The position numbers and the translations under genes were made by a program. DNA of 64,000 nucleotides from Pseudomonas migulae (GTDB lineage Bacteria > Pseudomonadota > Gammaproteobacteria > Pseudomonadales > Pseudomonadaceae), in contig NZ_JALJWR010000001.1 of assembly GCF_024169315.1 (NCBI RefSeq), positions 517,501 to 581,500 of the forward strand, in the 5' to 3' direction. Every line of letters begins with the position of its first letter. The first letter of the stretch is position 1. Below, piece by piece: positions 1 through 64,000 of the stretch. The notes beneath the pieces are model-generated. The model saw only the letters and a list, made by a program, of their open reading frames with translations. It was not told where the DNA came from and ran no database searches.

Positions 1-1230
1 GACTTGAGCGCGACCGAGGTGATCGCTCGTCTGCAACCGGAGTTGGACAAGCTGGTCGGCATTCGCCTGTTCATGCAGCCGGTTCAGGACTTGACCATCG
101 AAGACCGGGTCAGCCGCACGCAGTATCAATTCAGCATGTCGTCGCCGGATTCCGAGTTGCTCAGCCTGTGGAGCGGTCGTCTGGTCGAAGCGCTGGCCCA
201 GCGGCCGGAGCTGACCGATGTTGCCAGCGATTTGCAGGACAAAGGCTTGCAGGTCTATCTGGTGATCGACCGCGATGCGGCGTCGCGGGTGGGGGTGTCG
301 GTGTCGAATATTACCGATGCGCTGTATGACGCTTTCGGTCAGCGGCAGATTTCCACCATCTACACCCAGGCCAGCCAGTACCGCGTGGTGCTGCAGTCGC
401 AGTCCGGCGAGAAAATCGGCCCGGATGCGTTGAACCAGATTCACGTCAAGACCACCGATGGCGGGCAAGTGCGCCTGTCCAGCCTGGCGCACATCGAGGA
501 GCGCCAGGCGCAACTGGCGATCACCCACATCGGCCAGTTCCCGGCGGTGATGATGTCCTTCAACCTCGCGCCCGGCGTGGCGCTGGGGCATGCAGTGGAA
601 ATCATCGAACAGGTACAGAAAGACATCGGCATGCCGATTGGTGTGCAGACCCAGTTCCAGGGCGCGGCGGAAGCGTTCCAGGCGTCGTTGTCGAGCACGT
701 TGCTGCTGATTCTGGCGGCGGTGGTGACCATGTACATCGTGCTTGGCGTGCTGTACGAGAGCTACATCCATCCAATCACCATTCTCTCGACCTTGCCTTC
801 GGCGGCGGTCGGCGCCTTGCTGGCGTTGCTGTTGAGCGGCAATGACCTGGGGATGATCGCGATCATCGGCATCATTCTGCTGATCGGTATCGTGAAAAAG
901 AACGCGATCATGATGATCGACTTCGCCCTCGACGCTGAACGCAATCAGGGCATGGACCCGGAAACGGCGATCTATCAGGCGGCGCTGCTGCGTTTCCGGC
1001 CAATCCTGATGACCACACTGGCCGCGCTGTTTGGCGCGGTGCCGTTGATGCTGGCCACCGGTTCCGGCGCTGAACTGCGCCAGCCCTTGGGCCTTGTGAT
1101 GGTGGGCGGTCTGTTGGTGAGCCAGGTGTTGACGCTGTTCACCACCCCGGTGATTTACCTGTACTTCGACCGCCTCGGTCGGCGCTGGGGCCGCAAATCC
1201 GAGTCCGTGGAAGCGGTCGAGCAGCCATGA
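1..1230 (+). CDS. muxB: RND efflux pump inner-membrane subunit, MuxB/MdtB type (5' end outside window)
   Basis: This is the C-terminal 409 codons of a resistance-nodulation-division transporter, which drives proton-coupled drug export through a periplasmic adaptor and an outer-membrane channel. The reading frame is open from base 1, so the start lies upstream; family members are about 1030-1040 residues, so roughly 60% is missing. The visible part holds the second porter-domain repeats and the last transmembrane block, with the typical family string [11 protein letters not shown] and a charged segment [12 protein letters not shown] after it. Its stop codon overlaps the ATG of the next gene by four bases (ATGA), so the two pump subunits are translationally coupled. 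Two different RND subunits followed by a TolC-like channel is the MdtABC/MuxABC-OpmB arrangement. The Mux name is inferred from that order and the genus; a paralogous pump cannot be excluded. Confidence 0.85.
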
Positions 1231-4200
1231 ACCTGTCCGGACCTTTCATCAAGCGCCCGGTCGCGACCATGTTGCTGAGTCTGGCGATCATGCTGCTGGG
1301 CGGGGTGAGCTTCGGTTTGCTGCCGGTATCACCGCTGCCGCAGATGGATTTTCCGGTGATCGTGGTCCAGGCCAGTCTTCCCGGTGCGAGCCCCGAGGTA
1401 ATGGCTTCAACCGTGGCCACGCCGCTCGAACGCTCCTTCGGCGCCATCGCCGGGGTCAACACCATGAGCAGCCGTTCCAGTCAGGGTTCGACCCGGGTGA
1501 TTCTGCAATTCGACCTCGACCGCGACATCAACGGCGCGGCGCGGGAAGTGCAAGCGGCGATCAATGCCTCGCGCAACCTGCTGCCGAGCGGGATGCGCAG
1601 CATGCCGACCTACAAGAAGGTCAACCCGTCCCAGGCGCCAATCATGGTGCTGTCGCTGACCTCGGACGTGCTGGAGAAAGGCCAGCTCTACGATTTGGCT
1701 TCGACGATCCTGTCCCAGAGCCTGTCCCAGGTGCAGGGCGTGGGTGAAGTGCAGATCGGCGGCAGCTCCCTGCCGGCGGTGCGCATCGAGCTCGAACCGC
1801 AAGCGCTCAACCAGTACGGCGTGGCGCTGGACGATGTGCGCAACACCATCGCCAATGCCAACGTGCGCCGGCCCAAGGGTTCGGTCGAAGACGGCCAGCG
1901 GTTGTGGCAGGTTCAGGCCAACGATCAACTGGAAAAAGCCAAGGATTACGAGTCGCTGATCATCCATTACAACGGTGGTGCGGCGCTGCGGTTGAAGGAC
2001 GTGGCCAAGGTCAGCGACGGCGTGGAAGACCGCTACAACAGCGGCTTCTTCAACGACGATGCGGCGGTCCTGCTGGTGATCAACCGTCAGGCCGGCGCCA
2101 ACATCATCGAGACGGTCAACGAGATCAAGGCCCAATTGCCGGCCTTGCAGGCGGTATTGCCGGCCAGCGTCAAACTGAACCTGGCCATGGACCGTTCGCC
2201 GGTGATCAAGGCAACGCTGCACGAAGCGGAAATGACCCTGCTGATTGCCGTCGCGCTGGTGATTCTGGTGGTGTTCCTGTTTCTCGGTAACTTCCGTGCC
2301 TCGCTGATTCCGACCCTCGCGGTGCCGGTTTCCCTGGTCGGCACCTTTGCGGTCATGTACCTGTACGGGTTTTCCCTGAACAACCTGTCGCTGATGGCGC
2401 TGATTCTGGCTACCGGGCTGGTGGTGGACGATGCCATCGTGGTGCTGGAGAACATCACCCGGCACATCGACGAAGGCGTGCCGCCGATGAAGGCCGCTTA
2501 CCTCGGTGCCCAGGAAGTCGGCTTTACGCTGTTGTCGATGAACGTTTCGCTGGTCGCGGTGTTCCTGTCGATCCTGTTCATGGGCGGGATTATCGAAAGC
2601 CTGTTCCGTGAGTTTTCCATTACGTTGGCGGCGTCCATCGTGGTGTCGCTGGTGGTCTCGCTGACTCTGACACCGATGCTGTGCGCCCGTTGGCTCAAGC
2701 CGCATACGCCAGGTCAGGAAAACCGCCTGCAACGCTGGAGTCGGCGAGCGAATGAGTGGATGGTCGGTAAATACGCCACCAGCCTCGACTGGGTGCTGCG
2801 TCACCGGCGCCTGACTTTGCTCAGTCTCATCGTTACAGTTGGCGTTAACATCGCGCTGTATGTCGTTGTTCCTAAAACATTCATGCCTCAGCAAGACACC
2901 GGCCAGCTGATCGGCTTCGTGCGCGGTGACGACGGTCTATCGTTCAGCGTGATGCAGCCCAAAATGGAAATCTTCCGCCGGGCCGTGCTCAAGGACGAAG
3001 CGGTGGAAAGCGTTGCCGGCTTCATCGGTGGCACCAACGGCACCAACAATGCCTTCATGCTGGTGCGTCTGAAACCGATCAAGGAGCGGGGTATTTCCGC
3101 GCAAAAAGTGATTGAACGCTTGCGCAAGGAAATGCCCAAGGTCCCCGGTGCGCAACTGATGCTGATGGCGGATCAGGACCTGCAATTTGGCGGTGGCCGC
3201 GAGCAGACCACCTCGCAGTATTCCTACATCCTGCAAAGCGCCGACCTTGGCGAACTGCGCCAGTGGTATCCGAAAGTGGTGACCGCGCTCAAGGCGTTGC
3301 CGGAGCTGACCGCGATTGACGCCCGTGAAGGACGTGGCGCGCAGCAGGTGACCCTGATCGTCGATCGTGATCAGGCCAAACGGCTGGGCGTCGACATGGA
3401 CATGGTCACTTCCGTCCTGAACAACGCCTACAGCCAGCGGCAGATTTCGACGATCTACGACAGCCTCAACCAGTATCAGGTGGTGATGGAGGTCAATCCG
3501 AAATACGCCCAGGACCCGATCACCCTCAAGCAGGTTCAGGTCATCACCGCCGACGGCGCGCGAATTCCGCTGTCGACCATCGCCCATTACGAAAACAGCC
3601 TGGAAGACGACCGCGTCAGCCACGAAGGCCAGTTTGCATCCGAGAGCATTTCCTTCGACATGGCGGAAGGCGTGACGGTGGAGCAGGGCACGGCTGCGAT
3701 CGAGCGGGCGATTGCCAAACTCGGCATGCCGGAAGACGTGATCGTGAAAATGGCGGGCACCGCTGACGCTTTCGCCGCGACGCAGAAGAGCCAGCCATGG
3801 ATGATTCTGGGCGCACTGGTGGCGGTGTATCTGGTGTTGGGCGTGCTGTATGAGAGTTACATCCACCCGCTGACCATCCTATCGACCTTGCCGTCGGCCG
3901 GGGTCGGCGCGTTGCTGTCGATCTATGCGCTGGGCGGCGAGTTCAGCCTGATTTCGTTGCTGGGGCTGTTTTTGCTGATCGGTGTGGTGAAGAAAAACGC
4001 CATTCTGATGATCGACCTCGCGTTGCAACTCGAGCGGCATCAGGGCCTGGAACCGCTGGAGTCGATTCGCAGCGCCTGCCTGCAACGCCTGCGACCGATT
4101 CTGATGACCACGCTCGCCGCGATCCTCGGTGCCTTGCCTCTGTTGCTGAGCCGTGCCGAGGGGGCGGAGATGCGTCAACCCCTGGGCCTGACCATCATCG

Positions 4201-4334
4201 GCGGGCTGATCTTCAGTCAGGTGCTGACCCTTTACACCACCCCGGTGGTTTACCTCTATCTCGACAAACTGCGCCATCGTTTCAACCACTGGCGTGGGGT
4301 GCGTACCGATGCTGCTCTGGAAACTCCGCTATGA
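1227..4334 (+). CDS. muxC: RND efflux pump inner-membrane subunit, MuxC/MdtC type
   Basis: A full-length RND transporter of 1035 residues. The N-terminus ([14 protein letters not shown]) is the usual first transmembrane helix of this family. The TM4 proton-relay pair is Asp401-Asp402 in the string [12 protein letters not shown], and the second half repeats the [23 protein letters not shown] signature. In the MdtBC/MuxBC family two different RND proteins form a heterotrimer that exports antibiotics and bile-salt-like compounds; that role is family knowledge. It overlaps the upstream RND gene by four bases and overlaps the start of the outer-membrane channel gene at its 3' end, so the three genes are clearly one operon. 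Length and motifs are intact. Confidence 0.92.
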
Positions 4335-5800
4335 CTGACCGTTCGCTAATCAACCTGTCTGCACCGCTGATCACGGCCCGCGGCTCGCGTTTGCTGAGCC
4401 TGTCGCTGTGCGTGGCGCTGCTCAGTGCCTGCGCCATCGGCCCGGATTACCAGCGCCCGCAAGCCGCTGCGCCGGCGCAATACAAGGAAGCGGCCGGTTG
4501 GCGTCAGGCCAACCCAAGCGATTCCCTGGCCCGCGGTGCCTGGTGGGAGCTGTATGGCGACCGGCAGCTCAATGGCCTGATCGAGCAACTCAACAACGCC
4601 AACCAGACGGTTGCCCAGTCCGAAGCCCAATACCGTCAGGCCCAGGCGTTGGTGCGCAGCGCACGCGGTGCGTTTTTCCCGACCGTGGACCTGACGGTCG
4701 GGAAAAACCGTTCCAGCCAGGGCACCGGCAGCAGCAGTTCGAGCCTGACCAGTTCTTCCAGTGGTATCCGCGACACCTATACCGCACAAGCTGGGGTCAG
4801 TTGGGAGGCCGATGTCTGGGGCAAACTGCGCCGGGGCCTTGAGGCGGACACCGCCAATGCCGAGGCGAGTTTTGCCGATCTGGCGGCGATGCGGTTGAGC
4901 CAGCAGTCGGAACTGGTGCAGAACTACCTGCAACTGCGTGTGATCGATGAGCAGAAACGCCTGTTGCAAGCGACGGTCGAGGCCTATCAGCGCTCCCTGA
5001 AAATGACCGAAAACCAATACCGCGCCGGTGTTTCCGGCAAGGACGCGGTGGCCCAGGCCACCACTCAGCTCAAGAGCACCGAGGCCGACCTGGTCGATCT
5101 GATCTGGCAGCGCGCCCAGTTCGAGAACGCCATCGCCGTGCTGATCGGACTGCCGCCGGCCGAGTTCAGCCTCGCGGAAACCCAAGACATCCCGGTCTTG
5201 CCTGACGTGCCACTGAACCTGCCTTCGCAATTACTGGAGCGGCGCCCGGACATCGCTTCCGCCGAGCGTTCGGTGATGGCAGCCAACGCCAACATCGGCG
5301 TGGCCAAGGCGGCTTACTACCCTGACCTGACGCTGAGCCTGAACGGCGGTTACAGCAGCAGTACGTCGTCCAACTGGATCAGCGTGCCGAACCGCTTCTG
5401 GTCGGTCGGCCCGCAACTGGCGATGACCTTGTTCGACGGCGGTCAACGTTCGGCGGAAGTCGATCGCAGCGAGGCCGCCTACGATGAAACCGTGGCCAAG
5501 TACCGCCAGACCGTGCTCGACGGCTTCCGCGAGGTGGAAAATTATCTGGTCCAGCTCAAGGTCCTGGAAAACGAATCCGTCGTGCGTCAGCAGGCCCTGG
5601 ACGCGGCGCGCGAATCCTTGCGCCTGACCCAGAATCAGTACAAGGCCGGGTTGATTGCCTATCTGGATGTAGTGGTGGTGCAAGCCACGGCGCTGAACAA
5701 TGAACGCAACATGCTGGATCTGTTGCAGAGTCGCCTGATTGCCAGCGTGCAGTTGATTGCAGCGCTGGGCGGCGGTTGGGATGGCCAGCTTGACCTGTAG
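4331..5800 (+). CDS. opmB: Outer-membrane efflux channel lipoprotein, NodT/OprM family (OpmB type)
   Basis: A 489-residue TolC-like channel that completes the tripartite pump. The N-terminus has a short basic stretch, a hydrophobic segment and a lipobox ending LLSAC, so Cys34 should be lipidated after signal peptidase II cleavage. The mature protein starts AIGPDYQRP, typical of NodT-type channels, and carries two repeated helical OEP domains (about residues 85-270 and 300-485). The ATG overlaps the muxC stop by four bases. The UAG stop codon lies inside the left arm of a REP palindrome that begins at 5795, so the repeat supplies the end of the gene and possibly a 3' stabilising hairpin. The gene name follows the MuxABC-OpmB order; the family assignment is safer than the exact name. 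Confidence 0.9.
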   Translation: MTDRSLINLSAPLITARGSRLLSLSLCVALLSACAIGPDYQRPQAAAPAQYKEAAGWRQANPSDSLARGAWWELYGDRQLNGLIEQLNNANQTVAQSEAQYRQAQALVRSARGAFFPTVDLTVGKNRSSQGTGSSSSSLTSSSSGIRDTYTAQAGVSWEADVWGKLRRGLEADTANAEASFADLAAMRLSQQSELVQNYLQLRVIDEQKRLLQATVEAYQRSLKMTENQYRAGVSGKDAVAQATTQLKSTEADLVDLIWQRAQFENAIAVLIGLPPAEFSLAETQDIPVLPDVPLNLPSQLLERRPDIASAERSVMAANANIGVAKAAYYPDLTLSLNGGYSSSTSSNWISVPNRFWSVGPQLAMTLFDGGQRSAEVDRSEAAYDETVAKYRQTVLDGFREVENYLVQLKVLENESVVRQQALDAARESLRLTQNQYKAGLIAYLDVVVVQATALNNERNMLDLLQSRLIASVQLIAALGGGWDGQLDL

Positions 5801-5888
5801 GAGCAAAGCTTGCTCGCGATGGTGGTAGACCTGCCAACATCTATGTTGAATGTGAATCCGTCTTCGCGAGCAAGCTCTGCTCCTACAG
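5795..5888. repeat. REP palindrome pair (inverted)
   Basis: Left arm GTAGGAGCAAAGCTTGCTCG near 5797 and its inverted partner ending CTCCTACAG at 5888. This is the common Pseudomonas REP type, slightly degenerate. It overlaps the opmB stop codon. Confidence 0.85.
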
Positions 5889-6066
5889 GCGCGCGGCGTG
5901 CCCACGGAGGTCGATACAGAGGAACTGCGAGCAATCAAACAAGCGTTTCATCGGGTTGATGGCCCTTTGCTCATTTTGTCAGTGCGTTCTTTCATGCAAT
6001 CAGTACAATCGCCCGATTTGCCCCCCGAGAATGGAAGCAGTACGGCGGGTAGTCTCGAGAAGTCCC

Positions 6067-8148
6067 ATGCTCATTGGTAGTTATTCCCCCACGCTGGTTA
6101 TCATTTCGCTCTTCGTGGCGATTCTCGCGTCCTACACCGCGCTCGACATGACCGGGCGCATCGCCACTGCCAAAGGCCGTGCCGTGCATTTTTGGACGGC
6201 CGGCGGCGCGTTGGCGATGGGCATTGGTGTGTGGTCGATGCATTTCATCGGCATGCTCGCGTTTGAACTGCCTATTGCCCTGGGCTACGACGTCACTCTG
6301 ACAGCCCTGTCGCTGCTGACCGCGATCCTGTCCTGCGGTTTTGCCCTGTGGCTGGTCAGCCAGCCACAACTGCCGAGCTGGCAATTGGTGCTCGGCGCGC
6401 TGGTGATGGGCGCTGGTATCAGCGCCATGCACTACACCGGCATGGCCGCCATGCGCATGCAGCCGGGTATCGATTACGACCCGACACTGTTCGGCGCTTC
6501 TCTGCTCATCGCCGTCGGCGCGTCGGGCGCTGCGTTATGGATCGCCTTCCGCCTGCGCCGGCACACGCCTTATGTCAGCCTGCTGCGAGGCGGTGCGGCG
6601 GTGATCATGGGCATTGCCATTGTCGGCATGCACTACACCGCCATGGCCGCCGCGCGTTTTCCCGACGGCAGTTTTTGTGGCGCGGCGATCAGCGGTTTGA
6701 ATGGCAAGGGCCTGGACAGCCTGGTGCTGATCACTACGATGGCGGTGCTGAGCATTGCCTTGCTCACTTCGATTCTCGATGCACGCCTGGAAGCTCGCAC
6801 CGCCGAGTTGGCCCACTCGCTGACAGAGGCTAACCGTGAACTGACCCAACTGGCGCTGCACGACACCCTGACCGGCCTGCCAAATCGGGTATTGCTGGCT
6901 GACCGTATCGACCAGGCCATGTCGAGAGTGCAGGAACAGGGCGGCTGTTTTGCCTTGATGTTCATCGATCTGGACGGTTTCAAGCCGGTCAATGATGCAT
7001 TCGGTCATCACATGGGTGACCAGTTGCTGCGTGAAGTCGCTCTGCGCCTGCGCGAGGACTTGCGTAGCCAGGACACGCTGGCGCGGATTGGCGGCGATGA
7101 GTTCGTGCTGCTGGTGCAACTGGCCGACGAGCATGACGCACTGAATCTGGCGGCCCGGCAGGTCGGGTTGATCGCACGCTCGTTCCGCGTCGCCGAACAT
7201 GATTTGCAGATCTCCGCCAGTGTCGGCATCGCCCTTTATCCGGGAAATGGCCAGACCTGCGAAGAGCTGCTGATGAATGCCGACGCGGCGATGTATCACG
7301 CCAAGGGCGCGGGCAAGAACGGCTACAGCTTCTTCGACGCCTCGATGAACAGCAACGCGCGTAAACAGCTGCAATTGGTGCAAGACCTGCGCAATGCAGT
7401 GGACCAGCAACAATTCAGTCTCTACTACCAGCCAAAATTCGACGCCAGCAACGGTCGACCCGTCGGTGCCGAGGCGTTGTTGCGCTGGGTGCACCCGACG
7501 CAGGGCATGCTGATGCCGGACACGTTCATCGAACTGGCGGAGAAGACCGGACTGATCATTCCGATCGGCGATTGGGTGCTCAACGAAGCCTGCCGGCAGA
7601 TGCGCGAATGGTACGTGCTCGGTTACACGGACTGGCGCATCGCGGTGAACCTCTCGGCCTTGCAGTTCTGCCACGCAGGCCTGGTCCAGAGCGTCGCCAA
7701 GGCATTGGCCACGCATCATTTACCCGCCAACAGCCTGACCCTGGAGATCACCGAAACCACCGCCATGAGCGACGCCGATGCGAGCATGACGGTGCTTAAC
7801 GAACTCTCGGAGATGGGTGTCGACCTGTCGATCGATGATTTTGGTACGGGCTATTCGAGTTTGATGTACCTCAAGCGCTTGCCGGCCAACGAACTGAAAA
7901 TCGACCGGGGGTTTGTCCGCGACCTGGAGCGTGACAGCGACGACGCGGCCATCGTTTCCGCCATCGTCGCCCTTGGCCAGGCGCTGGGTCTGCGCATTGT
8001 CGCCGAAGGCGTGGAAACCGATGTGCAGCAGGATTTCCTGACTCAACTCGGCTGCGACTCATTGCAGGGTTATCTGCTGGGGCATCCGCTGCCGGCGGAG
8101 CGGTTCATGATGGATATCCTTCGCGCGGAGCAGATGGCGACGGCGTGA
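6067..8148 (+). CDS. MHYT-GGDEF-EAL membrane protein (c-di-GMP synthesis/hydrolysis)
   Basis: A 693-residue integral membrane signalling protein. The first 240 residues contain seven predicted membrane helices with three MHYT-type motifs (Met58 MHFIGM, Met121 MHYTGM, Met188 MHYTAM), proposed in the family to bind metal and sense gas or redox signals. A GGDEF cyclase domain follows with an intact GGDEF at 342-346 and an RxxD inhibitory site five residues before it. An EAL phosphodiesterase domain follows with EAL at 469-471, DDFGTGYSS and EGVET, so both catalytic domains look active. I chose ATG 6067 (MLIGSYSP) because the homology begins there; the frame is open further upstream (from 5956), but that part has no domain character. 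No strong ribosome site is visible. It stands alone between two REP-bearing gaps. Confidence 0.88.
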   Translation: MLIGSYSPTLVIISLFVAILASYTALDMTGRIATAKGRAVHFWTAGGALAMGIGVWSMHFIGMLAFELPIALGYDVTLTALSLLTAILSCGFALWLVSQPQLPSWQLVLGALVMGAGISAMHYTGMAAMRMQPGIDYDPTLFGASLLIAVGASGAALWIAFRLRRHTPYVSLLRGGAAVIMGIAIVGMHYTAMAAARFPDGSFCGAAISGLNGKGLDSLVLITTMAVLSIALLTSILDARLEARTAELAHSLTEANRELTQLALHDTLTGLPNRVLLADRIDQAMSRVQEQGGCFALMFIDLDGFKPVNDAFGHHMGDQLLREVALRLREDLRSQDTLARIGGDEFVLLVQLADEHDALNLAARQVGLIARSFRVAEHDLQISASVGIALYPGNGQTCEELLMNADAAMYHAKGAGKNGYSFFDASMNSNARKQLQLVQDLRNAVDQQQFSLYYQPKFDASNGRPVGAEALLRWVHPTQGMLMPDTFIELAEKTGLIIPIGDWVLNEACRQMREWYVLGYTDWRIAVNLSALQFCHAGLVQSVAKALATHHLPANSLTLEITETTAMSDADASMTVLNELSEMGVDLSIDDFGTGYSSLMYLKRLPANELKIDRGFVRDLERDSDDAAIVSAIVALGQALGLRIVAEGVETDVQQDFLTQLGCDSLQGYLLGHPLPAERFMMDILRAEQMATA

Positions 8149-8173
8149 AAATGCTGGACCGCGTTATCGTTCA

Positions 8174-8235
8174 TCGCGGGCAAGCCACGCTCCCACAGGT
8201 TTTGCGTAACCTGTGGGAGCCGGGCTTGCCCGCGA
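8174..8235. repeat. REP palindrome pair, short spacer
   Basis: Arms TCGCGGGCAAGCCACGCTCC and GGAGCCGGGCTTGCCCGCGA face each other across a few bases and can form one long hairpin directly after the c-di-GMP gene, where it could act as an mRNA 3' end. Confidence 0.85.
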
Positions 8236-8330
8236 TGGCGTCGGCAATGAGACAACAGACCCCATGCAAAACCCGCCAATGGCGGTTATTCTTGGCCCCG
8301 ACTGCAAACGCTTGAAGGGGAAACGCTCGC

Positions 8331-9077
8331 ATGGACAAAGTCATCGTCATCACCGGCGGCAGCCGCGGCATCGGTGCCGCCACCGCACTGTTGGCCGCCG
8401 AACAGGGCTATCGGATCTGCATCAACTACCAGTCCGATGAAGAGGCCGCGCACCGCGTGCTGGACCAGGTCCGCGCCCTCGGCGCCCAGGCCATCGCCGT
8501 ACGAGCCGACGTCAGCATTGAAGACGAAGTGATCGCGCTGTTTAACCGTGTTGACGCCGAACTGGGTCGGGTGACCGCACTGGTCAACAATGCTGGCACC
8601 GTCGGGCACAAATCCCGCGTCGACGAAATGTCCGAGTTCCGCATTCTCAAAACCCTCAAAACCAACGTCCTGGCGCCCATTCTTTGCGCCAAGCACGCTG
8701 TCCTGCGCATGTCACCGAAACACGGCGGGCAGGGCGGCAGCATCGTCAACGTATCCTCGGTCGCTTCGCGCCTGGGATCACCTAACGAGTACGTGGATTA
8801 CGCAGCTTCCAAAGGTGCGCTGGACAGCTTCACCATCGGCCTGTCCAAGGAAGTGGCTGGTGAAGGCATACGCGTCAATGCCGTGCGACCGGGCTTCATC
8901 TACACCGATTTCCACGCACTGAGCGGCGATCCGGACCGGGTCAGCAAGCTGGAATCGGCGATACCGATGGCGCGCGGTGGCCGGCCGGATGAAGTGGCGG
9001 AGGCGATTGTGTGGTTGTTGTCGGATAAGGCGTCGTATGCGACCGGCACGTTTGTTGATCTTGGTGGAGGGCGGTAA
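8331..9077 (+). CDS. SDR family oxidoreductase
   Basis: A classical short-chain dehydrogenase/reductase of 248 residues with an NAD(P)-binding Rossmann fold. Visible motifs are TGGSRGIG (residues 8-15), the NNAG strand, the catalytic Ser in NVSSVAS, the YxxxK pair in YAASK and a C-terminal FVDLGGGR typical of FabG-like members. It probably reduces a carbonyl or oxidises an alcohol; the substrate cannot be read from sequence. A weak purine-rich ribosome site (AAGGGG) lies about ten bases before the ATG. It is monocistronic, with a REP upstream and the RHS gene downstream on the same strand after 89 bases. Confidence 0.88.
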   Translation: MDKVIVITGGSRGIGAATALLAAEQGYRICINYQSDEEAAHRVLDQVRALGAQAIAVRADVSIEDEVIALFNRVDAELGRVTALVNNAGTVGHKSRVDEMSEFRILKTLKTNVLAPILCAKHAVLRMSPKHGGQGGSIVNVSSVASRLGSPNEYVDYAASKGALDSFTIGLSKEVAGEGIRVNAVRPGFIYTDFHALSGDPDRVSKLESAIPMARGGRPDEVAEAIVWLLSDKASYATGTFVDLGGGR

Positions 9078-9086
9078 AGGGCTGTT

Positions 9087-9106
9087 TACTGTCATTGTTG
9101 ACAGTA
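9087..9106. promoter_or_regulatory. Perfect inverted repeat before the RHS gene
   Basis: TACTGTCA, four-base loop TTGT, then TGACAGTA: eight paired bases with no mismatch, about 60 bases upstream of the toxin start and 9 bases after the SDR stop. It could be an operator for a dimeric regulator or a small hairpin; no U-run follows, so it is not a classic terminator. Confidence 0.5.
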
Positions 9107-9166
9107 GACGCTGGTCGCTCACGCGCCTAGATTGCGAGTGGCCTCTCACCGGATGAGCGCCACGAT

Positions 9167-11956
9167 TTGCACAGTCATACGCCGTCAATCAGCGTCATAG
9201 AACCACGCGGTTTGCCCGTTCGTGCGCTGGCGTATTATCGATGCGCCGTCGGTGAGCCGGTGGAGACGCGGGTCACGCACCAGTTCCACGACGCTGCCGG
9301 TCGGCTCACTGAACAGCGCGATCCTCGCTTGTTTGCCCTGGCGCAGTCCGGCGTTGCGGTACCGCCCAATCTAGTCACCATCCCAAGCCTGTCAGGCCAG
9401 CCACTTTGCAGCGACAGTGTCGATGCGGGGTGGCAAGTGAGCTTGTCCGGTGCGGCCGGGCAGCCTGTTGAATCGTGGGATCAGCGAGGCTGGCACCGTC
9501 GCACCGAACTCGATGCGTTGCTGCGGCCAGTGGCGATCTTCGAGCACTTCCCTGACGAACCCGAACGCTGTGCCGAGCGGATTAACCGGGGCAGTTCTTC
9601 GCCAGATGACGCGCTGCACAATCGCTGCGGCCAACCGGTGCGGCACGATGATCCGGCGGGCAGCCGATTGCTGCCCGAGTATGGACTGTCGGGCGCAGTA
9701 ATGGCCGAGGTTCGGCATTTCCTCGACAGCCTGGATCCGCCGGACTGGCCGCTTGCCGAGGCCGAACGCGACACATTGCTGGAGCCGGGTGACGGCTTGC
9801 ATTCTGCGTGGCATTTCGCGGCGACTGGCGAGGCGCTGAGCCAGATCGATGCGAAAGGTCATCTCCGGCAATTTGCGCCGGATCGGGTGGGGCAACTGCG
9901 CGACGTTCGTCTGCAACGGGTCGGCCAACCTGCCGCCGAAACGCTGGTCAGCGCCATCGAGTACAACGCCTTCGGTCAAGTTCAGCAGGAACTCGCCGGC
10001 AACGGCATGCGCACCTTTTCCACTTATGACCCCGCCGACGGGCATCTGCTGTCGCTGGCCAATCAAGGCCCGGACGGAGTGTTTTTGCAAAACCTCAGCT
10101 ACCGCTACGACCCGGCGGGCAACATCACCGAAATCACTGACGCGGCGTTACCGATCCAGCATTTCGCCAATCAGCGTATCGAACCGGTCCGGCGGTTCAC
10201 CTACGACACGCTGTACCAGCTGATCAAAGCTAACGGCTGGGAAACCGCCAAGCCCTCATTCGGCCCGGCACTGCCCGAGTGGCAAGCCTTCGGCCCGCCC
10301 GACGCCAGTCGTTGGCGCAACTACAGCGAAACCTATCACTACGACGAGGCTGGCAATCTGCTGGAGCGCATTCATGTTGGCGCGGAGAACGACACCTTGA
10401 CCATGCAGGTGGCGGTGCACAGCAATCGCAGTATCAAAGAAAGACCGGGTGCGGATCTGGAGGCGCTGTTCGATGCCCGTGGCAATTTGCTGGAGCTGCA
10501 ACCCGGTCAGGCGTTGCAGTGGAATGGCCGTAATGAACTGGCTGAGGTTACTCAAGTGGCGCGGCTTCATGCCTCCGATGATCTGGAGCGCTATGTCTAC
10601 GACGGCGAAGGCATGCGCCTGCGTAAATGGCGAAGCGCTTCGGCGAAATCTGTCAGTCATGCCTCCGAAGTGCGCTACCTGCCGGGCATCGAACTGCACA
10701 GTAACAGTGCCACGGGCGAGCAGTTGCAGGTCGTCAGTGTTCAGGCCGGGCGGTGTTCTGTGCGGCTGCTGCATTGGGATGGCCCGCCTCCTGATGGCGT
10801 GGAAAACGATCAACTGCGCTACTGCTTCGACGATCACTTAGGGTCGAGTACGTTTGAGGTGGATGCGCAGGCGAAACCGATCAGCCAGGAAGTGTATTAC
10901 CCGTTTGGTGGCACAGCTTGCTTGGCGGGGCGGAATGCGGTGGAAACCAGTTACAAGACCATTCGCTATTCAGGTAAGGAGCGAGATGCAACTGGGCTTT
11001 ACTACTATGGCGCACGTTATTACGCACCATGGCTGCACCGTTGGTTAAATCCGGATCCGGCGGAGGACGTGGATGGCTTGAATTTTTATCGGTTTGTCAG
11101 AAAAAATCCGGTTAACTATATTGATCAGCAGGGACGCTTTTCAATATTGAGGTCATATTTAGATTATCGGCTAGAAAAGCTTTTAGGTATTCGTCAGCGG
11201 ATTCAACAGCGCGGGATGAAAAATATCAGGTTACATTCCCCCAGTATGATGGACACTTTGAGTGAAAGCATGGTTGTGGCGAAAGATGCGGTAAGGAAAA
11301 CAATAAACAACTTGAGCTCGCATACTTATGACAAGGAAAAATATGAAGCGTATTTTGGCCCTCCTCAGTCCAGTGATATTCTCGAGTTAAAAGAACGATA
11401 TCAGGTAATACTGGCGGCGCTGGAACGCCTCGAAACGAAGCCTGGCAAGGTGGTTGTTTATCATGATTCCGATGGGGATTTCCAAGATCTTGCTGCATTT
11501 GTTAGTCATGTGGATAGGCGGAACAAAATCTATATAAACTCTAAATTTTTAGAAAATGACTCGGCTGCCGTGTTTGCACTTACTTTGATTCATGAACTCA
11601 GTCATCAAAGCAAGAAGAACAGGACTGAAGATTATTTTTGTTTAGTTGCATCTAATGTTGAAATGGATGAAGCGAGAGCACACCATTTCGATAGCTCTGA
11701 CGATGAAGTGGGTATGGCGGCGATGGTAAATAAATCGCAGAAAATCATGACGGGCAAGGCCACAGAAGATGACCTTATGCTAAGTGATGAATTTATCTGG
11801 GCGCAGAGAGGTCTTGGTTTGACTGAGGCTTTAGATAGATTTAATGGCGAACCGGCGCTTCACGGCGAAGTAGCGCGGAGAAACGCCGACAGTATTGGGG
11901 GCTTTGCGATGTCTTCGGTCCTGTCGCCTGGGAGGCCTACGCGCTCGAAACAATAA
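9167..11956 (+). CDS. TccC-like RHS-repeat toxin with C-terminal HExxH metalloprotease tip
   Basis: A 929-residue RHS/YD-repeat protein whose N-terminus (HTPSISVIEPRGLPVR) and layout match the C component of insecticidal Tc complexes and the related orphan Pseudomonas RHS toxins. RHS repeats fill about residues 1-600. The core ends with YYGARYYAPWLHRWLNPDPAEDVDGLNFYR, where Asp630, Asp634 and Asp636 lie in the DPxxxVDG self-cleavage region. After residue 658 the protein changes: the last 271 residues are variable, AT-rich, and contain HELSH (809-813) followed by RTEDYF (819-824), which resembles the HExxH plus GTxDxxYG layout of aspzincin (M35-like) endopeptidases. The fold call is inference. 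No TcA/TcB genes and no immunity gene are adjacent. The start is uncertain: TTG at 9167 with GGATGAG nine bases before it, or a family ATG at 9153 that is one base out of frame. Confidence 0.85.
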   Translation: MHSHTPSISVIEPRGLPVRALAYYRCAVGEPVETRVTHQFHDAAGRLTEQRDPRLFALAQSGVAVPPNLVTIPSLSGQPLCSDSVDAGWQVSLSGAAGQPVESWDQRGWHRRTELDALLRPVAIFEHFPDEPERCAERINRGSSSPDDALHNRCGQPVRHDDPAGSRLLPEYGLSGAVMAEVRHFLDSLDPPDWPLAEAERDTLLEPGDGLHSAWHFAATGEALSQIDAKGHLRQFAPDRVGQLRDVRLQRVGQPAAETLVSAIEYNAFGQVQQELAGNGMRTFSTYDPADGHLLSLANQGPDGVFLQNLSYRYDPAGNITEITDAALPIQHFANQRIEPVRRFTYDTLYQLIKANGWETAKPSFGPALPEWQAFGPPDASRWRNYSETYHYDEAGNLLERIHVGAENDTLTMQVAVHSNRSIKERPGADLEALFDARGNLLELQPGQALQWNGRNELAEVTQVARLHASDDLERYVYDGEGMRLRKWRSASAKSVSHASEVRYLPGIELHSNSATGEQLQVVSVQAGRCSVRLLHWDGPPPDGVENDQLRYCFDDHLGSSTFEVDAQAKPISQEVYYPFGGTACLAGRNAVETSYKTIRYSGKERDATGLYYYGARYYAPWLHRWLNPDPAEDVDGLNFYRFVRKNPVNYIDQQGRFSILRSYLDYRLEKLLGIRQRIQQRGMKNIRLHSPSMMDTLSESMVVAKDAVRKTINNLSSHTYDKEKYEAYFGPPQSSDILELKERYQVILAALERLETKPGKVVVYHDSDGDFQDLAAFVSHVDRRNKIYINSKFLENDSAAVFALTLIHELSHQSKKNRTEDYFCLVASNVEMDEARAHHFDSSDDEVGMAAMVNKSQKIMTGKATEDDLMLSDEFIWAQRGLGLTEALDRFNGEPALHGEVARRNADSIGGFAMSSVLSPGRPTRSKQ

Positions 11957-11983
11957 TCGGGACCGGTAGTTTTATGTTTGCGC

Positions 11984-13393
11984 TCAAAACGACCTTACAA
12001 TCCGCCCCAACGTCTCCATCGCCTTTTCCGCCGCCTCATCCCAAGGGCTGCCGTAGTTCAACCGAATGCAATTCCTGAAGCGCTGGGCCGGTGAGAAAAT
12101 CGGCCCCGGCGCAATGCTGATCCCCTGCGCCAGCGCCATCTGGAACAATTTCAACGAATCCATCTGCGCCGGTAACTCCAGCCACAAAAAGTACCCGCCC
12201 GCCGGCTGGCTGACCCGAGTCTGCGCCGGAAAATAGCGCGCAATCGCCGCCAGCATCGCACTCTGTTGCTCCTCCAACGCGTAACGCAATTTGCGCAAGT
12301 GCCGGTCATAACCTCCGTGTTGCAGGTAATCGGCAATGGCCGCCTGAGCCGGCATCGACGCGCACAGCGAAGTCATCAGCTTCAACCGCTCGATCTTTTG
12401 CGCATAGCGCCCGGCAGCCACCCAGCCAATGCGATAACCCGGCGCGAGGCTTTTGGCGAACGAGCCGCAATGCATCACCAGCCCTTCGGTGTCGAATGCC
12501 TTGGCGGGTTTTGGCGCCTGTTGCCCGTAATAGAGTTCGGCGTAGACATCGTCCTCGATCAACGGCACCTGGTGGGTGCGCAACAGCTCCACCAGTTCCT
12601 GTTTCTTTGCCTCGGGCATGGTCGCGCCCATGGGGTTCTGGAAGCTGGTCATGCACCAGCAGGCCTTGATCGGGTGGCGTTCCAGGGTTTGCGTGAGCAC
12701 GCCAAGGTCGATGCCGTCGCGCGGGTGCACGGGGATTTCCACGGCTTTGAGTTTCAGCCGTTCGAGGATTTGCAGGCAGGCATAGAACGCCGGGGCTTCG
12801 ATGGCCACCAGGTCGCCGGGTTCGGTGACGGCTTGCAGGCACAGGTTCAGCGCTTCCAGCGCGCCGTTGGTGATCAGCAGTTCTTCCATGGGCAGCATCA
12901 GGCCGCCGACCATGTAGCGCAGGGCGATTTGTCGGCGCAGTTGCGGGTTGCCCGGCGACATGTCGGTGACGACCATGCGCGGGTCCATGTCCCGGGCAGC
13001 GCTGGCCAGGGACCGGGACAGGCGTTGCAACGGAAACAGGGTAGGGCTGGGGAATGCCGAGCCGAACGGTACGGTATTCGGATCTTTGATCGAGTCGAGG
13101 ACCGAGAACACCAGTTCGCTGACGTCGACCTCCGTGGATTCGTTGACCTGGCTGCTGATCACCGGCTCCGAAAACGGGCTTGGCGCATGGGTGTTGACGA
13201 AGTAGCCGGAGCGCGGGCGGGCGCGGATCAGGCCTCGGCGCTCGAGCAGGTAGTAAGCCTGGAATACCGTGGACGGGCTGACGCCGTAGGTCTGGCTGGC
13301 GTAGCGCACCGACGGCACGCGCTGGCCGGGGCCCAGCACGCCGGAGCGGATCAGTTCAGCGATGTCATCGGCGAATTTTTCGTAGCGTTTCAT
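11984..13393 (-). CDS. MocR-type regulator: GntR winged helix fused to class I aminotransferase domain
   Basis: A 469-residue member of the MocR/PdxR family. Residues 1-75 form a GntR winged helix (MKRYEKFADDIAELIRSG.. YGVSPSTVFQAYYLLERRGLI), which binds direct repeats in promoters. Residues about 110-460 form a PLP-dependent aminotransferase-like domain with the Schiff-base lysine in the string HCGSFAKSLAPGYRIGW. Such proteins usually sense PLP or an amino-acid derivative and activate a neighbouring metabolic gene; no obvious target is adjacent, since ccoG lies upstream on the same strand after a REP. It ends 27 bases from the convergent RHS gene. Length and domains are complete. Confidence 0.88.
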   Translation of the reverse strand: MKRYEKFADDIAELIRSGVLGPGQRVPSVRYASQTYGVSPSTVFQAYYLLERRGLIRARPRSGYFVNTHAPSPFSEPVISSQVNESTEVDVSELVFSVLDSIKDPNTVPFGSAFPSPTLFPLQRLSRSLASAARDMDPRMVVTDMSPGNPQLRRQIALRYMVGGLMLPMEELLITNGALEALNLCLQAVTEPGDLVAIEAPAFYACLQILERLKLKAVEIPVHPRDGIDLGVLTQTLERHPIKACWCMTSFQNPMGATMPEAKKQELVELLRTHQVPLIEDDVYAELYYGQQAPKPAKAFDTEGLVMHCGSFAKSLAPGYRIGWVAAGRYAQKIERLKLMTSLCASMPAQAAIADYLQHGGYDRHLRKLRYALEEQQSAMLAAIARYFPAQTRVSQPAGGYFLWLELPAQMDSLKLFQMALAQGISIAPGPIFSPAQRFRNCIRLNYGSPWDEAAEKAMETLGRIVRSF

Positions 13394-13437
13394 CTAAGGC
13401 CCGGTTCAGTGTCATTCAGTGAAATCGAGGTGGCTTC

Positions 13438-13500
13438 TTCGCGGGCAAGCCTCGCTCCTACAGTTCCCACCGTGCCGTAGGAGCGAGGCTTGCCCGCGAA
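13438..13500. repeat. REP palindrome pair, short spacer
   Basis: Inverted arms TTCGCGGGCAAGCCTCGCTC and GAGCGAGGCTTGCCCGCGAA separated by about 20 bases, between ccoG and the MocR gene. Confidence 0.9.
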
Positions 13501-13523
13501 TCGCAGCACTGCAGTCTAAGGGA

Positions 13524-14936
13524 TCAACGGTTCATCGGCGCAACAAAGCGGCTGTCCGCGACGCTATAAATCTCGGGTTCATCGCTGTCGACGATCTTGA
13601 AGCGGATGCTCTGCGAACTGCTGCTCGGCCGTTCGGTGGTCATTGCCACGGACACCGGCACGTCGACAATTTCGCCGGGCGCCAGGCTCATTTCAGTCTT
13701 GCCTTGCAGCTGGAAGCCGTCGCCATCGACCAGGGTCAAACGGTAGTCCTGGCGTTGCTGGGTCTTGTTGATGACCTTCAGGCTGTAGATGTTTTCGATC
13801 TGCCCCAGGCTGTTTTCCCGGAACAGTCCACGGTCCTTGCTGACGTCCAGCGAGACCATCGGCCGCTCGACAAGCGCCAGGGCGAGGGCGCCGATCATCA
13901 CCAGCAACACCGCGGTGTAGCCGATCAGCCGTGGTCGCAGCAGGTGGGTCTTGCCCCCTTGCAGCTCATGCTCCGAGGTGTAGCTGATCAGGCCACGGGC
14001 GTAGCCCATTTTGTCCATGATCGAATCACAGGCGTCGATACACGCGGCGCACCCGATGCATTCCATTTGCAGGCCATCGCGAATGTCGATGCCTGTAGGA
14101 CACACCTGCACGCAGAGCTGGCAATCGATGCAATCACCGAGGCCGACTTCGGCCGGGCTCACATCACGTTTGCGCGGGCCACGGTTTTCGCCACGGGCGC
14201 CGTCGTAGGAGATGGTCAGGGTGTCCTTGTCGAACATCACGCTCTGGAACCGCGCATACGGGCACATGTGCATGCACACCGCTTCACGCAGCCAACCGGC
14301 GTTGATGTACGTGGCGCCGGTGAAAAACAGCACCCAGAACAGGCTGACGCCGCCGATCTGCAAGGTCAGCAGTTCTTCGGCCAGCGGGCGGATCGGTGTG
14401 AAGTAGCCGACAAAGGTCAGGCCGGTCAGCAAACTGATCGCCAGCCACAAGGTGTGCTTGGCCGCGCGACGCATCAGTTTGTTGAGGCCCCAGGGTGCGG
14501 CTTGCAGTTTGATCCGCTGGTTGCGTTCACCTTCGGTGATTTTCTCGCACCACATGAAAATCCAGGTCCAGGAGCTCTGTGGACAGGTGTAGCCGCACCA
14601 GACGCGCCCGGCAAACACGGTGATCGCAAACAGGCCGAATGCCGCGATGATCAGCAGCGCCGACAGCAAGATGAAATCCTGCGGCCAGAACGTCGCGCCG
14701 AAGATGTGGAATTTGCTTTCGGAAAGGTCCCAGAGCACCGCCTGGCGGCCGCCCCAGTTCAACCACACTGTGCCAAAGAACAGCAGAAACAGAAAACCCG
14801 CGCCGCTCATGCGCAGGGTGCGGAACAGGCCGGTGAAGCTGCGGGTGTGAATCAGGTTGTCGCTGGATTTGGCCTTCATCTTCGGACGCGAAGGCTCCAA
14901 TGTTTCTACGGTTCGGACGGGGATTCTTTCGCTCAT
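13524..14936 (-). CDS. ccoG: Cytochrome c oxidase accessory protein CcoG (FixG)
   Basis: A membrane-bound polyferredoxin of 470 residues needed for maturation of cbb3-type oxidase; in the family it reduces copper for CcoN metallation. Visible are about five membrane helices, the CGYTCPQSSW string, a 2[4Fe-4S] ferredoxin block (CIDCQLCVQVCP followed by CIGCAACIDACD) and a C-terminal Ig-like periplasmic domain with MVSLDVSKDRG. I place the start at MSERIPVR (14936), the conserved family start; an in-frame ATG eight codons earlier (14960) is possible. Neither start has a strong ribosome site. ccoNOQP is not in this window, and I see no clear ANR box in the 195-base gap upstream. Confidence 0.92.
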   Translation of the reverse strand: MSERIPVRTVETLEPSRPKMKAKSSDNLIHTRSFTGLFRTLRMSGAGFLFLLFFGTVWLNWGGRQAVLWDLSESKFHIFGATFWPQDFILLSALLIIAAFGLFAITVFAGRVWCGYTCPQSSWTWIFMWCEKITEGERNQRIKLQAAPWGLNKLMRRAAKHTLWLAISLLTGLTFVGYFTPIRPLAEELLTLQIGGVSLFWVLFFTGATYINAGWLREAVCMHMCPYARFQSVMFDKDTLTISYDGARGENRGPRKRDVSPAEVGLGDCIDCQLCVQVCPTGIDIRDGLQMECIGCAACIDACDSIMDKMGYARGLISYTSEHELQGGKTHLLRPRLIGYTAVLLVMIGALALALVERPMVSLDVSKDRGLFRENSLGQIENIYSLKVINKTQQRQDYRLTLVDGDGFQLQGKTEMSLAPGEIVDVPVSVAMTTERPSSSSQSIRFKIVDSDEPEIYSVADSRFVAPMNR

Positions 14937-15131
14937 GGTCTTTCGCTCATCAGCCTCCATCAGGCCGGATCACTATGAGCGTCGATCTGTTTGCATAACA
15001 GACTCAGGTATCGCAATAAAAAGCGGATCAGATGAGCGCTGAGCCGCTCAGTGCGACAACTTGAAGCACCTGCGATAACAGGGGCAGGGGCGCTATAACA
15101 GGCGCCCGCGGTGGATGTTGATCCGGGTCAG

Positions 15132-15365
15132 TCAAATCACCGAATCACTGTCCGTTGCCTTCAAATGCTTACGACCGTCGACTGCACCTGCTACGGTCAA
15201 TGCATCGGCTTCTGCTTCGGTGATGTAGATGTGCTTGCCGTTGATATCGACGGCCGACATGGCTTTTACCTCGTCGGTGACGATGGTCACATCAGGGCAC
15301 AGGCGGATTTCCTCGCCGTTCTCTGTGGTGAAGAAGCAGGTCTGGTTTTCGATGCGCACTGTCAT
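15132..15365 (-). CDS. Small DUF3203-type protein
   Basis: A 77-residue acidic protein (MTVRIENQTCFFTTENGEE..., ending with ITEAEADALTVAGAVDGRKHL) that resembles the short Pseudomonas proteins grouped as DUF3203, whose function is unknown. No signal peptide or membrane segment is visible. An AAGGA ribosome site lies seven bases before the ATG, supporting real translation. It is divergent from the mgtC-like gene and upstream of ccoG on the same strand, with a gap of about 200 bases. Confidence 0.7.
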   Translation of the reverse strand: MTVRIENQTCFFTTENGEEIRLCPDVTIVTDEVKAMSAVDINGKHIYITEAEADALTVAGAVDGRKHLKATDSDSVI

Positions 15366-15487
15366 GGAGAGGTCCTTTTTTCTGCGGGTTCTACAGCGTT
15401 AGGACACAAGCGGCGGCTATCGTTCTGTGCAACCGATTAATGGTCGGCGCGGTCCATCCTTTATCGATCATTTACTGGGATTGCACC

Positions 15488-15997
15488 ATGGACGCCTGGT
15501 GGCATGAAGTTTGGAAGACGTTGCAAGCGGAGTTCGCCGACATCGGCGACGCCTCACAACTGACACGTATCACCGTGAGGCTGTTGATGGCCGCCGTGCT
15601 GGGCGGAATTCTCGGTTTCGAACGCGAACACAAGGGCAAGGCCGCCGGTGTGCGGACACACATGTTGGTCGCTCTGGGTGCCGCGTTGTTTGTGCTGGTG
15701 CCGCAGATGTCCGGCTCCCAGGCCGATGCCATGAGCCGTGTGGTGCAAGGGGTGATCGCCGGGATCGGCTTCCTCGGCGCCGGGACCATCCTGAAAAACC
15801 AGGAAGGCGATGAAGGCCATGTGAAAGGCCTGACCACCGCCGCTGGTTTGTGGATGACTGCGGCCATCGGTGTTTCAGCCGGGTTGGGACGTGAAGCGAC
15901 GGCGGTGTTCAGTACGTTGCTGGCGCTGGCGATCTTTAGCGTGATGCCGAAGATCGTGAAGTTGCTCGACAGGAACGGCCAGGAAGACAAGCCCTGA
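15488..15997 (+). CDS. MgtC/SapB family membrane protein
   Basis: A 169-residue inner-membrane protein with the MgtC/SapB signature: LGFEREHKGKAAGVRTHMLVALGAALF and the glycine-rich GVIAGIGFLGAGTILK. About four to five helices are visible. MgtC proteins promote survival in low magnesium and in macrophages by affecting ATP synthase or acid tolerance; this short form lacks the C-terminal ACT-like cytoplasmic domain of Salmonella MgtC, so it may be a SapB-like paralogue. I chose ATG 15488 (MDAWWHEV) over the in-frame upstream GTG at 15440 because the family starts there. Its last 123 bases are overlapped by a convergent proline-rich reading frame. Confidence 0.85.
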   Translation: MDAWWHEVWKTLQAEFADIGDASQLTRITVRLLMAAVLGGILGFEREHKGKAAGVRTHMLVALGAALFVLVPQMSGSQADAMSRVVQGVIAGIGFLGAGTILKNQEGDEGHVKGLTTAAGLWMTAAIGVSAGLGREATAVFSTLLALAIFSVMPKIVKLLDRNGQEDKP

Positions 15998-16180
15998 CGG
16001 ACTGCGCATTTGTGGCGAGGGGGCAACGATCACCGGCGGCATCGTCTCCGGCGGATCTTCGCGTGGCGGCGGGGTAGTGCCGGGCGGTTCCTGCTCGGGC
16101 ACAGGTTCGGGCTCGGTAGGCGGAATCGTCGGGCTGTCGATGTTCGGGTCGGGTGTTTCGGCCGGGATTGGAATACTCAT
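15875..16180 (-). CDS. Small proline-rich acidic protein
   Basis: A 101-residue reading frame. Residues 1-56 are almost only Pro, Glu, Thr, Asp and Ile (MSIPIPAETPDPNIDS.. then PPREDPPETMPPVIV), so the protein should be disordered. A strong GGAGG ribosome site stands eight bases before this ATG, which argues that it is translated. The last part (from about residue 58) is antisense to the end of mgtC and contains a CCCTCGCCACAAA remnant of the second REP type, so the natural C-terminus was probably shorter and has been extended. It has no recognised domain. The function is unknown. Confidence 0.5.
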   Translation of the reverse strand: MSIPIPAETPDPNIDSPTIPPTEPEPVPEQEPPGTTPPPREDPPETMPPVIVAPSPQMRSPSGLVFLAVPVEQLHDLRHHAKDRQRQQRTEHRRRFTSQPG

Positions 16181-16279
16181 CGTTGAAGCCTCCAGTGGCA
16201 CTTGGCGTAAGTCGTGCTTAAGTGGATTGACCACTGCGCAACGGAATTGATTCCACCGGACATCCCGGCAAATCCCCGT

Positions 16280-16306
16280 GAACTTTACCGGGGCCTGTCG
16301 CTCGGA
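16280..16306 (+). promoter_or_regulatory. AlgU/RpoE-type promoter before glgE
   Basis: GAACTT at 16280-16285, 16 bases, then TCGGA at 16302-16306. The AlgU (sigma-22/RpoE) consensus is GAACTT-N16/17-TCtGA, so the -35 is perfect and the -10 has one difference. Transcription would start near 16312, about 85 bases before glgE. Confidence 0.6.
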
Positions 16307-16396
16307 ACCTAAGTGAGTTCATTCCGGGGCCGATGGCTTTGCGTGAATGACGACCGTGCACTAGAGCGTCCATGGGGCGTACAGGAGAGATGCTCG

Positions 16397-18394
16397 ATGA
16401 CTGCCGAAAAACCGACAGAGCTGAACTACAACCCTCATATGCCGTTGTCGCAGGCTTTACTGCTGCCGCGCATCGCGATTGAAAACACCATGCCGACCCT
16501 TGATGGCGGGCAATTCGCCGTTAAAGCGGTGGTCGGGCAAGACGTGGTGGTCACAAGCAAAGTCTTCGCCGACGGGCACGACAAGCTGGCCGTCAGGGTT
16601 CGCTGGCGGGCTGCCGATGATGACGTCTGGCAAACCGAAATCATGGGCGAGCTGGGCAATAACGGTTATCAGGGCCAGTTCCGCGTCCAGCGTCAGGGCC
16701 GTTATGTGTTCTGCATCGAGGCCTGGATCGATCAATTCGCCAGCTTCTGCTATGAGCTGGAAAAGAAGCACTCGGCCCGTGTGCCCGTCAGTCTGGAGTT
16801 GCAGGAAGGTCGCACGCTGGTTCAACAAGCGGCCGAACGCACCCAAGGCCAACTGAGTGAAGCACTGGCAGCGCTGCACCATGAGCTGTCCGGGTTGCTC
16901 GAAATCGAACAGGTGGCGCTGTTTCTGCACCAGCGCAGCGCCGACCTGATGGCCAAGGCCGATCACCGCGCCTATTTGAGCCTCAGCCCCGAGTATCCGC
17001 TGGACGTCGAACGTGAGATCGCCCAGTTCGCCAGTTGGTATGAGCTGTTTCCGCGTTCGATCACCGACGACCCGGCGCGCCACGGTACGTTCAATGACGT
17101 GCATTCGCGGCTGCCGATGATCCAGGACATGGGTTTCGACGTGCTGTACTTCCCGCCGATCCACCCGATCGGCCGCAGCTACCGCAAAGGCCCGAACAAT
17201 TCCCTCACCGCCGGCCCTGACGATCCGGGCAGCCCGTATGCCATCGGCAGCGACGAGGGTGGGCACGAGGCGATTCACTCGGAACTGGGCACCCGCGAAG
17301 ACTTCCGTCGGCTAGTGGCTGCCGCGGCTGACCACGGCCTGGAAATCGCCCTCGACTTCGCCATCCAGTGTTCCCAGGATCACCCATGGCTCAAGCAGCA
17401 CCCGGGCTGGTTCAACTGGCGGCCGGACGGCACGATCAAATATGCCGAGAACCCGCCGAAAAAATATCAGGACATCGTCAACGTCGATTTCTATGCCACC
17501 GAGGCGATTCCCAGCCTCTGGGTCGAGTTGCGCGACATTGTGGTGGGCTGGGTCGAGGAGGGCGTGAAGATCTTCCGCGTCGACAATCCGCACACCAAGC
17601 CGCTGCCGTTCTGGCAATGGCTGATCGCCGACGTGCGCGCGCTGTACCCGGAAGTGATTTTCCTCGCCGAAGCGTTCACCACGCCGGCAATGATGGCGCG
17701 TTTGGGCAAGGTCGGTTACTCGCAGAGCTACACCTACTTCACCTGGCGCAACACCAAGTACGAACTCTCGACTTATTTCAGCGAGCTCAACGAATCGCCG
17801 TGGCGCGAATGCTACCGGCCGAACTTCTTCGTCAATACACCGGACATTAACCCGGCGTTTCTGCATGAGTCCGGGCGTGCCGGTTTCCTGATCCGGGCGG
17901 CGCTGGCAACCATGGGCTCCGGGCTGTGGGGCATGTATTCGGGTTTCGAACTCTGTGAAGCCGCACCCGTGCCGGGGAAGGAGGAATACCTCAACTCCGA
18001 GAAGTACGAAATCCGCCCACGGGACTTCAACGCGCCAGGCAACATCATTGCCGAAATCGCCCAGCTCAACCGCATTCGCCGGCAAAACCCGGCCTTGCAC
18101 ACGCATTTGGGCCTGAAGGTCTATAACGCCTGGAATGACAACATTCTGTATTTCGGCAAGCGCAGCGCGGATGGCAGCAACTTCATCCTGGTGGCGGTCA
18201 GCCTCGACCCGCATAACGTTCAGGAAGCGAATTTCGAGTTGCCGCTGTGGGAAATGGGTTTGCCCGACGACGCCAGTACCCAGGGCGAGGACTTGATGAG
18301 CGGCCATCGCTGGACGTGGCACGGCAAGTACCAGTTCATGCGGATCGACCCGGCTCACCAGCCGTTCGGGATCTGGCGGATAACCACCTCCTAG
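16397..18394 (+). CDS. glgE: Alpha-1,4-glucan:maltose-1-phosphate maltosyltransferase
   Basis: GlgE, 665 residues, a GH13_3 enzyme that adds maltosyl units from maltose-1-phosphate to the non-reducing end of alpha-1,4-glucan. The N-terminal domain is beta-rich, and the catalytic barrel follows with FRVDNPH (nucleophile Asp396, equivalent to Asp394 of the Streptomyces enzyme as I recall it) and FLAEAFTTP (acid/base Glu425). I chose ATG 16397 (MTAEKPTEL) because AGGAGA lies eight bases before it; the longer open frame from 16313 has no ribosome site. It is the first gene of the plus-strand glucan operon, followed by the gene that makes its substrate. The promoter-like GAACTT element upstream suggests stress control. 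Confidence 0.95.
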   Translation: MTAEKPTELNYNPHMPLSQALLLPRIAIENTMPTLDGGQFAVKAVVGQDVVVTSKVFADGHDKLAVRVRWRAADDDVWQTEIMGELGNNGYQGQFRVQRQGRYVFCIEAWIDQFASFCYELEKKHSARVPVSLELQEGRTLVQQAAERTQGQLSEALAALHHELSGLLEIEQVALFLHQRSADLMAKADHRAYLSLSPEYPLDVEREIAQFASWYELFPRSITDDPARHGTFNDVHSRLPMIQDMGFDVLYFPPIHPIGRSYRKGPNNSLTAGPDDPGSPYAIGSDEGGHEAIHSELGTREDFRRLVAAAADHGLEIALDFAIQCSQDHPWLKQHPGWFNWRPDGTIKYAENPPKKYQDIVNVDFYATEAIPSLWVELRDIVVGWVEEGVKIFRVDNPHTKPLPFWQWLIADVRALYPEVIFLAEAFTTPAMMARLGKVGYSQSYTYFTWRNTKYELSTYFSELNESPWRECYRPNFFVNTPDINPAFLHESGRAGFLIRAALATMGSGLWGMYSGFELCEAAPVPGKEEYLNSEKYEIRPRDFNAPGNIIAEIAQLNRIRRQNPALHTHLGLKVYNAWNDNILYFGKRSADGSNFILVAVSLDPHNVQEANFELPLWEMGLPDDASTQGEDLMSGHRWTWHGKYQFMRIDPAHQPFGIWRITTS

Positions 18395-18422
18395 ATACAC
18401 CCCGGACGTGGCGATAGGAAAC

Positions 18423-18561
18423 CTGTGGCGAGGGGATTTATTCCCGTTGGGTCGCGAAGCGGCCCCCAAACAAACCAGACAATCCATTCCTCCCGTCAGA
18501 TTTGGATTCACAGTGTTTACGACTGCTTCGCAGCCGAACGGGGATAAATCCCCTCGCCACA
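18423..18561. repeat. Second-type REP pair between glgE and treS
   Basis: Inverted arms TGTGGCGAGGGGATTTAT near 18424 and ATAAATCCCCTCGCCACA ending 18561, a different Pseudomonas repeat family from the GGCTTGCCCGCGA type. It sits inside the glgE-treS operon gap (217 bases) and may modulate relative expression by stabilising or ending the glgE message. Confidence 0.85.
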
Positions 18562-18611
18562 AAAGAGCCTCCTTCGGCGGGGGGCTTTATTGAATTCAAC
18601 AGGAGTTTCAA

Positions 18612-21600
18612 ATGGCGAAGAAACCCAAGGCTGCCACCTTTATCAAGGACCCGCTCTGGTACAAGGATGCAGTGATCTACCAGGTTCACGTTAAGTCGTT
18701 TTTCGACTCCAACAACGACGGGATCGGCGACTTTCCCGGTCTTATCGCCAAACTCGATTACATTGCCGATCTCGGTGTCAACACCATCTGGCTCCTGCCG
18801 TTCTACCCGTCGCCACGGCGCGACGACGGCTACGACATTGCCGAATACCGTGGCGTGCATTCCGATTACGGCACCATGGCCGATGCCAGGCGCTTTATCG
18901 CTGAAGCCCACAAGCGTGGCTTGCGGGTCATCACCGAGCTGGTCATCAACCACACCTCGGACCAGCACGCCTGGTTCCAGCGAGCGCGCAAAGCCAAACC
19001 CGGCTCCGCGGCGCGGGACTTTTACGTCTGGTCCGATGACGATCAGAAATATGACGGCACGCGCATCATCTTTCTCGACACCGAGAAGTCCAACTGGACC
19101 TGGGACCCGGTCGCCGGCCAGTACTTCTGGCACCGTTTCTACTCACACCAGCCGGACCTGAATTTCGATAACCCGCAAGTCATGAAGGCCGTGCTGTCGG
19201 TGATGCGCTACTGGCTCGACATGGGCATCGACGGTTTGCGGCTGGACGCGATTCCGTACCTGATCGAACGGGACGGCACCAACAACGAAAACCTGCCCGA
19301 GACCCACGACGTCCTCAAGCAGATTCGCGCTGAAATCGACGCCAATTACCCCGACCGCATGCTGCTCGCGGAGGCCAACCAATGGCCGGAAGACACGCAG
19401 CTGTACTTCGGTGACACCGATGCCAAAGGCCTCAACGGCGACGAATGCCACATGGCCTTCCACTTCCCTTTGATGCCGCGCATGTACATGGCGCTGGCCC
19501 AGGAAGACCGCTTCCCGATCACCGACATTTTGCGCCAGACCCCGGAAATCCCTGCCAACTGCCAGTGGGCCATTTTCCTGCGCAACCACGATGAGCTGAC
19601 CCTGGAGATGGTCACCGACAAGGAGCGCGACTACCTGTGGAATTACTACGCAGCCGACCGTCGGGCGCGGATCAACCTGGGGATTCGCCGCCGTCTCGCA
19701 CCGTTGATGGAGCGCGATCGTCGACGGGTGGAATTGCTCAACAGCCTGCTGCTGTCGATGCCCGGCACACCGACGTTGTACTACGGCGATGAAATCGGCA
19801 TGGGCGACAACATCTACCTCGGTGACCGCGATGGCGTGCGCACGCCGATGCAATGGTCGATCGACCGTAACGGCGGCTTCTCCCGCGCCGATCCGGCCAG
19901 CCTGGTGCTGCCGCCGATCATGGACCCGCAATACGGTTACCTGTCGGTGAACGTCGAAACCCAGGCCGGCGACCCGCATTCGCTGCTCAACTGGACCCGG
20001 CGCATGCTGGCGGTGCGCAAACAGTCCAAGGCGTTCGGGCGCGGTACGCTGAAAATGCTGTCGCCGAGCAACCGACGGATTCTGGCCTACACCCGTGAAT
20101 TCACCGGGGCGGATGGCAAGCACGAGATCATTCTGTGCGTGGCCAACGTGTCCCGTAGTGCGCAAGCGGCGGAACTGGACCTGTCGGCTTACGTCGGCAT
20201 GGTGCCGGTGGAGATGCTGGGCGGTAACGCCTTTCCGCCGATCGGCCAGTTGAATTTCCTCCTGACCCTGGCGCCTTACGGTTTCTACTGGTTCGGACTC
20301 GCAGCGGAGAATCAAATGCCTAGCTGGCACGTAGAACCGGCGCAAAGCCTGCCGGACTTCACCACCCTGGTGCTGAAAAAACGCATGGAAGAACTGCTCG
20401 AAGCGCCGTCACGCGGCACGCTTGAGCAGGGCATCCTGCCAAACTGGCTGCAAAACCGCCGCTGGTTCGCCGGCAAGGACGCGGCCATCGAGCAAGTCAA
20501 CCTGGCCTACGGCGTGCGCTTCGGTGATGCGCTGCATCCGGTGCTGCTGAGTGAAATCGAAGTCACCAGCGGCGGCCAGACCAGTCGCTACCAATTGCCG
20601 TTCGGCTTCATTGCGGATGATCAGGTGGGCCCGGCGTTGCCGCAGCAACTGGCGCTGTCTCGCGTGCGGCGCGGTCCGCAGGTGGGCTTGATCACCGATG
20701 CGTTCAGCCTCGAAAACTTCATCCGCGCCGTGCTGCAAGGCATGCAGGACAACACCGTGCTGCCGTCCGACGGCGGCGAGATCCGCTTCGAACCGACTGC
20801 CGAACTGGCCAGGCTGGGTCTGACAGCAGAATCGGAAGTCCGCTACTTGTCGGCCGAGCAGTCCAACAGCTCGGTAGTGATCGGCAGCAGCCTGGTGCTC
20901 AAACTGATCCGCAAGGTTGCCTCGGGCGTTCACCCGGAACTGGAAATGAGCGCCTACCTGACCGATGCGGGTTTCGCCAATATCTCCCCGCTGCTGGGAT
21001 CGGTGGTTCGCCGCGATGCCAAGGGCGAGGACAATCTGCTGATGATCGCCCAAGGCTATCTGAGCAATCAGGGCGATGCCTGGGAATGGACGCAGAACAA
21101 CCTCGAACGGGCATTGCGCGACGAGCTCGCCGACGCCATGTCCGAGCAGGAACAGCATTACAACGCCCTCGGCGAACTGCGCGACTTCGCCGGGATGCTC
21201 GGTCAACGCCTGGGGGAAATGCATCAGGTGCTGGCAGCCCCCACGGACAACCCGGACTTTGCCCCGCAGGTCACCACGCAAAAAGATGCCCTGGCCTCGG
21301 CCAAGGATGTCGCCGCGCAACTGGAGCACGCGCTGAAGTTGCTCAAGCAACATCAAAGCGAACTGAACCCCGCGGACAAAACCCTGGTCACTCGTTTACT
21401 GGACAACAAAAAAGCCATCCTCAGCCACGTCCAGGAACTGGGCAAAAAAGCGACCGGTGGTTTGCGGATTCGTGTCCATGGCGACTTGCACCTGGGGCAA
21501 GTGCTGGTGATCAAGGGCGATGCGTACCTGATCGACTTCGAAGGTGAGCCGGCCCGGCCACTCGCCGAGCGGCGCGGCAAGCACAGCCCGTACAAGGATG

Positions 21601-21953
21601 TCAGCGGCGTCTTGCGCTCGTTCGACTACGCGGCGGCCATGGCGATCAACGTGCACAACGTCGATAACACCGCCGATGCCCAGGCAGCACGGCAGCGGGT
21701 GTCGGACCGCTATTTAAATGAAGCGAAACAGGCATTTGTCGACGCTTATCGGCTGGCGGCAGCTAGTCTTGCTCATGCGTGGCAAGATCCGGAAGGCGAG
21801 GACGCCGCGCTGGCGTTGTTCGGTCTGGAGAAAGCAGCGTATGAGGTGGCCTATGAAGCAGAAAATCGGCCCACCTGGTTGCCCGTGCCGTTGCACGGTT
21901 TATATGGATTATTGAGTGGGCTTAAACCCTTTTCCGATCTTGGTGGAGAGTAG
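18612..21953 (+). CDS. treS: Trehalose synthase (maltose alpha-D-glucosyltransferase) fused to maltokinase
   Basis: A 1113-residue bifunctional protein. Residues 1 to about 565 are the GH13_16 trehalose synthase that interconverts trehalose and maltose; the nucleophile is Asp212 in LRLDAIPYL, the acid/base lies in [11 protein letters not shown] and the third acid in LRNHDEL. From Met569 (MPSWHVEP) the maltokinase (Pep2) domain begins; its phosphotransferase loop is [10 protein letters not shown] (Asp958) with the metal-binding DFEGEP after it. The fusion channels trehalose to maltose to maltose-1-phosphate for GlgE. AGGAG six bases before the ATG is a good ribosome site. Two bases separate it from glgB. 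Fusion is the normal state in Pseudomonas, not an anomaly. Confidence 0.95.
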
Positions 21954-21955
21954 TC

Positions 21956-24187
21956 ATGAGTTTCTCGAACAAGGAACAGGGTCACGCTAAAGAGGCGTTA
22001 CTGCCCAGATCGCGGGACATCGACGCGCTGGTACGCGCCCAGCATCAAGACCCCTTTGCAATTCTCGGCCCCCATGGCGACGACGCCGGCGGCCAATTCA
22101 TTCGGGCTTATCTGCCAGACGCGCTGAGCGTGCAGGTGTTGGCCAAGGATTCCGGGGAAGAACTCGGCACGCTTGAGGCCACCGAAACGCCCGGGTTGTT
22201 TGTCGGGCATTTCGATCGGGCGCAACCGTACGTGTTGCGCACCCGTTGGGCGGGCGGCGAGCAGGTTTCCGAAGACCCTTACAGCTTCGGTCCGTTGCTC
22301 GGTGAAATGGACTTGTACCTGTTCGCCGAAGGCAATCACCGAGACTTGAGCAGTTGCCTCGGCGCGCAGCTAAAAAATGTCGACGGTGTCGATGGTGTGC
22401 GTTTCGCCGTGTGGGCTCCGAACGCCAAGCGCGTGTCGGTGGTCGGTGATTTCAACAACTGGGACGGCCGTCGCCACCCGATGCGCTTGCGTCACCCGAC
22501 CGGGGTCTGGGAGTTGTTCATCCCGCGCATGCAGGCGGGGGAAGCCTACAAATACGAGATCCTCGGCGCCCACGGCATTCTGCCGCTCAAGGCCGATCCG
22601 ATGGCGCTGGCCACCGCTCTGCCGCCGGACACCGCCTCGAAAGTCGCTTCACCGTTGAAGATCGATTGGCAGGACCACGAGTGGATGCAGGCCCGGGTCG
22701 AGCGTTCGAACCCCAGCGCGCCGCTGTCGATCTACGAATTGCACGCCGGTTCCTGGCAATGCGAGCTCGACGATCTGGGCGAAGTGGCCCGCCAGTACAC
22801 CTGGCATGAGCTGGGCGAACGCTTGATTCCGTACGTCAAGGAACTGGGTTTCACCCACATTGAACTGATGCCGATCATGGAACACCCGTTCGGCGGCTCG
22901 TGGGGCTATCAACTGCTCTCACAGTTTGCCCCGAGTGCCCGTTACGGTTCGCCGGATGATTTCGCGGCGTTCGTCAACGCCTGCCACCTGGCCGACATCG
23001 GCGTCATCCTCGATTGGGTCCCGGCGCATTTTCCGACCGATACCCACGGTCTGGCGCAATTCGACGGCACCGCGCTGTACGAATATGGCAACCCGCAGGA
23101 AGGCTTCCACCAGGATTGGGACACCCTGATCTACAACCTCGGCCGCACCGAAGTGCACGGCTACATGCTGGCCTCGGGGCTGCACTGGCTCAAGCATTTC
23201 CACGTCGACGGCCTGCGCGTCGATGCGGTGGCGTCGATGCTGTACCGCGATTACTCACGCAAGGCCGGCGAATGGGTGCCGAACCGTCACGGCGGTCGGG
23301 AAAACCTTGAAGCCATCGACTTCCTGCGCCACCTCAACGACGTGGTCAACCTCGAAGCGCCCGGCGCACTGGTGATCGCCGAAGAATCCACGGCGTGGCC
23401 CGGGGTCAGCCAAAGTACGCAACAGGGTGGCCTGGGCTTCGACTACAAATGGAACATGGGCTGGATGCACGATTCGCTGCACTACATCCAGCAGGATCCG
23501 GTATACCGCGCCCATCACCACAACGAACTGAGTTTCGGCCTGGTGTATGCCTGGTCCGAACGCTTCATCCTGCCGATCTCCCACGACGAAGTGGTCCACG
23601 GCAAACACTCGCTGATCGACAAGATGCCCGGTGACCGCTGGCAGAAATTCGCCAACCTGCGGGCGTACCTGAGCTTCATGTGGGCGCATCCGGGCAAGAA
23701 ACTGTTGTTCATGGGCTGCGAATTCGGTCAGTGGCGCGAGTGGAATCACGATCAGCAGCTGGATTGGTACCTGCTGCAGTATTCGGAACACAAAGGCGTG
23801 CAGAAACTCGTCGGCGACCTGAACCGGTTGTACCGCGAAGAACCGGCCTTGCATGATCAGGACGACGCGCCGCAAGGGTTCCAGTGGTTGATTGGCGATG
23901 ACGCGATCAACAGCGTTTATGCGTTTATGCGCTGGAGCAAGGAGGGTCGGCCGGTGTTGGTGGTGGCCAACTTTACGCCGGTGCCGCGTGAGGGCTATCG
24001 GATTGGCGTGCCGTTTGCCGGGCGCTGGACTGAAGTGATCAACAGTGATGCGGCGATGTATGCCGGGTCGAATTACGGCAACAGTGGCGGGGCGTTTACC
24101 GAGGAAGAGGCGAGCCATGGCCAGGCGTTGTCGCTGGTGCTGAATCTGCCGCCGTTGGCAGTGTTGATGTTGCGGCCGGAGGGTTGA
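21956..24187 (+). CDS. glgB: 1,4-alpha-glucan branching enzyme
   Basis: GlgB, 743 residues, which introduces alpha-1,6 branches into alpha-glucan. Domain order: N-terminal repeat (about 20-115), CBM48 carbohydrate module (about 125-225, [19 protein letters not shown]), GH13_9 barrel with [11 protein letters not shown] (Asp423), VIAEESTAW (Glu476) and [12 protein letters not shown], and a C-terminal beta domain. The ATG is two bases after the treS stop and uses GGTGGAG inside treS as its ribosome site, so the two are coupled. It ends the plus-strand glucan operon; a REP hairpin follows within 21 bases. Confidence 0.95.
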
Positions 24188-24207
24188 TCTAGTACCGACG
24201 CGCTGCT

Positions 24208-24264
24208 ATCGCGGGCAAGCCCGCTCCCACATGAATCCAGTGTGGGAACGGGCTTGCCCGCGAT
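24208..24264. repeat. REP palindrome pair after glgB
   Basis: Inverted arms ATCGCGGGCAAGCCCGCTCC and the partner GGAACGGGCTTGCCCGCGAT with a spacer of about 15 bases, between the convergent glgB and autotransporter-barrel genes. Confidence 0.88.
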
Positions 24265-24303
24265 GGCGTCAGCCCAGACAACACATTTCTCGAAAACTCA
24301 CGC

Positions 24304-25371
24304 TCACCACCGCATCCGCACACCCAGACTGCCAATCAACCCATTCAAATCATTGTCATCCACATCACTGCTGTAATCGGCGCTGAAGTACAGACTCACG
24401 GCGGGCGTCACTCTGGCCACCAGCCCCAACCCCACTTCGACGGTTGATGAGTAGCGGCTGCTGCTGATCTTGTCGACCTGATCGAGGGTCACGGTATTGC
24501 CGGTGTACACCGTGTGCCACAAGTTGGTCCGCACATACGGTTCAACCGCGAGGCCGTTGATGTCGTAACTACCTTTCAATCGCGCACCGACCCGGCCGCT
24601 CCAGGAACTCAGGTCGCTGGACGAGGCATTTCCCGATCCTGCATAGGGCGTATCCAGCGTGATTCGCTGATTGATCAACTGCGCCTGGGGTTCGACGACC
24701 CAGTTGTCGCTCAGGCCAATCGGAAAGCCGCCTTCCACCGAGAAGGTGACTGCGCTGCCTTCGGTGACTTGCCGGGCGCCTTGTTCGCTGCGGCTGATGC
24801 CGTTGACCCGACCGCCACTGGCCGTCAAATCCACGTGCCAGCCTTGAGGGCCGGTCAGGCTGTAGTAGGCGCCGAGGCTCTGGCCTTGCAGGTTAAGCGT
24901 GTCGGTGTTGGGGGCGGCGAGGGCGCGACTGGTCAGCAGGCCGTTGCCGTTACTCTGGAACTGACTGGTGCCGCCGATCAGACCGAACTGCTGGGTATGG
25001 CCGCTGCCACTTTGCAGGGTGAGGATCGCCGGACCTTTGAATTGATTGGCGCCGGGGAGCGTGAAGCCTTGGGACTGGTAATCGGTTTGAGCCTGGCGCG
25101 ACGCCTGTCCGTAAAGTTGATCCCAGGCCGAAGGCGCAGCGTCTTCGATCGTCAGGTGTGAACTTCGCAAATCAGGGTTGGCGCTGAAGCGGCCGGGGTA
25201 GGTTGATGCGAGCGCGGGCAAGGTAAGCGCCGGGGCCTCCTGGTCATACCAGGGGGCTGTTTCTTCCTCGGCAGGCGAGGCCTGCACTTCCATGGATGAG
25301 CACAGCAGGAGTGAACTCGAGACCGTGCATAGAGTGACTTTGATCTCTTGTGGGGTGAAGGAAGTTTTCAT
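24304..25371 (-). CDS. Autotransporter beta-barrel domain protein without passenger
   Basis: A 355-residue protein. An N-terminal export signal ends near VQAS (about residue 32), then a low-complexity linker leads into a C-terminal autotransporter-type beta-barrel (from about residue 85 to the end) with alternating amphipathic strands such as WHVDLTASGGRVNG, SGRVGARLKGSYDING and VSLYFSADYSSD. The last residue is Trp, an aromatic terminus expected for BAM-dependent insertion. There is almost no room for a passenger, so it is either a remnant, a stand-alone outer-membrane barrel, or a surface protein displaying only a short N-terminal segment. It lies alone between the two convergent glucan operons. 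Confidence 0.75.
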   Translation of the reverse strand: MKTSFTPQEIKVTLCTVSSSLLLCSSMEVQASPAEEETAPWYDQEAPALTLPALASTYPGRFSANPDLRSSHLTIEDAAPSAWDQLYGQASRQAQTDYQSQGFTLPGANQFKGPAILTLQSGSGHTQQFGLIGGTSQFQSNGNGLLTSRALAAPNTDTLNLQGQSLGAYYSLTGPQGWHVDLTASGGRVNGISRSEQGARQVTEGSAVTFSVEGGFPIGLSDNWVVEPQAQLINQRITLDTPYAGSGNASSSDLSSWSGRVGARLKGSYDINGLAVEPYVRTNLWHTVYTGNTVTLDQVDKISSSRYSSTVEVGLGLVARVTPAVSLYFSADYSSDVDDNDLNGLIGSLGVRMRW

Positions 25372-25789
25372 GGAGGTCTACCTTGCAGTCGCATGTGGTA
25401 TCTCGCTCTGGCGTCTCTCCTACCCCGATTGAGGGGCGACCGATGGCGTGGGGCAAGCCTTGGCCCGCCCGTTTTCACGGGTGTCTGGGGGGGTTGCCTC
25501 AGGTGTTACTTCCGGGGGTAGTACGGTGAAGCTAAGAAGACTCACAGCCTCGCGTCAAGAAAATGAACGATGAGCGGTATATTGAAATTAGCCAATGCAA
25601 CTAATTGTTTTTCAGTGATTATCTAAGTTCTTGTTTGTACGAAAAATCATCGTGGAAGCCGCGATCCAGAGGCGTTTTGGCAGCCGACAATCGGTACATG
25701 GACCGAACCGGCCGACGAGACATCCAAGCAAAATCCCAGCAGATTGCTGTCAATAATGCTTGCGAAAATGAGGAGGCTGCGAGGAAGAG
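25372..25789. other. 418-base non-coding gap
   Basis: Between the barrel gene and the EEP-family gene. The left part holds an inverted CCCC..GGGG near 25433 and a degenerate REP-like string GGGCAAGCCTTGGCCC near 25453. The right part (about 25500-25750) is clearly richer in A and T than the surroundings and probably carries the promoter of the barrel gene. I see no convincing small gene. Confidence 0.5.
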
Positions 25790-26596
25790 CTACAGATGGA
25801 CTTCCACCGCCAACGGCAAATGATCCGACAAATGCGTCCACGGCCTGCTGCCCAATATCCGCGGCTCGTGACTGCTGGCGTTGCGCAGGTAAATCCGGTC
25901 CAGGCGCAGCAACGGAAACCGTGCGGGATAGGTTTTGGCAGGACGACCATGGTGGCGCTCGAAGGCTTCGTGCAGGTAGTCACGACGGGCGAGGGCGGTG
26001 TTGCCCTGGAGCTGCCAGTCGTTGAAGTCGCCGGCGATGATCACCGGGGCTGCGGCGGGCAATGATTCCAGCAGTTGGCAGAGCAATTCGAGCTGCAACT
26101 GGCGATGGCTTTCCAGCAGGCTCAGGTGGACGCAGATCGCATGGACTTCGGCGTGGCCAGGGACGTCCAGCACACAATGCAACAGTCCGCGGCGTTCGGG
26201 CCCGGTGATCGAGACGTCGAGGTTGCGGTATTCGCGGATCGGATACTTCGACAGCAGGGCGTTGCCGTGGTGGCCATTGGGGTACACCGCGTTGCGCCCG
26301 TAGGCGAAATCGCTCCACATGCTGTCGGCCAGAAACTCGTATTGCGAGGTCTGCGGCCAATTGTTGAAACGGGAAGAATGGCGCTCGTGTTCACCGACGA
26401 CTTCCTGCAGGAACACCAGGTCCGCCGACGTACTGCGTACCGCCTCACGCAGTTCCGGGAGAATGAAGCGTCGGTTGAGCGCGGTGAACCCCTTGTGAGT
26501 GTTGACGGTCAACACACGCAGTCGATGAATCTCCGGTGGTGTGTTCAACGGCACCGAGTCGACGGCCTGCGGCCTGGAATCATTGGTCACGTTCAC
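25790..26596 (-). CDS. Endonuclease/exonuclease/phosphatase (EEP) family protein
   Basis: A 268-residue metal-dependent phosphohydrolase of the DNase I-like fold. Visible motifs are VNTHKGF near the N-terminus, FLQEVVGEH (metal-binding Glu), [20 protein letters not shown] (catalytic Asp-Asn) and the C-terminal [14 protein letters not shown] (Ser-Asp-His). It resembles E. coli YbhP, which is often beside a cardiolipin synthase gene; no such gene is adjacent here. Substrate is not predictable: phospholipid, nucleic acid or inositol-type phosphate are all possible. It may be the last gene of the long minus-strand set, separated from the second PIG-L gene by a REP. Confidence 0.82.
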
Positions 26597-26672
26597 TCCT
26601 CTGAATCAGGGTTGCCTATGTATGCGACTGAAACCGGCGCGGGCAGTTCAGTTCGAATATAACTCCATCCCC

Positions 26673-26762
26673 TGTGGGAGCGGGCTTGCTCGCGAATGCG
26701 ATCGTTCAGTCGGCATCATTGTTGGATGACCGACCGCTTTCGCGAGCAAGCCCGCTCCCACA
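26673..26762. repeat. REP palindrome pair
   Basis: Arms TGTGGGAGCGGGCTTGCTCG and its inverse ending GCTCCCACA at 26762, about 45 bases apart, between the EEP-family and PIG-L genes. Confidence 0.88.
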
Positions 26763-26777
26763 TTGGATAGGTGTAGT

Positions 26778-27536
26778 TCAGACGAACACGATTTCATACG
26801 GCAACCGCATACGCTCAAGCAGCACCGGTGGCAGCAGCGGGGCGATACCGATGGCCGGTTCACCGTCGAGCTGGCTGGCATAAGCGTGAGTGGCGTGGCT
26901 TTTGCGCGCGACGGTCCAGGTATCGAGACGGACCTTGCGTGCGCGATGCCAGGGAATCAATCCACTGTCACGCGATGGCCAGTGCCAGGCCCAGACGGGC
27001 ATTTCGTTGAACGCGGCGCCGACCGAGGCGGCGGCTTTGGCGCTGGCGCGGCCGACGGTTTCATGGTCGACATTACCGTCCTCGGCCCAGGTGGTGAACA
27101 CCACATCGCCCGGCCGCAGGTAGCGGGCAATGAACTGGGTCAATTGAAGTTCGCGCTCGGCCAGGGCGTTGTCGGTAAAACCGCCGCGAATCCATTTCAG
27201 GCTGTGCATCGGCAACCCGAGCCGGCGCAAGGCTTCGACGCTTTCCTGGGGGCGAAACACGCTGAGGCGTTTCTCCGACCACTGCTGCGACCCCGGATGA
27301 CTGGCGCTGCCGTCGGTTATCGAGATCAATTGCAGGGGATGGCCAAGGGTACTGAGCAATTGCAGGAGACCGCCGCAGGTCACGACTTCGTCACCGGGAT
27401 GCGGCGCGATCACCACCGCGCGCGCGCCGGCGGGGACCAGGGTCTGCGTGTTGATAACTGGAACATTGTCCAGCTGAAGAGCGCTGTTCCAGACTTGCGC
27501 TGACGGGCTGCTGTCGCTGATGGAAACTGATTTCAT
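26778..27536 (-). CDS. PIG-L deacetylase paralogue with altered active site
   Basis: A 252-residue protein of the PIG-L/MshB deacetylase family and the same length as the paralogue at 28909-29667, with which it aligns without gaps over the active-site regions. The family N-terminal motif HPDDE is HPGDE here (Gly48 in place of the Asp that is the general base in MshB), and the second motif HxDH is NVDH (Asn155 in place of His). The three expected zinc ligands His46, Asp49 and His158 remain. It may therefore bind metal and substrate but hydrolyse poorly, or act as a partner of the intact copy. I chose the start at MKSVSISD because AAGGA lies nine bases before it; the frame stays open to a TTG at 27614. 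It follows the GT2 gene after 120 bases. Confidence 0.82.
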   Translation of the reverse strand: MKSVSISDSSPSAQVWNSALQLDNVPVINTQTLVPAGARAVVIAPHPGDEVVTCGGLLQLLSTLGHPLQLISITDGSASHPGSQQWSEKRLSVFRPQESVEALRRLGLPMHSLKWIRGGFTDNALAERELQLTQFIARYLRPGDVVFTTWAEDGNVDHETVGRASAKAAASVGAAFNEMPVWAWHWPSRDSGLIPWHRARKVRLDTWTVARKSHATHAYASQLDGEPAIGIAPLLPPVLLERMRLPYEIVFV

Positions 27537-27656
27537 CGGGCTACGTCCTTGTTCGAGTGATAGCAATATGCCGCGCTCCGAACCCTGGATTGCAGCGAGC
27601 AGAGTATTGCTCAAGTACGGCTATTCGTCGCGTCGATGTTCGATCCGATCGGTTTT

Positions 27657-28316
27657 TTATCCGGCCTGCACCAGATCGCGCAAGTAGTCACCGAAGCCGC
27701 CCCGGGCCCGACTGTCCAGGCGGGCACTGGTGAGGACCTGAGGGCGCCGGCTCCAGGCAATCGTCGCGCCGCAGCGTTCGAGTTGTCGCACCAGTTGCAC
27801 GTCTTCATCGCACGCCAGGGGTTCGAAACCGCCGGCAAGCCGGTAGGCGTCGGCGCTGACCCCGAGATTGGCACCGTGAATGTGCCGGTGTCCTTCACGG
27901 TTCTGATAGTGCTGGTGATAGCGAATCTGTGCCGATTCACTGAAGGACTCATCCCACGTCTCCACGGTGACCGTGCCGCACACCGCGTCCACTTCCAGCG
28001 ATAATTGCGCCACCAGCCAGTCGTGGGCGACGCGACTGTCGGCGTCGGAGCAGGAAATCCAGCGCGCCCCGCGCTCCAGCAGAAACCGCGCGCCCGCAGC
28101 GCGGGCCTGGCCAACATTTCGCGCGTCGATTTCCAGGCAGTGCACCGGGTAACTGTCGACGATGTCGGACGAGCGATCGGTGCAACTGTCGAGCACCACC
28201 AGCACCTCGACCGTCTCACCGTCCAGCAGCTCGTGTTGTGCCGCGCGCAATGCGGCTTGCAGGCAATCTTCGAGCAAGGCTTCTTCGTTGTGCGCCGGGA
28301 TCAGAATGCCAATCAT
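27657..28316 (-). CDS. Family 2 glycosyltransferase
   Basis: A 219-residue GT-A fold transferase. It starts MIGILIPAHNEEALLEDCL (nucleotide-binding strand), has VLVVLDSCTDRS and the DXD-like motif SCSDADSRV for metal and sugar nucleotide, and ends with a predicted acceptor helix but no membrane segment, so it is probably soluble. The ATG overlaps the stop of the methyltransferase gene by four bases (ATGA), so translation is coupled. It is the last member of the coupled cassette with the acyl-CoA dehydrogenase-like, PIG-L and methyltransferase genes. The sugar donor and acceptor are unknown. Confidence 0.82.
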   Translation of the reverse strand: MIGILIPAHNEEALLEDCLQAALRAAQHELLDGETVEVLVVLDSCTDRSSDIVDSYPVHCLEIDARNVGQARAAGARFLLERGARWISCSDADSRVAHDWLVAQLSLEVDAVCGTVTVETWDESFSESAQIRYHQHYQNREGHRHIHGANLGVSADAYRLAGGFEPLACDEDVQLVRQLERCGATIAWSRRPQVLTSARLDSRARGGFGDYLRDLVQAG

Positions 28317-28912
28317 CGCAAGCCCTCCAGCGCCGCCACGGAGCGCGGTTCGCGGCTCCAGAGTTCCAGCAGGAAATCGGCTTCCTGATGCAGGACCAGG
28401 CGTGGCAGGTGCAAATGCTCGTGCAGCAAGTCATGGACCTGCCGGGCGTTCAGCGGGCAGCCATCGATAGGCGGACGCCAGTGACAGGCCAGCAACTGGC
28501 CGTCAGCGGTCAGTGACTGTGCCGCGTGTTCGATGAGTTGCCTGAGGTCATCGGCGTCCAGGTAGTAACCGACTTCACTGAGCACGATCAGGTCGAACCG
28601 TTCGTTTGGCCAGTCGGCGGGCAAGCGGCTTTGGCGCACTTCGGCGTGATCGAACAGGCTCAGGCGAGCCCGGGCCAGCGTCACGGCGGCGGCTGCGGTG
28701 TCGCAGCACAGCAGCCGATCGCAACGGCTGGCCAGGTCAGCGCTCAGTTCGCCGTTGGCGCAACCCGGCTCGAAGATGGCGCGGTAGTGAGGTCGGGGCA
28801 GCGCCGCGAGGGTGATCGCGCGTTTGCGTTGTTCGTACCAGCGCTGCCGAAAGGCCCACGGATCATCGTTGCCGGCAAACAATCCGTCGAAATAGCGATC
28901 CTCGACACTCAT
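28313..28912 (-). CDS. SAM-dependent methyltransferase, NodS-like
   Basis: A 199-residue class I methyltransferase. The SAM-binding motif I is IFEPGCANGELSADLA and motif II ends LLCCDTAAAAV; the post-motif string FDLIVLSEVGYYLD follows. The N-terminal EDRYFDGLFAGNDDPWAFRQRWYEQRKR resembles nodulation protein S, an N-methyltransferase acting on deacetylated chitooligosaccharide. That resemblance is notable because the neighbouring gene encodes a possible sugar deacetylase, but it is inference. The ATG overlaps the PIG-L stop by four bases and its own stop overlaps the glycosyltransferase start by four bases. I chose MSVEDRYF; the frame upstream of it is PIG-L sequence in another frame. Confidence 0.85.
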   Translation of the reverse strand: MSVEDRYFDGLFAGNDDPWAFRQRWYEQRKRAITLAALPRPHYRAIFEPGCANGELSADLASRCDRLLCCDTAAAAVTLARARLSLFDHAEVRQSRLPADWPNERFDLIVLSEVGYYLDADDLRQLIEHAAQSLTADGQLLACHWRPPIDGCPLNARQVHDLLHEHLHLPRLVLHQEADFLLELWSREPRSVAALEGLR

Positions 28913-29667
28913 AGAAACACCACCTCGAACGGTTGCAGCAATCGGTCGAGCACATACGGCGCCAGCACCGGAGGCAAGCCGATGTGCGGGTCGCCTTCCA
29001 GCTGGCTGGCGAAGGCGTGAATGGCATGACGCTTGCGCGCGACCAGCGGCGGGGCCAGGAGGATTTTTCGCGCACGCGGCCACGGCACCAGGCTGTCTTC
29101 GGGGGTTGCCCAATGCCACGTCCAGACGGGCAGTTCATGCACCGTTGCGCCAACGCGTTTCGCCGCCACGGCACTGGCGCGCCCAACCGCCTCATGGTCG
29201 CAATGACCGTCTTCGCGCCATGTGGTGAAGATCACGTCGGTGGGACGCAGGTGACGCTCGATGAATTCAGCCAATTCCAATTCCCGCGCCGCGACCTGAC
29301 TGTCAGCGAACCCGCCGCGCAGCCATTTGAGGCTGTGTAATGGCAGACCGAGCCGGCGCAAGGCTTCGACGGATTCTTGCGGACGGACCGCGCTCAAGCG
29401 CTCGACCGGCCAGCGTCGGGAGCCGGGGTGGCTGGCGCTGCCGTCGGTGACCGAGATCAGTTGCATCGGCCGCCCGGCGGCGGCGAGCAATTGCAGGAAA
29501 CCACCGCAGCCGAGCACTTCGTCGTCCGGGTGCGGGGCGATGATCACAGCCCGGGAACCCTCCGGCACCAGATCAAGGATGTCGATCACCGGCAGTTGCG
29601 CCAGGTGGCTGGAGGTTTGCCACAGGTGCAAAGGTGTGCCTTGACCGACAATAGGGTTGGTTTTCAT
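28909..29667 (-). CDS. PIG-L family deacetylase, intact active site
   Basis: A 252-residue zinc-dependent deacetylase of the PIG-L/MshB type, which removes acetyl groups from N-acetylglucosamine-like sugars. The motif HPDDE lies at 46-50 (zinc ligands His46 and Asp49, general base Asp48) and the second motif HCDH at 155-158. The start at 29667 overlaps the stop of the acyl-CoA dehydrogenase-like gene (TTATGA); AAGGA lies 11 bases before it. An ATG three codons earlier is also possible. It shares long identical blocks with the paralogue at 26778-27536, for example RPQESVEALRRLGLP. With the methyltransferase and the GT2 gene it forms a plausible deacetylate-methylate-glycosylate set. Confidence 0.85.
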   Translation of the reverse strand: MKTNPIVGQGTPLHLWQTSSHLAQLPVIDILDLVPEGSRAVIIAPHPDDEVLGCGGFLQLLAAAGRPMQLISVTDGSASHPGSRRWPVERLSAVRPQESVEALRRLGLPLHSLKWLRGGFADSQVAARELELAEFIERHLRPTDVIFTTWREDGHCDHEAVGRASAVAAKRVGATVHELPVWTWHWATPEDSLVPWPRARKILLAPPLVARKRHAIHAFASQLEGDPHIGLPPVLAPYVLDRLLQPFEVVFL

Positions 29668-30653
29668 AACGTCCATGTTCCTTTGATGACGTGCTGGCCG
29701 AGCGCGGCGAGGTCGCGTTCGGCGTGGCTTTGGCGCAGGAACACCGGCAGGTCGGCCATCAGTCGGGCGAACTGTCGGTCCTTGCAATAAGGGCCGGCAC
29801 CGAGGGCGTGGCCGACGTGCCGGATCACCTGTTCGACGGCATTTTCCACCACCGCCCGGGCGCGGCGAGCGAGGCGTTCGGCGTCTTCCTGTGGGGCGGC
29901 ATCGATACTCAATGCGCTGAATCGCAACACCGTTGCCGCCGCATGCAATGCGCTGTCGACGGCGCCAAGGTGGGCGAGGGCGTGGGGTTCTTCGCGATGG
30001 GTGCAGTGACTGCGCAGACGTTCGGCGAGACTTTGCGCCGCGCCGTACCAGCACGCCGCAATGCCGATCCCGCCTTGCCAGAAGCCAGGGCGTTGCAGGT
30101 AGTCGCCGGGGTTGCCGATGGCCTGCGCCTCGGCGCCGTCGAACAGCACTTCAACGCTGCCGGTGGCGCCCATGCCCACCGCTTGCCAGCCTTGATCGGT
30201 GATGCTCACGCCGGGCTGATCCAGCGCCACCGCGACCAACTGCTGGCGGTCCTGTTCATCCCACGCCGTCAGCAACGCGTGGCTCAACACCGCCGCGCCC
30301 GAGCACCAGGCCTTGCGCCCGTTCAGCGCGACCATCTGGCCTTGAGGACTGACCCGCACCCGCGCGTCCGGCGGCTCGGCAGCCCACATCCCCCACGTGC
30401 TGGACGGCGTGGGCGAACCGCCGAGTTGCTGAATGATCGCCAAGGCATCGGTATGCCCCTCGTACAACTTGCACAACCCCAGATCATGCCCGCCGACCTC
30501 GGCCAGTCGCTGAAAGCGCTCCAGTGTGCGGCCGCTGCCCGGCAGCGGAAGCTGATCGAGACCGGCCTCGACCAATTCCCGCAAGCACTGGCCTAGCGCG
30601 CGTGTATCGGCGTAGTCCGCTGACTGTCGTTGCAGAAAAGCCTGTAGGTCCAT
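29664..30653 (-). CDS. Acyl-CoA dehydrogenase-like flavoprotein of the glucan-linked cassette
   Basis: A 329-residue acyl-CoA dehydrogenase family protein, shorter than the usual 380-400. It has the N-terminal helical domain (LAEVGGHDLGLCKLYEGHTDAL), a central beta domain (GMWAAEPPDARVRVSPQGQMVALNGRKAWCSGA) and a C-terminal helical domain, with the end shortened. I cannot identify a catalytic Glu by eye, so a desaturase role is not certain; it could be a flavin oxidase acting on a non-CoA substrate. I chose MDLQAFLQ (30653), which follows the glgX stop by one base, so the cassette is coupled to glgX. Its own stop overlaps the PIG-L start. Confidence 0.78.
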   Translation of the reverse strand: MDLQAFLQRQSADYADTRALGQCLRELVEAGLDQLPLPGSGRTLERFQRLAEVGGHDLGLCKLYEGHTDALAIIQQLGGSPTPSSTWGMWAAEPPDARVRVSPQGQMVALNGRKAWCSGAAVLSHALLTAWDEQDRQQLVAVALDQPGVSITDQGWQAVGMGATGSVEVLFDGAEAQAIGNPGDYLQRPGFWQGGIGIAACWYGAAQSLAERLRSHCTHREEPHALAHLGAVDSALHAAATVLRFSALSIDAAPQEDAERLARRARAVVENAVEQVIRHVGHALGAGPYCKDRQFARLMADLPVFLRQSHAERDLAALGQHVIKGTWTL

Positions 30654-30654
30654 T

Positions 30655-32814
<2,160 letters not shown>

Positions 32815-32841
32815 AGGTGCTCCTGCAAAAATGGGAGTTCT

Positions 32842-32942
32842 TGTAGGAGCGAGGCTTGCCCGCGAAGGCGGCGTGTCAGACGATTCAACGGTTGACTGAA
32901 ACACCGCTTTCGCGGGTTTCGCGGGCAAGCCTCGCTCCTACA
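32842..32942. repeat. REP palindrome pair between DUF2934 and glgX genes
   Basis: Arms TGTAGGAGCGAGGCTTGCCC and the inverse ending CTCCTACA at 32942. A second hairpin GTGGGCG-AGCG-CGCCCAC follows at 32958-32975. Together they could attenuate transcription inside the operon. Confidence 0.85.
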
Positions 32943-33026
32943 GTTTTTCGTGTTTTTGTGGGCGAGCGCGCCCACGGTGGCGAGAGGACTCGCCACGAGT
33001 TCATTCAAGCGCAATGAGTTAAAGCG

Positions 33027-33365
33027 TCAAACCGCGGGTGGTTTTTTCGTGGTGCGCGGTTTTTTCTCTGCGGCTTTTTCACCCGGCGGGGTTACTTTTG
33101 CAGCGGCCGCCGGTTTGGCCTTGGCTTTCGATGCAGCAGCCTTGCCATCGGCCTGACCGTTGAGCTTGCTATCCGCCTTGACTGCCGGTTTGGCGGTGGC
33201 GGTCTTGCTGCCGGCAGCCTTCGGTGATTTCTTCGGCGCCAGGGCTTCGGCTTCAGCCAGTTTGCGAGCCATTTCCCAATGACGGGCTTCCTGGCCCTCG
33301 GGTTTTCCTTCCGACTCCCAGATCTGATAGGCAAATTCGCGAACGCGTTTATCTTCGGTACTCAT
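33027..33365 (-). CDS. DUF2934 protein with lysine/alanine-rich tail
   Basis: A 112-residue protein. Residues 1-42 form the DUF2934 motif (VREFAYQIWESEGKPEGQEARHWEMARKL), a short helical element found in many glycogen and trehalose clusters. The remaining 70 residues are almost only Lys, Ala, Pro and small residues (AKPAVKAD, KAAASKAKAKPAAAAK), resembling histone H1 tails, so it is disordered and strongly basic. AGGAG lies seven bases before the ATG, two bases after the treY stop. The function is unknown; binding to nucleic acid or to a polyanion is a guess from composition. Confidence 0.82.
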   Translation of the reverse strand: MSTEDKRVREFAYQIWESEGKPEGQEARHWEMARKLAEAEALAPKKSPKAAGSKTATAKPAVKADSKLNGQADGKAAASKAKAKPAAAAKVTPPGEKAAEKKPRTTKKPPAV

Positions 33366-33367
33366 CG

Positions 33368-36154
33368 CTATGCTCCTGAACTGAACTCAAAGTTTTGGAT
33401 AAAGAGATTGACCGGGAAATCCCCCAGCGCGGCGCCAATCATCAGCTCCTTGTGTTCTGTGACTGCGACGCTGGAAAAAAGTCCCTTCAGATTGTCGTCA
33501 GGGGTGGTGAACGGTAATTTGACCCGCGTATCGCCCCACTGCTGCGCACCGACCCTGGGTTCGGCACTGTTTTCCAGCAGGCTTGCGCAGCGTATCGGTA
33601 CGATCACGATGGCCTGCTTCCGGTTGTACGAGCGTGCAAATGCCAGCACCCGGTGTGCCTCGCTGCCGACCACTTCCAGCGCCTGATAAGACCCACGGTG
33701 AAACAGCTCGGCATGCTCGGCGCGCAGGTTCAACGTGCGCGCAATCAAGGTTTGTTTGATGCGCCCGTCACGCCAGTTCGCCAAAAGATCCGGCAGGTCC
33801 GGCGGACGGTGCATCGCCTGTTGTCGACTGGCGTAATCCACCGGGCGGCGGTTGTCCGGGTCGACCAGGGAAAAGTCCCAGTACTCATTGCCTTGGTAAA
33901 GGTCGGGTATGCCCGGCACCGTCATGCGCAGCAAGGTTTGCGCCAGACTGTTGAGGGCGCCGGGTGCAGCAATCGATATCGCCGCTTTACTCAGGGCTGC
34001 GCGCAGCCGTTCACCTTCGGGGCTGAGCAGCAGGCGTTCGAGGAATTGGTGCGCCGCCTGTTCGTAAGCGTCGTTGGGTGCGCTCCAGCTGCTTTGCAAC
34101 TTGGCTTCGCGCAAGGCTTTCTGTTGCCACTGCCACACACGTTGAGTGTAGTTCTCGTACGCCGCCTTATCGTCATCGCGCAGATCCAGTGGCCAGCTGC
34201 CGAGGAGCGCCTGATACAGGATCAGCTCATCGCCCGCGGACGGCATCTGGTCGTTGTCGCGCAGCGGCCGGGCCAGTGTTTGCCAGAGCGGCACCTGCCA
34301 GGCGAACCACGCGCTGCGCTCGCTCAACACCGCCAGCCTGGCGCGGGTGTCTTCGCCGCGTTTATGGTCATGGGTTGCGGTAGCCAGCAGGTTGTCGGGG
34401 AACTCTTCGAGGCGATTGAGGCACGCGGCATGGAAATCGGCCACCGGCGCGCTGAACTGCTCGGTGCTGAATCCCACGTCATTGCGCGACAACAAGACCG
34501 CCGAACGATAGAACGCAGTGTCTTCCACGGCTTTGGCTGCCGCGGGCGAGGTCAGTTGCTGAAAACGTACGCAGGCGTGCTTGAGGATCTTGCGCGAGCG
34601 CCCCACCGGACGTTGGCGCCACGGTTCACCCCCCAGCCATCGGGCGAGGCAATCGAGCACGGGCCAATCGGCTTCGCTGAGGGTTTGCCGCGCACCGTCC
34701 ATGGCTTGCTGGAAAAACACATCGTCTTGCGCCGAGCGTCCACGGGGACTGATGTAAGTGCGATACACCGGAAAGTGCACGATCAATTCCTGCAACGCCC
34801 GGCGAATCGCGCCGAGGGTCAGGTCGCGGGTCATCAGGTCTTCCCGGGCCACTTGCAGCATGGCCTGGGCGACACTTTCAAAGTCGCCGGCGAGGGAACC
34901 GTTGAGGATCTGCTGACGCGACAGTTGTGCTTCCTGCCGGAAATCGGCAGGTCGTTCGCTGTAGCGACTCCACAGTTCACCCAGGGTTTCTGCCCCGGCG
35001 GGATCATGTTGCAGCAACGACAACTGGTTCATGAATTCGTAACCGGTGGTGCCGTCCACCGACCAGTCACGGTGCAGGGTTTCCCCCTCGCCAAGGATCT
35101 TCTCGACGTAAATGGGCAAGTGCCGATCCGGCACCAGGCTGTCGACCCGGCGCCGCAGCTTGCGGCAATAACCGCGCGGGTCGGCGAGGCCATCGATGTG
35201 GTCGATACGCAAGCCGTCGATCAGGCCTTCAGCCACCAGTTCGAAGATTTTCGCGTGGGTCGCTTCGAACACCGCCGGACGCTCCACGCGCAGCCCACCC
35301 AGTTCGTTGACATCGAAAAAGCGCCGCCAGTTGATGTCGTCCGCCGCCGTGCGCCAACTGGCGAGGCGGTAGCTCTGGCGTTCCAGCAATTGATGCAGAC
35401 GCTGGAAGCCGTCCGGCGTAAGCGAATCGTAGGCTTTCAGGTTCTGTTCAATGGCCTGGAGCACGATCGGGTCGCTGGCCAGTTCGCGCAGCTCGTCTTT
35501 CAACGGCATCGCCAGACTGTGGGCGTCGGTCTGATAGCTCAGGGTGCTGAAGCGGTCGGCCAGGGACTTGAGTTGCTCGTCATCCGCTTTCAGCAGTTCG
35601 CCGTAATTCATCGGGCAAATCGGGAAATGGTGGTCGTAGTGTTCGACGTAAAACGCACCATGCTGTGCATCGAAGCGCAAGGGCAGGGTGCCGTCCTGCA
35701 ACGCAACGCCGTAGTCGCTGCCGAGGAACGGCAGCAGCAGCTGGCCTTCCATCAATGGATCGGGCGAATGCCACTGGATGTCAAAGAACTCGCCATAAGG
35801 ACTCAGGCGTCCCCATTCCAGCAAGTCCAGCCACCAGGGGTTATCACCGCCGCCGACAGCCATGTGGTTGGAGACGATGTCGAGGATCAATCCCATGTTC
35901 TGCGCACGCAACGCGCTGACCAGCCGCCGCAACGCCGCTTCGCCGCCCAGTTCGGGGTTGACCGTGGTCGGGTCCACCACGTCATAGCCGTGCATCGAGC
36001 CGGCGCGGGCGCTCAGCAGTGGCGAGGCGTAGACATGGCTGATGCCGAGGCTGGCGAAATACGGCACCAGCGGCACCGCATCGTCGAGCGTGAAGTCTTT
36101 ATGAAACTGTAGCCGCACGGTTGCGCGCAGCGGTTGAAGACGTGGCTGATTCAT
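33368..36154 (-). CDS. treY: Malto-oligosyltrehalose synthase
   Basis: TreY, 928 residues, GH13_26. It converts the reducing-end glucose of linear alpha-glucan to an alpha,alpha-1,1 linkage, making maltooligosyl-trehalose. Motifs seen: ATVRLQFHKDFTLDDA at the start, YASPLLSARAGSMHGYDVVD, DIVSNHMAVGG, GLRIDHIDGLADPRGY (nucleophile) and YVEKILGEGETL (acid/base). The long insertion in the C-terminal half is usual for Pseudomonas TreY. The ATG overlaps the malQ stop by four bases. Its product is the substrate of TreZ in the same operon. Confidence 0.95.
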   Translation of the reverse strand: MNQPRLQPLRATVRLQFHKDFTLDDAVPLVPYFASLGISHVYASPLLSARAGSMHGYDVVDPTTVNPELGGEAALRRLVSALRAQNMGLILDIVSNHMAVGGGDNPWWLDLLEWGRLSPYGEFFDIQWHSPDPLMEGQLLLPFLGSDYGVALQDGTLPLRFDAQHGAFYVEHYDHHFPICPMNYGELLKADDEQLKSLADRFSTLSYQTDAHSLAMPLKDELRELASDPIVLQAIEQNLKAYDSLTPDGFQRLHQLLERQSYRLASWRTAADDINWRRFFDVNELGGLRVERPAVFEATHAKIFELVAEGLIDGLRIDHIDGLADPRGYCRKLRRRVDSLVPDRHLPIYVEKILGEGETLHRDWSVDGTTGYEFMNQLSLLQHDPAGAETLGELWSRYSERPADFRQEAQLSRQQILNGSLAGDFESVAQAMLQVAREDLMTRDLTLGAIRRALQELIVHFPVYRTYISPRGRSAQDDVFFQQAMDGARQTLSEADWPVLDCLARWLGGEPWRQRPVGRSRKILKHACVRFQQLTSPAAAKAVEDTAFYRSAVLLSRNDVGFSTEQFSAPVADFHAACLNRLEEFPDNLLATATHDHKRGEDTRARLAVLSERSAWFAWQVPLWQTLARPLRDNDQMPSAGDELILYQALLGSWPLDLRDDDKAAYENYTQRVWQWQQKALREAKLQSSWSAPNDAYEQAAHQFLERLLLSPEGERLRAALSKAAISIAAPGALNSLAQTLLRMTVPGIPDLYQGNEYWDFSLVDPDNRRPVDYASRQQAMHRPPDLPDLLANWRDGRIKQTLIARTLNLRAEHAELFHRGSYQALEVVGSEAHRVLAFARSYNRKQAIVIVPIRCASLLENSAEPRVGAQQWGDTRVKLPFTTPDDNLKGLFSSVAVTEHKELMIGAALGDFPVNLFIQNFEFSSGA

Positions 36155-38229
36155 CGGTCACGCTCGGCGGCCTGAAGTCGCGCACACGCGAGCAGTTCCA
36201 GGCGCCGGGCGGCGTCCGGGTCGTCGAGCAGCGCTTCGCTGTCACCGGGCAAACGACGCGACCAATTGGGGTGGGTGTCGATGGTACCGGGCAGATTGGC
36301 CTGCTGTTCGATGCCCAGGGCATCCTCCAGCGGCAGCAACACCAGCGGCGCCCGGGTGTGACCGAGGAAGCGGATGGCCGCATCGAGCACCTGATCGGTT
36401 TCGTGGGACTCTTCGCGAAAGTTCTGCGGGTCTTCGCTTAACACGCGGCGCAGGCCTTCGCGTTCCCGTTCACGATGATGGCGCCACTCGATTTCACCTT
36501 GGGCATCGACCAGCCCCAGTCGGGCATTCCAGTCGATATCGCGGCCATGCCACCAGCCATTGAGCGTCGGCAGGTCATGGGTGCTGGTGGTCGCCAGGGC
36601 GTTGTCCGGCCAATCGAGGATCGGCTTGAAGTGGGCGTTGTCCTGTTCGAACAGCATCACGCGCATGCCGAGGATCGAGCGGGCGATGAGTTTTTCCCGC
36701 AGGCTGTCCTCCACCGTACCGAGATCTTCGCCGAGGACGATGGCCTGATGCCGATGGGACTCCAGGGCCAGAAGGCGCAGAAGGTCGTCAACCGGGTAAT
36801 AGAGATAAGCGCCGTCAGCGGGTACTGCGCCGTTGGGGATCACCCACAGCCGTTGCAGGCCCATGACGTGATCGATGCGCAGACCGCCCGCGTGGGCGAA
36901 GTTGGCCCGGAGCATTTCGATGAAGGCGCGAAAGCCGTTGCGGACCAGGCCTTCGGGCGAAAACGCGGAAATCCCCCAGCCCTGGCCGGTGCGGTTGAGA
37001 ATGTCCGGCGGCGCGCCTACGGTCAGGGAGGCGAGCAATTCATCCTGGCGACTCCAGGCCTGGCTGCCACCACCGTCGGCACCCACCGCCAGGTCAGCGA
37101 TCAAGCCAATGCTCATGCCGCTGCTGCGGGCGGCGGTTTGCGCACGCTCCAGGCATCGGGTGATCAGCCATTGGCAGAAGGCAAAGAAGCCGATGCGCCC
37201 GGCATTCTCTTCGGCGAATTCGGCCAGTGCCGCGCTGCGTGGATCGCGCCATTGCTCGGGCCATTCGCGCCAGTCGAGGTTTTCACCCTTGGCGGCGCGG
37301 GCTTCCTGAATGGCTTCGAAGCGGCAGTGGTTTTCCAGGGCTTCGCCGGCCGCGTGGCGGAAACTGCTGAAGTCGGCATGCAGCGGGTGTTCGCCGTGGA
37401 CAAAGCCTTCGTACAGCGCCTGCAACAGCCGATGCTTGGCTTCGGCCGCAACGGGCCAGTCGATCAGTGGCAATGCTTCGAGGTGCTTGAGTTCAGCGGC
37501 GAGCCCCGTGGCATCAATCGCCGTGCGCATCGCGCGCTCACCCAGGATCGCGCCGGGCGCGGCGTACAAGCTGTTGAGAAACAAACGGCTGGACGGCGAA
37601 TAGGGGCTGTAGCGTTGGGTGTCGCTGCTGAACATCGCGTGCAGCGGACTGATCGCCAAGGCTTCGGCGCCCCGTTCACCGGCTACCCGGGCGAGATCCT
37701 CCAGTGCCTGGGTGTCGCCGAAACCGCCATCGCCGGGACGGCGCAGCGAATACAACTGCACGCTGAGGCCCCAGGCACGCGGGATCGGACTGTCGACGGC
37801 ATCGCCGACGCTGTAGCAGCGCGACGGTGCCACGGCCAGCGTAAAGGACTGGCCTTCAATGCTGACATGCTGGTAACCGACCGGAATCAGGCCGGGCAAC
37901 ATCGCCTCGGCATCCAGTTTCAGGTTGAGCCGCGAGCCATCTTCAAGGTGGACCTCGCAGGGTGTTTGCGGCTCGAAGTAGTGCGCCAGGTTCAGGCTCA
38001 CGCCCACGTCCGCGGTCAGCAACGGCGGCAGGTGTCGGGTCTGTTGCACCTGCTGCAATTCGAGCAGGCTGGCGTCGATTTCCTGTGCGCTGCCGGCCGG
38101 GTGGCCGAGTCCGGTCAGGACGTTGCGTAATACCGATGGAGCGACTTTCTGTGGGCGGCCGTTGGCGTCGATCCAGTCGACCGCCAGGCCAGCTCGGCTG
38201 GCCAGTATTTCCAGTTGCGCATCGCTCAT
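36151..38229 (-). CDS. malQ: 4-alpha-glucanotransferase (amylomaltase)
   Basis: MalQ, 692 residues, GH77. It transfers glucan segments between maltooligosaccharides, so it can supply chains long enough for TreY and recycle short ones. After an N-terminal extension (1-120) the barrel shows SPLHAMFSSDTQRYSPYSPSSR, GLRIDHVMGLQRLWVIP (nucleophile Asp), VLGEDLGTVEDSLRE (acid/base) and TSTHDLPTLNGWWHG. I chose MSDAQLEIL at 38229, which overlaps the treZ stop by four bases; the open frame further upstream is treZ sequence. Confidence 0.95.
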   Translation of the reverse strand: MSDAQLEILASRAGLAVDWIDANGRPQKVAPSVLRNVLTGLGHPAGSAQEIDASLLELQQVQQTRHLPPLLTADVGVSLNLAHYFEPQTPCEVHLEDGSRLNLKLDAEAMLPGLIPVGYQHVSIEGQSFTLAVAPSRCYSVGDAVDSPIPRAWGLSVQLYSLRRPGDGGFGDTQALEDLARVAGERGAEALAISPLHAMFSSDTQRYSPYSPSSRLFLNSLYAAPGAILGERAMRTAIDATGLAAELKHLEALPLIDWPVAAEAKHRLLQALYEGFVHGEHPLHADFSSFRHAAGEALENHCRFEAIQEARAAKGENLDWREWPEQWRDPRSAALAEFAEENAGRIGFFAFCQWLITRCLERAQTAARSSGMSIGLIADLAVGADGGGSQAWSRQDELLASLTVGAPPDILNRTGQGWGISAFSPEGLVRNGFRAFIEMLRANFAHAGGLRIDHVMGLQRLWVIPNGAVPADGAYLYYPVDDLLRLLALESHRHQAIVLGEDLGTVEDSLREKLIARSILGMRVMLFEQDNAHFKPILDWPDNALATTSTHDLPTLNGWWHGRDIDWNARLGLVDAQGEIEWRHHREREREGLRRVLSEDPQNFREESHETDQVLDAAIRFLGHTRAPLVLLPLEDALGIEQQANLPGTIDTHPNWSRRLPGDSEALLDDPDAARRLELLACARLQAAERDR

Positions 38230-40022
38230 TGGCGCTCTCCATCCGGGGGTAGCAAAGGGGCTGCGGCCGTGAGGCTGACTAGCGCGCAATACGGGGCAAG
38301 CGTGCCCTGATCCAACAGGTCGGCGGACTGCGGTGGGTGTTCGAACAACAACGAAGTGCCGGCCTGTGGGGAGTGGACCACTGGCGTGTCGCTGAGGTTC
38401 AGGTCAATGCGCAGCAGACTGCCGTCGCCCAGTTGCCAACGCGCCGTGACCGCGCCTCTGCCCAGCACATCGGCGCCCAGTGGATGGGCGCCGGGTACGT
38501 GCGGGACGATCCGCTCATGGCGGATTTTCAACAGTTGGCGATACAGCTGGTAAATGCCGGAGTCTCGACTGGAAGTCAGATCGGGACGAGAGTCTTCGAA
38601 GGTCTGCTGCGCATTCGGGTCGGGAATCCGTTCACGTTTCTCCGGATCGGCAAACGCATCGAACGCGGCGAACTCGTTACGTCGGCCTTCGCGGACCAGT
38701 TCCGCCAGTTCGCCGTGATGGCTGGTGAAGAACAGGAACGGTTGCTCGGCGGCGAACTCGTCGCCCATGAACATCAGCGGGATCATCGGCGACAACAGCA
38801 ACAGAGCGGTCGCGGCTTTCAGCGCGTCGGGGTGGGTCAGTTGCGGCAGACGTTCGCCAAACGCACGATTGCCGATCTGGTCATGGTTCTGCAAAAACAA
38901 CACGAACGCGCTGGGCGGCAGGTGCCCGCTGGGCTCGCCCCGCGCTTCACCGTGGCGGTTGGTGTGACCCTGGAACACGAAGCCTTGGCTCAGGCAGCGT
39001 GCCAGTTTCTCTGTGGGATTGTCCGCGTAGTCGGCGTAATAGGCATCGGTTTCACCGGTCAGCAGCACGTGCAACGCGTTGTGGCCGTCGTCGTTCCACT
39101 GCGCGTCGAACCCTTCCTGCAGCAGGCTGGCCTGGTTGTGCTCGTTTTCGACCGTCAACCAGACATGCCGCGCCGGGTCCGTCTGCTGGCGAATTCGTTG
39201 CGCCAGTTCCTGAAGAAAGTCCGGGCTTTCGATGGCGTGCACTGCATCAAAGCGCAATCCGTCAAAGCGGTATTCCAGCAACCACATCAACGCATTGTCG
39301 ATGAAGAAGTCGCGCACCTCGCGCCGCCGGAAATCGATGGCGGCGCCCCAGGGCGTGTGTTTGTCTTCATTGAAGAAGCCCTTGGCGTAGCGATGCAGGT
39401 AATTGCCATCCGGGCCGAAGTGGTTGTAGACCACGTCGAGAATCACCGCCAGGCCATGGCCGTGGGCTGTGTCGATCAGGTGCTTGAGTTGTTCGGGGGT
39501 ACCATAGGAGGCCTGGGGCGCGTAGGGCAGCACGCCGTCGTAGCCCCAGTTGCGGTCACCGGGAAATTGCGCAATGGGCATCAGTTCGATGGCCGTGATA
39601 CCCAGCGCCGTGAGTCGCTCGAGGTGCTGTTCGACTTCACTGAAGCCGCCCAGCGCGCCGACGTGCAACTCGTAGATCACCGCCTCGTTCCATGGCCGAC
39701 CCAACCATGTGCTGTGCTGCCAGGTGTAGGCGAGGGGATCGACCACCACGCTGTGCAGGTGAATGTCACCGGCCTGTGCGCGGGAGGCCGGGTCGGGGAC
39801 TTCAATCTCACCGTCGATGTTGTAGCGGTAACGCGTGCCGGCGGGGCAACGCGTTTTGATCACGAACCAGCCATCGGCCTGAGGCAGTAGCGGCAAGGAT
39901 TGTCCATCTTCCAGTTCGACACTGACAAAAAACGCATCTGGCGCCCACAAGGCAAAACGCGTGTGCTCTGCGTCCAGCATGATTGCGCCGTGGGGCCAGG
40001 TCTCAAGGGTCCGTAACGGCAT
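38226..40022 (-). CDS. treZ: Malto-oligosyltrehalose trehalohydrolase
   Basis: TreZ, 598 residues, GH13_10. It hydrolyses maltooligosyl-trehalose to release trehalose. An N-terminal CBM48-like domain (TRFALWAPDAFFVSVEL) precedes the barrel, with DGLRFDAVHAIESP (nucleophile), VENEHNQ and FLQNHDQIGNRAFGERL. It lies 14 bases downstream of glgA and overlaps malQ. Intact length. Confidence 0.95.
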   Translation of the reverse strand: MPLRTLETWPHGAIMLDAEHTRFALWAPDAFFVSVELEDGQSLPLLPQADGWFVIKTRCPAGTRYRYNIDGEIEVPDPASRAQAGDIHLHSVVVDPLAYTWQHSTWLGRPWNEAVIYELHVGALGGFSEVEQHLERLTALGITAIELMPIAQFPGDRNWGYDGVLPYAPQASYGTPEQLKHLIDTAHGHGLAVILDVVYNHFGPDGNYLHRYAKGFFNEDKHTPWGAAIDFRRREVRDFFIDNALMWLLEYRFDGLRFDAVHAIESPDFLQELAQRIRQQTDPARHVWLTVENEHNQASLLQEGFDAQWNDDGHNALHVLLTGETDAYYADYADNPTEKLARCLSQGFVFQGHTNRHGEARGEPSGHLPPSAFVLFLQNHDQIGNRAFGERLPQLTHPDALKAATALLLLSPMIPLMFMGDEFAAEQPFLFFTSHHGELAELVREGRRNEFAAFDAFADPEKRERIPDPNAQQTFEDSRPDLTSSRDSGIYQLYRQLLKIRHERIVPHVPGAHPLGADVLGRGAVTARWQLGDGSLLRIDLNLSDTPVVHSPQAGTSLLFEHPPQSADLLDQGTLAPYCALVSLTAAAPLLPPDGERQ

Positions 40023-40036
40023 TGTTCAAAAACCTC

Positions 40037-41623
40037 TTACTGTCTGTTCGATTTCCCCAGTGCTTTAGCAACAAGCTGCTCATAGAGTTCGGCGTAGGGT
40101 TCGACCGCCTTGCACCAGTTGAACGGTGCGGCCATGGCGCGGCAACGCATGGCGTTGAGCAGGTCGGGAAAGGCAAACACCTTGAAGGCACGGCTCAGGG
40201 CTTCCTGATAACTCTCCACGGTGGATTCGTCGAACAGGAAACCGGTCACGCCGTTTTCGATGGTGTCGGCCAGACCGCCGGTGTTGCGGGCAACCGGCAA
40301 CGAGCCGAAGCGCTGGGCATACATCTGGCTCAGGCCGCACGGTTCGTAACGCGATGGCATCAGCAGGAAATCACTGCCGGCGAACATGCGGCGCGCGTCG
40401 GTTTCGTTGAAGCCGATGCGTACACCGATTTGCCCCGGGAAACGCAGGGCCAGTTCACGCATGGCTTGTTCTTCTTCCGGCTCGCCACGACCGATGATCG
40501 CGATCTGGCCACCCGATTCGACGATGTACTCGGACACGGCTTCGGTCAGGTCCAGGCCTTTCTGGTAGACCAGGCGCGAAACCACGGCAAACAGCGGGCC
40601 TTCCGAATCATCCAGGCCAAACAGGTCGCGCACGTGCGCCGCGTTGACCGCCTTGCCTTCCCAGTCACCGATGCTGAACGGGTGGGACAGGTGCTCGTCG
40701 GTGGCGGCGTCCCAGCTCTCATCGATGCCATTGGGAATGCCGCTGAGCAGGCCTTGCTGGGTCTTGGCGGCGAGAAAGCCGTCGAGGCCGCAGCCGAAGG
40801 CCGGCGTGGTGATTTCCTGGGCGTAGGTGGCGCTGACCGTGGTGATGTGGCTCGAATACGCCATGCCGGCCTTGAGGAACGACATCTTGCCGTAGAACTC
40901 CATGCCTTCCTGTTGCAGGGCATGCGCGGGAATGCCCAGTTCAGGGCAGGACCCCAGACTGGTCACGCCTTGATAAGCGAGGTTGTGAATGGTGAACAGC
41001 GTCGGGGTGCGCTGCCCACGCCAGTGCATGTAGGCAGGCGCCAGGCCGGCGGGCCAGTCATGGGCGTGCACCAGGTCCGGGCACCAGTGGATCTGGGCGA
41101 GGTTGGCGGCGATATCGGCAGCGGCCAGGCCCAGGCGGGCGAAGCGGATATGGTTGTCCGGCCAGTCGCGACCGTTGTTGGCGCCGTAGGGCGACCCTTC
41201 GCGCTCGTAGAGTTCAGGGCAGATCAACACGTAAATGACCAGACCGTCGGGCATGTCCATGCGCCCGATCTTGCAGGGCGGCAGCGCGGCGTGACCACCG
41301 AGCTCACCAATAATATGAATCGGGTTTTCGCTGTGCAGCACTTGCGGGTAACCGGGGATCAGCACACGCACATCGTGCAATTGCGCCATGGCCCGGGGCA
41401 GCGCGGCCGAGACGTCGCCCAGACCGCCGGTCTTCACCAGGTCGGCGATTTCCGAGGTCACGAACAACACTTTCTTTCGATTGGGGTTCTGGCTGGCCAC
41501 CGGGGTCAGCGTCTTGGTGCTCGGGACGTTGATCGATTGGGCACTTGGGGCGCTCACGGCGCTCGTATCGCCGACCTGCTGATGAGCACGTTCTCCCTGA
41601 ATATCTAAAGCCGCACTGATCAT
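40037..41623 (-). CDS. glgA: Glycogen synthase
   Basis: GlgA, 528 residues, GT5. The catalytic part starts at KKVLFVTSEIADLVKTGGLGDVSAALP (sugar-nucleotide binding KTGGLGDV) and the C-terminal Rossmann domain holds PSRYEPCGLSQMYAQRFGSLPVARNTGGLADTI. About 50 residues before the catalytic start form a low-complexity Ser/Thr/Val/Ala extension not present in E. coli GlgA. I chose MISAALDIQ (41623), six bases after GGGAG; the frame is open further upstream but without motif. It is the first gene of the long minus-strand operon. No glgC (ADP-glucose synthesis) is visible in the window, so the donor must come from elsewhere or be another nucleotide sugar. Confidence 0.93.
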   Translation of the reverse strand: MISAALDIQGERAHQQVGDTSAVSAPSAQSINVPSTKTLTPVASQNPNRKKVLFVTSEIADLVKTGGLGDVSAALPRAMAQLHDVRVLIPGYPQVLHSENPIHIIGELGGHAALPPCKIGRMDMPDGLVIYVLICPELYEREGSPYGANNGRDWPDNHIRFARLGLAAADIAANLAQIHWCPDLVHAHDWPAGLAPAYMHWRGQRTPTLFTIHNLAYQGVTSLGSCPELGIPAHALQQEGMEFYGKMSFLKAGMAYSSHITTVSATYAQEITTPAFGCGLDGFLAAKTQQGLLSGIPNGIDESWDAATDEHLSHPFSIGDWEGKAVNAAHVRDLFGLDDSEGPLFAVVSRLVYQKGLDLTEAVSEYIVESGGQIAIIGRGEPEEEQAMRELALRFPGQIGVRIGFNETDARRMFAGSDFLLMPSRYEPCGLSQMYAQRFGSLPVARNTGGLADTIENGVTGFLFDESTVESYQEALSRAFKVFAFPDLLNAMRCRAMAAPFNWCKAVEPYAELYEQLVAKALGKSNRQ

Positions 41624-42178
41624 ATGAATCTCCCGTGTTGTTGATCTAATTCTCAGGTCTGGCAAACGGTGTTTCGTGGCCAATTCCTTTGGCTGGGCGC
41701 AAACGCGCGACGCATTGGTCAGCAAGCGCTGGCCATGCGTTGAAGCAGAATGGCTGGAGTGGACGTTGCAAGGATTGCACCAGTCGCAACGCACCTACCT
41801 TTCAGAGGACCGACCAAGAAGAGCAAAAGTTTCGATTTTTTTTGCACTTTGTGACCGACCGGTTTTGCCCCGCGAAAATGAGTCTAGGCCAGAACTTAGA
41901 GCGGTGAAGGTCATATGGCAAAATTGTTCGACAATCGGTTCAAAGAGGTACGGACGTACCGGATAGACACCGGAACGCCCCGACGAAGGGCATGTTTTTT
42001 TGCGATTGAGCCCCAAAAAGTAACCGGGCGTTCACACGAATGTGCGAGTGCTGTCATGCGTTCGCACTATTGTGGTGCGCGTTGAGGTCCCGCTTTTGGC
42101 CGAACCGCTGCCTTACTGCCGAGCGGGATGCCTTGTTATAGTTCGGGCCTCTTTTTTGCCCGGTAAAGGATCACTGCC
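41624..42178. other. 555-base divergent intergenic region between glgA and the crotonase gene
   Basis: This holds the promoters of both divergent genes and several small palindromes: ATTGT-TCG-ACAAT at 41923-41935, GGTACG-GA-CGTACC at 41947-41960, a weak GCCC..GGGC stem followed by seven T bases near 41979-42001, and GTGCGA..TCGCAC at 42042-42067. A 56-codon frame at 41915-42085 (start ATG, GAAGG four bases before it) overlaps these and has no family resemblance. I cannot decide between a leader, a small RNA and regulatory sites. Confidence 0.45.
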
Positions 42179-42991
42179 ATGTCTCAGTACACCGCGTTCA
42201 CCGTCGAACTGGCCGATAAAATTGCTCATGTGCAAATCAATCGTCCGGAGAAGATCAATGCGATGAACGCTGCGTTCTGGAAGGAGATCATCGAGATCTT
42301 CCAGTGGATCGACGACACCGACGAAGTGCGGGTGGTGGTGCTCAGTGGCGCCGGCAAACATTTCTCGTCCGGCATTGATCTGATGATGCTGGCCGGTGTG
42401 GCCAATGAGCTGGGCAAGGACGTTGGCCGCAATGCACGCTTGCTGCGCCGCAAGATTCTGGCGCTGCAAGCCTCCTTCAATGCCGTCGACAATTGCCGCA
42501 AGCCCGTGCTGGCGGCGATTCAGGGTTATTGCCTGGGTGGCGCGATCGACCTGATTGCCGCCTGCGACATGCGTTACGCCGCCGAAGACGCGCAATTCTC
42601 GATCAAGGAAATCGACATCGGCATGGCCGCCGACGTTGGCACCTTGCAACGCTTGCCGCGGATCATCGGTGACGGCATGCTGCGAGAACTGGCTTACACT
42701 GGTCGCTCGTTCGGCGCCGAGGAAGCGCGCACCATCGGCCTGGTCAATCGCGTCTACAGCGATACCGCGAGCCTGCTCGACGGTGTCATGGGCATTGCTC
42801 GCGACATCGCCAGCAAGTCGCCGATTGCGGTCACCGGCACCAAAGAGATGATCAGCTACATGCGCGATCATCGCATCGACGACGGCCTCGAATACGTCGC
42901 CACCTGGAACGCCGCCATGCTGCAATCCACTGATATGCGCGTGGCCATGGCCGCCCATTTGAGCAAACAGAAACCCGAATTTCTGGATTGA
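42179..42991 (+). CDS. Crotonase/enoyl-CoA hydratase family protein
   Basis: A 270-residue crotonase. Visible are NRPEKINAMN, the oxyanion-hole segment GAGKHFSSGIDLMML, KPVLAAIQGYCLGGAIDLIAACDMRYA and the acidic IKEIDIGMAADVGTLQRLP. This pattern (Glu and Asp after SIKE.DIGMAADVG) resembles delta3,5-delta2,4-dienoyl-CoA isomerases more than standard hydratases, so a role in unsaturated fatty-acid oxidation is likely. AAAGGA lies about nine bases before the ATG. It is separated from nudC by only seven bases. Confidence 0.85.
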   Translation: MSQYTAFTVELADKIAHVQINRPEKINAMNAAFWKEIIEIFQWIDDTDEVRVVVLSGAGKHFSSGIDLMMLAGVANELGKDVGRNARLLRRKILALQASFNAVDNCRKPVLAAIQGYCLGGAIDLIAACDMRYAAEDAQFSIKEIDIGMAADVGTLQRLPRIIGDGMLRELAYTGRSFGAEEARTIGLVNRVYSDTASLLDGVMGIARDIASKSPIAVTGTKEMISYMRDHRIDDGLEYVATWNAAMLQSTDMRVAMAAHLSKQKPEFLD

Positions 42992-42998
42992 TTGAAAA

Positions 42999-43829
42999 AT
43001 GACTTCACGCTGGACCACCGCAGTACTGGACACCGATCAACCGGGCGGCTGGGCCGTTGCGCGCAGCCCGGAAGGCTTTCTGTTCGATGACAATGGCGCG
43101 CTGTTCCCGCGCGAATGGCTCAAGCGTCAGGACCTGTCGATTCTTGCCGAACATGGCATAGGCCACCTGGATGACGAGCCGGTGTATCTGCTGGAACTGC
43201 GCAGTCACAGCGACGTGCCGGGCTGCAACTGGAAAGGCCTGCGGGCGTTCATGCTCGACGGTGATCACACCGTTTACAAGATGCTGGGTTATGCCGCGCA
43301 GATCGGCACCTGGGCCCGCGAGCACCGCTTTTGCGGCAATTGCGGGCAAGCCACCAGGCAAGTCTTCCGTGAACGGGCGATGTACTGCGAACCGTGCGAC
43401 CTGCGTTATTACCCGCGCATTTCGCCGAGCATGATCGTGCTGATCACCCGTGGCGATGAAGTGCTGCTGGCGCGTTCACCGCGGTTTGTCACCGGGGTCT
43501 ACAGCACGCTGGCGGGATTCGCCGAACCGGGCGAATCGGCCGAGGACTGCCTGATTCGCGAGGTTCGCGAGGAAGTGCAGATCGAGGTCAAGAACATCCA
43601 GTACATGGGCAGCCAGTGCTGGCCGTTTCCGCACTCGATGATGCTCGGCTTTCACGCCGAGTATGCCGGCGGCGAGATTATTTGCCAGGAAGACGAGATC
43701 GAGGACGCCCAGTGGTTCAACGTGCACGAGCTGCCGCCGTTGCCGGCGTCACGCTCGATTGCCCGTTACTTGATCGACGTTTATGTGGCGCGGCGTTTAG
43801 GCCACGCTGAACCAGTGTTGCCAGGCTAA
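42999..43829 (+). CDS. nudC: NAD(+) diphosphatase / NAD-cap decapping hydrolase NudC
   Basis: A 276-residue Nudix hydrolase that cleaves NAD(H) and removes NAD caps from RNA. The zinc ribbon (FCGNCG .. [12 protein letters not shown]) precedes the Nudix box [25 protein letters not shown], and the NADH-specific SQxWPFPxS motif appears as [11 protein letters not shown]. It is directly downstream of the crotonase gene (seven-base gap), so they are likely cotranscribed. Its last 33 bases overlap the 3' end of the convergent TauE/SafE gene. Confidence 0.93.
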
Positions 43830-44576
43830 CCGCACGGTCAGGCCCAGCACCACGGTGATGAACACCGGACGAATGAACTTGGCTCCGCCGCTGATGGCGG
43901 AGCGGGCGCCGAAAAATGCACCGACCATCACCGACAGGCCCATGCTCAGGCCGATGATCCAGTCCACCTGCCCGGAAAAGATGAACACCGACAGCGCCGC
44001 AATGTTGCTGACGAAGTTCATGCTGCGGGCCACGCCGCTGGCCTTCACCAGGTCGATGGGGTACATCAGCAGGCTGCTGACGGTCCAGAACGCGCCCGTG
44101 CCGGGGCCGGCCACGCCGTCGTAGAAACCGAGGCTGAAGCCTTGGGTCGATTGCCACTTTTTCTTGATCGGCGCGTTGCTGTCCAGCGGCGCTTTCGGCG
44201 TGCCACCAAACAACAGGTACAGGCCGCAGGCGAACACAATCACTGGCAGCATCTTGTTCAGCCATTCGGCGGGCAGGTAATGCGCAACCACCGCACCGGT
44301 CAACGCGCCGACCAGCGTGCCGACTATGGCGTGCACCCACTGCCGGGGATGGAACAGCTTGCGCCGGTAGAAGGTGAAGCTGGCGGTGGCCGAGCCGAAG
44401 GTCGAACTGAGTTTGTTGGTGCCCAGCACCAGATGCGGTGGCAGGCCGGCGGTCAGCAGCGCCGGGGTGGTCAACAGACCACCGCCGCCGGCAATGGCGT
44501 CGATGAAACCGGCAATGAAGGCGACAACGGCCAGAATGGCCAGGGTGGTGAGGTCAACACTGAGTTCGAAAGGCAT
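43797..44576 (-). CDS. TauE/SafE family anion permease
   Basis: A 259-residue membrane protein with about eight helices arranged as two repeats. The family marks are [20 protein letters not shown] and, in the second half, [15 protein letters not shown]. The family includes sulfite and organosulfur exporters; a link to sulfur is suggested by the sfnB/sfnG-like genes nearby, but that is only context. It ends tail-to-tail with nudC, overlapping by 33 bases. Confidence 0.88.
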
Positions 44577-44670
44577 GGAATCGGCTTATTCGGCGGGGCG
44601 CAGGAAAGGGCTGCGGGGAAGGGCCGGTATCTTACCTATATCCAACTTTTGCTGCGACCCATCCGGCCTC

Positions 44671-44735
44671 TTCGCGGGCAAGCCTCGCTCCTACAGGTCA
44701 TCACATTCCCCTGTGGGAGCGGGCTTGCCCGCGAA
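44671..44735. repeat. REP palindrome pair made of two REP subtypes
   Basis: One arm is GCAAGCCTCGCTCCTACAG (GTAGGAGCGAGG subtype), the other TGTGGGAGCGGGCTTGCCCG (GTGGGAGCGGG subtype). The pair is therefore imperfect at these positions. Confidence 0.85.
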
Positions 44736-44756
44736 GACTGACTGTCAGGCGCTACA

Positions 44757-45995
44757 TCACTTTGCGGCAGGCCCATTCCCGATCTGCCACACAAACGGCG
44801 GCTCAGTCCCGTTAATCGCCCAATCCCCGACAATCCGCGCCTTGTAGATCACCGGATTGTGCGACGACACCGTCCGCGCATTACGCCAATGCCGGTCCAG
44901 CGATTTACCCTCGCGAATATCCGAAGCCCCCAATGCATTGAACAGCTCGGTGGTCGCCCGCTGAATCAACTCTGACACCACTACCTGTGCTTTCGCCGAT
45001 TCGATTTCGGCGGCGACATTTGCCGCTCGTTCCAGCGCGTCATCCCCGGAAAACCGCGCCAGATACGCCCGTTGCGCCGGTTGTGCCGCCCTCAGGGCGC
45101 TGGCTTCAGCGGCGTACACCCACGCCGCCACTTCCCCGACCACCTGTTGCACCTGCGCATCCTCACTGGCGCGCGGTGCGTTGCCATGACTGTAAATACG
45201 TTTGCGCGCCTGCACCTGATGCGCCACATCACGCAACGCGGCGCGTCCGATCCCGGTGAGGGTGGCGAGCAAGACCAGTTGATAAAACGCCGTCTGGTAC
45301 TTGAAGCGGGTGGCGAAGTCGATGACGTTCTCGGCGTCCACCTCGGCATCGATAAACCGCGACGTGCCGCTGCCCGTGGTGCGCTGACCGAAACCGTCCC
45401 AGTCATCGCTTTGCACGATCCCCGGTTGGCGTGTACGCACCGCCGCGATCACGTCGCCACCGGTGTCACTGCGCTGGGCGTAGACATCGATCCAGTCGGA
45501 AAACAGGCTGCCGGTGCTGTAGAACTTCTCACCGTTGAGCCGCCAGCGGTCGCCATGGGGCGAGACTTTGGTGATCACATCGCCGATGGCCACGCTGCCG
45601 ATTTCCGTCCAGGCACAACCGACAATGTCGCCTTCGACGAAGCGTTTGAACCAGAGATCCCGGGCCGGTCCCGGCGTGGCGTTCAAGCGATCCTCGGCAA
45701 ACGCGAAATGCCCGCGCAGGGCTTGGGGCACGTTGGAATCGGCTTCGGCCAGTTCAATCAGCAGCTCAAACAACTGCGGCAGGGAGGCGCCGCCACCACC
45801 GTATTCGACCGGCACGCGCACCGCGCCGAAACCGGCTTCCTTGAGCCATTGAATCGGTTCGTGAGGCAGGCTGCGCGACTGTTCGCGCTCAACGGCCCCG
45901 GCGGCAATACGCTGGAAAATCGGCCGGAATCTCGCGGCCAGCGCTTCATAGTCAGTGCCAATGGACAGTGGATTGATTACCTGGTGTTCGGTCAT
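44757..45995 (-). CDS. sfnB: SfnB-type sulfur-acquisition flavin oxidoreductase (acyl-CoA dehydrogenase fold)
   Basis: A 412-residue acyl-CoA-dehydrogenase-fold protein similar to SfnB/DszC flavin monooxygenases used to obtain sulfur from organic compounds. Motifs: EAGFGAVRVPVEYGGGGASLPQLFELLIELAEADSNV, GCAWTEIGSV, LNGEKFYSTGSLFSDWIDVYA and the C-terminal HWRNARTVSSHNPVIYKARIVGDWAING. I chose MTEHQVIN (45995), eight bases after AAGGAG. It is divergent from sfnG, and that pair is the classic arrangement for using dimethyl sulfone or related compounds. The exact substrate cannot be read from sequence; sfnB is the best name by context. Confidence 0.78.
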   Translation of the reverse strand: MTEHQVINPLSIGTDYEALAARFRPIFQRIAAGAVEREQSRSLPHEPIQWLKEAGFGAVRVPVEYGGGGASLPQLFELLIELAEADSNVPQALRGHFAFAEDRLNATPGPARDLWFKRFVEGDIVGCAWTEIGSVAIGDVITKVSPHGDRWRLNGEKFYSTGSLFSDWIDVYAQRSDTGGDVIAAVRTRQPGIVQSDDWDGFGQRTTGSGTSRFIDAEVDAENVIDFATRFKYQTAFYQLVLLATLTGIGRAALRDVAHQVQARKRIYSHGNAPRASEDAQVQQVVGEVAAWVYAAEASALRAAQPAQRAYLARFSGDDALERAANVAAEIESAKAQVVVSELIQRATTELFNALGASDIREGKSLDRHWRNARTVSSHNPVIYKARIVGDWAINGTEPPFVWQIGNGPAAK

Positions 45996-46151
45996 GGGGG
46001 GCAGCTCCTTGGATCGGCAGTAGTGCCGAGGGGGATTGCAGGGACCATGCCGGGCGCTGGCAGCCAGGGTTTGCTGGGGATCGGTATTCCGATGCCGCTT
46101 GAACTGTTGCCGTACCAACAGTGCAGCAGCAAATTGCCCTTACACACCCAG

Positions 46152-46251
46152 AACCCTGTGGGAGCGGGCTTGCCCGCAATGGCGGTATCACATTCAACAT
46201 ATTCGTTGACTGACATTCCGCTATCGCGGGCAAGCCCGCTCCCACAGGGTT
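46152..46251. repeat. REP palindrome pair with 26-base perfect arms
   Basis: Arms at 46152-46177 and 46226-46251 are perfect inverted copies, including the flanking AACCC..GGGTT. It lies in the 344-base sfnB-sfnG intergenic region upstream of the sfnG promoter. Confidence 0.9.
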
Positions 46252-46284
46252 CTCGCCAGCCACAAGAGGGTCGTCTCACCCCGC

Positions 46285-46300
46285 TGGCACGGTTGCTGCT
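46285..46300 (+). promoter_or_regulatory. Sigma-54 promoter of sfnG
   Basis: TGGCACGGTTGCTGCT: TGGCAC (-24), five bases, then CTGCT in place of TTGCT (-12), one mismatch from the sigma-54 consensus. Start of transcription would be about 12 bases downstream, 28 bases before the sfnG ATG. Sigma-54 with SfnR control of sfnG is known in Pseudomonas. Confidence 0.72.
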
Positions 46301-46339
46301 CTCACCCAAGGACATTCCCAATGTCCCGAGGACACGCCA

Positions 46340-47431
46340 ATGAGTCAGCAAGCCGTCAAATTTGCCTACTGGGTGCCGAACGTCAGCGGCGGGCTGGTGG
46401 TCAGCAAGATCGAGCAACGCACCCATTGGGGCATCGACTACAACCGCACACTCGCGCAACTGGCCGAGAAAGCGGGATTTGAATATGCCCTGACGCAGAT
46501 CCGCTTCACCGCCGGCTACGGTGCCGAGTACCAGCATGAATCGGTTGCCTTCAGCCACGCGCTACTGGCGGCCACGACGACGTTGAAAGTGATCGCCGCG
46601 ATCCTGCCCGGCCCGTGGCAACCGGCGCTGGCCGCCAAGCAACTGGCGACGATCGATCAGCTGACCAACGGCCGGGTGGCGGTGAACATCGTCAGCGGCT
46701 GGTTCAAGGGTGAGTTCCAGGCGATCGGCGAACACTGGCTGGAGCACGATGAGCGTTATCGTCGTTCCGAAGAATTCATCCGCTCGCTCAAGGGCATCTG
46801 GAGCCAGGACAATTTCACCTTTCGGGGTGACTTCTACCGCTTCGACAACTACAGCCTCAAACCGAAGCCGCTGGGGCAACCGGAGATTTTCCAGGGCGGT
46901 AGCTCCCGCGCGGCGCGAGACATGGCGGCACGGGTGTCGGACTGGTACTTCACCAACGGCAATACCCCCGAAGGCATCAAGGCGCAAGTCGACGATATCC
47001 GGGCCAAGGCCGCCGCGAACAATCATTCGGTGAAAGTCGGGGTGAACGCGTTTGTGATCGCCCGTGACACCGAGGAAGAGGCGCGCGCCGTGCTGGCGCA
47101 GATCATCGATCAGGCCGATCCGGACGCGGTGAATGCCTTTGGCGATGCGGCGAAGCAGGCGGGCAGGGCGTCACCGGAAGGCGAGGGCAACTGGGCCAAG
47201 TCGACCTTCGAAGACCTGGTGCAGTACAACGACGGCTTCAAGACCAACCTGATCGGCACACCGCTGCAGATTGCCGAACGGATAGTGGCGTTGAAAGCGG
47301 TGGGCGTGGATTTGGTGCTGGCGGGGTTTCTGCATTTTCAGGAGGAGGTGGAATATTTCGGCAAACGGGTGTTGCCGTTGGTGCGGGAGCTGGAGGCCAA
47401 GGCCTTGGTAAAACAGGCCGCAGTCGCCTGA
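46340..47431 (+). CDS. sfnG: FMNH2-dependent dimethyl sulfone monooxygenase
   Basis: SfnG, 363 residues, a luciferase-like (LLM) two-component monooxygenase that turns dimethyl sulfone into methanesulfinate and formaldehyde with reduced FMN. It starts QAVKFAYWVPNVSGGLVVSKIEQRT and has LATIDQLTNGRVAVNIVSGWFKGEF and EIFQGGSSRAARDMAARVSDWYF, the family marks. GAGGA lies eight bases before the ATG. A sigma-54 promoter lies 40-55 bases upstream. The flavin reductase (sfnF) is not beside it, so the reduced flavin must come from elsewhere. Confidence 0.93.
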   Translation: MSQQAVKFAYWVPNVSGGLVVSKIEQRTHWGIDYNRTLAQLAEKAGFEYALTQIRFTAGYGAEYQHESVAFSHALLAATTTLKVIAAILPGPWQPALAAKQLATIDQLTNGRVAVNIVSGWFKGEFQAIGEHWLEHDERYRRSEEFIRSLKGIWSQDNFTFRGDFYRFDNYSLKPKPLGQPEIFQGGSSRAARDMAARVSDWYFTNGNTPEGIKAQVDDIRAKAAANNHSVKVGVNAFVIARDTEEEARAVLAQIIDQADPDAVNAFGDAAKQAGRASPEGEGNWAKSTFEDLVQYNDGFKTNLIGTPLQIAERIVALKAVGVDLVLAGFLHFQEEVEYFGKRVLPLVRELEAKALVKQAAVA

Positions 47432-47445
47432 ACACCACAAAAACC

Positions 47446-47535
47446 TGTGGGAGCGGGCTTGCCCGCGAAGAGGCCATCAGCGTCAACATGTGCGTTGACT
47501 GATACGCCGCTTTCGCGAGCAAGCCCGCTCCCACA
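47446..47535. repeat. REP palindrome pair after sfnG
   Basis: Arms TGTGGGAGCGGGCTTGCCCG and the inverse GCAAGCCCGCTCCCACA ending 47535, between the convergent sfnG and DUF1348 genes. Confidence 0.88.
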
Positions 47536-47552
47536 TTTTGATTTAGGTGAGC

Positions 47553-48029
47553 TTACAGACCCAGATCGGACAGGCTCGGATGATCATCCGGCCGACGACC
47601 CAGCGGCCAGTGGAACTTGCGGTCGCTTTCCTTGATCGGCATGTCGTTGATGCAGGCGAACCGGTTGGCCATCAAACCGTTTTCGTCGAACTCCCAGTTT
47701 TCGTTGCCGTAGGAACGGAACCAGTTGCCCGAGTCGTCGTGCCATTCATAGGCGTAACGCACGGCGATGCGGTTGCCGGTGAACGCCCAGAGCTCCTTGA
47801 TCAGCCGATAGTCCAGTTCCTTGGCCCATTTGCGGGTCAGGAACCCTTTGGCTTCTTCACGGTTGTAGGCGAACTCGGCGCGGTTACGCCATTTGGTGTC
47901 CAGGGTGTACGCCAGGGACACACGTTCCGCGTCACGAGAGTTCCAGCCGTCTTCGGCCAGGCGAACTTTCTCGATGGCCGATTCACGGGTAAAGGGCGGC
48001 AATGGCGGACGAACTTCTGCGTTAGACAT
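47553..48029 (-). CDS. DUF1348 (SnoaL/NTF2-like) protein
   Basis: A 158-residue NTF2-fold protein of the DUF1348 family: [80 protein letters not shown]. These small conical-barrel proteins may bind or transform small hydrophobic compounds; no activity is established. GGGAG seven bases before the ATG. It lies 56 bases downstream of the TetR gene on the same strand and is the most likely partner of that regulator. Confidence 0.88.
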
Positions 48030-48085
48030 TTAAAGTCTCCCTATAAAATTAAAGTTCAAGCAAGTTGTCGGGCTTGTTTAAAGTG

Positions 48086-48649
48086 TTACAGGTCCAATAA
48101 CTTTCGCGCCATGCATTGCGCATTATCGGCGGCACTGTGATCACCCATGACAAGCGCCACGGTAATGGCACCGTCGATCAGGATCAGCAGCTGTCTGGCC
48201 AGCGTCTCCGGGTCTTTGGCGCCATGTTCGGTGCAGAGCTCGCGCACGTAGTCGAGCAGCTTCTGTTTGTGTTCTTTGGCCACCAGGCGAACCGGGTCTT
48301 GCGGGTCGCCGGTTTCACCACTGGTGTTGATGAAGGCACAGCCACGAAAGCCTTCCGAGTCAAACCAGGCCCTGAGCACGGTAAACAGGTTGAGCAGCCG
48401 ATCGGCCGGGGTTTCGGCCTGGTCGACGGCGGTCCTGTACCAGTGCATCCAACGCACATCGCGTCGTTGCAGGGCGGCGACGGTCAGCTCCTCCTTGTTG
48501 GCGAAGTAGCGGTAAATGCTTTTTCTGGAGACGCCGGCGGTTTTCACCAGAAGATCCATGCCGGTGGCAGCGATGCCACTCTTGTAGATCAACTTTTCGG
48601 TGACATCCAGAATGATGTCGCGTGTGTCGTTGCTAGTGATTTCGTTCAT
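48086..48649 (-). CDS. TetR family transcriptional regulator
   Basis: A 187-residue repressor. Residues 10-56 form the HTH (IILDVTEKLIYKSGIAATGMDLLVKTAGVSRKSIYRYFANKEEL), and the rest is an all-helical ligand-binding domain with Cys115-type residues in GFRGCAFINTSGE, a segment typical of the TetR group linked to redox or electrophile sensing. I chose MNEITSND (48649). There is no ribosome site, and a -10 element six bases upstream would start the RNA at the ATG itself (leaderless). A perfect palindrome in the promoter spacer suggests autorepression. The effector is unknown. Confidence 0.88.
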   Translation of the reverse strand: MNEITSNDTRDIILDVTEKLIYKSGIAATGMDLLVKTAGVSRKSIYRYFANKEELTVAALQRRDVRWMHWYRTAVDQAETPADRLLNLFTVLRAWFDSEGFRGCAFINTSGETGDPQDPVRLVAKEHKQKLLDYVRELCTEHGAKDPETLARQLLILIDGAITVALVMGDHSAADNAQCMARKLLDL

Positions 48650-48655
48650 GCGGCT

Positions 48656-48684
48656 ACAGTAGAACGATCGTTCTCCTTGGTCAA
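48656..48684 (-). promoter_or_regulatory. TetR promoter with operator in the -35/-10 spacer
   Basis: On the minus strand TTGACC (48684-48679), 17 bases, then TACTGT (48661-48656), with the ATG six bases further on. The perfect palindrome AGAACGATCGTTCT (48661-48674) fills most of the spacer, an ideal place for repression by the encoded TetR protein. Confidence 0.65.
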
Positions 48685-48712
48685 TTGTTATTTTTCGCGA
48701 CCATGAAATTGC

Positions 48713-48780
48713 CTTCGCGGGCAAGCCTCGCTCCTACAGTTGATCGCATTCCCTTGTAGGAGCGAGGCTTGCCCGCGAAG
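48713..48780. repeat. REP palindrome pair, short spacer
   Basis: Inverted arms CTTCGCGGGCAAGCCTCGCT and AGCGAGGCTTGCCCGCGAAG about 27 bases apart, between the divergent tetR and pssA genes. Confidence 0.9.
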
Positions 48781-48849
48781 AGGCCAAGACCCAAACCCAT
48801 CCATGGTGTAAGCTCTCAAACTCTCCGGATTCGACCCATTGCGAGCCCT

Positions 48850-50193
48850 ATGCCGTCGCTTTTCAAACGCTCTCTGCTGCCCAAACTGCGCAGTTTTCCG
48901 CTGACCGCCGATGCCGTCACCATCCTCTCTGGCGCTGCCGAGTTCCGTCGTTGCCTGCTGGAAAAAATCGCCACGGCGACCCGGCGCATCTATATCGTCG
49001 CGCTGTACCTGCAACAGGATGAAGCCGGCCAGGAAATTCTCGATGCCTTGCACGCCGCCAAACTGGCGCATCCGGAACTGGACGTGGTGGTGGTCGTCGA
49101 CTGGTTGCGCGCCCAGCGCGGCTTGATCGGTGCCGGCAAGCAGCCGGGCAACTCGGCGTGGTATCAGGAAACAACGCGCACCCACCAAAGCGTTGTGCCG
49201 GTGTACGGCGTGCCGGTGCAGACCCGCGAGCTGTTCGGCGTGCTGCATTTGAAAGGCTTCGTGATTGATGACTGCGTGATCTACAGCGGCGCGAGTCTCA
49301 ACAACGTCTACCTGCACAAGTTCGACAAATACCGCTACGACCGTTATCACCTGCTGCAGAACAGCGCGCTGGCCGATTCGATGCAGCACCTGGTCCAGCA
49401 TGGGCTGGTCGCCTCGAAAGCGGTGCACCGCCTCGATCTGCCGAACCTGCCGACCACCCGCAGCCTGCGCAACGACATTGGCGACCTGCGCAGCCGCCTC
49501 AAGCACGCCGCGTACGACACCACGACGGGCAGTACGGCCAAGGATGGTCTGTCGGTCAGCCCGTTGCTCGGGGTGGGCAAGAACAACCCGTTGAGCCGGG
49601 TGATTTGCGAATTGATCGCCAGCGCCCAGCATCAACTGACGATCTGCACGCCGTACTTCAACCTGCCGTTGGCGGTGACCCGGGAAATCAACCGGGCGCT
49701 GGCGCGAGGTGTGAAGATCGACATCGTGGTCGGCGACAAAACCGCCAATGACTTCTACATCCCGCCGAGCGAGCCGTTCAAGGTAATCGCGGCGCTACCA
49801 TACCTCTACGAAATCAGCCTGCGCCGCTTCGCCAAGCGCCATCACCGCGGCGTCGAAAGCGGTCAGTTGAACCTGCACCTGTGGAAGGACGGCGATCACA
49901 CCTATCACCTCAAAGGCATGTGGATCGATCAGCGTTATACCTTGCTGACCGGCAACAACCTCAACCCGCGAGCGTTCCGTCTCGACCTGGAAAACGCATT
50001 GCTGATCGATGATCCGAAAGGGGAATTGCTGGCGCCGCGTCGCAGTGAGCTGGCGGAGATTTTCCAGCACACCACGCGCATCGAGCGGTATCAGGATCTG
50101 GAAACCCTGCCGGATTACCCGGCGGCGGTGGCCAAGTTTCTCAAGCGAGTGAGTCGGGTGCGGATCGAGCGGTTGCTTTATCGCATTCTGTAA
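48850..50193 (+). CDS. pssA: PLD-type CDP-diacylglycerol-serine O-phosphatidyltransferase
   Basis: A 447-residue phospholipase D superfamily enzyme, close in length to E. coli PssA (451), which makes phosphatidylserine from CDP-diacylglycerol and serine. Two HKD-type motifs are seen: HLKGFVIDDCVIYSGASLNN in the first half and HLKGMWIDQRYTLLTGNNLNPR in the second. There is no membrane helix, as in the peripheral E. coli enzyme. I chose the ATG at 48850 (MPSLFKRSLLPKL); the frame upstream is REP DNA. Pseudomonas also has an unrelated integral-membrane PssA, so this may be a second enzyme; a cardiolipin synthase role is less likely. Confidence 0.88.
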   Translation: MPSLFKRSLLPKLRSFPLTADAVTILSGAAEFRRCLLEKIATATRRIYIVALYLQQDEAGQEILDALHAAKLAHPELDVVVVVDWLRAQRGLIGAGKQPGNSAWYQETTRTHQSVVPVYGVPVQTRELFGVLHLKGFVIDDCVIYSGASLNNVYLHKFDKYRYDRYHLLQNSALADSMQHLVQHGLVASKAVHRLDLPNLPTTRSLRNDIGDLRSRLKHAAYDTTTGSTAKDGLSVSPLLGVGKNNPLSRVICELIASAQHQLTICTPYFNLPLAVTREINRALARGVKIDIVVGDKTANDFYIPPSEPFKVIAALPYLYEISLRRFAKRHHRGVESGQLNLHLWKDGDHTYHLKGMWIDQRYTLLTGNNLNPRAFRLDLENALLIDDPKGELLAPRRSELAEIFQHTTRIERYQDLETLPDYPAAVAKFLKRVSRVRIERLLYRIL

Positions 50194-50286
50194 AGGAAAT
50201 CTGCAGGGCAGAGCGTTTTTTTAAAGATCTTTTTTGACCCGGTCTTTTAGGCTGCGGTCGTGCATTCCTGCAAAAAGGACTTTAAG

Positions 50287-53200
50287 TTGAACGTAAAACC
50301 TGCCCCGACAAACACCACCCGTTCGGCCAATCCAGATCATTCAACTCCGAATACCGGGGCGCCAACCAGGTTGGCCGCGCAGGTTTCCGGCACCGCAAGC
50401 AGCTCGCAACGCCCCGGTTTTCCTGTCAGCGTCCCTGGGCCCGGCGTCGCTGCTGCAAACAATAACGCCGTCGAGATCCCGCTGTATTACCCCAGGGAAA
50501 AACGCGATGGGGACTGTATTGATGATCTGAATTCCTTTAGCGAAGCCTGGGGGGCTGCTTATGAGCATTTGACCACCCAGACTCTGACGGAGCGGGAAGT
50601 ACTCGATATTCTGAAAAGCGGCATCTTGCACAGAAAAGTCGGCAGGAACCTGGAGCACGTATTCGTCGAGGCAATAATGCGCTCTCTGCAAACCAAGGGC
50701 GATTTGCCTGTGTTGCAGCTGCGCGAGATCGTGGAGGTTGTTTGCCATTTTCCGCATGACCGCTGGGCCGACACGCTTGGCGAACATCTCGGTTTCCATC
50801 AGGGCGAGGACGGCCAAGGCGTTGCTGGATTCATACAGTCCCAACTGACCGAATCGCATAAGGAAAGGGACAAGAAAATTGCCAAGGGGCAATTGTTGAC
50901 GAGCGCTCAATGGCAGTGTCTTTGCGAAATTATTGAAGCCAGTCCGCCATGGATGAATGACCGCCTGGGACAGCTGTTGGATGAGGAAGGGCCCAACAGG
51001 CCTGAGGTGGACCTTGAGGACATCGCCCACCTCAGACCGTCGCCGGACACCGCATGCCTTCTAATGAGCAAGTGTTTGCAGGTCTTGAATCAACGCGCAG
51101 CAAACGACGAAGTGCCGGCCGGCTACGAAAGCAGCATTCATCAACTGATCCGGTGCATCGTAGAAAAAAAAGACCCGATAGTAGCGGCTCAACGTACCGT
51201 TCGAGACGCGGTAAGTTTCGAGTTTCTCAAACCCTTCAAACCGCAAACTCATCTGGTCATTCACGTCGGTGGGGATAGCAAACGCGATGTAGATTTTCCG
51301 TTGTTGAAGGTTCTGCAGGAGATCGAACGTAAATCCGATTTCCACGATTCCGTCGATACCCGTGCACCCGGCGTACCGAAAGGATTTGTGCCCAGAATCA
51401 TGTATGCACTCAACTGCGTCGAGAACATCAGGCAACTGCCGGGGCCAGCGATGGATCCTGGCCTGCGAGTCATGCCTCGCGCTACGGTCACGACCACGCC
51501 ACCCGCAGAGCAACCCAGACACGAAAGCGCTGCGTTCGCCCCTGGATTCATTGAGCAACTCGAAGAGCTGGCTGGTCAGGTCGATACTCTTTTGACGGGC
51601 GTCACGCACTTTCTCACCGGATGGAACCCTGTGGCAGCCGAGGATATAGCCGATCCCCGCACGCTGCTCAACGAGCTCGAAAACAAAGCCAATGAATTGA
51701 ATGTTGCAGAGCTGGAGCATCAGCAGAGCACCGTCGAGACATGGGCCGTCAGTCTCGGGGAATGGCTACAGGGAACAGCCGGATTCCTCGCGGCTGCAAG
51801 CCTGGCGACCGTAAACACTGCGGCCGGCGTGGTCCAGCAAAACCCACGCGCAACCGCAACGGTCGCGATAGCCGCAGTGTATGCCGTTGTCCTTGAGTTT
51901 TATAACCAATGGTTCCCCGAGGGACCGCCTGACAGCTCGCACTTCGTCAAGGAAGCCGATTCCAGGCTGCACGGACAAATTGTCAATGACGTGGAATCGT
52001 CCCTGAACGAGATGCCTGCGATAGCCCGGGCTATCCGGGAGCGGCTCGTCAAGTCCAGCTACGAGGATCCACACCAGGATCCTTTGCTGGTGTCGGATGT
52101 AGCCCATCTGCTGGAGCAGCCGGTGCCATGGAACAAGAACATCACCGGCAGTGAATTGATCGTCGAGGGTGTCGAACACATCCGAAATGATTTTGTTCAA
52201 CACCACCGCGACCTTGTCTCATCCAAAACTGATGAGGGCACGACAGAGCCGATCCGGTTACAACGCTTGAAACGTGCCGCCGAGTGGACGCTGGAAACAT
52301 TGAATGATTCGGGCGCGCTCTCAACCGCAGATAAACAGCTGCAAAATGACGTTATCGCAGTGATGAAGTCCGGTCGAAACACCCTTGTGTCGGTCCCTGC
52401 CGGGACGCTGCTCCACTCATCCGTCGAATTGTACAAGCAAGCCCTGAACGACCCGGCGCTTCTGGAGTTCTTCACTGCCAAAGGCCTCTCCTTGTCAACG
52501 CTGCGCATTCATCACAACCGGGTGACAGGCACCGTCACCGAAAACGGTGAAACCACGACCCGTGCGTTTAGTCTGTGGGATGACTCGGGGTGGTGGCCGG
52601 CGGCAAAGCCACTGGTGTCGGTCCTGACATTACTCGACCCCGACGATTTCGGGTTGTGTCAGGTGAGTACTGAGTCGAACGCCATTCCTTGCGATGTGAT
52701 CCTCAGGTTTTACGGGGTAGAACCACCATCCACTCCAGCGAGCGAAAGTGTCCTCGCGAACCAATTGGAGACATCGGGTTGGCCCGAGTTTTCTACGGGT
52801 AAAAAGGCGCGCCTGGAAAATGCGATCGAACAGGTCAAACAGGTTGCGGAAGAGGCCGAGGAACGTGCGAAGTTGGTCACTGCCCTCGAACTGGCAGTGA
52901 CGAACAAGGCCGATAGCGCGATCGTTAACTTGTCGCAAACCATGGCTGATTTTGTCAGCAGCCCACTTGTGCAGGCCAGCGAGGAAATACGCCATCATCT
53001 GAATGATTTTCTGGTGTTGCCGGCCATGATTGAGCTTTGCCAGGCTCGGAACATTGACTGCAGCGCATTCCCTGCCAGGGTCTCTGAGCGAAAAATCCAG
53101 GTTTTCTCCGAGAGCAGGTGGGTTGACCTGACTGGCGCTGTGAACGCTCAGCCTGCATTGAAGGCAGAACTCGACAAGTTGTTCGAACAGACTAAAAAAA

Positions 53201-55746
53201 CCGGCGGGGCGCTACGTAGCAGCCCCTCTTTTGACCTGCTGCAGATCATCCGTTTCAAGGGTTTTGATGCACCCAAAAATGCCGGTGAAGTCCGCAACAT
53301 CATTGGCTGGCTGGCCACGTCAATACCGCCAGCCCCACCGTCAGGCAATTATGGGGCCGATTTGCTGGCGGATAATCCTGCGTCTGTCACGCTTTCAAGT
53401 GCTGAAAAGACCCAGATCATCGAGCTGTCCAAAGGACTTCAGGACGGTTCTCCGTCAATTATCCAGGCGTTGGGTGTTCATCTGCCCCTCGGTCTCTCAG
53501 TCGAATACCTGCGAGCCCATGCCGACCGACTGCTTGGTGAAATGCTCGAGACCAATAAAGCTGACTCATGGGGACGGCAATTGGTCGAAAAGCTCAACTG
53601 GTATGGCGCCACCGAAGGACAAACGGCTTCCGTGGAGCACTACCATCAGCTCCTGTGCACGGCGATAAAACTGAATGTTGATCCCGATGTGCCTGGCAAA
53701 CTGGGCAACATTGCCGGTTACGATGTTTACCAGCCGAACAACAGAGGGCGTGAACTCGGTGCGATACGTGCCGATATCGAAAATCATTTGATCAATGACA
53801 AGGGGGTCAGCGCGCAGACTGCGCCATTGGTGGCTCACTTGTTCCTGGCCGACGTTGCTCCGGAATTTCTAGTGGCTGGCGGTAACGATAACGTGCTGAT
53901 GGGAACCGTCAACTGGATGACGTTGCGTTTGGGCGTTGCCATCGCGGAAGCAACGGATCAAGGCTGTTCCCGTGTAATGACCGATGAACAGCTCATGGCG
54001 CTTGCTGTGCTTGATCCAGTCACCGAGGAAAACCGCCTGTTATTCCAGAGCCTCGGTGTCGACATACTGGTGGCATGGGGTGTCATGAACGGCGTTGTTC
54101 GACAGAGGCAGACGTCAGACTACTCCCCCGGTGATTATGAACGCGCCGCCAACATGTTCGCCAGGCAGCGCGCGGAGATTGCCAAATCACTCCAGGCCTT
54201 TTCCCGGCCACTGCCAGCGCGCAGGGAACTGGCCATCCTTGAGCTACGCAAGGTATTTCCAGGTGCAAGTGATCGCGAACTAGAGGGGATGAAACTCTGG
54301 TCAAACGCTGTGAGTGCCGCGTGGAACCTCGAGGCAACCAAAGGGACCACCCACGATCTGGTCGAGGTGTACATGAGTGGTGACTTGAACCCAACAGATT
54401 GGTGGCAGCCGAACCGGGGGGGGATGACGAGTGAGGAGTGGGCAAGAAGAATACAGACCTTGCCAGACATGAACACGCTTTTAACGGCCTCCGTGGACAG
54501 CTATTTCGCCGATTTCTCAGAGGGGTTTATCGCTCCAACCAAACTGATGTTTGCCGAGTTGCCTTTGGAAGACCGCCAATCTCTAGAGCTCGGTAGCGTT
54601 GAACTGTTCACCTTGCGAGCAGAAACCGGGAAGATTAAAGAGGATGAAACACCCGAGCATCGGGCGGCAGTTCGTGGCGGATATGGCACGCTGATACGCA
54701 GTGAATACCATGGCAAAATCAGTTACTTCGAAGTGTTCCCGGCACAGCTGAAAATCGTCAAACGTTCGGACTTGCCCGATAAGCTGCCGCTGAACGGCGA
54801 GATGAAAATCGAAAAAGCCAGAGTCAGTAGAAATTCGCCAAGCAATATCCGCGTTCAGCGAGGCACTGAGTTGCCCTTCGATTTCCAGGCTTATACAACC
54901 GGGTCCGCACCGAGAACCCATATCAGGTCACCCCAATTGATCATCGAAAAATTGGGCAACAACTTTCCCGCTACACCCTTGGTGGGCACGGATGAAACGA
55001 CATACGTTCCCCCTGGCTATTTCTCACCCAAGCTGGCCAGGATCGTCAGCGCCGTGATCCACGATAATTTTTTGCAGGGGCAAAAGGCAGTTTTGTTCGA
55101 TCGCGCCAAAGGACTCACCCCCCGCGATGAGCAGAACCAATTCTGGAAAAATTTGAAAGCCTATGCTCTGCAACTGATTCCCTTCGTCGGCTGTGCCAGC
55201 GACTTGAGCTCCGGGACGCGCATGGGCTTGATCAATGGCGCATTCGGGTGTTTTACCGATGCGGTATCTGGCCTTTTCGCATTGGTCGGTGGTGCGGGTA
55301 AAGCAGCGAGCGTACTCAACTCTGATTCACCGTTCAAAGTGAAGGCCTTTGAGTTCATGAAAACTGGCGTGGGTACCGCCAATTCGCTAATCAACCCAGC
55401 GAGCGGGTTGCTTGATCTCCTCGGGGGCACTGCAAGAGGAGTGCGAAGCTTTGGCAAGATGCTGACCAGCCGAGTATTCGAGATCACCCAAAACGGTTTA
55501 GGTCGACTGCAAACCGGGGTCGATCAAATCAGGTGCTTTCTCGGAGGAGCCGCCATGGAAGCGGGGAAAAAAATGCCCGCGTGGATGAATGCTGAGCACA
55601 AACTTGTCAACGGAGTGAACCGGGGCACTAACAGCACGGCCATATTTCAGAGCAACAAATGGTTTGGCGTGGATAGCCGCGGAAAACCTGTCGGACCGGC
55701 ACTTTTGGGTTTTACTCCCCGGAATCCAAAACTCCAACCACGTTAG
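50287..55746 (+). CDS. Giant protein of unknown function, candidate secreted effector
   Basis: A 1819-residue protein. I place the start at TTG 50287 (MNVKPAPTNTT): AAGGA stands seven bases before it, whereas the in-frame GTG at 50260 has no ribosome site. Residues 1-58 are rich in Pro, Ser, Thr, Asn and Ala with few charges, like the N-termini of many type III effectors. A hydrophobic stretch lies at about 492-541, a Glu/Lys/Ala coiled-coil at about 838-873, and two glycine-rich hydrophobic segments near the C-terminus (about 1625-1686 and 1695-1719). No signal peptide, RHS repeat or known catalytic motif was found. Two hand-counted 60-base lines give 52-53% GC, about ten points below neighbours, so it was probably acquired. 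It has no partner gene. The function is not known to me. Confidence 0.75.
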   Translation: MNVKPAPTNTTRSANPDHSTPNTGAPTRLAAQVSGTASSSQRPGFPVSVPGPGVAAANNNAVEIPLYYPREKRDGDCIDDLNSFSEAWGAAYEHLTTQTLTEREVLDILKSGILHRKVGRNLEHVFVEAIMRSLQTKGDLPVLQLREIVEVVCHFPHDRWADTLGEHLGFHQGEDGQGVAGFIQSQLTESHKERDKKIAKGQLLTSAQWQCLCEIIEASPPWMNDRLGQLLDEEGPNRPEVDLEDIAHLRPSPDTACLLMSKCLQVLNQRAANDEVPAGYESSIHQLIRCIVEKKDPIVAAQRTVRDAVSFEFLKPFKPQTHLVIHVGGDSKRDVDFPLLKVLQEIERKSDFHDSVDTRAPGVPKGFVPRIMYALNCVENIRQLPGPAMDPGLRVMPRATVTTTPPAEQPRHESAAFAPGFIEQLEELAGQVDTLLTGVTHFLTGWNPVAAEDIADPRTLLNELENKANELNVAELEHQQSTVETWAVSLGEWLQGTAGFLAAASLATVNTAAGVVQQNPRATATVAIAAVYAVVLEFYNQWFPEGPPDSSHFVKEADSRLHGQIVNDVESSLNEMPAIARAIRERLVKSSYEDPHQDPLLVSDVAHLLEQPVPWNKNITGSELIVEGVEHIRNDFVQHHRDLVSSKTDEGTTEPIRLQRLKRAAEWTLETLNDSGALSTADKQLQNDVIAVMKSGRNTLVSVPAGTLLHSSVELYKQALNDPALLEFFTAKGLSLSTLRIHHNRVTGTVTENGETTTRAFSLWDDSGWWPAAKPLVSVLTLLDPDDFGLCQVSTESNAIPCDVILRFYGVEPPSTPASESVLANQLETSGWPEFSTGKKARLENAIEQVKQVAEEAEERAKLVTALELAVTNKADSAIVNLSQTMADFVSSPLVQASEEIRHHLNDFLVLPAMIELCQARNIDCSAFPARVSERKIQVFSESRWVDLTGAVNAQPALKAELDKLFEQTKKTGGALRSSPSFDLLQIIRFKGFDAPKNAGEVRNIIGWLATSIPPAPPSGNYGADLLADNPASVTLSSAEKTQIIELSKGLQDGSPSIIQALGVHLPLGLSVEYLRAHADRLLGEMLETNKADSWGRQLVEKLNWYGATEGQTASVEHYHQLLCTAIKLNVDPDVPGKLGNIAGYDVYQPNNRGRELGAIRADIENHLINDKGVSAQTAPLVAHLFLADVAPEFLVAGGNDNVLMGTVNWMTLRLGVAIAEATDQGCSRVMTDEQLMALAVLDPVTEENRLLFQSLGVDILVAWGVMNGVVRQRQTSDYSPGDYERAANMFARQRAEIAKSLQAFSRPLPARRELAILELRKVFPGASDRELEGMKLWSNAVSAAWNLEATKGTTHDLVEVYMSGDLNPTDWWQPNRGGMTSEEWARRIQTLPDMNTLLTASVDSYFADFSEGFIAPTKLMFAELPLEDRQSLELGSVELFTLRAETGKIKEDETPEHRAAVRGGYGTLIRSEYHGKISYFEVFPAQLKIVKRSDLPDKLPLNGEMKIEKARVSRNSPSNIRVQRGTELPFDFQAYTTGSAPRTHIRSPQLIIEKLGNNFPATPLVGTDETTYVPPGYFSPKLARIVSAVIHDNFLQGQKAVLFDRAKGLTPRDEQNQFWKNLKAYALQLIPFVGCASDLSSGTRMGLINGAFGCFTDAVSGLFALVGGAGKAASVLNSDSPFKVKAFEFMKTGVGTANSLINPASGLLDLLGGTARGVRSFGKMLTSRVFEITQNGLGRLQTGVDQIRCFLGGAAMEAGKKMPAWMNAEHKLVNGVNRGTNSTAIFQSNKWFGVDSRGKPVGPALLGFTPRNPKLQPR

Positions 55747-55757
55747 TCTACCTGGGC

Positions 55758-55786
55758 GCTTCGCGGGCAAGGCCTGCTCGCGAAGC
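55758..55786. terminator. Hairpin between the giant gene and efeM
   Basis: GCTTCGCG .. CGCGAAGC with a 13-base loop containing a REP-like GGCAAGGCC. It lies 12 bases after the giant gene and 21 bases before the end of efeM, so it could serve as a shared 3' hairpin; no U-run follows. Confidence 0.45.
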
Positions 55787-55806
55787 ATCCTCCCTGAGAC
55801 TGAACC

Positions 55807-56631
55807 TCAGTTCAGCCCCAATTTTCCACGCAACGTCGACAGATCCTCAGCCAACGTATTCACCGGCCCAACCAGTGCTTTACGGTCGCTGTCTTTCACC
55901 TTGTCGTAAGTCTCAAAACCCCCATCCTTGGTCTTGTACTTGGCCAGTGTCTTGTTCACCGTCGCAAAGTTCTTATCGACCTTGGCAATGAACGCTGCGT
56001 CCTGCTTCTCGATCTGCGGACGGAACAGGTCGACGATTTTCTTCGCGCCGTCGATGTTGCCCTGGAAGTCATACAGGTCGGTGTGGCTGTAGCGATCTTC
56101 CTCGCCGGAGATCTTCGTCGCCGCGACTTCTTCCAGCAACGCCGCCGCGCCGCCCACCACTTTCTCCGGCGGGAAGGTCAGACCGGCGACGCGGGTTTGC
56201 AGGTCCTTGACGTCTTTGTTCAAACCATCGGCCAGTTCGCCCAGGCCCTTGGTGCTTTTCTCGGAGAACAACGAATATTCGATGCGGTGGAAACCGGTGA
56301 AATCTTCAGCCTTCACACCTTTTTCGTGGTCGTCGACACGGGAGTCGATGGACGCGTCGAGGTCACTGAACAGCTCGGCGATCGGCTCGATCGATTCGTA
56401 GTAAACCCGGGTCGGCGCGTAGAGTTTTTGCGCGGTGGCGAGGTCGCCTTTCTTCACGGCGTCGGTGAATTTCTGAGTGTGGCTGGCCAGTTCGTCCAGT
56501 TGCTCTGTGACGTAGATCTTGTAGTCCGAGATCGGCCCCACCAGTTCCAGCGGCGCCGTCGCCGCGAAAGCCGAAAACGGGGTGTTGAGCAAACCAAGGG
56601 TCAGCAGTAACGCGAGTGGCGACTTGTTCAT
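55807..56631 (-). CDS. efeM: EfeM/EfeO family periplasmic M75 (imelysin-like) protein
   Basis: A 274-residue exported protein. The signal peptide ends AFAAT (residues 1-24). The mature part is an imelysin-like helical bundle with the HxxE metal motif HRIEYSLF and the string GEEDRYSHTDLYDFQGNIDGAKKIVDLFRP shared with EfeO. It lacks the N-terminal cupredoxin domain of the EfeO gene two genes upstream. It probably binds iron or another metal in the periplasm and works with EfeU and EfeB. I chose MNKSPLAL (56631); the frame upstream overlaps efeB. It is the last gene of the efe operon. Confidence 0.85.
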   Translation of the reverse strand: MNKSPLALLLTLGLLNTPFSAFAATAPLELVGPISDYKIYVTEQLDELASHTQKFTDAVKKGDLATAQKLYAPTRVYYESIEPIAELFSDLDASIDSRVDDHEKGVKAEDFTGFHRIEYSLFSEKSTKGLGELADGLNKDVKDLQTRVAGLTFPPEKVVGGAAALLEEVAATKISGEEDRYSHTDLYDFQGNIDGAKKIVDLFRPQIEKQDAAFIAKVDKNFATVNKTLAKYKTKDGGFETYDKVKDSDRKALVGPVNTLAEDLSTLRGKLGLN

Positions 56632-56656
56632 GGGACGGTTCCGTGTGGGGGGTTGG

Positions 56657-57955
56657 TTATGCGGTTGTTTTTGGGGAGGCAGCGTCAAGCAGCGAGCGAC
56701 CGATGAAATCCCGGTCGCCCGTCACGCCCGGCAGGGTGAAGAAGTACCCGCCACCGACCGGCTTGAGGTATTCCTCGAGCGGTTCGCCGTTGAGGCGGGT
56801 TTGCACGGCGATGAAGCCTTTTTCCAGGTCGGCCTGGTAGCAGATGAACAACAGGCCCATGTCCAACTGACCGTTCTTGTTCACGCCGTTGGAGTAGTTG
56901 AACGGCCGGCGCAGGATCAGGTTGGCCTGGCTCGCGGCAGTGCGCGGGTTGGCCAGACGGATGTGCGCGTCGAGTTTGGTCAGCTTGCCTTCCGGGTCCT
57001 TGGCGTAGTCCGGGACTTCGGTTTCATGGGTGCCGCCCATGGGCGCGCCGGTGCTTTTGATCCGGCCGAGGATGCTTTCCTGTTCCTGCAGCGGCGTCCG
57101 GTCCCAGCGTTCGACGAAATTGCGGATGATCCGCACCGCCTGATAGCTGCCATTCGCCGCCCACGCCGGTTCGTCGCTGCCGGGCCGGACCCAGACGATG
57201 CTGTCCATGGCCTTGGCGTCGTTGGAGTCGGGGTTGGCCGAGCCGTCGCGGAAACCCAGGAAATTGCGTGCACTCTGCGCCGGCACACCGGGTTTCGCCG
57301 GCGCTTGCGGCGGCACGCTGCCTTCCTGCTTCCAGCGCACCAGCAGCAGGTCCGGCAGGTTCTTCACGATGTCGCGCAGGGCGTGGATGTTGGTGTCGGT
57401 GGTGTTGGCGCAGAACTGCAGGCTCAGGTCGCCATGGCAGCAATCGGCTTCCAGCGCATCGTTGGGGAAACCGACCATGCGGCTCAGTCGTTTCGGTTTG
57501 GCGTTCGCCAGGCCGAAGCGCTCGTCGAATAACGATTCGCCGACCGACACGGTGATGGTCAGGTTATCCGGCGTGACCACTGGGCCAAGAATCCCCGAAT
57601 CCACCGGTGGTAGTTTCGGATCGACCTGCGCCACCGGGCCACCCTGCATCAGGAATGCGATGCGCTCATTGAGCGTGCGGAACAGCCGCTCCAGGTCTCC
57701 GCGGTCGCTGGCCAACACATCAAACGACACCAGCATGCCGGACGCCGGGCGCGGGGTGACGATGCCGCTCTGGTGCCGGCCGTGGAAGTCGTGGCGGTCC
57801 TCGGTCTTGTCGCTGCTCGGCGCTTCGGTGACTTGCGCGGGGCTGGCGGCCATGGCCGGGCAACTCAAGGCCGACCCGGCCAGGGCTACGCCGGCGGCGC
57901 CCATGCCCATCAATACCCTGCGCCGCTGAAGGTTGAAGTGTTCTGAATCATTCAT
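56657..57955 (-). CDS. efeB: Deferrochelatase/peroxidase EfeB (DyP type)
   Basis: A 432-residue haem peroxidase exported by the Tat system: [23 protein letters not shown] at residues 8-30, mature part after AMAA. The DyP mark is GFRDGSANP (GxxDG with catalytic Asp), followed by an axial-His segment [11 protein letters not shown]. In the family it oxidises ferrous iron or takes iron from haem for EfeU. It lies 17 bases after efeO and ends 25 bases before efeM. Confidence 0.92.
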
Positions 57956-57972
57956 CTGAAGTTCGTCTTCTG

Positions 57973-59172
57973 CTATAGGCCGGAAAGGCCGAGGGCGGGA
58001 TCGATGCCGTCGAGCGCGTCGGCCAGCGCCTTGGCCTTGTCGGCGATCTGTTTGCGTTGTTCGGCGCTGACGCTGTCGTAGCTCGCGTAGCCGTTCTCGA
58101 CCTTGAAGCCGTTGAGTTCGGCATCGAGGCTGGCGACGGCGCTGTCGAGGGGCGGCAGCAGTTCGGCGGCGGACTTGGTCAGCAGCGGACGCAACAGGTC
58201 GACGACCTTGCGGGCAGCGTCGAGATTGCCGGCGAATCCATTCAAGTCCGTGTGGCTGTAGCGTTCTTCTTCACCGCTGCTGGCGCGCACGTCGCCGAGG
58301 TTGTTGAGGTTGCGCACCACGATGCTGACCAGTTGTTCCGGCGGCAGCGATTGGGCGAGCAGTTGTTGCTTGAGCGTGGTGACGTCGGTCAGCAGCCGCT
58401 GGGCGACCGGTGTCAGGCCGTCGAGGGTGCGTTGCTGGAACAGCGCATATTCGAGGCGATGGAAGCCGCTGAAGTCCGGATCCTGCTCGCGTTTTTCAAA
58501 GTAGTCGGCACGGGCGTTGATGCTGTTGTCGAGTTCGGCGAGACGCTGTGCAGCCGGGGCGATGCGCTGATACGCGGTGCGGGCCGGGATGTACAACGCT
58601 TGCGCCTGGCTCAGATCACCGGCTTCGATGGCTTGCTCAAGTGCGGTGACGGCTTTGATCAGCGCGGTGCCTTGGCTGCTCAGGTAAACGCGGAATTCCG
58701 ACAACGGTCCGACGAAAGCGACCATCGACGGTTTGGCTTTGGCCGCGGCTTCGGAAGCGGCGGTAGGCGTTACGTGCAGCGTGCCACGGGGATTGCTCAG
58801 CAGGCCGCAGGTGATCGCGTAATCGCCGGGCAACAGGTTGGCGTTGATCACCTGGCTCAGGCCGGGCGCGATGTTTTCCCGCTCTTCGACCACCAGCACG
58901 CCATCGAGGATTTCCCATTCAACAGCGCGGTCCGAGCGGTTGACGATGCGGAAACTGGCGCGCCCGGCCGGGACCGTCAACGCATTCGGCTCGCAGCTGT
59001 GCGGGTGAATGGTCACCAGCACTTCGTCGTGGTTGCTCTGACGCTTGGCCGCGGCCATTTTCGAGGCGTAGTAGAACAGGCCACCGGCGGCGATCATCAC
59101 GATCACCGAACCGGCCACTGCCCAGCGCAAGGCGCGGGGAGGGAAGGCCACTGGAGGAGTAGGCGTTGACAT
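57973..59172 (-). CDS. efeO: Iron uptake protein EfeO (cupredoxin plus M75 domains)
   Basis: A 399-residue periplasmic protein. An uncleaved or signal-anchor helix (about 15-35) precedes a cupredoxin-like domain with copper-type residues (HPHSCEP and [13 protein letters not shown]) and a C-terminal imelysin/M75 domain with HRLEYALF and [30 protein letters not shown]. It delivers ferrous or ferric iron to EfeU. It lies eight bases after efeU. The N-terminal helix is longer than a simple signal peptide, so it may stay membrane-bound. Confidence 0.92.
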
Positions 59173-59180
59173 GAAGGCCC

Positions 59181-60020
59181 TTATTGACTGGAAACGGAAG
59201 AAGCTTGTTTAGCGGGAGCGGGCGCGGGGAGAAAAAACATCACCAGCGCCACCACCAGGTAAATCAGATAAGCGCCGAGGGTGCTGACGGTCGGCGCATC
59301 CTGATAGCCGAACATCCCGGCCAGCACCGAACCCAGCGGGCCGTCCATCGGCAGCGTGGCGCTGAAGTCGAACAGCACGGTCTGCAGGTGATTCCAGAGG
59401 CCGGCTTCATGCAGCGCCTGCACCGAGTTGGCGAGAATGCCGGCGGCCACCACGAGGATGAACAGACCGGTCCAGCGGAAGAACGCGCCGAGGTTCAGGT
59501 GCATGCTGCCGGTGTAGATCAGGAAACCGACGATGATCGCCAGGATCAGGCCGAGCAGGGCACCGATCGGTGCGGCCGGGCCTTCGCTTTGCTGGAACAC
59601 CGCGAGCAGGAAGAACACCGTTTCCAGGCCTTCCCGGGCGACGGCGAAAAACACCATGGCGATCAGCGCTGTCACCTGATGCCTGGAACCGGTCAACGCG
59701 TGATCGAGAGAGACGTGCAACGAATGCTTGATCGAACGCGCCACCTTGCGCATCCAGAACACCATGGAACTGAGAATGCCGACCGCGACCAGTCCGACCA
59801 CGCCTTCGAACAGTTCCTGTTGTTTCTGCGGAAACTCGGCACTGACCAGCTCCAGGCCACCGCCCACCAGCAAAGCGAGGGCGGCGGCGAGGAACACGCC
59901 AATCCACACGGCGGGCATCCATTGGCCGCGGCCGGTTTGCTTGAGGTAGCTGGCGATGATGCCAACGATCAATGCGGCTTCAATGCCTTCGCGCAGCATG
60001 ATCAGAAAAGGAACAAGCAT
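59181..60020 (-). CDS. efeU: Ferrous/ferric iron permease EfeU (FTR1 family)
   Basis: A 279-residue inner-membrane permease with about seven helices. Two REGxE motifs, REGIE at 10-14 and REGLE at 129-133, are the iron-binding sites of the FTR1 family. It is the first gene of the operon efeU-efeO-efeB-efeM, with two Fur-box cores 45-75 bases upstream, so it should be expressed under iron limitation. The Pseudomonas operon lacks no core component. Confidence 0.94.
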   Translation of the reverse strand: MLVPFLIMLREGIEAALIVGIIASYLKQTGRGQWMPAVWIGVFLAAALALLVGGGLELVSAEFPQKQQELFEGVVGLVAVGILSSMVFWMRKVARSIKHSLHVSLDHALTGSRHQVTALIAMVFFAVAREGLETVFFLLAVFQQSEGPAAPIGALLGLILAIIVGFLIYTGSMHLNLGAFFRWTGLFILVVAAGILANSVQALHEAGLWNHLQTVLFDFSATLPMDGPLGSVLAGMFGYQDAPTVSTLGAYLIYLVVALVMFFLPAPAPAKQASSVSSQ

Positions 60021-60063
60021 TCAGCACCGTCTGGGAATTAGATAGGGTGCTAATTTGTAACAT

Positions 60064-60093
60064 AATGACACTCATTCCCAAATGGCAATCATT
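60064..60093 (-). promoter_or_regulatory. Two tandem Fur-box cores before efeU
   Basis: AATGACACTCATT (60064-60076) and AATGGCAATCATT (60081-60093) each match 11 of 13 bases of the Fur core AATGATAATCATT. They start 17 bases apart and end 43-73 bases from the efeU start. Confidence 0.7.
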
Positions 60094-60144
60094 GACATTA
60101 ACCTGAACCTAAGCTGAACAACCCTCAACATCACCGCCCCTCTT

Positions 60145-60238
60145 CTGTAGGAGCGAGGCTTGCCCGCGAAGGCTGCTTCATATTCAACAAATAATTTGCC
60201 TTGGACATCGTCTTCGCGGGCAAGCCTCGCTCCTACAG
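60145..60238. repeat. REP palindrome pair
   Basis: Arms TGTAGGAGCGAGGCTTGCCC and its inverse GGCAAGCCTCGCTCCTACA ending 60237, between the divergent efeU and AraC genes. Confidence 0.88.
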
Positions 60239-60300
60239 GATCCGGGTGCCATGCGCTAATATGCCCACCACTCAAACAAGAACAGGGCTCACCTCGCTCA

Positions 60301-61317
60301 ATGTCGGAAAAAGACACCATTTCCATTCAACTGGTGCGTGAAGCGCTGTTGCAAAGTTGCGCCCCCGGTGGCGCCACCGACGAGGTGTTGAACAAGGTCG
60401 GCATCGATTCGGCACTGCTCGAGTCTTTCACCGCCCGCGTGCCGGCCACCGCATACGCACGGCTATGGCGTTTACTGGCCCGGCGTCGGGACGATGAATT
60501 TTTTGGCATGGACCCGCGCAAGCTCAAATCCGGCAGTCTGGCGTTTCTGTGTCGCAGCTCCATGGTCCAGCCGAGCCTCGCCGCCGGCCTGACTTCGGGG
60601 CTGGAGTTTCTGTCATTGATGCTCGAACACTTGCCAGCGCAGCTGGTTCGCCAGCAAAGCCTCGCGGAAATCGTGTTGCTGGAAGACGACCAGGACCCGC
60701 GTCGGGCCTTTACCTATTTCACCTACTGGATGATCGTGCACGGCGTGGCCTGCTGGCTGGCGGGGCGGCGGATTCCGATTCTGGCCATTGAGTTGCGCTG
60801 CCCGCAGCCGGATTTCTGTGATGACTATCAGGTGATGTTTTCCGAAAACCTGCGTTTCGACCGGCCCCGTACCCGGATGATCTTCTCGGCCGATTGCCTG
60901 GACCTGCCGATCAAGCGTAGCGCCGAAGAACTCAAGCGATTCCTGGCCCATGCGCCAGCGAACATTCTGGTCAAGTACCGCGATCCGCAGAGCCTGGCCA
61001 GTCGCATCAAGCACGATTTGCGGCAATTGCCCGCCGAACAGTGGCCGGAAACCGAGCCGCTGGCGCAGCAACTGTGCATGTCGGCGTCGACCTTGCGCCG
61101 GCGGCTGGCGGAAGAGGGGCAGACGTATCAGGGGCTCAAGGACAGCGTGCGCAAGGAGTTGGCCATCGTCTGGCTGGCTGAGCCGAGTATCAGCTTTGCC
61201 GAGATCGCCACGCGGTTGGGGTTTGCTGATGCGAGTTCGTTCTACAAGGCGTTTCGCAAGTGGTCGGGGTCGAATCCGGGGCATTACCGGAGTTTGATTT
61301 TGAACGAGGCCGACTGA
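60301..61317 (+). CDS. AraC family transcriptional regulator
   Basis: A 338-residue activator. The N-terminal two thirds form an arabinose-operon-type ligand domain (PF12625-like: MVQPSLAAGLTSGLEFLSLM and AIELRCPQPDF). The C-terminal AraC helix-turn-helix pair has AQQLCMSASTLRRRLAEEG and PSISFAEIATRLGFADASSFYKAFRKWSGSNPGHYR. It is likely to control the acyl-CoA synthetase and dehydrogenase genes downstream, since regulators of this group are often beside alkanol or fatty-acid genes. I chose ATG 60301 (MSEKDTIS); the open frame upstream reads through a REP. Confidence 0.88.
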   Translation: MSEKDTISIQLVREALLQSCAPGGATDEVLNKVGIDSALLESFTARVPATAYARLWRLLARRRDDEFFGMDPRKLKSGSLAFLCRSSMVQPSLAAGLTSGLEFLSLMLEHLPAQLVRQQSLAEIVLLEDDQDPRRAFTYFTYWMIVHGVACWLAGRRIPILAIELRCPQPDFCDDYQVMFSENLRFDRPRTRMIFSADCLDLPIKRSAEELKRFLAHAPANILVKYRDPQSLASRIKHDLRQLPAEQWPETEPLAQQLCMSASTLRRRLAEEGQTYQGLKDSVRKELAIVWLAEPSISFAEIATRLGFADASSFYKAFRKWSGSNPGHYRSLILNEAD

Positions 61318-61341
61318 TCCGGATTTTGTATTGATGCATCC

Positions 61342-61436
61342 GGCCTCTTCGCGAGCAAGCCCGCTCCCACATTCGATCGCATTTCTACTGAAAGAACTCG
61401 GCCGAATGTGGGAGCGGGCTTGCTCGCGAAGAGGCC
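61342..61436. repeat. REP palindrome pair with 34-base perfect arms
   Basis: Arms 61342-61375 and 61403-61436 are exact inverted copies. It lies between the AraC gene and the acyl-CoA synthetase gene and could form a very stable hairpin. Confidence 0.92.
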
Positions 61437-61583
61437 CTTACAGGCACCACACCTTTCAAATCTTGGCCAAACCAGTCAGACAACTTGATAGCTTTGACCA
61501 TTGCCCCACCCCCCGCGCAGAGCGAGTATTTCCCTGTTGGTTACGGTTCCCCAGCCTAATAAAAATACACAGGGATTCTGGCA

Positions 61584-63248
61584 ATGCGCGATTACTTGTC
61601 TGCTACGTCACAGTTCAACTATCAGCACACCGTCGACGCCGCGCTCGCGGGCAATCTGACGGCCCTCAATGCCTGCGTCGAGTGTTGCGACCGGCATGCG
61701 TTGCCAGGCCGCATCGCGCTGTTCTGGGAAGGCCGTGATGGCTCCAGCGCGACGTACACCTTCAGCGACCTGCAGGACAAGGCCGCGCGTTTCGCCAATT
61801 TCCTGCTGGCCCAGGGCGTGAAGAAAGGCGACAAAGTCGCCGGCCTCCTGCCGCGCAATATCGAATTGTTGATCACCGTGTTCGCCACCTGGCGTATCGG
61901 CGCGGTGTATCAGCCTCTGTTCACCGCGTTCGGCCCCAAAGCCATTGAACATCGCCTGAACAGTTCCGGCGCCAAAGTGGTGGTCACCGACGCGGTCAAC
62001 CGCTCCAAACTCGCTGAAGTCACCGACTGCCCGACCATCGTCACGGTCGGAGGCGCGAAAGGCCAGGGCATCGTCCGTGGCGATTTCAGTTTCTGGGCCG
62101 AACTGGCCAACTATTCCGCCGAGTGCGAACCGCTGCTGCTGACCGGCGAAGACCCGTTCCTGCTGATGTTCACCTCGGGCACCACCGGCCCGGCGAAGGC
62201 ATTGTCCGTGCCGCTCAAGGCCATCGTCGCCTTCCAGAGCTACACCCGTGACGCCGTCGACCTGCGCCCGGAAGATGCATTCTGGAACGTCGCCGATCCG
62301 GGTTGGGCCTACGGCATCTATTTTGGCGTGACCGGGCCGATGTCGATGGGGCATCCGATCACCTTTTACGATGGCCCGTTCACCCTCGAAAGCACCTGCC
62401 GGGTGATCAACAAATACGGGATCACCAACCTCACCGGTTCACCGACGGCGTATCGCCTGCTGATTGCCGGTGGCGATGAGTTCGCGAAGTCGATCAAGGG
62501 CAAATTGCGCATCGTCAGCAGTGCCGGCGAGCCGCTGAACCCGGAAGTGATCCGCTGGTTCGCCGACAACCTCGGCGTGGTGATTCATGACCATTACGGC
62601 CAGACCGAGTTGGGCATGGTCCTGTGCAACCACCACGGGATCGATCATCCGATCCACATGGGCGCCGCCGGTTTTGCCTCGCCGGGCCACCGCATCGCGG
62701 TGCTCGACGACGAGTACAAGGAACTGGGCGTCGGCCAGCCGGGCATCCTCGCCATCGACCGCAGCCAATCGCCGATGTGCTGGTTCGCCGGTTACGAAGG
62801 CGCGCCCACCAAGGCCTTCGTCGGCAACTATTACCTGAGCGGCGACACCGTCGAGTGGAACCCGGACGGCAGCATCAGCTTCGTCGGCCGCAGTGATGAC
62901 GTGATCACCACCTCCGGCTACCGCGTCGGCCCGTTCGACGTCGAAAGCGCGTTGATTGAACACCCGGCCGTGGTCGAAGCGGCGGTGGTGGGCAAGCCCG
63001 ACCCGGAGCGCACCGAACTGGTCAAAGCATTCGTCGTGCTCAGCGCGCAATACCGCGCCGCGCCCGAACTGGCCGAAGAGCTGCGCCAGCACGTGCGTAA
63101 GCGCCTGGCCGCGCACTCGTACCCCCGTGAAATCGAATTTGTCAGCGAGTTGCCGAAAACCCCAAGCGGCAAATTGCAGCGCTTTATCTTGCGCAACCAG
63201 GAAATCGCCAAGGCTCAAGAGGCTGCGGCGAAGAACGTTTCAGCTTGA
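61584..63248 (+). CDS. AMP-binding acyl-CoA synthetase
   Basis: A 554-residue ANL-superfamily ligase that activates an organic acid to its CoA thioester via an acyl-adenylate. Motifs: the P-loop TSGTTGPAK, adenine-binding HYGQTELGM and the C-terminal catalytic lysine in TPSGKLQRF. The substrate pocket strings ([18 protein letters not shown]) resemble short- to medium-chain synthetases, not acetyl-CoA synthetase of the longer type. It lies 13 bases before the SDR gene, likely one operon under the AraC regulator. The acid is not known. Confidence 0.88.
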
Positions 63249-63264
63249 ATCCAAGGAAACAATG

Positions 63265-64000
63265 ATGCAGATCGAAAACAAGGTTTTTCTCGTCACCGGC
63301 GGTGCCTCCGGGCTCGGCGCGGCCACGGCTGAAATGCTGGTCGCGGCCGGTGCCAAAGTGATGCTGGTGGACATGAACGCCGAGGCCGTTGCAGCCCAGG
63401 CTGAACGCCTCGGTGCGCAAAGCGTGGTTGCGGACATCAGCAACGAAGCGGCGGCTGAAGCGGCGGTGCAGGCGACGGTCAAGGCCTTCGGTGGCCTCAA
63501 CGGTCTGGTCAACTGCGCCGGCATCGTCCGTGGCGAGAAGATCCTCGGCAAGAACGGCCCGCACGCGCTGGCCAGTTTCAGCCAGGTGATCAACGTCAAC
63601 CTGATCGGCAGTTTCAACATGCTGCGTCTGGCATCGGCGGCCATCGCTGAAAGCGAACCGGATGCCGATGGTGAACGCGGGGTGATCATCAACACCGCCT
63701 CGGCGGCGGCTTACGATGGCCAGATCGGCCAGGCCGCTTATGCCGCGTCCAAAGGCGCGATCGTCAGCCTGACCTTGCCCGCTGCCCGTGAACTGGCGCG
63801 CTTCGGCATCCGCGTGATGACCATCGCGCCGGGCATTTTCGAAACACCGATGATGGCCGGCATGACCCAGGAAGTCCGCGATTCCCTGGCCGCTGGCGTG
63901 CCGTTCCCGCCGCGTTTGGGCAAACCGGGCGAGTATGCCGCGCTGGTCAGGCATATCATTGAAAACAGCATGCTCAATGGCGAGGTGATCCGTCTCGACG
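63265..64000 (+). CDS. SDR dehydrogenase, 3-hydroxyacyl-CoA dehydrogenase type II-like (3' end outside window)
   Basis: An SDR open to the window end (245 codons visible; homologues about 255). Motifs: VTGGASGLG for NAD binding, NCAGIV, the Ser in [14 protein letters not shown] and the YxxxK pair YAASK. These, with IENKVFLV and [10 protein letters not shown], match 3-hydroxyacyl-CoA dehydrogenase type II (HSD10-like) enzymes. AAGGA is seven bases before ATG 63265; an ATG one codon earlier is less well spaced. It follows the acyl-CoA synthetase gene, so the pair may serve beta-oxidation of a branched or aromatic-chain acid. Confidence 0.85.

Follow-up and report, generated by a model that had tools for sequence, protein, structure and literature searches.

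What do the four genes that follow glgX in Pseudomonas migulae make, and why do they sit beside genes for trehalose and glucan? We analysed a 64-kb window (64,000 nucleotides) from a genome of 6.5 Mb. In this window, a four-gene cassette spans 30653-27657 on the minus strand and encodes a flavoprotein with the acyl-CoA dehydrogenase (ACAD) fold, a PIG-L family deacetylase, a NodS-like methyltransferase (MT), and a glycosyltransferase of family GT2 (Table 1). We checked the gene boundaries of the cassette by translation. The first-pass annotation had placed the ACAD-like gene one base past glgX and had joined the four genes by three ATGA overlaps, and the translations bear this out: glgX ends at 30655, a single base (30654) intervenes, and the ACAD-like gene starts at 30653, while the 4-base overlaps are at 29664-29667 (ACAD/PIG-L), 28909-28912 (PIG-L/MT), and 28313-28316 (MT/GT2). 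The glgX protein scores 1095.3 bits against TIGR02100 (cut-off 640.9). The first-pass annotation also had the set translated from one message that begins at glgA. Such a message is at most a possibility; the 112-aa DUF2934 gene and a REP-type pair intervene between treY and glgX. Consensus scans of the window found no promoter or terminator above the shuffled expectation, and the AlgU-type promoter pattern had 0 matches in the window (0.20 expected). The set as originally drawn omits two genes that lie downstream, the second PIG-L gene (PIGL2) and a gene of the endonuclease/exonuclease/phosphatase family. Further away, the gene at 16394-18394, which we take to be glgE, had no NCBIfam match at 1e-60.

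Table 1. The cassette and neighbouring features, with positions in the window.
Feature	Position	Strand	Basis
ACAD-fold flavoprotein, 329 aa	29664..30653	-	translation and family search
PIG-L family deacetylase, 252 aa, HPDDE and GHxDH motifs	28909..29667	-	PF02585, translation
NodS-like SAM methyltransferase (MT), 199 aa	28313..28912	-	PF05401
GT2 glycosyltransferase, 219 aa, without a membrane-like segment	27657..28316	-	PF00535
glgX, glycogen debranching enzyme, upstream neighbour in this lineage	30655..32814	-	TIGR02100
Second PIG-L (PIGL2), HPGDE replacing HPDDE	26778..27536	-	family search
Endonuclease/exonuclease/phosphatase family gene	25790..26596	-	family search
DUF2934 gene, 112 aa, between treY and glgX	33027..33365	-	
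REP-type palindromic inverted pair upstream of glgX	about 32844..32940	.	read by eye
treY, malQ, treZ, glgA, upstream genes	33368..41620	-	curated models

The enzyme families had been called from motifs. Three of these calls hold up, as the PIG-L protein (91.1 bits against PF02585, cut-off 28.2), the MT (51.3 bits against the Pfam NodS family PF05401, cut-off 24), and the GT2 protein (55 bits against PF00535, cut-off 23.3) are above the Pfam cut-offs, but the ACAD-like protein falls just under the cut-off of PF02770 (32.1 bits, cut-off 33.3). PF02770 is precomputed for most of its close relatives. Scores against NCBIfam equivalogs are below the cut-offs both for the PIG-L protein (45.3 vs. 182.5 for BshB1 and 34 vs. 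195.25 for the other BshB model) and for the MT (60.3 vs. 300 bits for NodS). The window's PIG-L translation contains the HPDDE and HxDH motifs, and HPDDE is present in 66 of 83 PIG-L rows; 10 of the remaining 17 are the HPGDE duplicate. A close relative of the NodS-like MT has been solved (PDB 4isc). The GT-A fold of the GT2 protein was confirmed, and neither donor nor acceptor was readable from its model in the fold search.

Are these four genes a unit? We searched for each gene in the same 119 Pseudomonas genomes and found ACAD in 77, GT2 in 76, MT in 76, at least one PIG-L in 95, and glgX in 106. The 76 genomes with MT are the same as the 76 with GT2, and they are the ACAD genomes minus one (G224, a 650-contig assembly with only a fragment of ACAD). 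PIG-L is present in all 76. GT2 is retained even in the nine of these genomes where it is on a different contig or at a distance of more than 30 kb (G172, G179, G186, G191, G195, G199, G222, G228, and G233), and in two genomes the ACAD gene reads as two pieces (G200 and G228). All four genes are within 6.5 kb of each other in 63 of 78 loci, and across these 63 complete loci, the pairwise divergences of the four proteins correlate (r = 0.76-0.90). The other 15 loci lack one or more of the genes within 6.5 kb, some of them at contig ends; at one (L176), none of the other three genes is within this distance. The expectation that the four genes co-occur was correct: they are a genuine co-inherited unit, and bacteria gain, lose, and move them together. 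The co-occurrence across the 119 genomes also rules out a chance neighbourhood.

The PIG-L gene is somewhat different. In 19 of the 119 genomes, a PIG-L relative is present but neither MT nor GT2 is. One genome (G156, locus L199) has a cassette-type PIG-L beside ligD and none of the other three genes, which makes the tie between PIG-L and the set a looser one. In a tree of PIG-L proteins (excluding sequences that contain a stop or are shorter than 200 aa), the 16 HPGDE rows form one clade with 100/100 support and no other row inside. This clade is nested in the glgX-linked PIG-L group, where the inner forks are moderately supported, and PIGL2 probably arose by duplication of the cassette PIG-L. 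Because both PIGL2 subclades include genomes in which glgX-PIGL2 remains and the set is absent, the tree suggests that the whole set was lost at least twice.

Beyond the genus, the ACAD profile (A1) matched 34 of 398 genomes of the phylum and 7 of 321 genomes of the class at E = 1e-25, in evenly drawn samples that both count the window's own genome. With the single ACAD protein as the query, 10 of 150 genomes had matches at 1e-10. The set also occurs in Alphaproteobacterial records (Methylobacterium and Sulfitobacter) and on plasmids of Kitasatospora and Streptomyces. Six of the 119 Pseudomonas genomes, all of them set-bearing, have an extra glycosyltransferase gene that goes with the set in distant clusters. 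The window's genome lacks this gene, and six cases are too few to weigh.

The ACAD fold of the flavoprotein was confirmed. When its profile was compared to PDB, the best matches were DszC (3.8e-15) and MsuC (9.3e-13), followed by 5z8t/5gj7 (5e-12) and 1rx0 (1.2e-9). The entries 5z8t/5gj7 are named acyl-CoA dehydrogenase type 2, and 5z8t is also titled flavin-containing monooxygenase. Foldseek placed TdsC and KijD3 on top, with KijD3 bound to an amino sugar at rank 3, at 15-20% identity among the matches listed; in a fold comparison with VIA-align, true acyl-CoA dehydrogenases tie with the monooxygenases. The window's protein alone had a CoA dehydrogenase entry as its top match (7xp7, 7.7e-8) and DnmZ as its second (1.6e-5), and a Methylobacterium member matched only dehydrogenases at E = 1e-5. 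The score against the SfnB model is 51 (cut-off 430.9).

We located the putative catalytic position (YEGT) by extending the alignment without gaps from the RD motif and by reference to the known ACAD motif, and an alternative position of the isovaleryl type is possible. At the YEGT position, 76 rows (excluding those under 270 aa or with a stop) have no glutamate and two aspartates. Arginine and glutamine lie just before it in 73 and 74 of the 76 rows, respectively. The ACAD-like rows also share conserved EGH and RQ motifs, and the protein is shortened. Judging from these alignments, the flavin enzyme probably does not belong with the acyl-CoA dehydrogenases in function. We rejected an ordinary acyl-CoA dehydrogenase on the missing glutamate at the inferred catalytic position (0 of 76).

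We took the neighbourhoods of all nine other matches from the 150-genome sample, of 31 chosen from the 76 other Pseudomonas genomes with ACAD, and of every remaining locus among the profile matches from the phylum and class samples. (Another 80 loci were used as alignment rows only, and only some of these; plasmid regions were inspected for 9 of 65 records; and L157, from the phylum sample, is on an 8.6-kb contig that cuts its neighbours short.) In 54 of the 77 ACAD-bearing Pseudomonas genomes, the ACAD gene is within 100 bases of glgX. This fits the idea that the set makes a derivative of trehalose or maltodextrin, such as an aminated and methylated trehalose or a glucan cap, and so does the fact that two unrelated trehalose routes adjoin the set. 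Two Comamonas plasmids carry the set between otsA and otsB, and its ends overlap or nearly touch both; at L025 and L159 the set comes after otsB-otsA, with all genes on one strand (and these otsA genes encode GT20 proteins); at L160 it follows a glgX-treZ-treY-glgA run. OtsAB genes are also close to the set on an Acinetobacter plasmid, along with a catalase.

However, the set is not always with glgX or treYZ. The glgX link is lineage-specific and is one of several neighbourhoods. At other Pseudomonas loci, a number of those fetched, the set adjoins genes for Ku, LigD, and phospholipase-D-type proteins (which we take to be cardiolipin-synthase-like). At a locus from a related genus (L156), the order is Ku, LigD, and the set, and then glgX-treY-malQ on the opposite strand, so this arrangement bridges the Ku/LigD-linked and glgX-linked contexts. 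Catalase genes turn up elsewhere; the manganese catalase neighbour scores 164.2 against a curated cut-off of 350. A sucrose-phosphate synthase or ectoine hydroxylase-like gene is nearby at six loci: the former at L026 and L178 (same class) and at L170 and L175 (another class of the phylum), and the latter at two loci of one genus (L024 and L158). The ectoine hydroxylase narrowly misses its curated cut-off (336.2 vs. 336.5) and the sucrose-phosphate synthase domain clearly does (414.3 vs. 576), and the Pfam phosphatase domain of the sucrose-phosphate synthase neighbour passes its cut-off. Trehalose/glucan genes are within 9 kb at 10 of the 34 phylum-sample loci, including 5 of the 29 outside Pseudomonas, which leaves 24 of the 34 without one; on these counts we rejected obligate trehalose/glucan modification. 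Also, for a PIG-L enzyme to act on trehalose, the sugar would first have to carry an N-acetyl group. We therefore consider a trehalose or maltodextrin derivative unlikely. The link to trehalose and glucan genes survives, in that the set adjoins TreYZ or OtsAB genes in several lineages, but this does not single out a modified trehalose or a glucan cap as the product.

Are solute and stress genes more common beside the set than expected? We scored the genes within 9 kb of the set at phylum-sample loci and, with one-sided Fisher tests, compared them to 40 manually positioned 20-kb control windows from 21 of the sampled genomes. Outside Pseudomonas, any solute or stress gene was found at 15 of 29 loci vs. 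5 of 40 controls (p = 0.0005), and solute genes at 10 of 29 vs. 2 of 40 (p = 0.0019, with two markers chosen after the fact). Neither trehalose/glucan genes alone (5 of 29 vs. 2 of 40, p = 0.10) nor stress genes alone (7 of 29 vs. 3 of 40, p = 0.056) were significantly enriched outside Pseudomonas. These p values are indicative only, as related rows are not statistically independent, and the markers SPS and EctD were added once seen as neighbours. The set might instead be a passenger on mobile stress islands, with a product that has nothing to do with osmoprotection: it is found on mobilizable and conjugative plasmids, and 14 of the 29 non-Pseudomonas loci have none of the scored genes nearby. 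We very much doubt this, given the enrichment over the control windows and the loci where the set sits between otsA and otsB and its genes touch or overlap theirs.

The four enzymes could also modify a lipid or a glycan of the cell envelope, such as a glucosaminyl lipid, with the stress neighbourhood reflecting shared regulation only. Besides the phospholipase-D-type genes, LPG_synthase_TM genes are near the set in some Pseudomonas, and some distant clusters add GT4 and other glycosyltransferase genes, one of which weakly resembles GlcN-phosphatidylglycerol synthase (55 vs. a cut-off of 480). But none of the four cassette proteins in the window has a membrane-like segment, and no flippase, polymerase, or exporter is a constant member of the set, so an envelope role seems distinctly improbable.

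We propose that the set encodes a cytosolic pathway to a modified amino-sugar glycoside that cells deploy alongside their compatible solutes when they face osmotic, desiccation, or oxidative stress. We put the probability of this at roughly one half (0.5). What we observed is which families the enzymes belong to, that the genes are inherited together, that stress genes lie nearby, and that the glutamate is missing; from this we infer the substrates, order, product, and role as follows. The GT2 enzyme would transfer an N-acetylated sugar, probably of the GlcNAc type, to a small acceptor; the PIG-L enzyme would remove the acetyl group of the glycoside; the NodS-like enzyme would methylate the freed amine; and the ACAD-fold flavoprotein would oxidise or N-oxygenate the product. 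That deacetylation, methylation, and glycosyl transfer form a logical route was part of the first-pass annotation, and this still stands. The set also sits by sucrose and ectoine-type genes, so trehalose is probably not the acceptor in all hosts, although it may be in some. Since the neighbouring genes are of the trehalose, sucrose, or ectoine type depending on the host, what these contexts share is more likely to be stress (osmotic, drying, or oxidative) than one particular sugar. A bolder version, which we view as a long shot, is that the product is a new class of stress metabolite: an N-methylated amino-sugar glycoside, N-oxygenated by the ACAD-fold enzyme to a hydroxylamine or nitrone, that would act as a radical scavenger, be kept by whichever solute pathway the host uses, and be spread between phyla by plasmids.

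We found no description of the set or its product in the literature that we searched, which left most subscription papers and all bioRxiv preprints outside its scope. In P. syringae, PSPTO3125-3130 (glgA to glgX) were deleted, and the accessible part of that paper makes no mention of the genes beyond (PMC8982409). Similarly, the accessible part of the work on P. aeruginosa concerns the trehalose and glucan genes and leaves the four downstream genes unmentioned (PMC8084333), and the set is not described in the accessible parts of PMC13130816 or PMC12029717. The Pseudomonas glgA-treZ-malQ-treY-glgX trehalose/glucan operon (PMC8982409, PMC8084333) is the immediate upstream neighbour of the set in this lineage, and other lineages have the set without the operon. 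Deletions in the glgX/treYZ operon may have polar effects on the downstream set, which could confound trehalose or glucan phenotypes. If our proposal is true, then soil and plant bacteria would commonly make a stress metabolite that has yet to be named, given that 76 of the 119 sampled Pseudomonas genomes carry the set, as do other Pseudomonadota and actinomycete plasmids.

How does the cassette compare to known systems? The backbone of Nod factors is made by NodC, NodB, and NodS, which are a GT2 enzyme, an N-deacetylase, and an N-methyltransferase, and the cassette has the same logic of GT2, N-deacetylase, and NodS-type N-methyltransferase. Unlike the Nod-factor pathway, its deacetylase is a PIG-L rather than a NodB-type enzyme, its GT2 is small (219 aa) and soluble rather than a processive membrane protein like NodC, and it has an extra flavoprotein and no acyltransferase. 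In the biosynthesis of mycothiol and bacillithiol, a PIG-L enzyme deacetylates a GlcNAc glycoside within a small cytosolic protectant pathway. The cassette shares the PIG-L deacetylase and, we suggest, the GlcNAc-glycoside step, but the set in the window has neither a GT4 nor a cysteine-adding enzyme. Finally, DszC/TdsC, SfnB, and MsuC are flavin monooxygenases with the ACAD fold, and KijD3/DnmZ are N-oxygenases of amino sugars. The flavoprotein resembles DszC/TdsC, MsuC, and KijD3 in its fold and in having no dehydrogenase glutamate at the inferred position, and it differs from DszC, SfnB, MsuC, and KijD3/DnmZ in being shortened, in its EGH and RQ motifs, and in belonging to a gene set of its own.

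The second PIG-L gene of the window (PIGL2), which follows the GT2 gene of the four-gene set (ACAD-like, PIG-L, NodS-like methyltransferase and GT2), is retained next to glgX even in genomes without that set. In the PIG-L tree, the rows that carry HPGDE (n=16) group as a single clade. PIGL2 may be a pseudo-enzyme with a role of its own.

Features of the window between treY and the gene that follows PIGL2
Feature	Coordinates	Strand	Remarks
DUF2934 gene	33027-33365	-	lies after treY and before glgX; 112 aa, rich in Lys and Ala
REP-type palindrome pair	32844-32940		immediately upstream of glgX; by-eye reading
PIGL2	26778-27536	-	HPGDE where the cassette PIG-L motif is HPDDE
REP-type palindrome pair	gap 26597-26777		between PIGL2 and the next gene; by-eye reading

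The first-pass annotation proposed one message from glgA that includes glgX and the set, and both REP-type pairs fall within the supposed transcript. Homologues of the DUF2934 gene occupy the same position in two fetched loci (L194 and L198).

In Pseudomonas genome G200 (locus L057), treY, ACAD and PIG-L each read as several pieces, much like a decaying operon. The set is also carried on plasmids (L144, L146 and L148; one typed as mobilizable), together with differing combinations of other stress genes (catalase, ferritin-like, PRC-barrel and polyphosphate kinase). In G172, the cassette GT2, which is displaced from the set (>30 kb away or on another contig), is grouped with three more glycosyltransferase-type genes (locus L180, 5537-9188), and these three resemble those in Methylobacterium and other distant clusters.
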